Shown piece after piece: positions 1 to 43,080 of a stretch of 43,080 nucleotides of DNA. The notes below the pieces were generated by a model that was not told where the DNA came from, did no database searches, and saw nothing but the letters and a program-made list of their open reading frames with translations. The translations under genes and the position numbers were made by a program. Source of the DNA: a virus; IMG/VR virus record IMGVR_UViG_3300037129_000025, positions 1 to 43,080 of that record, one strand, 5' to 3'. How positions within the stretch are numbered: the stretch's first letter is position 1; each line of letters opens with the position of its first letter.

Positions 1-126
1 CAACAGCAGTACGAAGCGGCGCAGGGATTACAGGGGTTCTTGAACAATGAGAGAAGCAACCAATTCCAAATTTGGCAGAGCCAGTATTATCCTTGGCAGA
101 CGAACCAGATGACTAATATGTACGAG
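1..126. repeat. Terminal direct repeat, left copy
   Basis: Bases 1-126 are identical to 42940-43065. The copies diverge after that: the left copy continues with agcatggccg, the right with gacatggcta. The repeat lies inside one gene whose frame is kept across the join, so the contig represents a circular or circularly permuted genome of about 42,939 bp. The exact length of 126 also fits the k-1 overlap of a k=127 assembly graph (inference). Confidence 0.9.
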
Positions 127-468
127 AGCATGGCCGCGCAACAAACGCAGCAAGCAGACTCAGCCGCGTGGGGTAAAGCCGCAAGCGGCGCAGCAAGTGT
201 TGCTGTTGCGACTGCTCCTTATTGGGCGCCAGCTTTAGCCGCATGCTGGGTGGCTGCAGAAGTGTTTGACGGATGGGACGATGAACGGACGCATCTCGCT
301 CGTTACTACGTCCTTAATCTCGCACCTAAGAAATTCCGTGAGTGGTACATTAAATGCGGCGAAAAGTTCGCGGCGTATATTCACGATAAACCGTGGCTTA
401 AAAACAGCATTAGGCCGATGTTTGAGCGCTTTGTGGCAATTGCCCAAGCGCAGTTAGGGAGGGCATAA
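1..468 (+). CDS. Virion/ejection-type protein, C-terminal part (gene continues from 42607)
   Basis: This is the 3' part of the gene that starts at 42607; joined through the terminal repeat it encodes about 266 residues. The reading frame is open from base 1, so the TTG at base 40 is not a real start. This part has a Gln-rich stretch (NQFQIWQSQYYPWQ), then an Ala-rich, mildly hydrophobic segment (ASGAASVAVATAPYWAPALAACWVAAEVF), then a charged C-terminus. It is followed 2 bp later by another small late gene and then the 1412-residue ejection candidate. That position matches the three ejection-protein genes of P22-type phages, but no specific family is recognised. Confidence 0.75.
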   Translation, partial: QQQYEAAQGLQGFLNNERSNQFQIWQSQYYPWQTNQMTNMYESMAAQQTQQADSAAWGKAASGAASVAVATAPYWAPALAACWVAAEVFDGWDDERTHLARYYVLNLAPKKFREWYIKCGEKFAAYIHDKPWLKNSIRPMFERFVAIAQAQLGRA

Positions 469-470
469 CT

Positions 471-1118
471 ATGAGCGAGCAAAACATAATGCGTGGTGAT
501 CCAAACAGAATCTACCGTCCCAGTTCTGGGGGCGGTAGCGGCGGTGGGTTTGTCGGAGGGTTTGCTGACGGGCTTCCCGGTATCGCTAATATGATCGCTC
601 GTAGAGCCGATGCAAATACGCGCGGTAAATTTTCTGAAAGGCTGCAGGCATACAAACAGGCGAAAGAAACAGAGCGTGCGGCTATGAGGATAGCCGCGCT
701 AAATGCACTAGAGGACAAAAAGCAGGCAAACAAAATGGCGATTGAGCAGTTTAAAGCCATCCATAAAAAGGCAACAAAGCCAAGAACTCGCAAAGCTTTA
801 GAACACGAGCGTATCCAGATGGAGACTGGGCGGTTTGCTCCGGGGATGCGGAATAAAACTTTATCGGACGGAAAGACGGCTAACCCCTATGCTGCTTTCA
901 GCCCTGAGCAAGAGGCTACGCATATCGCAAATATTGCGAAAGAAACAGGATGGGAACCCGCCGAAACTCTCGATATGCCGGAAGTCACAGAAGGCGGCGG
1001 GATATTTGGCGGGGGAACAAAAATCCCTGCCGGAACATTTACCCGTTACCAACCCGGTGATAACGCCGAAATAGAAACTGCCGCACCAGTGGAGACACAA
1101 CCAGCAGAAAGCGAGTAA
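471..1118 (+). CDS. Putative ejection/internal virion protein, glycine-rich then coiled coil (215 aa)
   Basis: The ATG at 471 follows a GGGAGG ribosome site, and the gene sits 2 bp after the previous stop. After a short start comes a Gly/Ser-rich run and a GGFVGGFADGL segment. Residues 40-110 are rich in Arg, Lys, Ala and Glu and look like a long amphipathic or coiled-coil helix. The C-terminal third is polar. It lies directly before the very large 1412-residue gene in the late operon. A role in the ejected internal proteins is inferred from size, composition and position only. Confidence 0.6.
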   Translation: MSEQNIMRGDPNRIYRPSSGGGSGGGFVGGFADGLPGIANMIARRADANTRGKFSERLQAYKQAKETERAAMRIAALNALEDKKQANKMAIEQFKAIHKKATKPRTRKALEHERIQMETGRFAPGMRNKTLSDGKTANPYAAFSPEQEATHIANIAKETGWEPAETLDMPEVTEGGGIFGGGTKIPAGTFTRYQPGDNAEIETAAPVETQPAESE

Positions 1119-1121
1119 TAC

Positions 1122-4100
1122 ATGGCACAGCAAGACGATGACCAGAGCGGTCTATCGCCTAGTGCGGATATTCAAATATCTCCACCGGCGCAGGATCAGA
1201 AACCCGGATTTTTCGATGCCCTAGCGCAAGGCGTGGGCGAGGGCGCAAGTGAAGTAGGTCTGCACCAGACAGAGGGCGCAGGCGTAGCGGCACAGTCCAT
1301 CACGGACATGGTGCCAAATAGTTTTGAGGACGTAGTGTCGAACGGTATCTCCCCGCTCATAAATCCATTCTTTGCACCTCTCATGCAACACATGCCTGGA
1401 CATAAGGAAGCTGTCCAGAAAGCGCAGAAGGCGTGGGCACCCGGGATTTTTAATAACGGGATCACGGATTTATTCCGCCGTGGGATCGCGGCCAACAAGT
1501 TTACGGACACGTACTACAAAGGAGAAGATTTAGCAAAGCTGGTATCCAAGGCCGGACAGCAGCAGAAACTGGATATCCAAACCACAGGCGGTCTTGCCGC
1601 TATCTCCCCCGTAAACCTCGCCGCTACCGCTACCCGCGCACTCACAAACGATGCGTGGCGGGATGTGGCGAAATACGGAGCGAACCGTATCGCTTACCAC
1701 GCCTCTAAAATTGGAGCCATGATGCTAGAGGGCGCGCTTACCCGTGTGCCGCAGGTTGCCGTCCCCGGAGCGTTTGCTTTAGAAAGCGCGGGACGAAATG
1801 CGGAAGCCCTAAAGGACAGACAGGATATCACCTACGAGGACAAGAAAAAAATTGTTCTTATGAAAGCCGCCGCCGATGGTTTTATGGCGCACGTTATGAC
1901 TGCCATCCCTGGCATATCAAACGAGATCATGCCTTTTGCCACAAAACTGATCGGGACGATGGGACGAACGGGCGAGAGAGCGTTGCAAGAGGGTATAAAA
2001 AAATTCCTTTCTGAGTCTGTTTTGCAAGGTTTGCCACGGGATGCCATAAATGGTTTTGTAAATATGGCGAGTAACCAGATCGCGAATATCTGCATAGACC
2101 AATATTACAAAGTTCAGGAATGGCATATCAGACAGGCCATTATTGCCACCGTACAGGCAGGGGCATTTGGCGCACTTGTCCAGAGTATCCTCGGGCCCGC
2201 TGGTCGCATGATGACCAAGGCGCAGATTTATAGCGGGATGGATACTTGGAACGACCTTACGACCAAGAAACTCGCAATAGAGGGGTACATGACTGGTGTG
2301 CCGGACGAGAAGGGCATGATAATCACCGTCCCGCATATTACGGACGGCGTAGTTGTGGAGAAACTTGCAACCTATAACTACGCGCTTAAAAACGGGTTAT
2401 GGCGGGACGCGGATTCTGTTTACAGGCATATCGTGCATTTCAACGATGGACTGAAAGCGTGGAATGCTAAAGGCGGTCTTGGCCTTCCCCCGCTCTCTAA
2501 GCGTGAACTTGCAGACAAAATAAAGTGGGGCGGGAAAACAGATGAAGAACTGAAAGCCGAAGGAATTACCGCGCAACAGATAAAAGAGGCACGGGGAGAA
2601 ACACAGGTCGATAAACTGAAACAAAAAGTTGGAGAACTGAAAGAGGAGCGAGATTGGCGGGAAGGCGAGATTAAAATCACAAACGCCATACAGGACGCTA
2701 AAGCCGCCAAGGAGGCGCACGATATAAAGGAAGGTTTTGAAGAAAAAATAAAAGAACTGAAGTATGGGCAGAAGTGGGACGAAGCAGAAAAGAATACCGC
2801 GCAGGATAAAGTCCGAAAGTTTGTCCATGAACATCTTCCGATAGCAGAGCGCGGAAAGTTTCTGACTGATATCCAGAAAGCGAACGACCCTTTTGACCTT
2901 GGAAAAACATTTGCCAAAGTTCTAGACGCGCGAGAAGCGTGGCAGAAAAAGACGGTCATTTCAAACATAAAAGATCTCGCCTCAGAGGTCAAAAACTCTA
3001 CGAGCATAGACGTAGGTTATCGCCGCCAAATTCTTAACCTTCTTGATCTCGTGAATAAGACCGCTCCCCGCGAGGAGACTATCAAAAAACTCCAAGCGAC
3101 CAAAGACTATATAGCGAGTGAAAAAGCCGCAGGGAGAGAGGTACAACTTCCGCAATATATTTATGAACGTATGCGGGTGCTGAACCGTACAAATTTATCC
3201 TCCATGAATCTTAACAATCTGAAAGATTTCTACAATGAGATGGCAGACCTTAAACGCACAGGCGAACATCTCGCAGACGCTAACGCCTCTGTCTACAACA
3301 TCGAAAAGCAGAACATGGCTTCTCGGCTCGCCAAAGCACAGGTCGAACCTTTCGGGCCAACAGAAGTGGACACAAAGAAATCACAGCCTATCGGTACACA
3401 ACCGAATCTTTGGGAAAAGGCTAAAACAAAGTGGATGCAGGTGGCTAAAGGATTTGACTGGAGATATGCAAATAAAAGTTTTATGAACGCCGCACATTTC
3501 TTTGATAGTTTTGGGCCGGATGTGTATTCCCTGACCAAGGCTCCTTACAGTACAAAAAACGGGAACTACGAGGCGCGGTATAAGCCTCTGGAGGCTGAAG
3601 CAGAGAAGGTACAAAAAGATTTGAATATCACCCCCGAAAGCAACACACGGATAAAGGTGTGGGCCGCACTACAGCAGGAAGGCGGCAGGGAAAAACTCCT
3701 GAAGGGCTACAGTGGAAAAGAACTGGAAACGCAAGGAAAGCGTCTGGACGCATTTCAGCAGGAAGGCTTAAAACCCAACGAACAAAAAGCCTATGACTGG
3801 TTGCGTCAGCAGTACGAAGCTATCCATCCGGAGTACGCTGACCACAGGCGGGTGGTGTATAACGATGAGGTTCACTACCAAAAAAACTTCTCCCCGCTTA
3901 CAAAAGATTTCAGCCAGATGGACGAGAATGAAATCTACGAATCCATGCATGAGAACAATCCCTACGCGCTTCAGAAGAACGTAAGCGACAAACACGCCAT
4001 TTCCAGAACAGATTTTAACGGGGCTGCGGGAACGAGTTTGGACGCATTTGGCGATTTTAAAAAGTATATGAGTTGTGTTCTCTACGATATAGAAGTAGGA

Positions 4101-5360
4101 AAGTGGATACGGCAGATGCAGGAGATCGCCAGTAGCGACAAACCCTTGGAAACAGGGGAAGAAGCTACAGGAGAGAATTTCCGCCAGAAATTCGGAGTGC
4201 TTGGCCAGAGAGCTATCAGAGAATGGCTGGATGCGTCTGCAAGAAAAGCGAACACAGATGACTGGGGCGGGTTCAGACTCGTAAACTGGTTCGGGGAAAA
4301 CTTAGGCGTAACAAAACTCGCTGATCCTTTCGTGTATCTTAAACACTACATAAATCTGATAAATGGCGCGGCATATGTGCAGCATCATGTCATTAGCGGC
4401 CTCCACGAGTTGCTTATGAATCCGCTATGCGCCAGAGCCGCTGCTGCTGACCCCGTGGTGCAGGAAGGAGCGCGTGGTGTAGATTCCGGGATGAACTTTA
4501 GTAAGGACGCGCTTGGCACAGTAAAAACTCTCGCACTAAAACCTATCACCGACATAAGTATGCAAGCCCGTGGTGCTACTTGGGCTGGCGGTGTCCAGAA
4601 ATGGTACGTTCAAAATGCTCCTAGCGAGAAGATAGACTGGCAGGATATCCATCCCGATGCGGTAGATTACGCAAGAAAAATCACCGATAAGTCACAGCCC
4701 GCTGCGCACGTTATGGCGGGCTCTCTCGCAAAAATCTCAGGGCTTGGTGTCGGAGGCTCCCCGGGTTTCTCGGCGGCAGTATTTCGCTTTATGAACCCAC
4801 TATTTACAAAGTGGGGGATGGTAAACGATATGGCGAGGCTGTTAAAAACTGACCCCGCAGCAGCCTCCTCGATAGCAGGCTCTCTTCTTTGTGCCGCTCT
4901 TGCGGAAGCAGGGATGAACCATGGGAGAAAAGTTACTTATGCCGCGGCAGGGGCCTTACTTTCTGGACGCGCACAGCAAAAGAGAGAAGAAGATCCGATA
5001 TGGTGTGACACATTGAAATACCTCGCAAAGGACTATCCGCCAGCGGGGTTGCTCCTTAACAGTTACGAGTATGGTTCTGTCCCCGCTGGGCCGGTACTGG
5101 ATACGGTAAAGCAAATGTCTGACGATATTCACAACTCCAATACCACGAAGAAACTGGAAGGAAAATTAAAGTGGGCGCTTATTACGGGGGTGAAAGCATC
5201 CCAGATGCTCGTACCGCAACCCTTCATGGGAAATCTCCCCCAGTTCATTTCTCACACATGGAAAATTGGCGGAGACAAAGCACCGGAGTGGGAGAAGGAA
5301 CTCAAGTCAGAACTGGACTGGGAGAAAGACCTGAAAAATTCTATGAAAGCCCCGAAGTAA
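1122..5360 (+). CDS. Very large putative DNA-ejection / internal virion protein (1412 aa)
   Basis: This is the longest gene in the window and the last of the rightward late operon; its stop overlaps the converging leftward gene by 20 bp. The start at 1122 is 3 bp after the preceding stop. The N-terminal 100 residues are polar. Residues 150-350 are Ala/Gly-rich with amphipathic stretches. A long charged coiled coil follows at about 460-620 (KLKQKVGELKEERDWREG and similar). The last third mixes aromatic and small hydrophobic segments. Giant internal proteins of this composition in the last virion gene position are typical of podoviral ejection proteins (P22 gp16/gp20 or T7 gp16 type). I see no lytic transglycosylase motif. 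Confidence 0.7.
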   Translation: MAQQDDDQSGLSPSADIQISPPAQDQKPGFFDALAQGVGEGASEVGLHQTEGAGVAAQSITDMVPNSFEDVVSNGISPLINPFFAPLMQHMPGHKEAVQKAQKAWAPGIFNNGITDLFRRGIAANKFTDTYYKGEDLAKLVSKAGQQQKLDIQTTGGLAAISPVNLAATATRALTNDAWRDVAKYGANRIAYHASKIGAMMLEGALTRVPQVAVPGAFALESAGRNAEALKDRQDITYEDKKKIVLMKAAADGFMAHVMTAIPGISNEIMPFATKLIGTMGRTGERALQEGIKKFLSESVLQGLPRDAINGFVNMASNQIANICIDQYYKVQEWHIRQAIIATVQAGAFGALVQSILGPAGRMMTKAQIYSGMDTWNDLTTKKLAIEGYMTGVPDEKGMIITVPHITDGVVVEKLATYNYALKNGLWRDADSVYRHIVHFNDGLKAWNAKGGLGLPPLSKRELADKIKWGGKTDEELKAEGITAQQIKEARGETQVDKLKQKVGELKEERDWREGEIKITNAIQDAKAAKEAHDIKEGFEEKIKELKYGQKWDEAEKNTAQDKVRKFVHEHLPIAERGKFLTDIQKANDPFDLGKTFAKVLDAREAWQKKTVISNIKDLASEVKNSTSIDVGYRRQILNLLDLVNKTAPREETIKKLQATKDYIASEKAAGREVQLPQYIYERMRVLNRTNLSSMNLNNLKDFYNEMADLKRTGEHLADANASVYNIEKQNMASRLAKAQVEPFGPTEVDTKKSQPIGTQPNLWEKAKTKWMQVAKGFDWRYANKSFMNAAHFFDSFGPDVYSLTKAPYSTKNGNYEARYKPLEAEAEKVQKDLNITPESNTRIKVWAALQQEGGREKLLKGYSGKELETQGKRLDAFQQEGLKPNEQKAYDWLRQQYEAIHPEYADHRRVVYNDEVHYQKNFSPLTKDFSQMDENEIYESMHENNPYALQKNVSDKHAISRTDFNGAAGTSLDAFGDFKKYMSCVLYDIEVGKWIRQMQEIASSDKPLETGEEATGENFRQKFGVLGQRAIREWLDASARKANTDDWGGFRLVNWFGENLGVTKLADPFVYLKHYINLINGAAYVQHHVISGLHELLMNPLCARAAAADPVVQEGARGVDSGMNFSKDALGTVKTLALKPITDISMQARGATWAGGVQKWYVQNAPSEKIDWQDIHPDAVDYARKITDKSQPAAHVMAGSLAKISGLGVGGSPGFSAAVFRFMNPLFTKWGMVNDMARLLKTDPAAASSIAGSLLCAALAEAGMNHGRKVTYAAAGALLSGRAQQKREEDPIWCDTLKYLAKDYPPAGLLLNSYEYGSVPAGPVLDTVKQMSDDIHNSNTTKKLEGKLKWALITGVKASQMLVPQPFMGNLPQFISHTWKIGGDKAPEWEKELKSELDWEKDLKNSMKAPK

Positions 5361-6597
5361 TTTTTCTGTCCAGTAATGCCAGTATCACGATCACAAGGCA
5401 CACAGTCTTTGCAAGGTAAAACGGAAAATGCGCCAGAGACAAAATAGCGATAGCGATAGCACTCCCCATAAGCGCGACAGTCTCCCGGTCTTTCAGAAAC
5501 GTATGCCGATAGCGGCGGCATATATTCAGCATATAACCTCCGATAAGAAACAGCCCCGGAAAGCCAAAGATCAAAAAGACCTGTAGGTATTCATTGTGGC
5601 AGTGACCCCAGATATATCCGTTCAGCCCCTGACCCCGTAAATCGTCCTGGATATTTCCGATAATGGGGAATATGTCCGGCTCTTTATAAAACACGTTCAC
5701 CAGACGATTAGTATTCATCCCCTCCATTTTTGCGATATTCAGGATTTTTTTCTTTAGGACATCTTGGTTCTCTGGCTTTACATTCACCTGAAAATAGTAA
5801 TGCCTGCCTTCCCGTGAGAACTCCAGAAACATTGTCCGGCAGTCATTCCCTACCCCAACCCCTGTCCACATACTGTGGAATGCTTTGCTCGCCACCATCG
5901 GCCACACGTGCAGACGGCGGGAAAGCTCATCGGACTTATACCCCTGCTTCACTATCGGGATAAAGGCAAGCAGGATAATTGCTACAGCCGTGAAAAACTC
6001 CCGCCTTTTTGGGTATACGCTCCACACATAAAAAAATACTCCGACAATAAGCGCAAGCACAGAGAAGGCGGATTTAGAGATAAAAATCCCTAGGAGGGAT
6101 ACGACTAACAACGCCGGATGTATGGTCATAATAATGGGGGCTGTCATAGCAAAGATCATCCCAAGGAAGCTCGGAAGCCCAAGCATCCCATCCGGTTCTA
6201 ATAATTGCTGAGAAAAATAGGGGAGGTGTAGCTTCTGAAACAGGCAAATAAAAAGGTTGAATACGAGCAGGGCAAGAATTACCCGCGGATATTTTTTTCC
6301 TCTGTAGTAGGTAAATACAAAATGGTAAAGGAGACAGCCGATTGATACCGGCAGAACGTAATCTATCCACGCCACAGTTTGCGCGGGGAGAAGGAATTTG
6401 TGGAGAAGTGTGAGAAGCAGAAATATCCCCACCCAACGGTTACACAGCACACAGGCGAGCATGAGTGCTACCACGTAGTGCATGAAAAAAAGCTGTTGGT
6501 TTGTGAAATCCGGCTGCGGGCCGAACCAGAAGATAGGTGTTACGCCGATGAGGAGTAGCACGAGATCCAGTTTAAACTGTCCTATCTGTAATTTCAT
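5341..6597 (-). CDS. O-antigen polymerase/ligase-like membrane protein (Wzy/WaaL type, 418 aa)
   Basis: A polytopic membrane protein with about ten hydrophobic segments. The late periplasmic loop is large and carries the signature GHCHNEYLQVFLIFGFPGL, the H-N-x-x-L motif of the Wzy_C (O-antigen ligase/polymerase) family, followed by the last two or three membrane helices. Members link O-antigen repeats or transfer them to lipid A-core in the inner membrane. The start at 6597 is chosen because GGAG lies 8 bases upstream and the ATG overlaps the stop of a 28-residue peptide (ATGA); an in-frame ATG 63 bp upstream lacks a good ribosome site. It is the last gene of the leftward operon. A role in altering the host surface, for example against superinfection, is inferred. 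Wzy and WaaL cannot be told apart by eye. Confidence 0.85.
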   Translation of the reverse strand: MKLQIGQFKLDLVLLLIGVTPIFWFGPQPDFTNQQLFFMHYVVALMLACVLCNRWVGIFLLLTLLHKFLLPAQTVAWIDYVLPVSIGCLLYHFVFTYYRGKKYPRVILALLVFNLFICLFQKLHLPYFSQQLLEPDGMLGLPSFLGMIFAMTAPIIMTIHPALLVVSLLGIFISKSAFSVLALIVGVFFYVWSVYPKRREFFTAVAIILLAFIPIVKQGYKSDELSRRLHVWPMVASKAFHSMWTGVGVGNDCRTMFLEFSREGRHYYFQVNVKPENQDVLKKKILNIAKMEGMNTNRLVNVFYKEPDIFPIIGNIQDDLRGQGLNGYIWGHCHNEYLQVFLIFGFPGLFLIGGYMLNICRRYRHTFLKDRETVALMGSAIAIAILSLAHFPFYLAKTVCLVIVILALLDRKITSGLS

Positions 6598-6680
6598 CGG
6601 TGACTCCATAGGTCGATGGTGAGAATGAAAAGTGTAAAGAACATTCCTGCAATAAAACAAACTAGCTCTCTGGCAATCAT
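6594..6680 (-). CDS. 28-residue single-span membrane peptide coupled to the O-antigen polymerase
   Basis: The ATG at 6680 follows a strong GAGGAG site and overlaps the stop of the upstream nuclease gene (ATGA). Its own stop overlaps the ATG of the polymerase gene, again as ATGA, so the three are translationally coupled. The peptide has a short charged start (MIARE), about 18 hydrophobic residues (VCFIAGMFFTLFILTIDLW) and a polar end (SHR). Phage D3 encodes a small hydrophobic inhibitor of the host O-antigen polymerase (Iap) next to its own Wzy-beta; the arrangement here is similar, but homology cannot be judged from so short a sequence. Confidence 0.65.
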   Translation of the reverse strand: MIARELVCFIAGMFFTLFILTIDLWSHR

Positions 6681-7024
6681 GGTGTTATCTCCTCTTTGAA
6701 TTCTCCGTTTTCGTATTCAAGTATTCTGCACTTCCAATGCCCTTTCAGCTTCCGCCATCCGTGAATTTGTATCCTGTTACCGCAGTCAATCCAGAGTTTG
6801 TGGACTGGCAACTGCAAGATTTTTGATTCTCTAGCAGATGTGTTGGAGCCAGTAGTGGTCTGAACGGCAAGAACACCCCTGAAATCTCGATGAAGAGCAA
6901 CAATATCGATAAAACCATACAGGTCACGGCGAACACGAGCATAAGCATTGTAATGCTCTGCAATCCACGGGACATAAGCATTCTCCTTTAGTAGCGCGAG
7001 TGACCTGGATGTGGGGCTAGGCAT
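6677..7024 (-). CDS. Holliday-junction-resolvase/VRR-like PD-(D/E)xK nuclease (115 aa)
   Basis: The core reads DLYGFIDIVAL, then FRGVLAVQTTTGSNTSARESKIL. This matches the small PD-(D/E)xK fold in which the first Asp (in GFIDIVA) and the Q-x-T strand form the metal site, as in archaeal resolvase-like and VRR-NUC-like phage proteins. Such nucleases resolve branched DNA during phage replication or before packaging. The first residues (SRSLALLKENAYVPWIAEHYN) fit the N-terminal helix of this fold. It is downstream of DNA polymerase and joined to the next gene by an ATGA overlap. The family fold is fairly clear; the exact substrate is inferred. Confidence 0.7.
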   Translation of the reverse strand: MPSPTSRSLALLKENAYVPWIAEHYNAYARVRRDLYGFIDIVALHRDFRGVLAVQTTTGSNTSARESKILQLPVHKLWIDCGNRIQIHGWRKLKGHWKCRILEYENGEFKEEITP

Positions 7025-7142
7025 AATACTCGCGCTTTAGCTGATTTTTAATCGCCCGCGTATTCCTTTTGGTCGTGTATTTTTCCATCTGCCACATGGC
7101 TCTCACCTTTTTTCTGATTTTCTTGGCTACAGTTCCGCGCAT
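7017..7142 (-). CDS. Small basic protein (41 aa)
   Basis: ATG at 7142 with GGGGTGAG 3 bases upstream; its TAG stop overlaps the start of the nuclease gene (TATGCCTAG). It is very basic (MRGTVAKKIRKKVRAMWQM, then KRNTRAIKNQLKREYYA), a composition common among tiny phage proteins of unknown role that may bind nucleic acid. It overlaps the 57-residue frame at 7048-7221 by 95 bp, so one of the two may be spurious or the other may end earlier than drawn. I favour this one for its ribosome site and coupling. Confidence 0.6.
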   Translation of the reverse strand: MRGTVAKKIRKKVRAMWQMEKYTTKRNTRAIKNQLKREYYA

Positions 7143-7221
7143 ATCTCACCCCATATATGTTTTCGTAGTTTTGATCGTACCTTTTCTTATCCGTTATCCT
7201 GCTTTTACTTCCTTTTCCCAT
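7048..7221 (-). CDS. Small charged phage protein starting MGKGSKSRITDKKRYDQNYE (57 aa)
   Basis: The ATG at 7221 overlaps the last bases of the 25-residue peptide gene (taaTATGG arrangement). The N-terminal half (MGKGSKSR..., then RYDQNYENIYG) resembles a frequent class of tiny phage proteins beginning M-x-K-G-S-K-x-R and containing W/Y-x-x-N-Y-x-x-I-F/Y-G; I know no function for them. The C-terminal half overlaps a second gene in another frame and may not be conserved. Confidence 0.5.
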   Translation of the reverse strand: MGKGSKSRITDKKRYDQNYENIYGVRYARNCSQENQKKGESHVADGKIHDQKEYAGD

Positions 7222-7222
7222 A

Positions 7223-7300
7223 TTACTGTCCCACTGGTAAATGCGCTGCCCACCAGAGAAAGGCGATCAACAATACAAGACAGATTAAAAAACGGATCAT
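7223..7300 (-). CDS. 25-residue hydrophobic membrane peptide
   Basis: The ATG at 7300 overlaps the TGA of the DNA polymerase gene (ATGA). Almost the whole peptide is one hydrophobic helix (MIRFLICLVLLIAFLWWAAH) ending LPVGQ. There is no separate ribosome site, so translation would depend on the polymerase gene. It is one of four tiny single-span peptides in this genome (others at 6594, 23844 and 41903). Function unknown. Confidence 0.5.
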   Translation of the reverse strand: MIRFLICLVLLIAFLWWAAHLPVGQ

Positions 7301-9213
7301 TTTTTATACCTTTTTCCTTCCCAAGTTTCTACTTTTAGCGGTAAATCCTTTGCCCACTCAGGCGGCTTTTCTAAATATGTTTCTGGCTTAAAATCCATGC
7401 CCTGATCTATTTCCCATACCACCTCATCATGCACCGTCATTACAATTCCCCGTGAAAGCTGAAGCATGTGGAAAGCCATGATGTCTCTGCTAATAGCCTG
7501 ACAAGTATTCTCAAACAGCGTCCCACCCCAAATGGTTTCTTTTTCCCATTTTTTTGTTTTTGCGTTAATGGACATATAAGAAAGTTTCAGGCTACCACCT
7601 TCATAACTGATACTCGGTTGGTTATATGCCATGCGCCGACCACTCGGCAAGATACACCACAAAGCCTGCTTCTCGTAAACCCATTTCAGTTTTCTGAAGT
7701 TCAGAGTTTTTCCTTTATTTTGCATAGCGACAATAGCCGCACGTTCAATATCATACCAACATTGTTTTACCGCAGGGAACTTCATACGATAGGCAGTTAC
7801 GGCGGTCAGAGCCATTTCTTCTTCTCGCCTCAAAAATTCTATATCCGTTTCTTTTGGTTTTCTATCCGCAAGTTTTACGCCCCATTCATGGCACGTTCCT
7901 AAAAATCTTTCTGCCCCCATTCCGTATGAGCATCCTAAAATTGTGGTCTTTCCTAAAAACCTTTGGTCTTTAGAAATTTCTTTTGCTGTTTTTTTACGGT
8001 AGATATCCATAGCCATATCCACATAGGTATCTACTCCATCCCTGAACATCTGGAGTCCGCGCTTTTCATCAGCAATCCAAAAAGCTATCCGGCACTCTAT
8101 GGCGTTGTAATCTGCAGCCACTAACTTTTTCCCTTCCCCCGCTACCAGCATCCCACGGATGCAAGATGATACCGCGCCCATCACGCTGTCATAAAAAACG
8201 TCCAGAATTTTCCAATCCTTTTTCTCCATAAGTTTTATGCAAAAATCCACATCTTTTATGCTTGGTTTTGCGAGGTTCTGAAGTTGGACACCTTGCGCTG
8301 CCCATCTGCCGGTAGACGCACCGTAGTAGCGGAAGTTGTCGCGGATACGACCATCTGGGGCAACCCTATCCAGCATCCCCTGAAACTTGGCTGTGGAGGT
8401 TTTAGCCACCTGTTGCCTGATCTCCAGCACTTTCCGCACATCTGGCTCTAAATCCATGGCCAGAAGGGTCGTAACGTCCCTTTTTGCGAGTTTTTCGCTA
8501 GAAACGCCCTTAGAAGCCAGCCATTTCAGCGTCCTGTCCCTCTGGGTGACGCTTTCTACCGCACCCCCTGTCAGGATGGGTATTTGGGCGGTAAGGTGGC
8601 TAGAATAGGCATTTACGATGGCCAGCGCGTTCTGACAGGCGGGAATATCAAGCGCCACACCCCTGTGATTTATTTCTTGATCTAGGAGCCAGATTTGTCG
8701 TTCTTGTGGCGATAGATCACCAAGGCGCTGAGATAACATACGTTCAACAGCCACATCAGTACGGCAATACTCGTAAAGTTTTTCCAGATCATCTTTTTCC
8801 CACTCCTTTGCTTTTGTCATTTTTAACATTAGCCGACTGCCAGACATATCTTTTTGTAACGGAAGCTTTACAACCTTTGCCGCCATCTCCAAAGAGCGCG
8901 GAAGCCCACGGGCGGCGCATTTCGCGGCAGAGCAGTACCACTGGTCTGGGCGCAGTTTCGGCCAGCCGTAGCGAGGAACCATAATATTTTCCCAGATGCT
9001 GCGTTCGAAAAAAGCGTTGTGAGCCTCTAGTTGTTCATTTCCTTCTGCATAGGGTCTTGCTTCTCCGGGAGTCCAGAGTTGAATATCCTTTTCATCATCC
9101 CAAGTGTACGCCATACAGAAAACATCTGTTGTCGGATGCAGTGAGTAGTTCCATGCTCCGATCTTTTTCAGGTCTGCTTGACTGTGCGTTTCAAAATCTA
9201 TGAACAGTGTCAT
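7297..9213 (-). CDS. Family A DNA polymerase with 3'-5' exonuclease domain (638 aa)
   Basis: Replicative polymerase. The N-terminus is a DnaQ-like exonuclease: MTLFIDFETHS (the D-x-E motif), with a later Y-C-R-T-D motif near residue 150. The C-terminal two thirds hold polymerase motif A (LVAADYNAIECRIAFW, D-Y-x-x-I-E-x-R), motif B (QRFLGKTTILGCSYGMG, Lys...Tyr-Gly) and motif C (VMTVHDEVVWEI, H-D-E). The length of about 640 residues is normal for the phage polymerases found with DUF2800/DUF2815 genes, both of which lie upstream here. The ATG at 9213 overlaps the stop of a 42-residue frame (ATGA). Confidence 0.96.
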   Translation of the reverse strand: MTLFIDFETHSQADLKKIGAWNYSLHPTTDVFCMAYTWDDEKDIQLWTPGEARPYAEGNEQLEAHNAFFERSIWENIMVPRYGWPKLRPDQWYCSAAKCAARGLPRSLEMAAKVVKLPLQKDMSGSRLMLKMTKAKEWEKDDLEKLYEYCRTDVAVERMLSQRLGDLSPQERQIWLLDQEINHRGVALDIPACQNALAIVNAYSSHLTAQIPILTGGAVESVTQRDRTLKWLASKGVSSEKLAKRDVTTLLAMDLEPDVRKVLEIRQQVAKTSTAKFQGMLDRVAPDGRIRDNFRYYGASTGRWAAQGVQLQNLAKPSIKDVDFCIKLMEKKDWKILDVFYDSVMGAVSSCIRGMLVAGEGKKLVAADYNAIECRIAFWIADEKRGLQMFRDGVDTYVDMAMDIYRKKTAKEISKDQRFLGKTTILGCSYGMGAERFLGTCHEWGVKLADRKPKETDIEFLRREEEMALTAVTAYRMKFPAVKQCWYDIERAAIVAMQNKGKTLNFRKLKWVYEKQALWCILPSGRRMAYNQPSISYEGGSLKLSYMSINAKTKKWEKETIWGGTLFENTCQAISRDIMAFHMLQLSRGIVMTVHDEVVWEIDQGMDFKPETYLEKPPEWAKDLPLKVETWEGKRYKK

Positions 9214-9338
9214 GCTAGCACCGCATCAAACCATTCAGCAGGGTTGAAAGTAACAGTGTGGTCTTTATAGAACATTTTTATTTTTTCCAATGCCAGATTC
9301 GGAATTTTGCTATCAATATTTACTAAGAGAATTTTCAT
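9210..9338 (-). CDS. 42-residue protein, possible truncated remnant of a MKILLVNxDSKIPNLAL-type protein
   Basis: Starts at 9338 (MKILLVNIDSKIPNLALEKI) and ends in an ATGA overlap with the polymerase. The opening resembles the N-terminus of a longer protein class seen in phages and bacteria (B12-binding/radical-SAM-like, beginning M-K-I-L-L-x-D/N-x-D-S-K-I-P-N-L-A-L). Only about 20 residues of that pattern remain before a short tail (VTFNPAEWFDAVLA). It may be a truncated remnant or a stand-alone miniprotein. The resemblance is from memory and was not searched. Confidence 0.5.
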   Translation of the reverse strand: MKILLVNIDSKIPNLALEKIKMFYKDHTVTFNPAEWFDAVLA

Positions 9339-9346
9339 AAAGAGTG

Positions 9347-9373
9347 ACCCGTGGGGTTATTAGCCCCACGGGT
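9347..9373 (-). terminator. Perfect 10-bp hairpin after the DUF2815 gene
   Basis: Stem 9347-9356 (ACCCGTGGGG) pairs perfectly with 9364-9373 (CCCCACGGGT) around a 7-base loop. It starts 8 bp past the stop of the DUF2815 gene and precedes the 42-residue gene and DNA polymerase. On the - strand it is followed by CACTCTTT, not a full T-tract, so it may be a partial terminator or an mRNA processing/stability element. Confidence 0.6.
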
Positions 9374-9380
9374 CTGTTGA

Positions 9381-9926
9381 CTACCCGAACAACTCTTCTG
9401 AATCTTCTTTCGGGCTGTCACTGGTGGCGTCGAAATCCTCTTCCGGCCTTGTGCGCCCGGAGAAAGGTTCGCCGTCCTTCAGCTTTTGGATGTTCTGAAG
9501 CCCAAAAGCCACGCCCTTGTTGCCTTTCTGATCGTACGCGAAAGCAGTGACACTCGCCCGCGCGTAGCATCCCGAATAGAATTCATCGGTGCTGATGATC
9601 GGCTGCATGTCCGGCCCTACGATCCCGGGCTTGATTTTGGAACTGGCGGATATAGCCCACATATCCTTGTAGCCGTCCAGTTCCTTTTCGTTGCCATCAC
9701 GAATGGGGTTACGAATCCCTTTCGGAATTTTATCGCCCCACTTGCTTTTCGCCGCATCTTGCAGGAGTTTTTTCAGCTCCGTGATATCTGTTTTCTTAGG
9801 GATCAGCATCACCAGACTATATTTCGGAGTCTGGTTATCAAATCCACTCTGCGGTACGAACACGTACGCGAATGACACCCGAAATTCAGGTGTCACTATT
9901 TTTCTGTACTTCTTGTCATCTGCCAT
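9381..9926 (-). CDS. DUF2815-type single-stranded-DNA-binding-like protein (181 aa)
   Basis: The sequence matches the DUF2815 pattern found beside family A polymerases in phages: RKIVTPEFRVSFAYVFVPQ at the start, KYSLVMLIPKK near residue 40, PKGIRNPIRDGNEKELDGYKDMWAISASS mid-protein, YSGCYARASVTAFAY, then GNKGVAFGLQNIQKLKDGEPF. The C-terminus is acidic and disordered and ends EELFG, like the acidic tails of SSB proteins. Its role in coating single-stranded DNA in replication or recombination is inferred from family context. The upstream neighbours are an HNH gene and DUF2800. Confidence 0.85.
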   Translation of the reverse strand: MADDKKYRKIVTPEFRVSFAYVFVPQSGFDNQTPKYSLVMLIPKKTDITELKKLLQDAAKSKWGDKIPKGIRNPIRDGNEKELDGYKDMWAISASSKIKPGIVGPDMQPIISTDEFYSGCYARASVTAFAYDQKGNKGVAFGLQNIQKLKDGEPFSGRTRPEEDFDATSDSPKEDSEELFG

Positions 9927-9943
9927 TGTCTGTATCTCCGTTT

Positions 9944-10378
9944 TTATGGTTGTTTAAAATCCAGGGCTACACTGCTGCCCACCCCTGGTCTTGGGTCTTT
10001 CTTTTTGTGATAGTTATACCTACCCCACGCTCTTACACAGGTTCTACATAATCGCCTACCACTTACCGATACGCGAAGATTTTCCCCTGATAGTTTATGC
10101 CCTCTAAGGCAGTGCGTTTTTCTATGGTTCTTAGCCGCCTCGCCTGTTCCGCATAGGATATTATCCCTACTCGTTAAGAGCCTAAGATGTTTAGGGTTTA
10201 CACAGTTCCGTACCCGGCATTTATGATCGACTGTCAGACCCTTGAATATAATGCCATTGAACAGCGTGTACATTACACGATGCGCTTGAACATTTTTTCC
10301 ATTGATCTTTAAGTGTCCATAACCACCTGATACGGCACCCGTCCACAACCAATGACCTCCTTTCTTGATTATAGTCAT
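9944..10378 (-). CDS. HNH homing-type endonuclease fused to a copy of the DUF2800 C-terminus (144 aa)
   Basis: The HNH core reads GYGHLKINGKNVQAHRVMY, LTVDHKCRVRNCVNPKHLRL and SRDNI, followed by a zinc-ribbon-like CLRGHKLSGEN...RRLCRTC segment; this is a complete free-standing HNH endonuclease. After RYNYHKK the protein continues as DPRPGVGSSVALDFKQP. That tail is almost the same as the C-terminus of the preceding DUF2800 protein (DPRPGVGCSVALDFKDK) but is written with different codons. The gene starts exactly at the DUF2800 stop (TAATG overlap). The element appears to have invaded the 3' end of the DUF2800 gene and captured its displaced tail; see findings. Confidence 0.9.
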   Translation of the reverse strand: MTIIKKGGHWLWTGAVSGGYGHLKINGKNVQAHRVMYTLFNGIIFKGLTVDHKCRVRNCVNPKHLRLLTSRDNILCGTGEAAKNHRKTHCLRGHKLSGENLRVSVSGRRLCRTCVRAWGRYNYHKKKDPRPGVGSSVALDFKQP

Positions 10379-11496
10379 TATTTGTCCTTAAAATCTAACG
10401 CTACGCTGCATCCAACTCCAGGACGGGGATCTTCGTTTTTAACGAGAATTTCCCCATTGTCAGGGTTCATGCAAAGCGTATCTACGATAATTGCATTCCC
10501 CTTTCCAGTGAGTTTTTCCATCTGCGCCGGAGAAAGAATCTTACGAGGTGCAAAGATTTTTGCGCCGTACAAAGGCTCAAACGTCTTTAGCACCTCTGGT
10601 TCACTGATCCACGCTCTATTGCTTCTTTTCTTCACCAGTTTGTAGCCCGGGATGTTCTGCCCGGACTTCGCCAAATGCTCCGCGTGTTCCTCGACCGCTC
10701 TCGCCCAATCGTCCACAAGGGGCAGAAGGTCAAGAATACGCTTCACCTGTGGCATCGTCAGTGCCGTAGGGTCAGGTAAAGTTTGCGGAGCAGGTTTGGC
10801 AAAATCCAGAGCCGTTGTTTTCATAACTTCCTCCTGTACTTTCGGACATTTACTGAGCGCGGGACAAAACTTGCAGTGATCGCCAGCGCAGAGTTTCGCA
10901 TTTTTCTTCTCTGTTGCTTGGGCGGCAAGTACTAGTTTTTCCCCGAACTCGTAAACGTGTTTCTGAGAAGTCTCCCAACGCTTTACCGGGCTACCACCGC
11001 CTCTGGGTTGCACGATCACAAATTCCACAGGGTCAAAATCCCCGAGCGTCATAAGCGCTCCCAGAGCATAGTAGAGAAGCTGCGGATTTTCTTCCGCGTC
11101 TACCTGCACTCCGGCACCGAACTTGAAATCGTAGACGATCAGTTTCCCAAAAGGCACGTGAACGGTAGCATCGTTTGTCCCATACAGCCCTTTATAGAGA
11201 CTGTACAGGTCAAACTTCTGCTCCACGTGCAGAATACCCTTCAGGGATTTTAGATCCTCACGCACGATAGCCAGATAGGTCTGAACTGCGTCATATGCTT
11301 CTTCCTCGTAGCCGGGATATCTGCTCGCCAACTTGTTCCCAAGAAGAGCCTTTGCCGCAAGTTCATGCGCTGCTGTCCCCTCTGCCGCGTACTTGGATTG
11401 TTCTTGCTCCGGACAGGTGGCGATAAGCGCCACAGACCCGGGGCAAGCCATCCAGCGATACGCGGAGGAAGCACCGATGCTCGAATGACTAAGCAT
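10378..11496 (-). CDS. DUF2800 protein, PD-(D/E)xK nuclease-like (372 aa)
   Basis: Begins MLSHSSIGASSAYRWMACPGS, the usual DUF2800 opening (H-S-x-x-S-A-S-x-x-x-R-W-x-x-C-P). It contains GTAAHELA near residue 50, LIVYDFKFGAGVQVDAEENPQLLYYALGA (the D...E/Q-x-K nuclease core) and a four-cysteine cluster (CAGDHCKFCPALSKCP) like the iron-sulphur knot of Cas4/AddB-type nucleases. It ends in a DPRPGV...ALDFK motif. The start at 11496, inside the stop region of the upstream gene, is chosen to match the family; an in-frame ATG 36 bp earlier adds an unrelated leader. Probably a recombination exonuclease. Confidence 0.9.
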   Translation of the reverse strand: MLSHSSIGASSAYRWMACPGSVALIATCPEQEQSKYAAEGTAAHELAAKALLGNKLASRYPGYEEEAYDAVQTYLAIVREDLKSLKGILHVEQKFDLYSLYKGLYGTNDATVHVPFGKLIVYDFKFGAGVQVDAEENPQLLYYALGALMTLGDFDPVEFVIVQPRGGGSPVKRWETSQKHVYEFGEKLVLAAQATEKKNAKLCAGDHCKFCPALSKCPKVQEEVMKTTALDFAKPAPQTLPDPTALTMPQVKRILDLLPLVDDWARAVEEHAEHLAKSGQNIPGYKLVKKRSNRAWISEPEVLKTFEPLYGAKIFAPRKILSPAQMEKLTGKGNAIIVDTLCMNPDNGEILVKNEDPRPGVGCSVALDFKDK

Positions 11497-11851
11497 CGAT
11501 CGCGGCGGTAAACACTTCCACCACCTCGGCATATTGTTCCGGCTTCAATTCCCGGAGCCGCTTGACCTTAAACTTCTTCAAGAGTTCCATGGCCTTCTCT
11601 GGGGATTCCGCTTCCGCGTATTTTTTCACGATCTCGCGGACACTTTCTTCCGACACCACTTTTACATCAGCCTTCGGTTCTTCTCCGCCGAAAAGATCAT
11701 TGGCAGACTCTTCCGGCAATACCTTTACTGCTTTTGCCTTTTTAGGGGCAACGACAACCGGCACAAGATCAACTCCGGGATTGGCCGCAGGGCCGCCCAC
11801 AAGTTTTTCCAATGCTACTGCAATACGTTCTAAAACCTGTTCCATGCTCAT
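11489..11851 (-). CDS. Phage protein of the DUF2800/DUF2815 replication module (120 aa)
   Basis: GGAG lies 8 bases before the ATG at 11851. It has an N-terminal amphipathic helix (EQVLERIAVALEKLVGG), a Pro/Val/Lys-rich linker with an acidic patch (NDLFGGEEP), and a C-terminal helical domain (SVREIVKKYAEAESPEKAMELLKKFKVKRLRELKPEQYAEVVEVF). This C-terminal pattern (VR-x-x-x...LLKKF-x-x-x-x-L-x-E-L-x-P-x-x-Y) is common in small proteins next to recombination genes in phages of other hosts. Function unknown; probably an accessory factor for the neighbouring nuclease or SSB. Confidence 0.65.
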   Translation of the reverse strand: MSMEQVLERIAVALEKLVGGPAANPGVDLVPVVVAPKKAKAVKVLPEESANDLFGGEEPKADVKVVSEESVREIVKKYAEAESPEKAMELLKKFKVKRLRELKPEQYAEVVEVFTAAIDA

Positions 11852-11890
11852 ATCAGTTTCTCCTTTTTATTCTGCTTTGTTCCGGCACTT

Positions 11891-12247
11891 TTAGGCAGCC
11901 GGATTCTCCTTCACAGCCCTGAAGTCAGCGAGGGCTTCACCTGCTATATACTCGATATTGTTCAGAGCATAGTTCCCATGAATTGTTCGTTTTGTAATTC
12001 CATTGTGTATTTTATTCAACGCCTTCTCCATCCCTTCTGAGGCCTTCAGCAGAGTGGATAGTTTGGATTCCAAGAAAGCACACTTTACTTTCCATTCCTT
12101 GAGTTCACGCTCAAGCGGAGCGACATACCCATCGTAATATTCCTTGTCGAGTTCAAACTCGCATTCCTCACACATCATTATCGGGAACGCTTTGTCTCCG
12201 TCCTTTACGACGAACTTGTGCTTGTGGTATTCCTTTTCCTCACTCAT
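11891..12247 (-). CDS. Hypothetical protein (118 aa) with zinc-type CEEC and coiled coil
   Basis: Not recognised. It starts MSEEKEYHKHKFVV with a ribosome site in GGAGAGTGAGGAC. Near residue 26 is MCEECEFEL, a single C-x-x-C pair, followed by a Lys/Glu-rich helix (PLERELKEWKVKCAFLESKLSTLL) that looks like a short coiled coil. The opening resembles that of the gene at 12828-13319 (MSEEKDKRACCACLEV), suggesting the two share ancestry at their 5' ends. Confidence 0.6.
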   Translation of the reverse strand: MSEEKEYHKHKFVVKDGDKAFPIMMCEECEFELDKEYYDGYVAPLERELKEWKVKCAFLESKLSTLLKASEGMEKALNKIHNGITKRTIHGNYALNNIEYIAGEALADFRAVKENPAA

Positions 12248-12260
12248 GTCCTCACTCTCC

Positions 12261-12288
12261 TTTTGGTTCTGTTCTGGATTTGAGCATT
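12261..12288. repeat. 28-bp leader repeat, copy 1 (other copy 14001-14028)
   Basis: The sequence ttttggttctgttctggattt followed by one mismatched base and agcatt is present here and at 14001-14028. Both lie at the junction between one leftward gene and the leader of the next, so they look like duplicated gene-junction cassettes. Confidence 0.75.
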
Positions 12289-12580
12289 AAGCGGGTTCGT
12301 AAGTCGCTTCAAAGATTTCGGGCTTGCAGGGATAAAGTTCGCCTTTCACGCCACGAATAATCCAATCTCCGATGTCTCCACGCATATTTCCCTCACGAGT
12401 AGAAATTCCAACACAAACGCTTGAAATCGTCTTATTTGCAGGATGGAAACTTCCTGAGAACTGGAGTGTATCGAATGGTTGTGGAAGTGGGCCGCACCAT
12501 CCCTCCTTGTAACATTCCCAAAACAATTCCTCCGTTAATTTGATTGCCTCAATCACAACTGGCTTCTTCCTAAATTTCAT
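12287..12580 (-). CDS. Small phage protein of the MKFRKKPVVIEA...IRGVKGE family (97 aa)
   Basis: Belongs to a recognisable and very widespread class of small phage proteins: it opens MKFRKKPVVIEAIKLT and ends with GDWIIRGVKGELYPCKPEIFEATYEP. The conserved closing motif (G-D-W/Y-I-I-x-G-V-x-G-E-x-Y-P-x-K-P-x-I-F-x-x-T-Y) is intact. The biochemical function is unknown. The ribosome site is AAGGAGAAGCGAA; its start overlaps the stop of the upstream gene. Confidence 0.75.
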   Translation of the reverse strand: MKFRKKPVVIEAIKLTEELFWECYKEGWCGPLPQPFDTLQFSGSFHPANKTISSVCVGISTREGNMRGDIGDWIIRGVKGELYPCKPEIFEATYEPA

Positions 12581-12831
12581 TTCGCTTCTCCTTGTTTGTT
12601 GTTAAAATCCTGCCAATAGTCCCCAAGAATATGGACGCAAAATCTCTCTCGCTTTTCCTTATCCCAATTCCTCAGAAGATGAACGGTGAGCCTTGAGTCA
12701 TGATTATCCATAGCCTCTTTACGCCATTGGTTCTCAGCCTCCGCTTGGGAAAGTCTCTGCTCGAGGGCTTTGATATATTCTTGGACTACTTCAGGGCATT
12801 GATAAAAATCTGCACTACTCGGCTCTATCAT
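12577..12831 (-). CDS. Hypothetical protein with RLSQAEAEN coiled-coil module (84 aa)
   Basis: Not recognised. Residues 20-40 (IKALEQRLSQAEAENQWRKEA) form a predicted coiled coil encoded by a 22-bp DNA segment (12736-12757) found twice more in the neighbouring upstream gene. Start and stop overlap the neighbours by 4 bp, so it is part of a tight operon. The rest is short, charged and helical. Confidence 0.6.
   Translation of the reverse strand: MIEPSSADFYQCPEVVQEYIKALEQRLSQAEAENQWRKEAMDNHDSRLTVHLLRNWDKEKRERFCVHILGDYWQDFNNKQGEAK
12736..12757. repeat. 22-bp coding repeat (RLSQAEA module), copy 1
   Basis: The segment beginning agcctccgcttggg occurs exactly at 12736-12757, 13041-13062 and 13161-13182. 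Copies 1 and 2 match over 27 bp (12731-12757 and 13036-13062). All three encode Arg-Leu-Ser-Gln-Ala-Glu-Ala on the - strand in the correct frame of two different genes. Confidence 0.9.
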
Positions 12832-13319
12832 TTTTCCTCCTTCACCCAGAATGGGAAGAACACTTCATCAGTGTCAAGTTCGGTGCAAATCTCAACATAT
12901 CTCTCGTCTAGAGGGTCAACCTTACGAGCAACCAGAATACCTTGCTTCTCAGCTTCGTTTTGGATATCCGCACCATCGGGAGAACCTTCAAACACTTCCG
13001 CAAAGAGCCATTCCAAGAACTTCTTGAATTTGCTGTTCTCAGCCTCCGCTTGGGAAAGTCTCGCCTCAAGGGATTGGATTTTCACAAGGTCTTTGTCAAC
13101 GTGATAACCGTCCTTGCCTATGACAATTCCAACGGACATATTTTTATATTCTGAGATTGTAGCCTCCGCTTGGGAAAGTCTCTGCTTCTTCACAAACTCA
13201 TTTCCGCAACCATAACTGCACATCCATCTTTCACGCTTCATCCCGCCCTCAAGAAGTTCTGGAATGTATTTCACTTCAAGACACGCACAACACGCTCTTT
13301 TATCCTTTTCCTCACTCAT
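12828..13319 (-). CDS. Hypothetical zinc-binding coiled-coil protein with two RLSQAEA modules (163 aa)
   Basis: Not recognised. The N-terminal 45 residues hold ACCACLEV and MCSYGCGNEFV, two Cys pairs that could bind one zinc. Two copies of the RLSQAEA module follow (KKQRLSQAEATISEYKN and SLEARLSQAEAENSKFKK), giving a broken coiled coil. The C-terminal part is acidic and aromatic. It overlaps both neighbours by 4 bp. The module is shared at DNA level with the downstream gene, which suggests recent shuffling or unequal exchange. Confidence 0.6.
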   Translation of the reverse strand: MSEEKDKRACCACLEVKYIPELLEGGMKRERWMCSYGCGNEFVKKQRLSQAEATISEYKNMSVGIVIGKDGYHVDKDLVKIQSLEARLSQAEAENSKFKKFLEWLFAEVFEGSPDGADIQNEAEKQGILVARKVDPLDERYVEICTELDTDEVFFPFWVKEEK

Positions 13320-13477
13320 AATTCCTCCACGGTTATCTTAACCTTCCTTGTCGCATCAGACATCTTCAGCTTCGTAATCTCGCAGAGGATGAACTCATTT
13401 CCGCTGAAGCCACAGCATAACTGCCATTGCGGGTGGATGAATCCTTCCCATGACTTCTTCTTCCCCTTACCCTTCAT
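13316..13477 (-). CDS. Small hypothetical protein (53 aa)
   Basis: ATG at 13477 with GAGGGG 2 bases upstream; the stop overlaps the next start as ATGA. Composition: a basic start (MKGKGKKKSWEGF), a Cys pair (LCCGF) and a Val/Lys end (ATRKVKITVEEL). The coupling on the downstream side supports real translation. No family recognised. Confidence 0.55.
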   Translation of the reverse strand: MKGKGKKKSWEGFIHPQWQLCCGFSGNEFILCEITKLKMSDATRKVKITVEEL

Positions 13478-13513
13478 AACCCCTCCCCTTGAGTTCTTGG
13501 GTTGCCTTAGAGT

Positions 13514-13627
13514 TCATAGAGAATTATCAACATCCTGATAGCATCCCTCACAAACTTTTTTCTTACTCCCAAGAGACACTAATTTCCAAACCCATTGTTT
13601 GCACATACAGCAAAGTTTCTTCCTCAT
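13514..13627 (-). CDS. Small zinc-ribbon protein (37 aa)
   Basis: ATG at 13627 preceded by GGGAGG. The peptide reads MRKKLCCMCKQWVWKLVSLG and then KVCEGCYQDVDN: two C-x-x-C knuckles 20 residues apart, a minimal zinc ribbon. A longer frame from 13714 is less likely because that start has no ribosome site. It overlaps a different-frame ORF at 13563-13724. One of several tiny zinc-ribbon genes in this genome. Confidence 0.6.
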   Translation of the reverse strand: MRKKLCCMCKQWVWKLVSLGSKKKVCEGCYQDVDNSL

Positions 13628-13724
13628 ACCGCCTCCCGTTAAAGTTTTGGTCGGCAGGGTTAGAGGCCCCATTCGCCAACGCTCGCTTATTGGCTCCTGT
13701 TTTATACCGACCAAACGAACTCAT
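13563..13724 (-). CDS. Overlapping small ORF (53 aa), uncertain
   Basis: ATG at 13724 lies just after the stop of the upstream gene, with GAGGG 9 bases before it. The start MSSFGRYKTGANKRALANG looks protein-like. The later half runs through the leader motif CCAAAACTTTAAC and overlaps the zinc-ribbon gene in another frame, so the drawn C-terminus may be a read-on artefact of a decayed gene. Confidence 0.35.
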   Translation of the reverse strand: MSSFGRYKTGANKRALANGASNPADQNFNGRRYEEETLLYVQTMGLEISVSWE

Positions 13725-13726
13725 TG

Positions 13727-13969
13727 TTATTTTCCCTCTGGACGTTTATCGAGTCCTTTTTCTTTCAGGATTTCCGCAAGGTCATCCATGTGCAAGCAAT
13801 CACACATACAAGCGCAAGCCTGAGCTGTCGCTAGCGGGGCAATTCCTCCGTTGCAATAATCGTTTCCTGGCTTTGCGTCATGGAGGATTCCCACCGCCGT
13901 GATTTTACCGCCCTCAAGTTGCACGACTGTATCTCCGTTTACTGCTTCTCTTCCATTTCTGTAATGCAT
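13727..13969 (-). CDS. Small phage protein (80 aa) with YRNGREA...PGNDYCN motif
   Basis: Recognisable as a common small phage/prophage protein: MHYRNGREAVNGDTVVQLE, VGILHDAKPGNDYCNGGIAPL, then a Cys-rich ACACMCDCLHMDDLAEIL. The conserved features are the N-G-R-E-A opening, P-G-N-D-Y-C-N and C-x-C-x-C. Function unknown; the cysteines could bind metal. A strong ribosome site (AGGAGGTAGTAA) precedes the ATG. Confidence 0.7.
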   Translation of the reverse strand: MHYRNGREAVNGDTVVQLEGGKITAVGILHDAKPGNDYCNGGIAPLATAQACACMCDCLHMDDLAEILKEKGLDKRPEGK

Positions 13970-13994
13970 TTACTACCTCCTGTTTGTTGTTTTG

Positions 13995-14354
13995 TTAAAG
14001 TTTTGGTTCTGTTCTGGATTTTAGCATTGGAACATTCGGGAATATTCCCAAGACTTTTTCCATGTAACACGAACCATTTTGTATTACTGCCATCGGATCA
14101 ACCGTAGCAAACCACTTGAGTTTTTTATTCTCATAAAGCAAATCAATAAGCTGGTGATACCCAAGTTTTTCGACGGGAAGGCAACCATCAGTCTGAGAAC
14201 CCATATGTCCGTAGTCTGTTTCTCCAGAAATAAAGCCACGCATGAAACATTCGCAAATCTGGATTACCTTCAACTTGACTTCATATTGGCCTCGTTCACC
14301 AAGAATCGTGTGCGGCTGAGGTTGATGCCCAACGTCCTTGATTATTTCCTCCAT
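13995..14354 (-). CDS. Hypothetical protein (119 aa)
   Basis: Not recognised. Soluble, mixed alpha/beta composition with scattered Cys (QICECFMRG, NGSCYMEKV). The last residues (LKSRTEPKL) are encoded by the leader cassette repeated at 12261-12288, so the native C-terminus may have been replaced when the cassette was copied. Its ATG overlaps the stop region of the upstream gene. Confidence 0.55.
   Translation of the reverse strand: MEEIIKDVGHQPQPHTILGERGQYEVKLKVIQICECFMRGFISGETDYGHMGSQTDGCLPVEKLGYHQLIDLLYENKKLKWFATVDPMAVIQNGSCYMEKVLGIFPNVPMLKSRTEPKL
14001..14028. repeat. 28-bp leader repeat, copy 2
   Basis: Second copy of the segment described at 12261-12288. Its left side joins TTAAAGTTTTGG (13995-14006), a 12-mer that also occurs at 13639-13650 and 14594-14605, always at gene junctions of this cluster just before a GGAG ribosome site (- strand). 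Confidence 0.75.
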
Positions 14355-14584
14355 ACACTCTCCTTGATTTTAATTGTTCCAACAGGTCTTCCCATTCCGA
14401 CGAAAGCATTGTAAGTTCCCAATTCTTCCGATTCTTCGATAAAGTAATCACCACTCATGACGCATCTTCCTAATTCCTTAACCGCTCGTAACTCGGCTTC
14501 TGTAATCCCAAAGCATTTCTTTGCTTCAATTCGACGGTTAATTTTCGCCCTACCAACATTTATTAGCTCTATCTCGTATGGCAT
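14342..14584 (-). CDS. Hypothetical protein (80 aa)
   Basis: Not recognised. ATG at 14584 with AAGGAG upstream. It reads MPYEIELINVGRAKINRRIE, GITEAELRAVKELGRCVMSGDY, then FVGMGRPVGTIKIKES, a small alpha/beta protein without transmembrane or metal motifs. The leader contains TTAAAGTTTTGG (as its complement), shared with two other genes nearby. Confidence 0.55.
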   Translation of the reverse strand: MPYEIELINVGRAKINRRIEAKKCFGITEAELRAVKELGRCVMSGDYFIEESEELGTYNAFVGMGRPVGTIKIKESVWRK

Positions 14585-15239
14585 ACACTCTCCTTAAAGT
14601 TTTGGTGTGGGGGTTTTCTCTTCTTTGGCTTTCACCTTGGCTACGCTCAACTTCGCTGTGTGATATGCCAAATCCTTCTCGGCTCGCCTGATGCAATCTC
14701 TGAATTATTTTTAACAGCTCTAAGTTCTCATTTTTTAATCGGATTACTTCTTTTCGAGCGGTATCGTGATCTAAATAATTATCTTTTGCTGAGCCGAGAA
14801 GCAAGTTTTTCTCCGAGTTATTGCTTCTATTCCCATCCAAATGCCTAACAAACTCATTTGAAAGAAGAAGTCTTTTTTCCTTCAATGCCACTAAAGCACG
14901 ATGTTCTGGGACATAAACTCCCCGCTTGTTGTATTTTAAAAACATTGGTTTTAAAAAATTATATTGTCTTTTTGTAAATGTTCTCTTGTGGCGTAGCACA
15001 TAACCCTGATGGATAGTCTTTCCACCGTTCCAGTTTGTCTTTCTAGTCCATATCGGAACGCCCTTTCTCCATTCAGGGTCTTTGGTATTATGACCATAGA
15101 TATATCTGACAGGATAGCCACGAACGTCACCCCGTTCATTCCTAGTAACCGTAGCTAGTGGAGTTTTTCCACCACAGCCACACAAACATACGCCTGTTCT
15201 TTTTTTAGCTTTTACTGGACGAAATAGTTTTTTCCACAT
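14550..15239 (-). CDS. HNH homing-type endonuclease (229 aa), C-terminus reads into a neighbouring gene remnant
   Basis: The N-terminal zinc-like segment CLCGCGGKTPLATVT and GYPVRYIYGHNTKD are typical of phage HNH proteins. The nuclease core is VYVPEHRALVALKEKRLLLSNEFVRHLDGNRSNNSEKNLLLGSAKDNYLDH (His, Asn and later His in order). After NLELLKIIQRLHQ the frame runs through DNA that reads better in the +1 frame as a different protein tail (RRAEKDLAYHTAKLSVAKVK, then ending TPTPKL). The element therefore probably interrupted an older gene. GGAG precedes the ATG. Confidence 0.85.
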   Translation of the reverse strand: MWKKLFRPVKAKKRTGVCLCGCGGKTPLATVTRNERGDVRGYPVRYIYGHNTKDPEWRKGVPIWTRKTNWNGGKTIHQGYVLRHKRTFTKRQYNFLKPMFLKYNKRGVYVPEHRALVALKEKRLLLSNEFVRHLDGNRSNNSEKNLLLGSAKDNYLDHDTARKEVIRLKNENLELLKIIQRLHQASREGFGISHSEVERSQGESQRRENPHTKTLRRVYAIRDRANKCW

Positions 15240-16149
15240 CTTTATCTCCTTTGTTAAAACTACCCGTCCACACTATGCCATCTTTTGAATGTAAACGCCA
15301 CAATTTTCCGTCAAAACTCGGAACTAATCCCTTCTTCCAGAGTTTTATTGCAGGAGAAAAATCATATTTGTATTTTACATCCACGAAATCGGAGCAGTAA
15401 GCCCTCATGCTGGCCCCCACGCTGGCCCTCACGCTGTCCCACACGCTGGCCCTCACGCTGTCCCACACGCTGGCCCCCACGCTGGCCCTCACGCTGGCCC
15501 CCACGCTGGCCCTCACGCTGTCCCTCACGCTGTCCCTCACGCTGGCCCTCACGCTGTCCCACACGCTGGCCCACACGCTGTCCCACACGCTGTCCCTCAC
15601 GCTGTCCCTCATGCTGGCCCCCACGCTGGCCCTCACGCTGTCCCACACGCTGGCCCCCACGCTGTCCCTCACGCTGGCCCACACGCTGGCCCCCACGCTG
15701 GCCCTCACGCTGTCCCACACGCTGGCCCACACGCTGTCCCACACGCTGTCCCTCACGCTGTCCCACACGCTGGCCCCCTTCTTCACAAGAGTTATTTCAG
15801 CATCGGTTATATTAGGCGGTTCGATTTTAAACGGATGGATAATCTCCCGAATCCGTAATGGTTCCACGACTTTTTTGAAGTCCAGACTCCTGCAGAACTT
15901 CTTAATTTTCTCTGAATCATCTTTCGTATTCAACTGGTCGATTTCAAAACGCTTCGTGAACGGGTCGTACTCGTACTTATTCAGCTTGTCCTCCTTCTCA
16001 TTCTTAAACCCGAAGTAATCAGCGATCGAGGTGTGACTATCCGGTTCGTAATCTTTTAGAGTTCCACCAAGAACTTTCTTCCGAAGCTTCCAATCGAAGT
16101 AAATTGGTTTACCGTTCCCCGTTGAGACTAAGCTTAAAAACTTGCACAT
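15205..16149 (-). CDS. Protein with a 30-unit tetrapeptide repeat (A/D)SV(W/R/G) (314 aa)
   Basis: The start at 16149 (MCKFLSLVSTGNGKPIYFDW) is chosen for its GGGAGGG site; an in-frame ATG 30 bp upstream has none. An N-terminal domain of about 125 residues (DSHTSIADYFGF, KEDKLNKYEYDPFTKRFEID, PPNITDAEITLVKK) is followed by about 30 tandem tetrapeptides and a 55-residue C-terminal domain (FSPAIKLWKKGLVPSFDGKLWRL). Proteins with the same domain order and SVWDSV-type repeats occur in other phage and metagenome sequences (from memory); no function is known to me. The repeat may form an elongated, regular structure. It ends 35 bp inside the HNH gene. Confidence 0.8.
   Translation of the reverse strand: MCKFLSLVSTGNGKPIYFDWKLRKKVLGGTLKDYEPDSHTSIADYFGFKNEKEDKLNKYEYDPFTKRFEIDQLNTKDDSEKIKKFCRSLDFKKVVEPLRIREIIHPFKIEPPNITDAEITLVKKGASVWDSVRDSVWDSVWASVWDSVRASVGASVWASVRDSVGASVWDSVRASVGASMRDSVRDSVWDSVWASVWDSVRASVRDSVRDSVRASVGASVRASVGASVWDSVRASVWDSVRASVGASMRAYCSDFVDVKYKYDFSPAIKLWKKGLVPSFDGKLWRLHSKDGIVWTGSFNKGDKDVEKTISSSKS
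15409..15768. repeat. Coding minisatellite: 30 tandem 12-bp units
   Basis: Every unit fits GCTG[GT]CCC[ACT]CA[CT] on the + strand, without a single indel or other substitution. On the coding (-) strand each unit is GTG-NGG-GMC-AGC, encoding Val-(Gly/Arg/Trp)-(Ala/Asp)-Ser, with Met for Val in one complete unit (15601-15612). Five of the six possible combinations occur; the Gly-Asp unit never does. A 60-bp block, 15541-15600, recurs exactly at 15697-15756. A degenerate half-unit flanks each end. Confidence 0.97.
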
Positions 16150-16320
16150 CTTGCCCTCCCTTTCATGTTTGATGGCCAAGGTGTGGAAATTCTAGCCACA
16201 TCACCCATATCTATAGCTACAGGTTTCAAACGCTCTCGCATGGCATGATGAACTCCTAGCTTTGGAGTCGTCGTCCATATCTACCACAGCAGGAATTCCC
16301 ACTATGTGCGTTCCTTGATT

Positions 16321-17730
16321 TTATGTTTGATGGTCGCTCGGTTTTTCCACAATCGTTTTTATGATCTTGGTTTTGTCGATAAGCGTCTGCATCATCCGTT
16401 CTTCCAGACTGCCTTCCACAACTAGAAACTGCGCCAATACCGCACTTTTCTGGCCTATCCTATGACAACGATCCACCGCCTGATGCACAACGCCCGGAGT
16501 CCAATCTGGTTCTACAAAGATCACATGGCTCGCGGCGGTGAGTGTAATGCCTACTCCCGCAGCTTTTATCTGCCCGATAAAAACACGGACAGTTGGGTCG
16601 GTCTGGAAATCACACACGGCCTCGTTCCGCGCATTCATCCCGCTGGAACCTTCTATAACAACGGGATTATAATTATCCAGAGCCGACCGCAACTGTTTTA
16701 TTACTTCCCGATGGTACGCGAAGATGACGACTTTCCTTTCACTCTGCAAGACTTCACAGATCCAAGCGGTGATCTGTGGTATCTTTGCAATTGCAAGCTC
16801 TTGACGGTGGCTGGAGAGTTCGCCGCTCTCCAGATTGAGTGCAACACGCCCATAGCTTTTTTCATCCCACTTGAACTCTTCTGCGACAAGTTTTTCTGTT
16901 GTCGGCGTTCGGGGTAATGAAATGGTCTGGAAAGTTTTCTCCGGCAATTCGGAAAGGACTTCTTGTTTTGTGCGGCGGAGCATAAATCCGCTGGGAAGCC
17001 ATCTGTTCCGCGCCTCTTGTAAAGTTTTCCCATAGACTTGACTGCAATATCCATTTTCTCCTCGTAATCTTTGTGCAAGCTCCCCACAGTTTGTGGCTCC
17101 TTTGTCCCACCACTGTATGCCATCCCAATATCCACCGCAAAAATGTTCTGTGTAAGCAGTGTACGAAAGATAGGGTGCAATACAATCGGGAGCATTGGCA
17201 CGAAGGATCGGAAATAATTCACTAGGTCTGTTGAGTACGGGCGTTCCTGTGAGATACCATTTATAAGCACAGTGGGCAGCGAGTCCGTTTTTGCAGAGGG
17301 TGATTTGTGATCGAAGGCTATCTCTATTTTTAAGATAGTGGGCCTCGTCCCATATCCCGACTGACCACTGTCTGGAAGTGATTTGATCGTAGATAGGCGA
17401 ACCTTTGAAGATTTTGTTTTCATATTTTCCTCCGTAGGTGAGAATGTCGTAGCTGGAAATAACGATGTCCGAATCTTGTGGGATTTGAAAGTCGGCCTGT
17501 GAAATAACGGATATTTTCAGCCAGGATGCGTCTAGCCAGGAATTTAGTTCGGCAAGCCACACACCCCGGACGGAGGCAGGGCAAACTATGAGAATTTTCT
17601 TGGCACGTAGGAGGTTTATGGCGGATATCGCGACAGGCGTCTTGCCTGTCCCCATTTCCGAGGCGAGTAATGCGGTCTTGCGGCTTGCTAGCCATTTTGC
17701 ATCCTTCTCTTGGAAGTTATATAGTTCCAT
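16321..17730 (-). CDS. SNF2-family helicase/translocase (469 aa)
   Basis: Superfamily 2 ATPase of the SNF2 type. Motifs in order: Walker A LLASEMGTGKTPVA (residues ~22-35), motif Ia KILIVCPASV, the Walker B equivalent WDEAHYLKN (D-E-A-H), motif III LTGTPVLNRPSELFPIL, and in the second lobe VVIFAYHREVIKQL, GITLTAASHVIFVEPDWTPGVVHQAVDRCHRIGQK (motifs V and VI). About 470 residues is the usual size of the phage form found with VapE, DUF2800 and family A polymerase genes. It probably remodels DNA or protein-DNA complexes during replication or recombination. It follows the upstream gene by 4 bp. Confidence 0.95.
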   Translation of the reverse strand: MELYNFQEKDAKWLASRKTALLASEMGTGKTPVAISAINLLRAKKILIVCPASVRGVWLAELNSWLDASWLKISVISQADFQIPQDSDIVISSYDILTYGGKYENKIFKGSPIYDQITSRQWSVGIWDEAHYLKNRDSLRSQITLCKNGLAAHCAYKWYLTGTPVLNRPSELFPILRANAPDCIAPYLSYTAYTEHFCGGYWDGIQWWDKGATNCGELAQRLRGENGYCSQVYGKTLQEARNRWLPSGFMLRRTKQEVLSELPEKTFQTISLPRTPTTEKLVAEEFKWDEKSYGRVALNLESGELSSHRQELAIAKIPQITAWICEVLQSERKVVIFAYHREVIKQLRSALDNYNPVVIEGSSGMNARNEAVCDFQTDPTVRVFIGQIKAAGVGITLTAASHVIFVEPDWTPGVVHQAVDRCHRIGQKSAVLAQFLVVEGSLEERMMQTLIDKTKIIKTIVEKPSDHQT

Positions 17731-17734
17731 AAAA

Positions 17735-18235
17735 CTACTTTTTCAACAAACTCATTCCGTACTCTAAAATTTGTTTTTGCATCTCTTCTTTTGCCGCCAC
17801 CCACGCCCACGCCGCCGCCGCCGCCCACGCCCACGCCCGCGCCGCCGCCGCCGCCCACGCCGCCGCCCACGCCGCCGCCTCCGCTTCCGCCGCACACGCC
17901 GCCGCCCGCGCCGCCGCCCGCGCATTGACTTTATTTTTTTTCGTGGGTTTTTCGCAGGCAAGCTTCGCAGCTTTTATCGCTTGTCTTGGTCTTTTATCAT
18001 CTGGATATTTTTTCTCGTAAATATCTAGAACTTGTTCAGCGGCAAAAATGGCGTATTGGCAATACTGTTTTCTGTTCATGGTTCGAACGATAAGCCAATT
18101 AGCCCAATCATATTTTTTCTGAGAGATGAGGGATTGTAAAACCGAAAGCGATTCTGTTTCTTTTTGGTCTTGGAACCATTGTAGACCTTCTGAACATGCA
18201 TATTTTTGGGCGAGCCATTTTGCGGATATTTTCAT
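17735..18235 (-). CDS. Imm-5-like protein with alanine-rich repeat (166 aa)
   Basis: The first 90 residues (KYACSEGLQWFQDQKETES, YDWANWLIVRTMNRKQYCQYAIFAAEQVLDIYEKKYPDDKRPRQAI) match the Imm-5-like domain pattern (C...G..WF, WA-x-WL-x-R, A-I-x-A-A-E-x-V-L-x-I-Y-E-K-x-Y-P-x-D-x-R-P-R-x-A-I-x-A-A). Next comes an Ala-rich helix of about 45 residues broken by Trp and Arg (AAAWAAAWAAAAARAWAW), then a charged end (EEMQKQILEYGMSLLKK). The family was named for resemblance to toxin immunity proteins and is frequent in phages and prophages; its role is not established. Ribosome site GAAAGGA. Confidence 0.75.
   Translation of the reverse strand: MKISAKWLAQKYACSEGLQWFQDQKETESLSVLQSLISQKKYDWANWLIVRTMNRKQYCQYAIFAAEQVLDIYEKKYPDDKRPRQAIKAAKLACEKPTKKNKVNARAAARAAACAAEAEAAAWAAAWAAAAARAWAWAAAAAWAWVAAKEEMQKQILEYGMSLLKK
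17800..17928. repeat. GCG-codon (Ala) repeat tract
   Basis: About 43 codons made almost only of GCG, TGG and CGG on the - strand, read as Ala with interspersed Trp and Arg. Nearly all Ala codons in the tract are GCG. The trinucleotide-based low-complexity DNA leaves long open frames on the other frames and strand, which are spurious. Confidence 0.85.
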
Positions 18236-18287
18236 CTTTGTTTCCTTTCGTTATAGTTTTGCATCTGTTTATCTCCGTGTAAAAATC

Positions 18288-18316
18288 AGTATATCTTATG
18301 TCTGATCATCTGTCAA
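18288..18316 (-). promoter_or_regulatory. Sigma70-type promoter for the Imm-5-like/SNF2 genes
   Basis: On the - strand TTGACA (18316-18311), 17-base spacer, TATACT (18293-18288). Consensus -35 and near-consensus -10. It lies over the last codons of the lytic transglycosylase gene, about 53 bp before the Imm-5-like start. Confidence 0.75.
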
Positions 18317-18727
18317 CCTATGATATTTTTCTAAAAAATCTCTGGTTTCTTTTGGAAGAGCATCCATGTTACCACCTTTATTCGCCCATTTGCGCCAATG
18401 ACCATATCCCCAATTCCAGGCAATCAATATCTCGTCCACCGTATCGCACCTCTGCGCCAGCCAATCGAGATACCAGTCCGCGACAAACTTTGCCATATTT
18501 GGCTCAAATAATGCCTGAATCGTAAATGGATTTTGTGGATCATGTTCCTTGAATTGTCGAAAAACAACCGGAGTGATCTGGTACAGCCCCCGCGCCTGCG
18601 TTCTCTTATTATAAGCCTTCGGGTTATTACTGCTTTCTATTTCAGCCAACGCTTTCATATTTATCGGGTGCGCGAACGCAGATCCGCACAACAGCAAAAA
18701 ACTAACTAAGAAAATCATCCTCTTCAC
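18296..18727 (-). CDS. Secreted lytic transglycosylase (SLT/lysozyme-like, 143 aa)
   Basis: Signal peptide MKRMIFLVSFLLLCGSAFA with a clean A-F-A cleavage site before HPINM. The mature domain is a minimal SLT fold: ALAEIESSNNPKAYN (catalytic Glu in E-S-S-N/G-N-P), RTQARGLYQITP (G-L-Y/M-Q-I), and EILIAWNWGYGHWRKW (the A-x-N-x-G motif). Such enzymes cleave the beta-1,4 glycan linkage of peptidoglycan in the periplasm. It is placed in the leftward early block, overlapping the VapE gene by 26 bp, away from late genes. It could act as a Sec-exported endolysin or in entry; no holin is adjacent. Confidence 0.85.
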   Translation of the reverse strand: MKRMIFLVSFLLLCGSAFAHPINMKALAEIESSNNPKAYNKRTQARGLYQITPVVFRQFKEHDPQNPFTIQALFEPNMAKFVADWYLDWLAQRCDTVDEILIAWNWGYGHWRKWANKGGNMDALPKETRDFLEKYHRLTDDQT

Positions 18728-20813
18728 TTATCACCTCCACAGGTCTGCACCACATTTTTTTTAACTGCCCGTCCACTCGTACAGGCTTATGCTCCCACTT
18801 CAATTCTCTCCCAAGAATATGCCCGATATCTCGCTGCGCCATCCTGTTATAGTGTATTGGCATCCCTAAAAGGCATTTTACAAATATCTCTTGGCCCGTG
18901 GTTTTATCTCTTTTCGCGCCAAACTCATCACTATCCAGCCATTCCTTTATATGTCCTGCGCGATCATCCCGCGCCCGGCGTTCCTCCTGCACAATTTCCG
19001 CCTCCAGTTCTTCCGCGTCATCCAGATAAAGAAGTTCACCGGCCTTATAGCGACAAACTGCCTCCGCAAACAGCTGGTCGCGTACAGATTCTAGGCCGGT
19101 GACATCTAACTTATCCCCGACAATTACAGGCCAAAAACGCCTGTTGCCGGTCTGGTCACGCATATAACCTTCGCCTCCGCTATCGGGATTATACGTACCA
19201 ATAAAAATACATTTTCGCGGGAAGGTCTTTTCCATGCGCTCGTAACTTAAGCGGGCAACATCTGTCTCACGGCTAACAAATGCTTTCATGTGATCCGCGT
19301 CTGCCTTATTCCTAAAGGTTAGTTCAGCTTCTTCTATGATCCACGCCCCGCGCATATAGGCGATCGTGTCTTTCTCCAGAGGATTTATTGCCATACTCCT
19401 ATACCACGTACCGCCCAATGCCTTTACCATCCGGCTCTTGCCCGCCCTTTGCCTGCCCTCTAGGATGAGCATATAATCAAACTTTATCCCAGGGTGGTAT
19501 ATTCGCGCCACCGCCGCGACAAGCGTCTTTGCCCCTACCGCTTGCGTATAGCCGCTATCCGGCACTTGGCAGTATTTTGTAAGCCATTTGTCTATTCTCT
19601 TTACCCCATCCCACTTTATGCTTTCCAGATAGTTTTTCACGGGATGGTTTTTGTTGCGCCACGCACACGCGACAATCGCCTCGTGAATTATCTGTGTGGG
19701 GATCTCAAACTTATAAGCTGTGGTCAGGTAGGATTTGCACAATATTTCATCATGGTCTGTCCACTCCGCGCCCTCGTCCGGCGGGTTACGCTGATGCCAC
19801 GGCATCTTGGATATCACCATGATCTTATCTGTAAATTCGTCATACGCCAGCTTCTTAAAAAACGGGGCTTTGCTCGTGAGGAAAAAGCGTATGCAATTTG
19901 CGAGAGTTTTTCTATACGCGCCGGAGGCGTTACGTTCTAAACTACCAAGCAATTCATCATCTGTTTTACCTGCGACTGCCTCAAAATCCGTTAGCGGGTT
20001 ATCCTGCCCTTGTGAGCCGGTAGAATAGCGATAGGCATTCCGCACTTTGGTCTTTAACTCATCTCTGCTCCACGGGGGGGCGCATTTCGCGTTATACGGC
20101 CCCAGGAGACAGGATAACGTGGTTTCCCATGATAGCCCTAGATCGCGCCCCTTCTGGGCTACTGCGTATGCCGTAGCGTCCCCCTGTTGCCCTTCCACAC
20201 AGGGCTGCGCTTGTAAAAGGTAGCTTTCATATCGCTCTACGTTTGCCGGGGAGTCATCGTATACGGGTTTTAGCGCGGGAATTTCTTTATGCGGTTCTAT
20301 TTCATTCTGCGGTTTCAGGATCTGCAATAAGAGAAATGTGCTGGCTTCCAGAGAGTTTTTTGGCATCCCGTGGTGATAAGTGTAAAGTGACTTGCTGATC
20401 GGATGAATAGAACCCGCACCCACAACGTAATGATTTTGAGACAAAAATTGTAGTCCCGGAAACTCGCTCAAGCGTGATCTTGTTAAAAAATCTTTCGGTT
20501 TTTTTAGATATATGTGCCATCCTCCACCTCCTGTTTTTACTGTGAAAGTTTTAGAGAGTAAATCTTTTTGCCCGATTTTATCCAAGAAGCGTGCGAGTGG
20601 ATCGTCATCTTTTTCGTAAGCGCGGGGGTCACAATCTATGACGAGATCGGTGGGCTGGAGGACAACGCCAAAATTCTCTGGATAATCCCGGCGTTCAAAA
20701 TCCAGTTCGAAAAGGGATTTTTGCCAGTTTCTTCGTTTGGCGACTTTGCCCGATAGGGGGGTGAGAATATATCCGGCTGAAATGTAGTCGGACATAGCGG
20801 AAAATTTGTCCAC
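18702..20813 (-). CDS. Primase-polymerase / VapE-type helicase fusion (703 aa)
   Basis: The N-terminal 170 residues are a primase-polymerase (AEP) domain: NFGVVLQPTDLVIDCDPRAYE (D-x-D metal site) and FTVKTGGGGWHIYLK (the GGGG-x-H motif), then GLQFLSQNHYVVGAGSIHP. A linker with primase C-terminal-like features (GDATAYAVAQKGRDLG) leads to a VapE/SF3-like ATPase: LILEGRQRAGKSRMVKAL (Walker A), MRGAWIIEEAEL (Walker B), SYERMEKTFPRKCIFIGTYN and GNRRFWPV. Such fusions prime and unwind DNA at phage origins. The GTG at 20813 lies 8 bp after the HTH gene and is chosen by spacing. Confidence 0.93.
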   Translation of the reverse strand: MDKFSAMSDYISAGYILTPLSGKVAKRRNWQKSLFELDFERRDYPENFGVVLQPTDLVIDCDPRAYEKDDDPLARFLDKIGQKDLLSKTFTVKTGGGGWHIYLKKPKDFLTRSRLSEFPGLQFLSQNHYVVGAGSIHPISKSLYTYHHGMPKNSLEASTFLLLQILKPQNEIEPHKEIPALKPVYDDSPANVERYESYLLQAQPCVEGQQGDATAYAVAQKGRDLGLSWETTLSCLLGPYNAKCAPPWSRDELKTKVRNAYRYSTGSQGQDNPLTDFEAVAGKTDDELLGSLERNASGAYRKTLANCIRFFLTSKAPFFKKLAYDEFTDKIMVISKMPWHQRNPPDEGAEWTDHDEILCKSYLTTAYKFEIPTQIIHEAIVACAWRNKNHPVKNYLESIKWDGVKRIDKWLTKYCQVPDSGYTQAVGAKTLVAAVARIYHPGIKFDYMLILEGRQRAGKSRMVKALGGTWYRSMAINPLEKDTIAYMRGAWIIEEAELTFRNKADADHMKAFVSRETDVARLSYERMEKTFPRKCIFIGTYNPDSGGEGYMRDQTGNRRFWPVIVGDKLDVTGLESVRDQLFAEAVCRYKAGELLYLDDAEELEAEIVQEERRARDDRAGHIKEWLDSDEFGAKRDKTTGQEIFVKCLLGMPIHYNRMAQRDIGHILGRELKWEHKPVRVDGQLKKMWCRPVEVISEEDDFLS

Positions 20814-20823
20814 GGAGATCTTT

Positions 20824-21006
20824 CTACTTTAAAAGTTTTTGCACGTTTTTCTTTGCGAGAAATTCCTGTACTTTATCCTCATCAAACAGCCACACCCGCC
20901 CGCGCTTGACTGCCGGGATTTTGCCCGCCAGTGCCAGCTTGGAAAGATACTGCGCGTTATAGCCGAGTTTTTCCGCCATTTTTGGCGTACTGATAAGACT
21001 GAACAT
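20824..21006 (-). CDS. Excisionase/MerR-like helix-turn-helix protein (60 aa)
   Basis: Reads MFSLISTPKMAEKLGYNAQYLSKLALAGKIPAVKRGRVWLFDEDKVQEFL, the classic small winged HTH of the excisionase (helix_turn_helix_17) type: a first helix, a recognition helix (NAQYLSKLALAGKIP), and the R-G-R-x-W-x-F-D wing. It is the first gene after a strong promoter (21040-21067) and 10 bp before the primase gene, so it may regulate early transcription or bind the repeated motif TTTGCCCG found around it. AAAGGAGG precedes the ATG. No integrase accompanies it, so a classical excision role is unlikely. Confidence 0.85.
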   Translation of the reverse strand: MFSLISTPKMAEKLGYNAQYLSKLALAGKIPAVKRGRVWLFDEDKVQEFLAKKNVQKLLK

Positions 21007-21039
21007 AAACGTATACCTCCTTTCCTAGAAGTAGGCAAA

Positions 21040-21067
21040 AGTATAAGGATTTTTTGCCCGTTGTCAA
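21040..21067 (-). promoter_or_regulatory. Sigma70-type promoter for the HTH-primase operon
   Basis: On the - strand TTGACA (21067-21062), 16-base spacer, TATACT (21045-21040). The spacer contains CGGGCAAAAA (complement of 21051-21060), one of eight nearby copies of TTTGCCCG, so this copy could be an operator. Confidence 0.8.
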
Positions 21068-21074
21068 ATACTAT

Positions 21075-21281
21075 TTATTTTTGCCCGAATGAAAGATCCA
21101 AAAGCATACCGCGCCGAAAGCGTAGTAGCGCTTTCAGCCGTTCGCTTTTGCTCGCATAGATATTTGTTTTGACCGGGATTGAATTTTTATAGCCATTCAG
21201 CCATATAATTTTTTCGCTGTCTTTGCTTTCTATGGCTGCCCATTTTCGGATAGCGAACGGCCCTTTTTTATGTAGTTTCAT
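21075..21281 (-). CDS. Small basic hypothetical protein (68 aa)
   Basis: Not recognised. Basic and soluble (MKLHKKGPFAIRKWAAIESK, IWLNGYKNSIPVKTNIYASK, LKALLRFRRG). The leader GAAAGGGCAAAATAAA matches those of the neighbouring small genes. The C-terminal codons (SFGQK) contain a copy of CGGGCAAAAA. The last gene before the HTH promoter. Confidence 0.6.
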   Translation of the reverse strand: MKLHKKGPFAIRKWAAIESKDSEKIIWLNGYKNSIPVKTNIYASKSERLKALLRFRRGMLLDLSFGQK

Positions 21282-21299
21282 TTTATTTTGCCCTTTCGG

Positions 21300-21542
21300 C
21301 TATTCGCCTTTGCCAAACTCCCGGCACATGCAGTCATTGCAAGCGCCTTTGTTGTAACTGTTATGTATTTCTCCCCATGGCCGAGTTTGCCCACAGATAT
21401 AACACTCGTCCGTTACTGCCCGAACATCTGAGCGAATTTTTAGGAATCGCATTTTTGTCTCGTTCGGGATCTCCAGGTGAAACGGCCTGTTATTTTTTGC
21501 CCGGCGATCTGCTGCCCGGCGCCCATAGTTTCGACGCTCCAT
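21300..21542 (-). CDS. Small zinc-ribbon protein (80 aa)
   Basis: A basic N-terminus (MERRNYGRRAADRRAKNNRP) is followed by VTDECYICGQTRPWGEI and GACNDCMCREFG: C-x-x-C, 18 residues, C-x-x-C-x-C, a single zinc-ribbon. Not assigned to a known phage family. The leader GAAAGGGCAAAAACTTATG is identical to that of the gene at 21694-21903, so the two were probably duplicated together with their translation signals. Confidence 0.65.
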   Translation of the reverse strand: MERRNYGRRAADRRAKNNRPFHLEIPNETKMRFLKIRSDVRAVTDECYICGQTRPWGEIHNSYNKGACNDCMCREFGKGE

Positions 21543-21556
21543 AAGTTTTTGCCCTT

Positions 21557-21697
21557 TCAGTCTTTTATGCCTGCCTTGCGCAAGCGCTTTGCCCGAATGA
21601 TCTGCCAGAGATCGCCTATAACTTCCGACAATAAAATGCTTTCATGCCCGGCCTTTACGATTCGGGTATACTTTGCCAGTAGTTTTTTTATTGTCAT
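21557..21697 (-). CDS. Small hypothetical protein (46 aa)
   Basis: ATG at 21697 overlaps the stop of the upstream gene (ATGA) and has its own GGAAAGGCAAAAA leader. The peptide (MTIKKLLAKYTRIVKAGHES, then DLWQIIRAKRLRKAGIKD) is helical and strongly basic. Its frame is preferred over a competing 71-residue frame (21642-21857) because of this coupling and leader. No known family. Confidence 0.6.
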   Translation of the reverse strand: MTIKKLLAKYTRIVKAGHESILLSEVIGDLWQIIRAKRLRKAGIKD

Positions 21698-21903
21698 TTT
21701 TTGCCTTTCCACTTCGGGTATAGTGTTGTCGGGTGTTCATCCCCTGGCCTAAACATAAAAGAAAGGCCGCAAGCTTGACATTCATGTATACGATCCACAC
21801 CGTTCGGAGAAAAAATAGTTTCCCGGTGCCCTGGTTCCGCGTTACAGTGCCTTTCATAAGGTGTTTTTATATCTGCCCGCCACTTTCCATTTACTGATCT
21901 CAT
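21694..21903 (-). CDS. Small zinc-finger-like protein (69 aa)
   Basis: ATG at 21903 with GAAAGGG 9 bases upstream. It contains HCNAEPGHRE and IHECQACGLSFMF: a C-x-x-C pair with an upstream Cys/His pair that could complete a zinc site, followed by PGDEHPTTLYPKWKG. It is not a recognised family. Its leader is identical over GAAAGGGCAAAAACTTATG to that of 21300-21542. Confidence 0.65.
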   Translation of the reverse strand: MRSVNGKWRADIKTPYERHCNAEPGHRETIFSPNGVDRIHECQACGLSFMFRPGDEHPTTLYPKWKGKK

Positions 21904-21979
21904 AAGTTTTTGCCCTTTCTGTTAGTGTTACCGGCGGGAGACAGCGCTTGCCGCTTTATACTCCCGCCAGCGGGGAAAA

Positions 21980-22690
21980 CTATGCCGCGATCTTAAACGC
22001 CCGCTTGCAATATCTGACAAGCGAAGACTCCATTTGCCGCCGCGCGATATCGACAATAAAGCCGGAGTTTTCCCGGTCCTTTACGTTCGCGGGATTCCAT
22101 GCAAGCGCGAACATGTTTTTTGCTATCATGGAAATCGGGAAAGATTCACAAGCGGCAACAAGTAAAGAAGGGACAAAATACTTTTCCCTTACATGTTGCC
22201 GGACGTGATCTCCGCCACGGCCCAGCGGCCTTTCCCCATTTTCTGTTTTCATATAGCAGCCCCAGCAATCGCCGCCGGACGGCGCCGGGATTTCATAGGC
22301 AAAAAACTCGTCCATGAATTCCCGGCAATACTCACGAATTGCTTTTACATCTTTTTTGCTTTTGTCCGCCGCCTTTACCGGTAAAGCGCCGTATACCTTG
22401 CCACTTTTAACGTAGCAGCCGTCCTGATATACCTTGTCTCCGATATACCAAACGCCTTTTTCCTGGCGGATCGACAATGGCCCGTATTCATTCATACGCG
22501 CTTTTGTCGTTACCGTCCGCCAACCGCCGGAATTATAAACAGTTTTTTTATCTGGTGTAAACGTGAGAATGTTTGTCTCGTGAAGGCGCAAAGCAATAGC
22601 GCCGCCTTCTAGCGCTTTTAAATACGTGTTATTTGCTATTTTGCGCGATTCCTTTCCTCCTAGTTTTTCTACTGCTATTTTGTGGTCCAT
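21980..22690 (-). CDS. Widespread phage/plasmid hypothetical protein (236 aa), first gene of the leftward block
   Basis: The N-terminal half carries a pattern seen in many phage and plasmid proteins: RKIANNTYLKALEGGAIALRLHETNILTFTPDKKTVYNSGGWRTVTTKARMNEY, where I-A-N-N-T, R-L-H-x-T and NSGGWRTVTTK-x-R are the conserved elements. The rest includes a Cys pair (GGDCWGCYM) and a helical end. I know no function. It is the promoter-proximal gene of the early block; its start lies 40 bp from the -10 box at 22730-22735, and AAAGGGGG precedes the ATG. Confidence 0.75.
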   Translation of the reverse strand: MDHKIAVEKLGGKESRKIANNTYLKALEGGAIALRLHETNILTFTPDKKTVYNSGGWRTVTTKARMNEYGPLSIRQEKGVWYIGDKVYQDGCYVKSGKVYGALPVKAADKSKKDVKAIREYCREFMDEFFAYEIPAPSGGDCWGCYMKTENGERPLGRGGDHVRQHVREKYFVPSLLVAACESFPISMIAKNMFALAWNPANVKDRENSGFIVDIARRQMESSLVRYCKRAFKIAA

Positions 22691-22729
22691 TTCTTTTTCC
22701 CCCTTTATTCCTGGTTAACTGCTAACTGA

Positions 22730-22758
22730 ATTCTAATCTATATACGGCTATATGTCAA
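22730..22758 (-). promoter_or_regulatory. Sigma70-type early leftward promoter
   Basis: On the - strand TTGACA (22758-22753), 17-base spacer, TAGAAT (22735-22730). It is 25 bp from the nearest GGTAACA site (22783-22789, reverse orientation), so a protein bound to the repeats could control it. Confidence 0.75.
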
Positions 22759-22782
22759 TATATCTTTATCTTTTATTTTTTG

Positions 22783-23102
22783 TGTTACCCCTGAAAACTA
22801 CGGTAACATACTACGGTAACACTATAGAAAATGTGCAATGTTACCTATGTTACCGTAGTATATTATTATTATTATATTTTATAGCACCCTGTACGGATTA
22901 TAGGGCTTCTAGGGGTTTATAGCAAACTACGGTAACAGAGGTAACAACGGTAACATTTTCCCTAACTGCTTGGTTTATAAGGTCTTACAACAACGGTAAC
23001 AACGGTAACATTATTATAGGACGTTGCGTTAATGCGTGTTTTTATAGCATTAATTGTCATATCTTTATGTACCAGTATGCTTTAGAGGTAACAGAGGTAA
23101 CA
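22783..23102. repeat. Iteron-like array: twelve GGTAACA heptamers
   Basis: Forward copies begin at 22802, 22815, 22931, 22940, 22949, 22995, 23004, 23087 and 23096. Reverse copies (TGTTACC) begin at 22783, 22839 and 22848. Five neighbour spacings are exactly 9 bp (22839/22848, 22931/22940/22949, 22995/23004, 23087/23096). The usual preceding bases are AC or AG. Regular short direct repeats in an AT-rich intergenic region next to the early promoter resemble initiator-binding iterons or a multi-site operator. Confidence 0.92.
22808..22861. repeat. 14-bp perfect inverted repeat spanning two heptamers
   Basis: ATACTACGGTAACA at 22808-22821 is the exact reverse complement of 22848-22861, with 26 bases between. 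The arms include one forward and one reverse GGTAACA copy. Confidence 0.9.
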
Positions 23103-23156
23103 CTCTCGATTGTATATAAGCATATAATATCCTGCTATATCTCTATAATTTCATTC

Positions 23157-23179
23157 TACGCTTATAGTGAATAAGCGTA
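23157..23179. repeat. 9-bp perfect hairpin in the control region
   Basis: TACGCTTAT (23157-23165), loop AGTGA, ATAAGCGTA (23171-23179). There is no T-tract on either side, so it is more likely a protein-binding or cruciform site than a terminator. Confidence 0.75.
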
Positions 23180-23235
23180 TACGTCCTATAATCTTTAGGC
23201 TATGAACGCATGCGCGTGTAGATTTCATTGACACT

Positions 23236-23282
23236 ACCCGGGCGGGTACCCCGGCACCTCGGGGGGTGGGCGGGGTGCGGCC
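23236..23282. other. GC-rich island upstream of the small terminase, candidate pac/cos region
   Basis: About 47 bases of strongly GC-rich DNA (acccgggcgggtaccccgg then ggggggtgggcggggtgcgg) lie between AT-rich segments, 146 bp before the terS start. Packaging sites commonly lie in or just upstream of terS. No direct cut-site evidence is visible. Confidence 0.35.
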
Positions 23283-23345
23283 ATATCATACCTGACCGCC
23301 ATATAACTCCAACCTATATGATCTTTAAAAATTTATAAAAAACCC

Positions 23346-23373
23346 TTGACAATTTTTAAAAAATTTTTATACT
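23346..23373 (+). promoter_or_regulatory. Sigma70-type rightward (late) promoter
   Basis: TTGACA (23346-23351), 16-base spacer of A/T runs, TATACT (23368-23373). It lies 55 bp before the terS start and is the only strong rightward promoter seen in the control region. Confidence 0.8.
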
Positions 23374-23427
23374 TTCGACCAACAGGCCACTACCGGCATC
23401 GAAAAGGTACACGAAAAGCAAACACAA

Positions 23428-23847
23428 GTGACAAAAAAACAAAAAGCACTTTTGCAGTATATGCTCGACCCAGAGATCCCGACCACAGCCATGGCCTCCC
23501 GTTTGGCTGGCTATGCCTCCCCCCAATCCGCTTATAAATCTGCTCAGTCCTCAGAGTTCCAGGATGCTCTCCAGAAGTTTCTCTCCATTCTGGAAGCGCG
23601 AGGGGTAACTGACAAAAAACTCGCGGACGTTATTGCGGAGGGACTGGATGCTGAAGAGATAAAATTCTTTTCCAAGGACGGAATTGTAGAGGACGAACGT
23701 GTTGTAGTCGATCACGCTACCCGCCATAAGTTCGCGGAAACTGTCGTAAGAATCCGCAAGCTCATAAATACTGACAACACCTCTCTACAGGACAACCGAA
23801 AACTTATTATCGTCATGGGAGACAAGGGACTGGGTGAAATACTATGA
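23428..23847 (+). CDS. Terminase small subunit (139 aa)
   Basis: Directly precedes the large terminase. The N-terminus reads MTKKQKALLQYMLDPEIPTTAMASRLAGYASPQSAYKSAQSSEFQDAL, a terS-like HTH (A-x-x-A-G-Y-x-S-x-x-x-A...S-x-x-x-Q-x-A-L) used to bind the packaging site. The C-terminal half (ARGVTDKKLADVIAEGLDAEEI...DHATRHKFAETVVRI) matches the oligomerisation part of terS proteins that contain D-H-x-x-R-x-K. The GTG start has only a weak ribosome site. The stop overlaps the next ATG. Confidence 0.8.
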   Translation: MTKKQKALLQYMLDPEIPTTAMASRLAGYASPQSAYKSAQSSEFQDALQKFLSILEARGVTDKKLADVIAEGLDAEEIKFFSKDGIVEDERVVVDHATRHKFAETVVRIRKLINTDNTSLQDNRKLIIVMGDKGLGEIL

Positions 23848-23978
23848 AAGTATTCTGGAACATTATTCTCACGCTTATCGCGGTATTTGTCATGGCGCTG
23901 ATGATTCTCATAGGGGATTTTATTTCTTGGCAACATCCCGACCACTACGTAAACCCTGCGAGTTTTTCTCGTGAGTGA
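23844..23978 (+). CDS. 44-residue single-span membrane protein between the terminase genes
   Basis: The ATG at 23844 overlaps the terS stop (ATGA) and the stop overlaps the terL start by 8 bp, giving a tightly coupled trio. One hydrophobic helix (VFWNIILTLIAVFVMALMILIG) is followed by a polar tail (ISWQHPDHYVNPASFSRE). An odd location for a membrane protein. A holin-like or superinfection role is possible, but nothing identifies it. Confidence 0.65.
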   Translation: MKVFWNIILTLIAVFVMALMILIGDFISWQHPDHYVNPASFSRE

Positions 23979-25368
23979 CAATGCCTTCCGTTGGGTGGCC
24001 CAACCCCTTCAGCGTCTTTTCCTTCAGCAAAAAACATTTGAGGCTTTGTATGGGGGAAGTGCGGGGGGTGGAAAAACCGAGGCCCTTCTGATGTTTGCAA
24101 TATCCCGCCGGTTAAAGTACCCAGGTTCCGCAGGACTCATGGTGCGCCGGACGATTGAGGAATTAAAAAAAGAAGGTTCGCTTATCCCGCGCTCTCACGA
24201 AATCCTGCATGGGAAATGGGCGTGGTCAGGGATGGATAAGAAATGGCGTGCGCCAAATGGGTCTGTGTTGGAGTTTGGATACTGCAAATATGAATCGGAC
24301 GTATACCATTACCAGTCCAGCGCTTACGCAGATATTTGTTTTGATGAGGCAACGCACATGGCGGCCTTCCAGTATGAATATCTAAAGAGCCGTGTGCGGT
24401 CAGCCGCGGGGGTTCCGGCGGCGGTAAGGTGCGCGACAAACCCCGGCAATATATCCCACGCCTATTTTAAAAACCGCTTTGTCACCATCACCACCCCTGG
24501 CGAAATTTATACTGACCCGGAGACAGGACTGGAGCGGGTATTTATTCCGGCGAAACTCACTGACAATAAAATCCTGATGGAAAAAGACCCAGGATATATT
24601 AACCGTCTGCGGGCGCTTCCTGAAAACGAACGGCGGGCACTTCTGGATGGTGACTGGGATGTGTTCAAAGGACAGTATTTTCCAGAGTTCAGGTACGACC
24701 GCCATGTTTGTGAACCTTTTCCTATTCCGAAAGAATGGCCCAGGGAGAGGTCAATCGACTGGGGCATGACCCGGCCAACGGTATGTTATTGGTATGCTAT
24801 GTCCCCTGAGAACAGGGCGTATGTGTATAGGGAATACTATGCCACAGGTTTTCAGGCGGCGGACGCGGCAAGGAATATCAAAGAACTTTCGGTGGGGGAA
24901 AAGTATATCCGCACGTGGTGCGATCCGTCCATGTTTGCCAAAAAGGGAGAGGGGTTAGAGTCTATTGCCGCGCAGATGCAAAGACATCTGGGAACACTTA
25001 TGCCCTCTAAAAATGAACGCGTGTCTGGCTGGCAGGCGGTCAGGAAGTGGTTTTCACTTGCGGCGGATGGCAGGCCAAACATGATATTTTTTAACACTTG
25101 CCTAAACGCAATCCGCACAATTCCTGAACTTATCTACGACAGTCTGCGAGTTGAGGATCTTGACACCATGGGCGTTGATGACTGCGCGGACAGTATCAGG
25201 TACTGGGCTGTCAACCATCACCAGTTGCCTAAGAACCCCACTTCTGAAAAATATCCAGGCCTTCCCGGTCATCACCAGGAGTTCTGGGAACGCTTCGCAG
25301 ACGATGTAAAAATCGCAGTCCACGGCCCGAAACACAAAAATCCTTTGGACATTTTAGACCTCTGCTAA
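23971..25368 (+). CDS. Terminase large subunit (465 aa)
   Basis: Packaging motor. ATPase domain: Walker A YGGSAGGGKTEALLM (~residues 28-42), Walker B YADICFDEATHM (D-E), and coupling motif RCATNPGN. RNase H-like nuclease domain: RSIDWGMTRPTVCYWYA (first Asp), RTWCDPSMFAKKGEG (second Asp) and MGVDDCADSIRYWAVN (third Asp). The length is close to that of P22 gp2-type proteins. The GTG start at 23971 overlaps the upstream membrane-protein gene. Cuts and packages the genome into the procapsid with the portal encoded downstream. Confidence 0.95.
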   Translation: MSDNAFRWVAQPLQRLFLQQKTFEALYGGSAGGGKTEALLMFAISRRLKYPGSAGLMVRRTIEELKKEGSLIPRSHEILHGKWAWSGMDKKWRAPNGSVLEFGYCKYESDVYHYQSSAYADICFDEATHMAAFQYEYLKSRVRSAAGVPAAVRCATNPGNISHAYFKNRFVTITTPGEIYTDPETGLERVFIPAKLTDNKILMEKDPGYINRLRALPENERRALLDGDWDVFKGQYFPEFRYDRHVCEPFPIPKEWPRERSIDWGMTRPTVCYWYAMSPENRAYVYREYYATGFQAADAARNIKELSVGEKYIRTWCDPSMFAKKGEGLESIAAQMQRHLGTLMPSKNERVSGWQAVRKWFSLAADGRPNMIFFNTCLNAIRTIPELIYDSLRVEDLDTMGVDDCADSIRYWAVNHHQLPKNPTSEKYPGLPGHHQEFWERFADDVKIAVHGPKHKNPLDILDLC

Positions 25369-25377
25369 AAATAAAAG

Positions 25378-25406
25378 TTGACAAATTAAAAAGTCTTAAG
25401 TAATAT
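25378..25406 (+). promoter_or_regulatory. Near-perfect sigma70 promoter after terL
   Basis: TTGACA (25378-25383), 17-base spacer, TAATAT (25401-25406). It would drive the portal-capsid segment separately from the terminase genes. Confidence 0.85.
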
Positions 25407-25429
25407 CCCGTTTCAGAGGGCGGGAAAAC

Positions 25430-25678
25430 TTGAAGCAAATTTGCTGCGAACACTGTGGAAGGATCTTGGGAAAAGTTTCTTCCGATGGTATTTTACATAT
25501 CAAACACGCGGCAAGTGGGTTTGAATTCATCGGTTCTTTTTCACGAGTCATGTTCATCTGTCCTAAAAATTTTTATACCCGCAACGGAAAAAAAGAATGC
25601 GGATGCAAAACAATTTTTGATAATCCAAGCCAGACGTACACTCCAAAGGCACAAGAGAAAATTCCCATGGCTTGCTAA
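25430..25678 (+). CDS. Com-like zinc-finger protein (82 aa)
   Basis: The N-terminus MKQICCEHCGRILGKVS with later FICPKNFYTRNGKKECGCKTIF gives two Cys pairs about 45 residues apart, resembling the Com-type zinc finger of Mu-like phages that regulates translation of a downstream gene. The resemblance is limited to cysteine spacing. The start is TTG at 25430, 24 bp after the promoter -10 box, with a weak ribosome site, so the exact start is uncertain. Confidence 0.5.
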   Translation: MKQICCEHCGRILGKVSSDGILHIKHAASGFEFIGSFSRVMFICPKNFYTRNGKKECGCKTIFDNPSQTYTPKAQEKIPMAC

Positions 25679-25950
25679 ATTTTTGGAAGAAAAAAGAATC
25701 TCCCGAAGTTGTAATCCCTCAACCGTCTGCCACTGAACTCCATATCCAATCCCTGCAATCAGAAATCACATTTCTGCGTGAGCAAGTAAAACTTCTCCAA
25801 GATCGCACCACGCCCCAAGCATTTGTCCCGCGTGTTGTCACCCCTATGCGCCCGCAAAAGTGGGACGTTACCGCACAGAAATATATCCCCAAGACGGACG
25901 CGGAAATCGAAAGTGATAAGCAAGGTCTACGTGAACTGGGATTAATCTAA
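25672..25950 (+). CDS. Hypothetical coiled-coil protein (92 aa)
   Basis: Not recognised. Starts by overlap with the preceding stop (TTG at 25672). It has a Lys/Glu opening (MLNFWKKKESPEVV), a short coiled coil (HIQSLQSEITFLREQVKLLQDR) and a C-terminal stretch QKWDVTAQKYIPKTDAEIESDKQGL. Its place between terminase and portal fits a small accessory head gene. Confidence 0.55.
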   Translation: MLNFWKKKESPEVVIPQPSATELHIQSLQSEITFLREQVKLLQDRTTPQAFVPRVVTPMRPQKWDVTAQKYIPKTDAEIESDKQGLRELGLI

Positions 25951-25973
25951 TGGCCGAGAGCCAAGGAGAATAT

Positions 25974-26369
25974 ATGGGAAATAATGGCGAGAACAAAAGA
26001 AAAATAAAAATCGTTTGGCATGGCGCGGGAAAGATTGATGAAGAATTTACGGAGATGGAAAAGATCACGACAGGCGTTACCGCGCTTCTTTTCAAAGTCC
26101 CAAAGAGTTTTTCATCCAGTCCGGCGAGGATAAAAAGCAATATGGATTTTTTGAATCAGTTGCAGGGGCAGTTACAGAATGCAACGGGGAGAGTTGTTCC
26201 TTGCTTTCTTATCCCTGAAGAAGTGACAGTCGAGCAGGTGACGGTGATTGACAGCGAGACAGACCGCTGGCTCACGCGCATCCGAAAAGAATGGGCAGCC
26301 TTTAAAAGTTTTTTTTTAAAAAGGAAAATAAAAAATGCAGTACGAGGGGATCGATTTACGTCTGAGTGA
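25974..26369 (+). CDS. Hypothetical protein (131 aa)
   Basis: Not recognised. The ATG at 25974 has AAGGAG at ideal spacing and is preferred to an in-frame ATG at 25950 that overlaps the previous stop. The central part (KIKIVWHGAGKIDEEFTEMEKITTGVTALLFKV) looks beta-rich. A segment VVPCFLIPEEVTVEQVTVID follows, then a basic tail that overlaps the portal start by 35 bp. Confidence 0.5.
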   Translation: MGNNGENKRKIKIVWHGAGKIDEEFTEMEKITTGVTALLFKVPKSFSSSPARIKSNMDFLNQLQGQLQNATGRVVPCFLIPEEVTVEQVTVIDSETDRWLTRIRKEWAAFKSFFLKRKIKNAVRGDRFTSE

Positions 26370-28446
26370 CCTTGACGATTTAGCCAAGGATAAACTTGGA
26401 AATCTGATGATCCCGCAACTCATTAGCGGGTGGGTTCAGAAAGATGTTTTCAGGAAACGTGAACGGACGGTTAATTGGTCGGAAGCCCTGAACTTCCTTG
26501 CGGGAAACCAGTGGATACGGTTTTCTGAACGCAGTTATCACTGGGAGCCAATACCCTGCACAGATCAAAACCGGGTGATCGACCGTCCGGTTACGAACCA
26601 TCTTCTCCGTTGGATCATCGTAAATCTCTCCGGCTTTACCTGCACTCCTTCCCGCATTGTGGAACCGAATTCTGATGACCCCGCCGATAAAACGACCGCC
26701 GATGTTTCAGGGATCATTTTAGACTATCTTTGGGAGGCGTTGGAAAAAGATGACTCCTACGTAGAGGCCGCGCTCTGGAGTCTTGTGTGCGGGACGGTGT
26801 TCCGCAAGAGTTATAAAAAAACCACGCTGGATTATGTGGACGGCGTGGATAAGAAAATTTACCTGAAAGAAGTAGACGCGGAGGTTGTGAACCCGTTTGA
26901 GATAACCTTTGACGGGACACCTTCCCGGTGGCGGGATGTGCGGGCTATTATGCAGACCTCCGTGAAAAAGATCGAGGATATCAAACGCCAATACTCATGT
27001 GAGGAAGAAGGCTATTACCCGAAGGAACTGGAAGATATCACGCCGGAAGATATTACAGACAGCCCACTTGCAATCTCAGAGGGTTTGAAAAATATCATTG
27101 ATGGTGGCGGGTTCTCCAACCTTTCAGGGAACGCTGTTCAGCAAACGATATCCGAGTCCGCGATCTTGAAAGAGGTTTATGTTGCGCCCACGAAGAAATA
27201 TCCACGTGGGCAAATGATCGTGACTGCGAGTAATAAAGTTCTCTACCGCAGTCCAGCGAAAACAGGCAGTCCGTATTATTATCTGGATGGCCACGTGTGG
27301 CATCCCTATACGTACTACTGCCTTCAGAAATTGCCAGGAAGCATCTATGGGATAGCGCTTGCGACTCAACTCGTGAAAATACAGAGGCGGATAAACTCGA
27401 TCGATGCTCTCCTGGCATATAACCGCAAGACAATAGCCGTCCCCCGTGTATGGAGTCCCGCAGGCTGTGGCATAGAGGACGGCTCCCTTGTAGGACAGCC
27501 CGGACAGGTATCGACATACGAAGTTGGCCCGAACGGCGCAAAACCAGAACTCGTCGCCGGCGTTCCTCTTCCAGACCAAGTGCTGAAAGAGCGGCAGATG
27601 CTTCTGCAAGACGGGGACATGATATCGCTGGCCGGAGATATTCGAAGTGGTGAGAATCCTGAGGGAGTCCACACGGTCGGCCAGCTTCAAATCCTGAATG
27701 AAAATCAGCAGCAATCCCGCGCCACTCAGATTCAAGCGTGGGAGGTTTTCATCTCCCGCAGTGAGCAGTTGGATTTACTGAATTTTAAGGACACCTATCA
27801 AGCCCCAAACCAGAACTTCATTCGGGACATTAAAAAATACTCCAAAGACCTCACGAACTTTGATTGGGAAACCTTCAGGGGTTCCGATCTCCGGGAAAAT
27901 GCTACGATTCGAATTGAGAAAGGTAGCACTATTCCGCGCTCTAGGATTTTGCGGCAAGACACGCTGATAAAGCTGGCTCCTCTTCAGGTGCTAGGGGATA
28001 TTGTTGGTGACCCCTATCTTCACCAAAAGTTCCTAGAGGAGTTTGGTCTTTCGGAGATGTATAGCGAGGCGAACGTGGATGTGGTGTATGCGGAAAAGAG
28101 CATCGAATATATGCTCAAAGGCAAGTATCCGCCGACCATAGCAGGCGTACATAACCCTGACGCGCAGCTGCCGGTCATCATGCGCTTTATGAAGCACCCA
28201 AAATTCTTGGAAATTCCAGACAGAATTAAACTGCTCTTTATGCGGAAGCATGCGGAGCTGATTGCAGAACTCGCGCAGAATCCTAATGCTGTTCCTGCGA
28301 ACAGTATGCCGACAAAACCCGGAATGCCGGGTGCGCCGCAGCCCCAACAACCGCAGGGAATGGGACCGGGTGGGCCAGCGGAACCGCCGCAGAACGGGAA
28401 CGCAAGTATCCAGCAACCAAGACCGTCACCAACAGCGAGTGCATAA
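26335..28446 (+). CDS. Portal protein, P22 gp1-like (703 aa)
   Basis: Dodecameric DNA gate of the capsid. Length matches P22-type portals (about 700-725 residues). The N-terminal region ERTVNWSEALNFLAGNQWIRFSE is the usual opening (E-x-x-x-x-Q-W). Next come PVTNHLLRWIIVNLSGFTCTPSRIVEPNSDDPADKTTADV, a clip/wing segment, and SIYGIALATQLVKIQRRINSIDALLAYNR (conserved G-x-x-x-x-L-x-x-x-Q...N). After DIRSGENPEGVHTVGQLQIL the C-terminus is Pro/Gln-rich (about residues 640-703). ATG at 26335 with AGGAAAAT upstream. Confidence 0.9.
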   Translation: MQYEGIDLRLSDLDDLAKDKLGNLMIPQLISGWVQKDVFRKRERTVNWSEALNFLAGNQWIRFSERSYHWEPIPCTDQNRVIDRPVTNHLLRWIIVNLSGFTCTPSRIVEPNSDDPADKTTADVSGIILDYLWEALEKDDSYVEAALWSLVCGTVFRKSYKKTTLDYVDGVDKKIYLKEVDAEVVNPFEITFDGTPSRWRDVRAIMQTSVKKIEDIKRQYSCEEEGYYPKELEDITPEDITDSPLAISEGLKNIIDGGGFSNLSGNAVQQTISESAILKEVYVAPTKKYPRGQMIVTASNKVLYRSPAKTGSPYYYLDGHVWHPYTYYCLQKLPGSIYGIALATQLVKIQRRINSIDALLAYNRKTIAVPRVWSPAGCGIEDGSLVGQPGQVSTYEVGPNGAKPELVAGVPLPDQVLKERQMLLQDGDMISLAGDIRSGENPEGVHTVGQLQILNENQQQSRATQIQAWEVFISRSEQLDLLNFKDTYQAPNQNFIRDIKKYSKDLTNFDWETFRGSDLRENATIRIEKGSTIPRSRILRQDTLIKLAPLQVLGDIVGDPYLHQKFLEEFGLSEMYSEANVDVVYAEKSIEYMLKGKYPPTIAGVHNPDAQLPVIMRFMKHPKFLEIPDRIKLLFMRKHAELIAELAQNPNAVPANSMPTKPGMPGAPQPQQPQGMGPGGPAEPPQNGNASIQQPRPSPTASA

Positions 28447-28448
28447 TT

Positions 28449-28940
28449 ATGCCTAACTTAGTTCCAACAAAAACTTGCTATCAAAAAGGACGGGTGAGGC
28501 TAAAAGAGGAAATAGAAAAACAGAGAGATACTATGCGTTTTATGTACGAACTTGGGTTAAGAAAGTCTCATCCAAATTTTATATCTCGAAGTAGAGAGAA
28601 AAAACCTTACCCGTATAAACCTGTTAATTGTGAGCATTGTGGAAAAGAGTTCCGAAGGAAGTCTGCACGGCAACAGTGGTGCGAAGAATGCGCTCCTAAT
28701 AAGTCTGCCCGAAGAATTTTGTCAAGGTACGGAGTATCGCCCATAGAACATAAATATCTGTTGGATACTAATAAAGGGTTATGCTTTATATGCTTAAAAC
28801 GAAAAGCAAAAGTTGTAGACCATTGTCACAGAACAGGGCGCGTCCGTGGTTTACTCTGCCACCACTGCAACACATCTTTAAATCTGATTGAAAATAAAGA
28901 TGCACTAGCGAGGGCGATTAAGTATGTCTCCATTTCGTAG
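28449..28940 (+). CDS. Recombination endonuclease VII-like HNH nuclease (163 aa)
   Basis: The C-terminal 80 residues are an Endonuclease VII fold: YGVSPIEHKYLLDTNKGLCFICLKRKAKVVDHCHRTGRVRGLLCHHCNTSLNLIENKDAL, with zinc cysteines (C-x-x-C...C-x-x-C) and the catalytic V-D-H-C-H...G-x-R-G-L-L-C. An N-terminal zinc motif NCEHCGKEFRRKSARQQWCEEC precedes it. These nucleases resolve branched DNA, but free-standing copies between structural genes are often mobile homing-type elements. It is AT-richer than the flanking portal gene, supporting insertion. The ATG is 2 bp after the portal stop. Confidence 0.85.
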   Translation: MPNLVPTKTCYQKGRVRLKEEIEKQRDTMRFMYELGLRKSHPNFISRSREKKPYPYKPVNCEHCGKEFRRKSARQQWCEECAPNKSARRILSRYGVSPIEHKYLLDTNKGLCFICLKRKAKVVDHCHRTGRVRGLLCHHCNTSLNLIENKDALARAIKYVSIS

Positions 28941-29091
28941 CAAAGCGCAAGAACGGGCTGCCTTCGGGGGATACCTCGGATCAAAAATGAAAAAGCGGGC
29001 TAACCTCTGGGCTAAAGAGACACCGGATATCAAGTCTCTTCCAGAACACGTAGCAAAAAAGAAAAGGAAAAATTTACATGAGCGAGAATAA
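28924..29091 (+). CDS. Small phage protein of the PFxSKAQ...WAKETPDIKSLPEHV family (55 aa)
   Basis: Reads MSPFRSKAQERAAFGGYLGS, then RANLWAKETPDIKSLPEHVAKKKRK. The conserved ends (P-F-x-S-x-A-Q-x-R and W-A-x-E-T-P-x-I-K-S-L-P-E-x-V) are those of a common tiny phage protein found near head genes; function unknown. It overlaps the endonuclease VII gene by 17 bp and the next gene by 14 bp. Confidence 0.8.
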   Translation: MSPFRSKAQERAAFGGYLGSKMKKRANLWAKETPDIKSLPEHVAKKKRKNLHERE

Positions 29092-29392
29092 GTTTGAGGC
29101 AGACGATCAGGGACACGGGCCGGATGAACTGGAGCAGAAAGAGGCTGAAGAGCATAAGTCTTTTTCCAAGAAACAGATCCATCAAATCGTTCTTGACCAT
29201 TTGAATTCGCATCACCTGGCCGATCATCCAGAGTTTAAAAAGATCGTGAAAGGTGTTGCCGCCATGGATCAGGACGAGGCAGGAGAAAGTCCGGCGGACG
29301 AAAAGAAGGAAGAGGCGAAGGTGTCTCCCAAGAATGCTGACAAACACCGCGTGGAAAAAATGACAGCGGAACACAAGAAAAAACATGGCTGA
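29078..29392 (+). CDS. Hypothetical acidic/charged head-region protein (104 aa)
   Basis: Not recognised. Hydrophilic throughout, rich in Glu, Lys, His and Asp (PDELEQKEAEEHKSFSKKQ, HHLADHPEFKKIVKG, then a Lys/Glu tail). Contains QIHQIVLDHLNSHHLADHPEF, a helix of the type found in small scaffolding or portal-associated proteins. Overlaps neighbours on both sides. Confidence 0.6.
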   Translation: MSENKFEADDQGHGPDELEQKEAEEHKSFSKKQIHQIVLDHLNSHHLADHPEFKKIVKGVAAMDQDEAGESPADEKKEEAKVSPKNADKHRVEKMTAEHKKKHG

Positions 29393-29666
29393 AAATGCTA
29401 AAAGCCCTTTTAACGGGAACCTTGCTAGCAGTGACGGTAATCCTCTTGATACTGCTGACGTTCTCCAGAAAGGGATAAATGGCCTTTCCCTCCATGATTT
29501 TATGCAGTTGACGGGGATGGTGAATAAAAGTTCAGGGGCAGCGGATGACGTTTCAAGTACGCCTGCGAGCAGTACGGCAAAGAGTGGAACGGCAGCACCA
29601 AAGAAACAGTACGGGCCAGCAGACCCAGATGGGTCAGGATACGCGCCCGTAATAACAGTGACATAA
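29385..29666 (+). CDS. Hypothetical protein (93 aa)
   Basis: Not recognised. Low-complexity, Ser/Ala/Gly-rich, with one ordered segment (GLSLHDFMQLTGMVNKSSG) and a disordered tail ending ADPDGSGYAPVITVT. Starts by an 8-bp overlap with the upstream gene. Position between portal and scaffold suggests a virion or morphogenesis accessory. Confidence 0.55.
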   Translation: MAENAKSPFNGNLASSDGNPLDTADVLQKGINGLSLHDFMQLTGMVNKSSGAADDVSSTPASSTAKSGTAAPKKQYGPADPDGSGYAPVITVT

Positions 29667-29677
29667 GGAGCAACGCT

Positions 29678-29791
29678 ATGAGCGAAGAGAGAGTATCGCC
29701 TAAAGAAGAAATGAAACAAAAGGCAGAACGGATTCAAAAATTAAAAGAAGATTGGGAAAAAAATATCAAGCCCACTCTTGGAAAGGAATAA
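29678..29791 (+). CDS. Small charged protein (37 aa)
   Basis: ATG at 29678 with AAGGAG 9 bases upstream. Reads MSEERVSPKEEMKQKAERIQ then LKEDWEKNIKPTLGKE, a single charged helix. The strong ribosome site and neat fit between two genes (3 bp before the next start) support it. Function unknown. Confidence 0.6.
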   Translation: MSEERVSPKEEMKQKAERIQKLKEDWEKNIKPTLGKE

Positions 29792-29794
29792 AAA

Positions 29795-30070
29795 ATGGCT
29801 TTTGTTGCGGCGAATGTTGACACCACGATTTTTGGTGACAAGCGTGTAGTGTTGGGAAGTTATGTAAATACCGGCGGTTCTACCGGCGGTAAGATCACCA
29901 CGGGATTAAACGCTATCGTGGCCTTTATGTTGCAACCCTATGGCACGAGTGTTGCGAGTATGGCAGTTGTAAATGGTAGCGTTCCTACGTCAACTGTTCC
30001 GGTTGCGGATGGGATTACGATTGTCACGAACGCGAACGAATCAGGGATATGGATGGCGTACGGCTGGTGA
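29795..30070 (+). CDS. Small beta-rich putative head decoration protein (91 aa)
   Basis: Reads MAFVAANVDTTIFGDKRVVLGSYVNTGGSTGGKITTGL, then Val/Thr/Ala-rich beta strands ending ESGIWMAYGW. Small Gly/Thr/Val-rich proteins of this size just before the scaffold and capsid genes are often capsid decoration or head-completion proteins. No specific family recognised. Ribosome site GGAATAAAAA. Confidence 0.5.
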   Translation: MAFVAANVDTTIFGDKRVVLGSYVNTGGSTGGKITTGLNAIVAFMLQPYGTSVASMAVVNGSVPTSTVPVADGITIVTNANESGIWMAYGW

Positions 30071-30113
30071 AGTTAAACTGTAATTCATGGCTAAAAGCTA
30101 AAAGGAGATTTCC

Positions 30114-30875
30114 ATGGAAAACGAGAACAAAATCGAGACACCGCTGGTAGAAAATGCCAAGGTTGAAACGCCTGTAGAAAAACCTGTGGAGATTAACTGG
30201 CAGGAACGCGCCACGCAAGCGGAAGAAAAGCTGAAGGGCGTAGACCTCGATAAGTGGGCGAAAGTGAAAGACCTTGACCCGGATGAAGTCGGTGAGGCCA
30301 TGAAGGCTTACGGAATTATCTCTGAGGACGAGGGTAAGTTCAAGAAGGTCATGGAAATCTTGGAGGCCAAAGAAGAGATCAAAAAAGAAGAAGCCAAAGG
30401 CGGAGACACTTCCGCTATGGAAAAGAAATTGGCTTTTCTTGAAAGCAAGATCAACGGGATCGAACAGGACAAACAGAAGTCCCTCACGAAAGACTGGATG
30501 GGGAAGTATCAGAAAAATATCGATACTGCTCTTGAAGGCCAGAAGGAGATAGAAAAATTGTCTCCTCTGGAAAAGAAAGCGGTACGCGCTTTTGTGGATT
30601 CAAAGTTCCAAGCGGACAAGAACCAGAAAAAACCCGTCTTGGGATTACCGGATGTTGCGAAGTTTGTGACGGAAGCGATCAAGGAAGTGAAAGAGCATCG
30701 GGCATTCATTCTGGCAAATGGCGTCAAGCGGGATACTTCTCCTGACGGGATTTCTGGAAGCAAATCTTCCGGCACTCCTACGGAAAAGAAAAAACCCACT
30801 GAGGCTGGAGACAGGATAGCCAATATGCAAAAAGAATGGTCGCAAAAACAGGCGGACAATTCTCACGTTGTATAA
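30114..30875 (+). CDS. Putative scaffolding protein (253 aa)
   Basis: Directly upstream of the major capsid gene. Strongly charged and helical: acidic N-terminus (ENENKIETPLVENAKVETP), LDKWAKVKDLDPDEVGEAMK, a long Glu/Lys coiled coil around residues 85-150, and a basic, flexible C-terminus (KRDTSPDGISGSKSSGTPTEKKKP). That layout is typical of phage scaffolds, whose basic end contacts the capsid lining. AAGGAG precedes the ATG. Confidence 0.8.
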   Translation: MENENKIETPLVENAKVETPVEKPVEINWQERATQAEEKLKGVDLDKWAKVKDLDPDEVGEAMKAYGIISEDEGKFKKVMEILEAKEEIKKEEAKGGDTSAMEKKLAFLESKINGIEQDKQKSLTKDWMGKYQKNIDTALEGQKEIEKLSPLEKKAVRAFVDSKFQADKNQKKPVLGLPDVAKFVTEAIKEVKEHRAFILANGVKRDTSPDGISGSKSSGTPTEKKKPTEAGDRIANMQKEWSQKQADNSHVV

Positions 30876-30902
30876 CAGTTTTCATAAAAAGGAGTTTTAA
30901 CC

Positions 30903-32108
30903 ATGGCAGCTGCACAATTAGCGGACTTAGACGGTCTGCTCAAACGGAATTATGGTGATGATTTTATCACCCAACAGCAGTTTGACCCGGACTTCATCTC
31001 CACGATGCCGAAAGCACCGGAGAAGCCGGAAGGCGAACAGGGGGCTATTTTCCTCGGCGTTCGTATGCAACGCAGGCAGAACGGCGGAGCGCAGAACCAG
31101 GGCGAGCAATTCCGCACGAACGCAGTGGGTGTCCGTAAGCAATCCACCGTGGTCGCGAAAGTGAACATCTGGGCGTTTGAGATCACGAATTATGCAATCG
31201 CTCTTTCCAACTCGGCCACCGCGGCTTTCTTCAGCGGTCTGGACGATGAAATGGCTGACTCTCTCGCGGCTTTCAAGAAGGACGAGAACCGTCAGTGCTT
31301 CGGAGCCGGAACAGGCGTGTTGGCTAACGTCAACGGCGCAGTGAACAACAGTGCCACCGTCACCGTGGATAACGTGCAGTATTTTTATCCCGGCATGGTC
31401 GTTGATATTTGGACGGCCACCACGGGCGGAGTGTTGGAAGCAAGTGGTACGATCACGGCGATTTCAGAAGCCAACCTCACGATCACTTTGGCTGCGGCTA
31501 TCAACTGCAACAACGCCGATGTGATTGTTCGTCAGAATATCCTCACCGGCGCACCTACGGACGGTAAGGAAATGATGGGTCTGCAAGGTATCGCAGACGC
31601 GGGAACGCTTCTCACGACCTTCCAAGGGTTGCTTCGCGCGACCTATAGCATTTGGAACGGTTCCAGTGCGTCAGCCGCTTCTGCTTCGCTGACCAGTGAC
31701 CTTCTGCAGCGCACCACAGATCGCGTGGAACGTAAGTCGGGCAAAACGATCGACACCATCGTGTCGCATCGTAATCAGCGCAGAGCCTATATCAACCTCG
31801 TTACGCCCCAAAAGCGTTTTCAGGATGATGATTTGGATGCAGGGTTTTCGGCGTTGGAATGGAATGGGATGCGTTGGCTTGTGTCCCATGATTGTCAGCG
31901 GGATTCGATTTATACGTATCCCCGCAAGAGCGTACAGCTGTTTGAAGTAATGCCGATCAAACTTGATGACACGGACGGGAAGATTTTGACCCGCATCCCG
32001 CACACTGATACCGCAGAGGGCTATTACAAGCACTATGCGAATATCGGCAGCCGTCATCCTGTGTCGGTCGGTTCGCTCAATACGCTTGCCACTTTGGCTG
32101 ATGCGTAA
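30903..32108 (+). CDS. Major capsid protein (401 aa)
   Basis: Follows the scaffold with an AAGGAG site. The protein has a typical HK97-like order: an N-terminal segment, AFEITNYAIALSNSATAAFFSGLDDEMADSLAAFKKDENRQCFG (spine-helix region), an inserted beta domain at about 130-185 (NVQYFYPGMVVDIWTATTGG, then SGTITAISEANLTITL), and a P-domain/A-domain part with DRVERKSGKTIDTIVSHRNQRRAYINL and KRFQDDDLDAGFSALEWNGMRWLVSHD. The insertion corresponds to the I-domain type additions seen in P22-like capsids, but is only inferred. Confidence 0.85.
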   Translation: MAAAQLADLDGLLKRNYGDDFITQQQFDPDFISTMPKAPEKPEGEQGAIFLGVRMQRRQNGGAQNQGEQFRTNAVGVRKQSTVVAKVNIWAFEITNYAIALSNSATAAFFSGLDDEMADSLAAFKKDENRQCFGAGTGVLANVNGAVNNSATVTVDNVQYFYPGMVVDIWTATTGGVLEASGTITAISEANLTITLAAAINCNNADVIVRQNILTGAPTDGKEMMGLQGIADAGTLLTTFQGLLRATYSIWNGSSASAASASLTSDLLQRTTDRVERKSGKTIDTIVSHRNQRRAYINLVTPQKRFQDDDLDAGFSALEWNGMRWLVSHDCQRDSIYTYPRKSVQLFEVMPIKLDDTDGKILTRIPHTDTAEGYYKHYANIGSRHPVSVGSLNTLATLADA

Positions 32109-32138
32109 TCATAAACCAAGCAAAAAGGAGACAAGAAC

Positions 32139-32597
32139 ATGAAGAAGTTTCTGGCGATTTTGCTGGCGTTTATGTTGATCGCAACGTCAGCTTTTGCAGT
32201 GACCTACACCGTTCAGAGTCGTGAGCGGGGTGTGGACGATCAGGGCGCGAATTACGTAAAAGCCCGTGGCGTTATTGCCATGGATGCGTCTTATCAATGC
32301 AACACCACTACGAATAACTGCGGATATGCTATCCGTCCTGCTACTTTGGGGATGAATACCATTTCTCTTTTCCGCATTGATCCGCAGTGGGCAACAGCAC
32401 CGGGTGCTTCCGGCAGTGTAATTCTGTTCAAGTATAATACGGGCGGCCCTGGGGGCAGTCTTGTGGGCGCAGGGGTATCTGGGCCTACGCTTCGTGCGTA
32501 TTATGTCGGAACGAATGCGCAAGCCGGTCTTGTGTCCATGCCTTCTTACAGCCTTGCGGATTTGACCGCAGTGCCGTTTGAAGCTATCGGAACATAA
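32139..32597 (+). CDS. Secreted protein of unknown function in the head gene cluster (152 aa)
   Basis: Signal peptide MKKFLAILLAFMLIATSAFA with A-F-A cleavage before VTYTVQ. The mature part is beta-rich, Gly/Thr/Ala-rich, with one Cys pair region (QCNTTTNNCGYAI) that could form a disulphide in the periplasm, and ends VPFEAIGT. A strong AAGGAG site precedes the ATG. An exported protein directly after the capsid gene is unexpected because virions assemble in the cytoplasm. Not recognised; see findings for the three such genes. Confidence 0.75.
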   Translation: MKKFLAILLAFMLIATSAFAVTYTVQSRERGVDDQGANYVKARGVIAMDASYQCNTTTNNCGYAIRPATLGMNTISLFRIDPQWATAPGASGSVILFKYNTGGPGGSLVGAGVSGPTLRAYYVGTNAQAGLVSMPSYSLADLTAVPFEAIGT

Positions 32598-32608
32598 GGG
32601 AGAAATTA

Positions 32609-33076
32609 ATGGAAGTGTCAGAGGAATTTAAAAAATCCCTCCGAGAGTATGATGGTACTCTGGATGCAGTCCTGGACGATGTTCAGGACTGCATCCACAT
32701 TTTCTCCAACCGCAAGGGTAATAAAATCCACGAGCTTTCCATCAAGCGCGGGCAGTTGGAAACATGGTCAACGCTTGAACGTAGGATCTTAAAAGTGCTT
32801 CCAGAGAAAGATGTGTGGAAGCGTTTCAAAAATGCGGATGAGTATGACGATCATCTGCATGAAAAAGAGCAAGCGGTATGCAGGCAGAAACGCGAGAAGG
32901 CAAAAGCCGAGAGATGGGCGAGATTTAAAGACGAGATCAATCTCTGGAAACACGCTCTCGCGCAGGCGCAAAAAGGACTTTACAGAGGCGGAGAGCCGTA
33001 CAAAACAAGTTCGATTATTTCAGGCCACGAATTTACAAAGCCCACAGAGGCGAAAAGGGAGTTAATACTACCATGA
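32609..33076 (+). CDS. Hypothetical charged protein (155 aa)
   Basis: Not recognised. Strongly helical and charged (IHELSIKRGQLETWSTLERR, KEQAVCRQKREKAKAERWAR, EINLWKHALAQAQKGLY). Located between capsid and adaptor genes, so probably a morphogenesis or head-tail joining accessory. Codons 19-30 lie in a perfect 13-bp inverted repeat (32662-32696). GGGAGAAATTA precedes the ATG. Confidence 0.6.
   Translation: MEVSEEFKKSLREYDGTLDAVLDDVQDCIHIFSNRKGNKIHELSIKRGQLETWSTLERRILKVLPEKDVWKRFKNADEYDDHLHEKEQAVCRQKREKAKAERWARFKDEINLWKHALAQAQKGLYRGGEPYKTSSIISGHEFTKPTEAKRELILP
32662..32696. repeat. 13-bp perfect hairpin inside a coding region
   Basis: GGATGCAGTCCTG (32662-32674), loop GACGATGTT (9 bases), CAGGACTGCATCC (32684-32696). 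It lies 54 bases into the gene at 32609. No T-tract follows; may act on mRNA stability or attenuation, or be coincidental. Confidence 0.85.
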
Positions 33077-33600
33077 ACACGATTCTTTGGAACACCAGCA
33101 AAAAGCAGATCACGGTGATGTATGACGGCAAGAACAATTATTTCGCGCCGGATGAGAAAAAAAGTTTGCCTTATAACATGGATTACGAGAAAGCGTATCT
33201 GAACCATCTGCTGTTTGAAGGGGAACGCTTTGGTCTTGTGGAGCTTTCAGAAAAAGCGGGTGTTGAAGATATCAAGAAAGCATATATCAAAGGCGTGAAA
33301 GCCCGTTGGCGGCAGATGGATTTTATTTGCCGGAACTATCGCACTATGAATAAAGAAAGGGAAGCGGCGAAGATGTCCGCTGAACTTCCGAGCGATTATG
33401 TGGCGGAATGCGCTCAGGAAGCGAAAGGGCTTTTGTCGGAATTAAAAACCCTGGAAGCGGAGAAATTCAAGGCCGTTGAGGATTATCTGGGGGATGGGGA
33501 AACAAAGAAAACTCAGGACTTACTAGATGAGTCTGAGAGAAAAGTCGAAGTCTCTACCCTAGAGGCCGATATCGTGCCGGGGAGAAAACGAGGGCGGTAA
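33073..33600 (+). CDS. Hypothetical protein (175 aa), head region
   Basis: Not recognised by family. MNTILWNTSKKQITVMYDGKNNYFAPDEKKSL opens with a short beta motif found in small phage proteins that report a face or cap residue, then helical segments (DIKKAYIKGVKARWRQMDFI) and a charged tail ending GRKRGR. Starts inside the previous stop (ATGA overlap) and its stop overlaps the adaptor start. Confidence 0.6.
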   Translation: MNTILWNTSKKQITVMYDGKNNYFAPDEKKSLPYNMDYEKAYLNHLLFEGERFGLVELSEKAGVEDIKKAYIKGVKARWRQMDFICRNYRTMNKEREAAKMSAELPSDYVAECAQEAKGLLSELKTLEAEKFKAVEDYLGDGETKKTQDLLDESERKVEVSTLEADIVPGRKRGR

Positions 33601-34529
33601 TGATATTTTTACCCGATGACAGGGCGTTTGTACGAGATGAAATTGTCACACAGAATCCGGGGTTTTTATCCGACCTTGAAATCGATCGCTGGATAAACGA
33701 GGGGTATCGGAACTACTGTCATCGGCTGATGAAAGCCGATCAAGGATATTTTGAGCAGACAGAATACCTCAATCTCACGGCAAATGTGGAGACAATCACG
33801 CTCCCCTCTATCTTCGCAAATCTTCAGTCGATGATTCGCTCTACCCGCGTGGAGCGGGTACTGCCGACAGGAACTGTACCTTTACGGTTTAGAAAGAGAT
33901 TTGACGAAGTCAACCCCATCTCGTCCTCTGTCACAGGTTTTGCTTACTTCCCCACATATAATTTTCGGGGTGGAAACCTTGTGCTGGAGCCGCCACCTTC
34001 ATCCTCCGAGGTTGGCGGGGCCAGCACAGGTGGTCTTTTGCTCTATTACGTGGCAGAGCCCCCAAAATTAGAATCCGCGCTTTGTTGGGCGAATGCGGGA
34101 GCGCAGACGCTTTTCCTGAATAATACCTCTCCCACCTCTGACCCCAGAGCAAATTACTATAACGGGGCTATGGTCTATATTTACTCCGGCACAGGCGCGG
34201 GGCAGATGAACACCATTACGGCGTACACAGGATTTGTCGGGGTATCAAACGCGAATAATTATAAATGCACAATGAAAAGCGCGTGGGGAACAAATCCTGA
34301 CACCACTTCCGTTTATTGCATTCTCGCGTCTACGGATTTCCCTGAGAGTTTTGATGACCTTCCTCGCCTTTACGCGGTGAAGAAAGCATTCTTGAAAGAG
34401 CGTTCCCGTGGGCAGGAAGTAAGTTATGACAGTAGCGCACTCAAGGAAAAAGAGAAAGATTTTATCGACCTATTAAGTGAACGAACCACGGCGCGGAAAT
34501 TTATCCAGCCGTTCAACCCGGAGCTTTGA
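33600..34529 (+). CDS. Head-tail adaptor-like protein with an inserted beta domain (309 aa)
   Basis: The outer parts are typical of phage adaptor proteins: DLEIDRWINEGYRNYCHRLMKAD at the start, LNLTANVETITLPS, and PRLYAVKKAFLKERSRGQEVSYDSSALKEKEKDFIDLL at the end (helix bundle). A segment at about 160-250 (SALCWANAGAQTLFLNNTS...YSGTGAGQMNTITAY...WGTNPDTTSVYCILA) interrupts it and has the G-T-G-A-G-Q motif of small beta domains found on virion surfaces. It would sit under the portal and connect to the tail. The adaptor role is inferred from position and fold pattern. Confidence 0.7.
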   Translation: MIFLPDDRAFVRDEIVTQNPGFLSDLEIDRWINEGYRNYCHRLMKADQGYFEQTEYLNLTANVETITLPSIFANLQSMIRSTRVERVLPTGTVPLRFRKRFDEVNPISSSVTGFAYFPTYNFRGGNLVLEPPPSSSEVGGASTGGLLLYYVAEPPKLESALCWANAGAQTLFLNNTSPTSDPRANYYNGAMVYIYSGTGAGQMNTITAYTGFVGVSNANNYKCTMKSAWGTNPDTTSVYCILASTDFPESFDDLPRLYAVKKAFLKERSRGQEVSYDSSALKEKEKDFIDLLSERTTARKFIQPFNPEL

Positions 34530-34531
34530 AA

Positions 34532-34873
34532 ATGAAAAAATTCCTCGCTATTCTCGCATTGTTGCTTTTGATCTGCACCCCGCTTTTCGCGGCGGCGGCC
34601 ACTAGTACGACCACCGAATATGGATTTTCTGTGTCGGGAGATACTGGCGCGGTTGTCGTTAATAGTGGGGATTCTATCGTAAAAGCTTTTATCTTTTACC
34701 CTAGTACCTCCACCGATACCGCGATCATTACCACAGGGACGGCCAACGTCACTTTCACGAAAATGTCAAACACCAACGGATATATAGGTCTTGGGGATAG
34801 CGGAGCCAGATTTAAAAATATCACGGTAACGCTCACGGCGAGTACGGATTATCTCGCTATCGTAACGAGGTAG
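34532..34873 (+). CDS. Secreted small beta-rich protein (113 aa)
   Basis: The ATG at 34532 has GGAG 8 bases upstream (an earlier in-frame TTG is ignored). Signal peptide MKKFLAILALLLLICTPLFA, closely resembling that of the gene at 32139 (MKKFLAILLAFMLIATSAFA). The mature part is Thr/Ser/Val-rich (TTTEYGFSVSGDTGAVVVNS, GYIGLGDSGARFKNITVTL). The two leaders probably come from a common ancestor. Function unknown. Confidence 0.7.
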   Translation: MKKFLAILALLLLICTPLFAAAATSTTTEYGFSVSGDTGAVVVNSGDSIVKAFIFYPSTSTDTAIITTGTANVTFTKMSNTNGYIGLGDSGARFKNITVTLTASTDYLAIVTR

Positions 34874-34875
34874 AT

Positions 34876-35721
34876 ATGACCGAGCAAGAGGCGTTAGAAA
34901 AACTGAAAAAAGACATTCTGGAACTCGCCGACCAGAAACAGTTACTTGTCGTGCAGATCCGCGAACTCGTGATAGAGAAGCGCGTGGCCGAGGAGTATCT
35001 TCGAAGGACAAGAAAAGATGCCTCTGAGCTAGAGATAGAGAATGCAGACAGGGTTAAAAAGTGTCTCCTGAAAGTGAAACACGTTTTAGAAGGCGCGGAG
35101 GCCAAGGAGTCTGATTTTATCACAAAGCTTCAGACACTTAAAAAATGGGAAACGGAACTAGCGGAAAAAGAACAGGAGCAAAAAACTTTATCTCTGTCTC
35201 TGGATAACAGGATGGTGGAGTTAGCCGGGGAAAGAAAAAAGTTTGATGAAGAATACGCCACTAAGATGAGGAAAGCGGACGAGGTGTTAATGTCTGCAAA
35301 AGACGCGGCGGATGAAAAATATGCGGCTTTATCGCGGGAAACGGCGAAGTATGAGAAATTGGTGGCCGAACTTGACCAAAAACAGGCCGTACACGCGGAA
35401 ACGCTGGCTAGGCATGATGACGCTAGGGTAACTCTGGAGAACACGCGGGCAGACCTCCTAGAGCAGAACAGGCGTATTCAGGAGCAGTTGGCCGATATCC
35501 AAAGGCGTGAAAACGATTCCAGCACCACTCTTGGGAAACAGAAGGCCTTGCAGGAGGACTTAGATCGCCGCGCCGCGAGCGTTCAGGCTCTGGAAAAAGG
35601 CCAGCATGAAAAGGAAGTGGGGCTGGACTTGAGAAAACGGGAACTGGATTCGCGGGAAAAGAAAGTGGCTTCCCTTATCAAGATTCACCAACTGGAGAAA
35701 GAAATTGCAGAACTTAGCTGA
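34876..35721 (+). CDS. Long coiled-coil protein (281 aa), possible tail spike/needle or ruler-like
   Basis: Almost the entire sequence is a heptad-rich coiled coil with few Gly or Pro: LEKLKKDILELADQKQLLVV, EKEQEQKTLSLSLDNRMVEL, KYEKLVAELDQKQAVHAET, RREN...QALEKGQHEKEVGLD, ending IKIHQLEKEIAELS. No signal peptide. Such proteins in late operons can be fibre shafts, needles or tape-like rulers. The end is followed by a small late gene with a partial overlap. The specific role is unknown. Confidence 0.65.
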   Translation: MTEQEALEKLKKDILELADQKQLLVVQIRELVIEKRVAEEYLRRTRKDASELEIENADRVKKCLLKVKHVLEGAEAKESDFITKLQTLKKWETELAEKEQEQKTLSLSLDNRMVELAGERKKFDEEYATKMRKADEVLMSAKDAADEKYAALSRETAKYEKLVAELDQKQAVHAETLARHDDARVTLENTRADLLEQNRRIQEQLADIQRRENDSSTTLGKQKALQEDLDRRAASVQALEKGQHEKEVGLDLRKRELDSREKKVASLIKIHQLEKEIAELS

Positions 35722-35725
35722 CGGG

Positions 35726-35989
35726 ATGAATTTTTATTTCGCTCAGAACGGGTATGTTGCCACAGAGGTTGATGCTGACAGCACAGCGACCTTTATGTAT
35801 TACCTCTACGTGAATAAGTTCGGGTCTTGGTATCTGATGAGGCAGGAAGCAATAAGTGCGACCCAGTACGAGTGCAAATTTGCGAAAGGGATCGCGGCTG
35901 TCGGAACGGACTGGCGGAACTCTAGCGTCTGGACGGGTCGTACGACAACGACTTATGCCTTCGCTGACGCGGTGTTCAAGGATTTATGA
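35726..35989 (+). CDS. Small tail/fibre-associated protein (87 aa)
   Basis: Start drawn at the ATG at 35726, 4 bp after the preceding stop; an in-frame TTG at 35705 is also possible. MNFYFAQNGYVATEVDADSTATFMYYLY, then SWYLMRQEAISATQYECKF. The aromatic, Gly/Thr-rich composition resembles small tail fibre-end or capping proteins. The stop overlaps the next ATG (ATGA). Confidence 0.55.
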   Translation: MNFYFAQNGYVATEVDADSTATFMYYLYVNKFGSWYLMRQEAISATQYECKFAKGIAAVGTDWRNSSVWTGRTTTTYAFADAVFKDL

Positions 35990-36900
35990 AGAAAGCTATA
36001 GGTTTTTTTTTAATTCTTCTCGCCTGCTCTCCAGCATTCGCAAAAACACAGGTTCTTACCTACCCTGCTAAGATCCCCGCTTGGGTCTGCCAGCCATCGG
36101 ATAGTGATACCAATTGTGGCGGGATTTTTACAGAAACCGACCCTCTCTCCCTGCATCTTGACCCTACAGGTCAGTCGATGGTGAATACAACGCTCGTCAC
36201 GAATCTCAATGCTGATTTACTGGACGGGAATCATGCGAGTGCGTTTGTTACTTCAGAATCTGACCCAATTGTCGGAGCGATAAACGGCATCGTCAAAGCA
36301 AACGGAGTGGGTACTATTGGTGCTGTTATTTCTGGGACGGACATCAAAACCATCAACTCCGCTTCTCTTTTGGGGAGTGGGGATATTGCTCTGCAAACTC
36401 CCCTTTCTTTAGTCACTAACAACGCACAGCCGAGAGTGCTTGCTAATTTTTATGCAGATGTCTCCTCATCTAGCACAAACGAAACAGACCTTTATTCTTA
36501 TACGCTTCCGGCTAATACTCTTACTGCTGACGGACAAGCTTTGAGAGGATATGTTATCTGGTGTCCTACTTACGGAGGAGTAAGCCACACGTCCACTCCA
36601 AGACTATATTTTGCCGGAACGAATATAGTTGGGACGGTTTTTGCGACTTCTTATAATGATATCTATTCAAGAAAAATAGAGTTTGAAATTATCAGGACTT
36701 CATCATCAACTTATCGAGTTTATTATATCGGTTTTGGTGTGGGTTCTGTAAACATCAACCAAACAAGTCTCGTTCAGGATATAGCGATTAATTGGACAGT
36801 TACTAACATTTTAAAATTAACAGGGCAGACTACCAATGCAACATATCCAGTAAAAGGTCAAATGATGCGAGTTTATTGGGAACCAATCGCAGGTGGATAA
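35986..36900 (+). CDS. Fibre-like protein with N-terminal signal peptide (304 aa)
   Basis: N-terminus MKKAIGFFLILLACSPAFA followed by KTQVL: a Sec signal peptide, with both a possible A-F-A cleavage site and an overlapping lipobox-like L-L-A-C. Residues 55-80 contain STLVTNLNADLLDGNHASAF-type text (NTTLVTNLNADLLDGNHASA), the NADLLDG repeat motif of many tail fibre proteins. The central part (NTINSASLLGSGDIALQTPL) and C-terminal beta strands are also fibre-like. A fibre gene with an export signal is unusual; it may be a surface or decoy protein. GC drops in its 3' half. Confidence 0.75.
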   Translation: MKKAIGFFLILLACSPAFAKTQVLTYPAKIPAWVCQPSDSDTNCGGIFTETDPLSLHLDPTGQSMVNTTLVTNLNADLLDGNHASAFVTSESDPIVGAINGIVKANGVGTIGAVISGTDIKTINSASLLGSGDIALQTPLSLVTNNAQPRVLANFYADVSSSSTNETDLYSYTLPANTLTADGQALRGYVIWCPTYGGVSHTSTPRLYFAGTNIVGTVFATSYNDIYSRKIEFEIIRTSSSTYRVYYIGFGVGSVNINQTSLVQDIAINWTVTNILKLTGQTTNATYPVKGQMMRVYWEPIAGG

Positions 36901-36912
36901 AAAGGAGAGAAT

Positions 36913-37170
36913 ATGACAGACCAAGAAGTGATTGACAGAGCAAGGGCGAATTTCATGGCAGAGGACGCACAGCAAGCGGTCTATGACTTGCAAGGGAAAA
37001 TGGCGATGGAATTAAAAGCCGTGGATGATGATGCAACGGCAAAGAAACAAGCCATTCAAGCAAATTATCAACCGCAGATTGATGTGGCAACTCAAGCGGT
37101 ATCTGATGCAACTTCTGTGGTTCAGACGTTGAAAAGTCAGATTACTCCTCCGCAACAGGTAACTCCATAG
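36913..37170 (+). CDS. Small coiled-coil protein (85 aa)
   Basis: Not recognised. MTDQEVIDRARANFMAEDAQQAVYDLQGKM and Ala/Gln/Asp-rich helices continuing to a Pro/Gln tail (TPPQQVTP). AAAGGAGAG precedes the ATG. Size and composition fit tail-fibre chaperones or small structural accessories, without a specific match. Confidence 0.55.
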   Translation: MTDQEVIDRARANFMAEDAQQAVYDLQGKMAMELKAVDDDATAKKQAIQANYQPQIDVATQAVSDATSVVQTLKSQITPPQQVTP

Positions 37171-37179
37171 GGGTGATGT

Positions 37180-37563
37180 GTGGCTGAATATGTTGGTGAG
37201 GAGCGAAGAAAGGAACACCGGGTTCCGTGTATTCAGGATGACTCCATAAAGCAACTTTTCGTTTTCCATAACGAGAAGATGAAATCCATGTCCGATATGC
37301 GTATCACTCAAGTAGAGATAGGGAAGGATGTAATTTTTATCAAGGAACAGATTCAGAACGGTCTTTCGCATACCGTGAATGATATGCACAAATCTCTTAC
37401 TGATTTATTACCAATAATTCAAGAGCAAGTGAAATTCAAGGAACGGCTTGAAGATTGGTTCTGGAGTACGGTTAAGGGGATGTCTTGGGTTGTGGGGATC
37501 ATAATTATTGCGTTAATTGTGTGGGCGATTCACAAAGGATTCAATCCCCCTTTAAGCGCATGA
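37180..37563 (+). CDS. Tail-anchored membrane protein, holin/spanin-like candidate (127 aa)
   Basis: GTG start at 37180. A soluble helical part (about 100 residues, including EIGKDVIFIKEQIQNGLSHTV and a short coiled region) is followed by one C-terminal membrane helix (WVVGIIIIALIVWAIHKGF) and a short polar end. It lies in a cluster of small membrane proteins before the nozzle gene. A single C-terminal span fits some holin or superinfection-type proteins, but lysis function is only inferred. Confidence 0.6.
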   Translation: MAEYVGEERRKEHRVPCIQDDSIKQLFVFHNEKMKSMSDMRITQVEIGKDVIFIKEQIQNGLSHTVNDMHKSLTDLLPIIQEQVKFKERLEDWFWSTVKGMSWVVGIIIIALIVWAIHKGFNPPLSA

Positions 37564-37618
37564 GTCCGTTGTGGAATACGGAATTTACAAAACACCGTGT
37601 TAAAAAGGCAGGGTTCTT

Positions 37619-37795
37619 ATGGGGAACCAGATCGAAACGGGGTGCATTAAAAAATACGGGGAATGCCAACACTGGGGGGCATTACACGGACAATTCGACT
37701 ACCATGACGAAAGATTTAAGGACTGTTCCCACTGTACGAGATTGCTTGCAGTTCATTACCGAGAGTTCATAGAAAAACGAGGAGAGAAAAAATGA
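37619..37795 (+). CDS. Small zinc-binding protein (58 aa)
   Basis: Reads MGNQIETGCIKKYGECQHWG, later DCSHCTRLLAVHYREFIEKR. Cys/His pairs at C-x5-x-C-x-H and C-x-x-C can bind zinc. The stop overlaps the next ATG (ATGA). A competing frame (37560-37772, overlapping the previous stop) is less protein-like (Arg/Thr-rich, no motif), so this frame is preferred. Confidence 0.6.
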   Translation: MGNQIETGCIKKYGECQHWGALHGQFDYHDERFKDCSHCTRLLAVHYREFIEKRGEKK

Positions 37796-37971
37796 AGAAC
37801 TTTTTTACACCTGAGCATATCGCAATCGAGCTTTTGATTCTCAACATTCTGCTTAAAGGGTTTCAAGATTCTCTTGGGGTTCATAAAGCAGAGCCGTGGA
37901 AAGACAAGTGGCTAAATGTGATCGTTGAAACGCTTCTGTACGCCACCGCCGGACGGAGGACAAATGTTTAA
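37792..37971 (+). CDS. Small membrane-associated protein (59 aa)
   Basis: ATG at 37792 within an ATGA overlap, with GGAGAG upstream. It reads MKNFFTPEHIAIELLILNIL, then KGFQDSLGVHKAEPWKDKWL and VIVETLLYATAGRRTNV. Two moderately hydrophobic segments may associate with a membrane. Overlaps the next start by 8 bp. Too short for the listed long frames but supported by coupling on both sides. Confidence 0.6.
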   Translation: MKNFFTPEHIAIELLILNILLKGFQDSLGVHKAEPWKDKWLNVIVETLLYATAGRRTNV

Positions 37972-38206
37972 CTTCGTGGGTTCTCAGGCTTTTTCGGGAT
38001 TTCTCTCTGGGGCGGATTCTTTTCTGAAGGGCTTAACTCCTCAGAGCATTTCTGGATACGTTTCTAAACTTCCGGTTCTGGCGCAAATCGAAGGGCTGTC
38101 AGGAGATATTAAGGCAGGTTATGACGCTATGTCCCCTGACCAGAAAGCCACTTTCTGGAAAGACCTTATGATCGCAGGGGCGGCACTTGCCGCTAAAGCC
38201 GCATGA
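37964..38206 (+). CDS. Hypothetical protein (80 aa)
   Basis: The ATG at 37964 has GGAGGAC directly upstream; an in-frame start at 37925 lacks a ribosome site. MFNFVGSQAFSGFLSGADSF, LKGLTPQSISGYVSKLPVLAQIEG, ending MIAGAALAAKAA with a hydrophobic/Ala-rich tail. Not recognised. Its stop overlaps the next start (ATGA). Confidence 0.55.
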   Translation: MFNFVGSQAFSGFLSGADSFLKGLTPQSISGYVSKLPVLAQIEGLSGDIKAGYDAMSPDQKATFWKDLMIAGAALAAKAA

Positions 38207-38520
38207 ACCTAGAATTTTGGCAGTTATTCACGGTAGTCCTGTTCCTCGTCTGCGCTCTCGTGTTCGCTTGGATGCAGAAACCCCGGCTCTTTTGGATCGG
38301 GTGTGTCCTGACGCTTGAGGGTGGGCTTGGGGCTTGGGAGGGGATCTCTTTTCATTATCACGGCATTAGTCTTTCAGAAACTTGTGGAAAGACGATGGCG
38401 GCTTACCCCGTGTGGGGATTAGTTTCTCTTATCATTTTCGCAGTCGGGTTTACCGCTCTTATCGTACATTTGTGGCTATGGAAGAAAATATCAGAAAAGA
38501 AAAATAAATGCACCCCATAA
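38203..38520 (+). CDS. Three-span membrane protein, holin candidate (105 aa)
   Basis: Three hydrophobic segments (FWQLFTVVLFLVCALVFAWM, RLFWIGCVLTLEGGLGAWEG, VWGLVSLIIFAVGFTALIVHLWLW) with a lysine-rich end (KKISEKKNKCTP). The size of about 100 residues, three spans and positive C-terminus are those of class I holins. It stands in a cluster of coupled small genes before an HNH gene. No endolysin is adjacent; the only peptidoglycan enzyme seen is the Sec-dependent one at 18296. Confidence 0.6.
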   Translation: MNLEFWQLFTVVLFLVCALVFAWMQKPRLFWIGCVLTLEGGLGAWEGISFHYHGISLSETCGKTMAAYPVWGLVSLIIFAVGFTALIVHLWLWKKISEKKNKCTP

Positions 38521-38828
38521 TCCAAAAAGTATGCGACAGACTTTCAGGCATAAAGGAATCTCGCTCTCCGCATTGGCCGGAGGTGGAAAAGACTTTCCTT
38601 GCGGATAACCCTGAATGCGCTGTTTGCAGGATACGAAAAAGCCTAAACGTCCACCACGTAAGGCCATTTCATTTATTCCCATCCATGGAGCTTTTAACAA
38701 GCAACCTCATAACCCTGTGCCGGGGTCATCACTTCCTCTTTGGGCATCTTCTGAATTGGAAGTCCTATAACTTAAATGTTATTGCTGACGCGATCGCATG
38801 GTGTAAAAAGATTTTGGGAAGGCCATAA
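38508..38828 (+). CDS. HNH endonuclease (106 aa)
   Basis: Core: NPECAVCRIRKSLNVHHVRPFHLFPSMELLTSNLITLCRGHHFLFGH, with C-x-x-C, H-H, N...L-C-x-x-C/H-H. A standard HNH of the type found near phage packaging genes, but here placed just before the nozzle gene, away from terL. It overlaps the membrane-protein gene by 13 bp and the next gene by 1 bp. Probably a mobile or processing nuclease; role inferred. Confidence 0.85.
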   Translation: MHPIIQKVCDRLSGIKESRSPHWPEVEKTFLADNPECAVCRIRKSLNVHHVRPFHLFPSMELLTSNLITLCRGHHFLFGHLLNWKSYNLNVIADAIAWCKKILGRP

Positions 38829-40723
38829 TGCCGCTTGAAAACGTAGTCCCGCAGGAAGTCACCCGTTGGCTTGGGCTGAATAGCAAACAATCCCGCGCTA
38901 AACTTGCGCCCGGGTTCAGTCCTTCCTCTGGCGATTTTTTTAATATCGACCTTTCCACCCCCGGACGGGCAACTCCCCGTGGTGGGTCGGCGGTCTATGC
39001 TTCCCTTGGGGCAGACGTTCCCACACGCCTTTTTAATTACTACAATGGGGCTACAGGCACGAATTATATGCTTTCTAGTGCCGGAGCCAAGCTTTACCAG
39101 ATCACCACCGGGAAGATCGTTTCTACTCTATCCTCAGCCTTTACCGCAGGGTGGATTGGGGATTTCTTAAATTATGGCACTCAAGCCTTTATCACTTCCC
39201 CGACAGATACGCCGCAGATTTATGACGGGGCAACGCTCAGGAAATGGGGGATTGTCGCTCCTACGGTTGCGCTCACCTCAGCGAATGGTGCGGTTGCCGT
39301 TCCGGGGCTTACAGGGGCATACCAATATAAATTTACCTATGTGAACTCTACCTCCGGGCATGAGTCCAATGCCTCCCCCGCCTCTATCGCGGTAACGGCG
39401 GCGGGGAATAATATCAACCTCTCTGTCATTTCTGTTTCTTCTGACCCGCAGGTAAATTATAAAAATATCTATCGCACGACTGCGGGCGGGGCATATTATT
39501 TTTATGTCGGGCAGATCGCAAATGCCACCACAACCTACACCGATACCACCGCTGATACCCTGCTTGGTATTACGGAAGCACCGCTTAACAATTACCCGCC
39601 GCAAATGTTTCAGGGGATAGAGGAATGGAACGGGCGCATCTGGGGATTTCTTCCCAACAGCACTATCCTTTCTTTTTCAAATGATGGCTACTACACTCCT
39701 GTGGGGAATGGCAACCCGTGGGAGGCTTTCGCGGGGCCAAACACAATAGATTTTAAGGCACAGGTGTTTGGCATCAGAAAGTCCCCGAATTTTAATGAGC
39801 TTTGGGTGCATACGGCAAATGGTGTGTACGCCGTAGTGCCGACATATATCCCGCAGAACCCCTATATTCCCGTTATCAGAAACGCTACGTGGAACGCTTG
39901 CGGTCATTTCAATATCGTGAATATCTATAACCAGCAGTGGTTCGTGACGAATAGCGGAAAAGTAATATCTCTGGATTCTGCCGGAAATGTGGCATACGAA
40001 AGTTACTATGTGGAGCCGGATTTTGGCGCGGGGAACGTACTGCTCTACTCAAATATCCAAGCTGTGCATTACCGGGGAAATAATAAAAATCAGTTTCGCG
40101 CCAATATGTTCCTCGGCGGTAAGACCACTTGCGGCGTTATGCTCGCGGCAAATTATTTACAGCGAACACCCTTTGACCAAGAGATCATGCGAACACTCCC
40201 TGTGTGGGAATATCACCTTATGAACTCTGTCTGCATGGGTGTCTGCAAAGACTCCAACAACCAAGAGCAATTATTTACCGGCTGGACGGACGGAAATATC
40301 TATCAGCAGGACACAGGGACAAATGACAATGGGACGGCGATCTCATGGAGCCATTCTGTCGGCTGGATACGTGCGGCAGATACCGCTGAGAAAACGGCAC
40401 TTGGGCGCAGAGTGGTGCAGTATTACAACCCGCTTGGCGATTGGTCGTGGAGCATGACCACGAATTTTGATTTTGGAAATGGCGGTGGGCAGGTGTATCC
40501 CGTGAAAGCCCCGCCCATTGGCGGAGAGTTGGACGTAAATTTTTATCTGGATATCACACCGCTTGCGGGAGTGGACGCACTCTCAAGAGTCGTGACCCCG
40601 ATTGCCGGAGCGTACAGTTATCTGGAACTCATCTGGGCGGGAAACGCGCTAGATCAGTTTATGGAACTCCATAATATCGTGCTGTTACCTGTGCAGATAG
40701 AAGGCACGAGAGAGGCAAACTAA
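38828..40723 (+). CDS. Tail nozzle/hub-like protein (P22 gp10-like, 631 aa)
   Basis: N-terminus GLNSKQSRAKLAPGFSPSSGDFFNIDLSTPGRATPRGGSAVYASL is the opening seen in gp10-type stabilisation proteins (N...L-x-P-G-x-x-x-x-x-x-N-x-x-x-x-x-x-G-x-x-x-x-R-x-G). A repeating pattern of beta blades follows (about one per 45-60 residues: YKFTYVNSTSGHESNASPAS, EWNGRIWGFLPNSTILSFSND, VFGIRKSPNFNELWVHTANGVYAV). Such beta-propeller proteins close the tail below the adaptor. It is larger than P22 gp10 (472 residues), perhaps with an extra C-terminal domain. Starts right at the HNH stop. Confidence 0.75.
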   Translation: MPLENVVPQEVTRWLGLNSKQSRAKLAPGFSPSSGDFFNIDLSTPGRATPRGGSAVYASLGADVPTRLFNYYNGATGTNYMLSSAGAKLYQITTGKIVSTLSSAFTAGWIGDFLNYGTQAFITSPTDTPQIYDGATLRKWGIVAPTVALTSANGAVAVPGLTGAYQYKFTYVNSTSGHESNASPASIAVTAAGNNINLSVISVSSDPQVNYKNIYRTTAGGAYYFYVGQIANATTTYTDTTADTLLGITEAPLNNYPPQMFQGIEEWNGRIWGFLPNSTILSFSNDGYYTPVGNGNPWEAFAGPNTIDFKAQVFGIRKSPNFNELWVHTANGVYAVVPTYIPQNPYIPVIRNATWNACGHFNIVNIYNQQWFVTNSGKVISLDSAGNVAYESYYVEPDFGAGNVLLYSNIQAVHYRGNNKNQFRANMFLGGKTTCGVMLAANYLQRTPFDQEIMRTLPVWEYHLMNSVCMGVCKDSNNQEQLFTGWTDGNIYQQDTGTNDNGTAISWSHSVGWIRAADTAEKTALGRRVVQYYNPLGDWSWSMTTNFDFGNGGGQVYPVKAPPIGGELDVNFYLDITPLAGVDALSRVVTPIAGAYSYLELIWAGNALDQFMELHNIVLLPVQIEGTREAN

Positions 40724-41073
40724 TGGACGGAGATGGGACACCGGATGTGTCAGCAGTTGGTTCAGCGGGGACAGAGGCCGCAGACCCAAGAGCGTTAAGT
40801 TCCAATCAAGTTGATAAAGGAAAAATAGAATCCGACCAGCTAGCTCAACAACTGGCGGGAATGCCAGATACCAGAAATTCTATTACGTACACATTTAAGG
40901 GAACCGGAGAAGAAAGTTTTTTACACAGTCTGCCTTATAAGCCTGAAGGTGTTATTATCGCGGGGCAAACAAAAGGCGGAGTGGTAAGTTTTAATTCTGA
41001 TAAAACAAGAAGTCGTAGGGCGTATATGACATCATCTGTTGCGAACAACAAAGTCACACTAATCTTTTACTAG
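40723..41073 (+). CDS. Small fibre-associated protein (116 aa)
   Basis: Acidic/Ala start (DGTPDVSAVGSAGTEAADPRALSS), KIESDQLAQQLAGMPDT, then beta-rich text ITYTFKGTGEESFLHSLPYKPEGVIIAG. The composition resembles short fibre-base or tail-fibre connector proteins. The start overlaps the nozzle stop. Confidence 0.55.
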   Translation: MDGDGTPDVSAVGSAGTEAADPRALSSNQVDKGKIESDQLAQQLAGMPDTRNSITYTFKGTGEESFLHSLPYKPEGVIIAGQTKGGVVSFNSDKTRSRRAYMTSSVANNKVTLIFY

Positions 41074-41081
41074 GAGGAATT

Positions 41082-41891
41082 ATGGGTCTTGTAACTTTAC
41101 CGTATGTCTGGGTTGCGCGAGAACTTGTTCCAGCGGCTTATCTCAACGCTGATTTCAACGCCATTCTGAACCAGCTGAATGGAAACCTGGACGCGACTAA
41201 CCTTGCGAATCTAGCGGTTACGGCGGCGAAACTGGGAAACCTCGCTGTCACTGGCCCTAAGATCGGCATGGGGTCAGATGCGTGGGGGGATGTTCTTTTC
41301 AGAGGGTCTGTAAATTATCAGCGGCTTGCCGCTGGAACTAGCGGGTTTGTGCTAGAAACTCTCGGAAATGCCGCTGATCCTGTGTGGGTTGATCCCAATA
41401 CTATCGGCGCAATAACAAAAGTCCAGAGCGGGTCAATTATCGCTGGCGCAAATTTTACTATCTCCTCTCTCGTTGCGGGGGCGCAGTATAAACTTGTTTT
41501 AAATGGTGTGCTGAACACGAGTGCAGGAATAGTTCAGATGCAGATAAATGCCGATGGCGGGGCTAACTATAGATGGTCAGGGAATGTTTTTACTGGCTCT
41601 GGAAGTCAGGCATACGGCGTAGGAAGTAACTCAGATACGTCAATGGGCTTGACTGGGACAGGGGCTGTTGTAGCAACAGACTCGTTTAATGCCGATCTGT
41701 TAATCCAGCCGGCGGCAGCAACCAATAACACTGCCCTGCTGATTTGGCTTGCGGGATATGGATTAGCGGCAAGTTACTCTGCGTTCCATGGGTGCGGAAA
41801 ATACTCAGGTGCTGCTCCTATTTCTTCTATAAAATTTGCGGCCAGCGCAGGAACCATGACAGGTAGCTGGTCACTCTATAGGCTAAATTGA
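41082..41891 (+). CDS. Tail fibre-like protein (269 aa)
   Basis: N-terminus LVTLPYVWVARELVPAAYLNADFNAILNQLNGNLD is characteristic of a class of phage fibre proteins that attach at the tail (P-x-x-W-x-x-x-E-L-V-x-A-x-x-L-N-x-x-F). It is followed by repeated beta-strand segments with A/N/L-rich sequence (NLANLAVTAAKLGNLAVTGPKIG) and a C-terminal jelly-roll-like domain. Likely a receptor-binding or fibre protein. AGGAGG precedes the ATG. Confidence 0.75.
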   Translation: MGLVTLPYVWVARELVPAAYLNADFNAILNQLNGNLDATNLANLAVTAAKLGNLAVTGPKIGMGSDAWGDVLFRGSVNYQRLAAGTSGFVLETLGNAADPVWVDPNTIGAITKVQSGSIIAGANFTISSLVAGAQYKLVLNGVLNTSAGIVQMQINADGGANYRWSGNVFTGSGSQAYGVGSNSDTSMGLTGTGAVVATDSFNADLLIQPAAATNNTALLIWLAGYGLAASYSAFHGCGKYSGAAPISSIKFAASAGTMTGSWSLYRLN

Positions 41892-41902
41892 GGATAATAT
41901 GG

Positions 41903-42094
41903 ATGAATCTTATCGTGAAAGTTTACCATAGCGATTGGATAAGAATAGTTCTTTGCGCTAGTTGGATGATTGCAATGCCCGTTTTATCAATGACGGCAGA
42001 CATGAAAAAAGCAAATGAAAATCTTTGCGGGGGGAGATGGCATGACAGAGGCGAAGAAACAGTCCAAGCGTGTATTAAAGACTTGCAAACATAA
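41903..42094 (+). CDS. 63-residue membrane/secreted small protein
   Basis: ATG at 41903 with GAGG upstream (an in-frame TTG at 41888 is less likely). A hydrophobic helix (WIRIVLCASWMIAMPVLSM) near the start is followed by a polar C-terminus with one Cys pair (NLCGGRWHDRGEETVQACIKDLQ) that could form a disulphide outside the membrane. Function unknown; one of the tiny membrane-protein genes in the late block. Confidence 0.55.
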   Translation: MNLIVKVYHSDWIRIVLCASWMIAMPVLSMTADMKKANENLCGGRWHDRGEETVQACIKDLQT

Positions 42095-42179
42095 TTTTAT
42101 CTTCGATCCGCAAACAGGTGATGAGAAATGTTCAGAATGTTGGAACCGACCTATTTATAAAACGAGGAGAAAAAAATGA
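42042..42179 (+). CDS. Small zinc-ribbon protein (45 aa)
   Basis: ATG at 42042 preceded by GGGGAG. Reads MTEAKKQSKRVLKTCKHNFI, FDPQTGDEKCSECWNRPIYK, then TRRKK: C-x-H and C-x-x-C give a minimal zinc site in a very basic protein. The stop overlaps the next start (ATGA). It overlaps the membrane-peptide gene by 53 bp in another frame. Confidence 0.6.
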   Translation: MTEAKKQSKRVLKTCKHNFIFDPQTGDEKCSECWNRPIYKTRRKK

Positions 42180-42610
42180 TTACTGATCTTGGCGCAATAG
42201 TTCTTACGAATAATCAGATTCTTAATTGGAAACCTCTTATAACAGGTATCTGGACATGGCTCGGGTATCAGGAGGGTCACGTTATGGCGCAGTCAGATAC
42301 CGCGCCACAGCCCTCTGATATCACGGCTTTACAGACGGCACTTGCGGCATTACCAGACACGCCACAGCCAAAACCATTTGATGTCATCCAGTTCCAGACT
42401 GACCTTGCAAACGCCGCTGTTTCTGGTCAGTTTACAGGAATGGCTGACCCTGTGATCGAGTTTGCGCCGCTTAATACCTATGCCACAAATGACGATTTTA
42501 CCGGGATGTCTGGGTATCTCCAATGGCGTTTAGCCCTTGGAAAAATTCAGCAGGGGGATATAGATGCCCTAAAAGCTATTCTTCTCACGCAAGGGGTGGT
42601 GCTACCATGA
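42176..42610 (+). CDS. Hypothetical tail-region protein (144 aa)
   Basis: Not recognised. ATG inside an ATGA overlap. It has helical, Ala/Thr/Gln-rich text (DITALQTALAALPDTPQPKPFDVIQFQTDL), NAAVSGQFTGMADPVIEFAPL and a helical end (IQQGDIDALKAILLTQG). The polar, repetitive composition is typical of small fibre or tail accessory proteins. Its stop overlaps the next start. Confidence 0.55.
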   Translation: MITDLGAIVLTNNQILNWKPLITGIWTWLGYQEGHVMAQSDTAPQPSDITALQTALAALPDTPQPKPFDVIQFQTDLANAAVSGQFTGMADPVIEFAPLNTYATNDDFTGMSGYLQWRLALGKIQQGDIDALKAILLTQGVVLP

Positions 42611-43080
42611 GCGATAATAACGGCGCGCCGACAATCGGCACGAGCCAGTACGATGCTGGCTCCGCAAACGATCTTTACAATTTTTACGATAGTCGTACAC
42701 AAGGTGAGAATCTTGGGTACAGCCCTTCTGACCTAAATACGATGTACGCTCAGACCACCGACCAGACCACTCACAATATAAATGAGTCTGAGAGGTTGGG
42801 CGAAGCGGGGATGCTCCAGACAGGTGGAGTGACCACAGGTGGCATGAACACGATGAAACAGAACGCCGTGAACACAGGGCTGGCGTATCGCTCAAGTGCG
42901 CTAAACGATGTGGCTATCCAGAACGCCACGCTGAAGCAACAACAGCAGTACGAAGCGGCGCAGGGATTACAGGGGTTCTTGAACAATGAGAGAAGCAACC
43001 AATTCCAAATTTGGCAGAGCCAGTATTATCCTTGGCAGACGAACCAGATGACTAATATGTACGAGGACATGGCTAAAGAG
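42607..43080 (+). CDS. Virion/ejection-type protein, N-terminal part (continues at base 1)
   Basis: ATG at 42607 in an ATGA overlap. The first 111 codons are unique; from 42940 on the DNA repeats bases 1-126, so the gene joins to 1-468 and encodes about 266 residues in one frame. The N-terminal part (NDLYNFYDSRTQGENLGYSP) is followed by a Gly/Met/Asn-rich motif (TGGMNTMKQNAVNTGLAYRSSALNDVAIQN), a pattern typical of small internal or ejection proteins of podophages. The last 15 bases of the contig differ from the left copy (EDMAKE versus ESMAAQ), a possible strain variant. Confidence 0.75.
   Translation, partial: MSDNNGAPTIGTSQYDAGSANDLYNFYDSRTQGENLGYSPSDLNTMYAQTTDQTTHNINESERLGEAGMLQTGGVTTGGMNTMKQNAVNTGLAYRSSALNDVAIQNATLKQQQQYEAAQGLQGFLNNERSNQFQIWQSQYYPWQTNQMTNMYEDMAKE
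42940..43065. repeat. Terminal direct repeat, right copy
   Basis: Exact copy of bases 1-126; see the left copy. The following 15 bases (43066-43080) differ from the corresponding left sequence at several positions. Confidence 0.9.

Follow-up and report, generated by a model that had tools for sequence, protein, structure and literature searches.

A GGTAACA iteron array between divergent gene blocks of an unclassified phage as a probable replication origin for its own Prim-Pol/VapE protein

Gene blocks and repeat array of the window

The window is the whole stretch of DNA that was analysed, the 43,080 nucleotides of the IMG/VR record IMGVR_UViG_3300037129_000025. Its central part is occupied by a 738-bp intergenic region from which two gene blocks diverge (Table 1). 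The leftward block encodes a Prim-Pol/VapE protein, an SNF2-type helicase, a DUF2800/PD-(D/E)XK nuclease, a Gp2.5-like ssDNA-binding protein and a family-A DNA polymerase. The rightward genes include those for the large terminase and the major head protein. A sequence-only reading of this DNA had described, in the intergenic region, twelve GGTAACA heptamers, nine direct and three inverted, with five neighbour spacings of 9 bp, and all of them proved exact. The gene-free setting near the early promoter was also correctly described, and the array is placed between two predicted divergent promoters.

Table 1. Features of the array region and of the genes discussed in the text.
Feature	Position	Strand	Remarks
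Iteron array, 12 exact GGTAACA (9 +, 3 −)	22783..23102	both	clusters phased at 9 bp; proposed replication origin
AT-rich stretch, candidate unwinding element	22855..22892		candidate function suggested by sequence and AT profile
Predicted leftward early promoter, TTGACA-17-TAGAAT	22730..22758	−	consensus scan; outside the array
Predicted rightward promoter, TTGACA-16-TATACT	23346..23373	+	consensus scan; outside the array
Prim-Pol + VapE (AAA+/SF3-type) helicase, 703 aa	18702..20813	−	PF05272, 1.2e-67; PF09250, 2.3e-10; proposed array-binding initiator
Predicted C-terminal winged helix, residues ~640-703	18702..18896	−	AlphaFold2; helix 657-670, wing 674-689; proposed iteron reader
HTH_17 excisionase-like protein (HTH60), 60 aa	20824..21006	−	just 5' of the initiator gene; rival binder
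236-aa ORF, first of the leftward block	21980-22690	leftward	array upstream of the block
Family-A DNA polymerase	7297-9213	leftward block	the phage's own

The array starts with a reverse copy (22783), two forward copies (22802 and 22815) and a reverse doublet (22839/22848). Then follow the AT-rich stretch, a forward triplet (22931/22940/22949) and two forward doublets (22995/23004 and 23087/23096). The spacing within the clusters is near-helical. The AT-rich stretch is flanked by the inverted doublet (22839-22854, − strand) and the forward triplet (22931-22955, + strand).

The heptamer is found 16 times in the whole window, whereas dinucleotide shuffles of it average 3.5 copies and never exceed 9. 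First-order Markov resamples of the 738-bp region (n = 5000) contain 0.17 copies on average and three at most, which places the array far above chance. Since this intergenic region holds no one-mismatch copies of the heptamer, the array is clean. A de novo heptamer search of the window returned GGTAACA as the strongest mixed-orientation cluster; overall it is exceeded only by CACGCTG (15417-15765), a coding repeat confined to one strand. A 12-bp tandem repeat of 31 copies (GCCCTCACGCTG) is located at 15401-15776, within a 324-aa leftward ORF that encodes a repetitive protein. Near the 3' end of the initiator gene (18702) no second GGTAACA cluster was found, only one lone copy at 18367, and an Rfam scan of the window returned no RNA family.

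Cumulative GC skew had been proposed as a check for an origin. The minimum lies at approximately 23.0-24.0 kb, in the array region, but it is confounded with the direction of transcription: gene orientation flips at the same place and the skew therefore does not discriminate. Between the array and the rightward promoter, a short and very GC-rich segment with G runs (GGGGGGTGGGCGGGG, 23218-23282) stands out from its AT-rich surroundings and is possibly a G-quadruplex or a transcription element.

The candidate initiator

No RepA/Rep_3 initiator was detected among the scanned proteins of the window (some small ORFs fall outside the scan). The sequence-only reading had taken the repeats for an iteron array bound cooperatively by an initiator, which is well supported. 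It had also supposed that no initiator was recognisable and that the binder might be new; this part does not stand, given that the leftward operon encodes Prim-Pol/VapE. The replication operon of the window includes, with this protein, its own AAA+/SF3-type helicase and primase.

The 703-aa VapE protein is homologous to the PDB entry 7pds (E 9e-51), whose titles are 'Similar to D. nodosus vapE' and 'The structure of PriRep1 with dsDNA'. For the last 64 residues of the window protein, AlphaFold2 predicts a winged helix, most of which has pLDDT >90. Compared with 7pds by Foldseek, this model gave a match of probability 0.96 with an E-value of 0.15, which is not significant, and it is used only as supportive for this reason. 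The C-terminal winged helix of VapE is probably the reader of GGTAACA, a specificity that is supported by the co-variation in relatives described below.

Two other binders had been put forward. The HTH protein encoded at 20824 loses ground, as its homologue is found in only three VapE loci and the VapE genes of other phages carry equivalent 3' arrays. For the 236-aa protein, no credible match was found in the relatives that carry arrays, and it was rejected as a conserved binder.

GGTAACA arrays in other viral contigs

The pattern (GGTAACANN)x3 was found in at least 119 stretches of viral contigs, and the same pattern read backwards, used as control, in 12. Clusters of at least five copies in mixed orientation are present in 86 of the 119 fetched loci versus none of the 12 reversed-motif control loci. 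Most of these mixed arrays are short, 80-350 bp, and the 3' end of an ORF of 570-970 aa is often adjacent. The other triplet matches are largely 9-nt coding repeats, on one strand and within large ORFs. In six loci (L008, L021, L036, L043, L074 and L080), a 990-aa ORF contains GGTAACA repeats that share this 9-nt period; these are coding and constitute a trap for pattern searches.

Pfam domains were searched in the window VapE and in 28 large ORFs from the neighbourhood of GGTAACA arrays (29 sequences in total), and VapE (9), DUF5906 (9), DUF927 (7), Prim-Pol (5) and HTH_56 (5) were identified. Among 40 array-bearing records, VapE is present in 11, DUF927 in nine others and DUF5906 alone in four more (two below the family cut-off), which gives 24 of 40. 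None of the three was detected in the other 16 array loci, many of which are on short contigs. The coding-repeat controls (n = 10) gave one D5_N match and, in another control, a sub-threshold DUF5906 match.

GGTAACA is thereby seen to recur beside VapE, DUF927 and DUF5906/D5 initiators, including that of an E. coli P2-type satellite. In this satellite (locus L219; NZ_CP042250, 6244-6423), eight GGTAACA copies in both orientations begin 27 bp past the stop of the DUF927 gene. The element carries the kwaAB defence genes, an annotated P2-family capsid protein and an ogr/Delta-like protein, and DNA similar to its DUF927 gene is found in 447 of 5426 complete E. coli genomes. The literature search, which covered few subscription papers, returned no description of GGTAACA as an iteron; owing to this coverage, the novelty of the wider heptamer code is uncertain.

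Arrays beside VapE genes

The association was also examined in the reverse direction. VapE loci were gathered by protein with the repeats ignored; the query alignment, however, was built from array-bearing proteins. Arrays were called de novo as the most clustered heptamer, and as a positive control the caller recovered the annotated P4 ori and crr type 1 repeats. An array was found in 61 of the 72 VapE loci with enough downstream sequence, 51 of them within −150 to +290 bp of the VapE stop codon. Within about 1 kb at the VapE 3' end, a single-heptamer array of mixed orientation is present in 51 of 72 loci, versus none of 64 5'-side regions and none of 72 shuffled controls. In the named phages Clostridioides phiCDKH02, Paenibacillus Bob, Pseudomonas vB_Pae_U5 and Marinobacter PS3, the primase/VapE gene is also followed by an array, either immediately or at a distance of a few hundred bp. 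The array is directly 3' of the gene in most VapE loci, while in the window it lies about 2 kb upstream. The heptamer varies by lineage and many fit loosely G-NNN-ACA (GGTAACA, GGAAACA, GGCAACA, GGTGACA, GTTGACA, GGATACA and TGGGACA), although several heptamers of VapE loci do not fit it.

A full-length search of viral contigs with the window VapE alone gave no relative; with the alignment of array-bearing proteins, relatives were obtained. In the nearest two complete ones, G001 (terminal repeat of 113 bp) and G003 (20 bp), VapE is 41.0% and 39.8% identical to that of the window, respectively, and VapE, SNF2, DUF2800, SSB and polymerase are common to the window at 35-49% identity. In each of the two, an array of mixed orientation lies in the divergent region that precedes the replication operon, with 11 copies of CTTACAT/CCTTACA in G001 and six of ACCTTAC in G003. 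The place of the array is conserved in these relatives and the heptamer is changed. The sequence-only reading had suggested looking in related phages for the same repeats at the same place: the position is kept, but the exact GGTAACA is not, being replaced by the CCTTACA type. In three further full-length relatives (G004, G005 and G006) no clear array was found by this method, which may miss degenerate iterons.

Wing and iterons switch together

Two of the VapE loci, L131 and L132, are 98.2% identical in DNA over 9.5 kb. Their VapE proteins hardly differ before the final ~22 residues, which form the wing (WERYDKR... versus WEPHSSH...). In the ~300 bp after VapE, all nine iterons change from GGTAACA to GTAGACA while keeping their positions, and the identity returns to 97-100% just past the array. 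Because wing and array are contiguous, linkage through a single recombination event could add to this co-switch. The switch region spans ~6200-6650, and the in-register change of the array might reflect import from a donor of the same layout. In a second pair, L197 and L204, the VapE proteins are 98-100% identical over most of their length until the wing, and the iterons are CGGTAACA versus CGGCAACA.

Within one subclade, a Gln after WERY accompanies GTGACA in five of five cases and an Arg or Lys accompanies other iterons in nine of nine (Fisher p = 5e-4). This pairing spans two helicase lineages. The linkage of wing and array is looser in this group, since six of the 14 arrays are 1.8-3.9 kb from the VapE gene. 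Globally, iteron similarity was not significantly correlated with similarity of the C-terminus once that of the helicase was taken into account (partial Mantel test, r = 0.05, p = 0.20), with a noisy metric and ambiguous iteron orientation. The evidence for co-variation of wing and iterons is therefore strong locally and without significance in the global test.

Proposed mechanism and alternative readings

The array is very probably an iteron origin of the P4/SaPI type that the phage's own Prim-Pol/VapE would bind through its C-terminal winged helix, open and prime. We infer that VapE binds, unwinds and primes in this phage and that the array is active as an origin; the mechanism is modelled on those described in the literature for P4 alpha, SaPI Rep and SCCmec Cch2 (PMC4234260, PMC7581432). 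The winged helix would bind the phased heptamers, each heptamer being an address matched to the wing, and VapE would assemble or load at the array as one or more helicase rings. The rings would subsequently melt the neighbouring AT-rich DNA, and the Prim-Pol domain would prime synthesis for the family-A polymerase. With opposed iteron clusters on either side of the AT-rich stretch, two rings might load facing each other.

A second role for the same protein could be added to this mechanism rather than compete with it. VapE bound at the origin might also autoregulate the promoter of its own operon, for which the predicted leftward −35 (22758) is suitably placed, some 25 bp from the array's first copy on the − strand (22783), which is upstream of it. 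Such dual use is possible, though on the unlikely side: the majority of VapE loci have their array at the 3' end of the gene, away from the promoter.

A purely transcriptional role, in which the array is an operator that binds a regulator such as the 60-aa HTH_17 protein and controls the divergent early and late promoters, is improbable. It is true that predicted divergent promoters flank the array, that VapE directly follows an HTH60 homologue in L125, L126 and L127, and that the left operon of P4 also has an excisionase-like gene. On the other hand, the predicted −35/−10 boxes fall outside the array, comparable arrays at the VapE 3' end are present in loci where no HTH60 homologue was detected, and the partner of the iterons in the L131/L132 co-switch is the VapE wing. 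The 60-aa HTH gene precedes VapE in G001 and G003; in the other VapE loci searched, no HTH60 homologue was found apart from that of L126.

Short repeats of a similar kind also occur in parS-like and recombinase arm sites. A partition or arm-site array is nevertheless very improbable here, since neither ParB nor an integrase appears among the scanned proteins of the window (some small ORFs are outside the scan) and the linkage to helicase-initiators in other phages would be left unexplained. Many GGTAACA triplets elsewhere are coding repeats in large ORFs (L008, L024 and L036), but an artefact of coding or composition, with 9-nt repeats encoding for instance Gly-Asn-x, has a negligible chance: coding repeats are one-stranded and inside ORFs, and for the window array the coding explanation is refuted by its intergenic and strand-mixed nature.

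Beyond the window, the VapE and DUF927 initiators, and probably the D5/DUF5906 ones, may share one origin grammar, a proposal to which we give an even chance. The origin would be a strand-mixed array of a single heptamer, loosely G-NNN-ACA, with its variable bases set by the wing. Wing and array would be exchanged together, which would switch the replication address in one step and possibly allow escape from competition or satellites. The window would represent one allele, in which the array has moved to the divergent control region.

Comparison with known systems

The P4 ori resembles the window array in several aspects. Both consist of short iterons in both orientations (in P4, the annotated 'ori type 1 repeats', GGTGAACA on one strand, at 9-11 bp spacing), and both lie between divergent operons, as do the arrays of G001 and G003. 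The P4 alpha protein is a primase-helicase that is described as binding the ori repeats by a winged helix (PMC4234260). The P4 repeat sequence, however, differs from GGTAACA, and a second array (crr) adjoins the 3' end of the alpha gene, whereas only one array was found in the window. The primase of alpha is of the bacterial TOPRIM type (PMC4234260) and that of the window is a Prim-Pol. Unlike P4, the window is a tailed-phage contig with a terminase, a major head protein and its own DNA polymerase.

The SaPI Rep protein is, like the window protein, a VapE-type helicase, and the window protein is homologous by sequence to 7pds. SaPI Rep reportedly recognises its origin, which is made up of several short repeats, through the C-terminal domain (Ubeda et al. 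2007, according to PMC7581432). In layout, iteron sequences aside, the two differ: the SaPI origin is directly downstream of rep and the window array is ~2 kb upstream of its gene. By analogy, the window system may work like the P4 ori with regard to place and iteron style, and like SaPI Rep with regard to the protein. The array is assigned to the general class of initiator-helicase iteron origins, and not to a P4 or SaPI origin proper, because the downstream layout of SaPI and the crr array of P4 are both absent.

The SCCmec proteins Cch and Cch2 are initiator helicases whose C-terminus binds DNA and whose genes are directly followed by iterons (PMC7581432). DUF927 proteins and the HTH_56 domain of Cch are found next to GGTAACA arrays; the iteron reported for Cch2 is nonetheless a different one, AAGTG in three copies (PMC7581432). 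The E. coli satellite L219 is similar to the window in having GGTAACA copies in both orientations. It differs in the helicase family (DUF927), in the position of the array directly 3' of the gene and in the kind of element.

Implications

A likely origin and initiator can be named for an unclassified phage. The origins of many VapE and DUF927 phages and satellites would become readable from sequence, as one-heptamer arrays beside the initiator gene. The near-identical natural pairs L131/L132 and L197/L204, which differ in wing and iterons, make the recognition between initiator and origin experimentally simple to address. Wing/iteron pairs offer a route to predicting replication compatibility among phages, satellites and SaPI-like islands.

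Other genes of the window

Two further genes on the − strand deserve mention. One (5341-6660) encodes a 439-aa protein with an O-antigen ligase domain (Wzy_C, PF04932), which is unusual for a phage and is possibly a surface-modifying gene. The other (17735-18235), among the early genes, encodes an Imm5_like putative immunity protein (PF21805) and adjoins an SLT transglycosylase gene (18296-18727).
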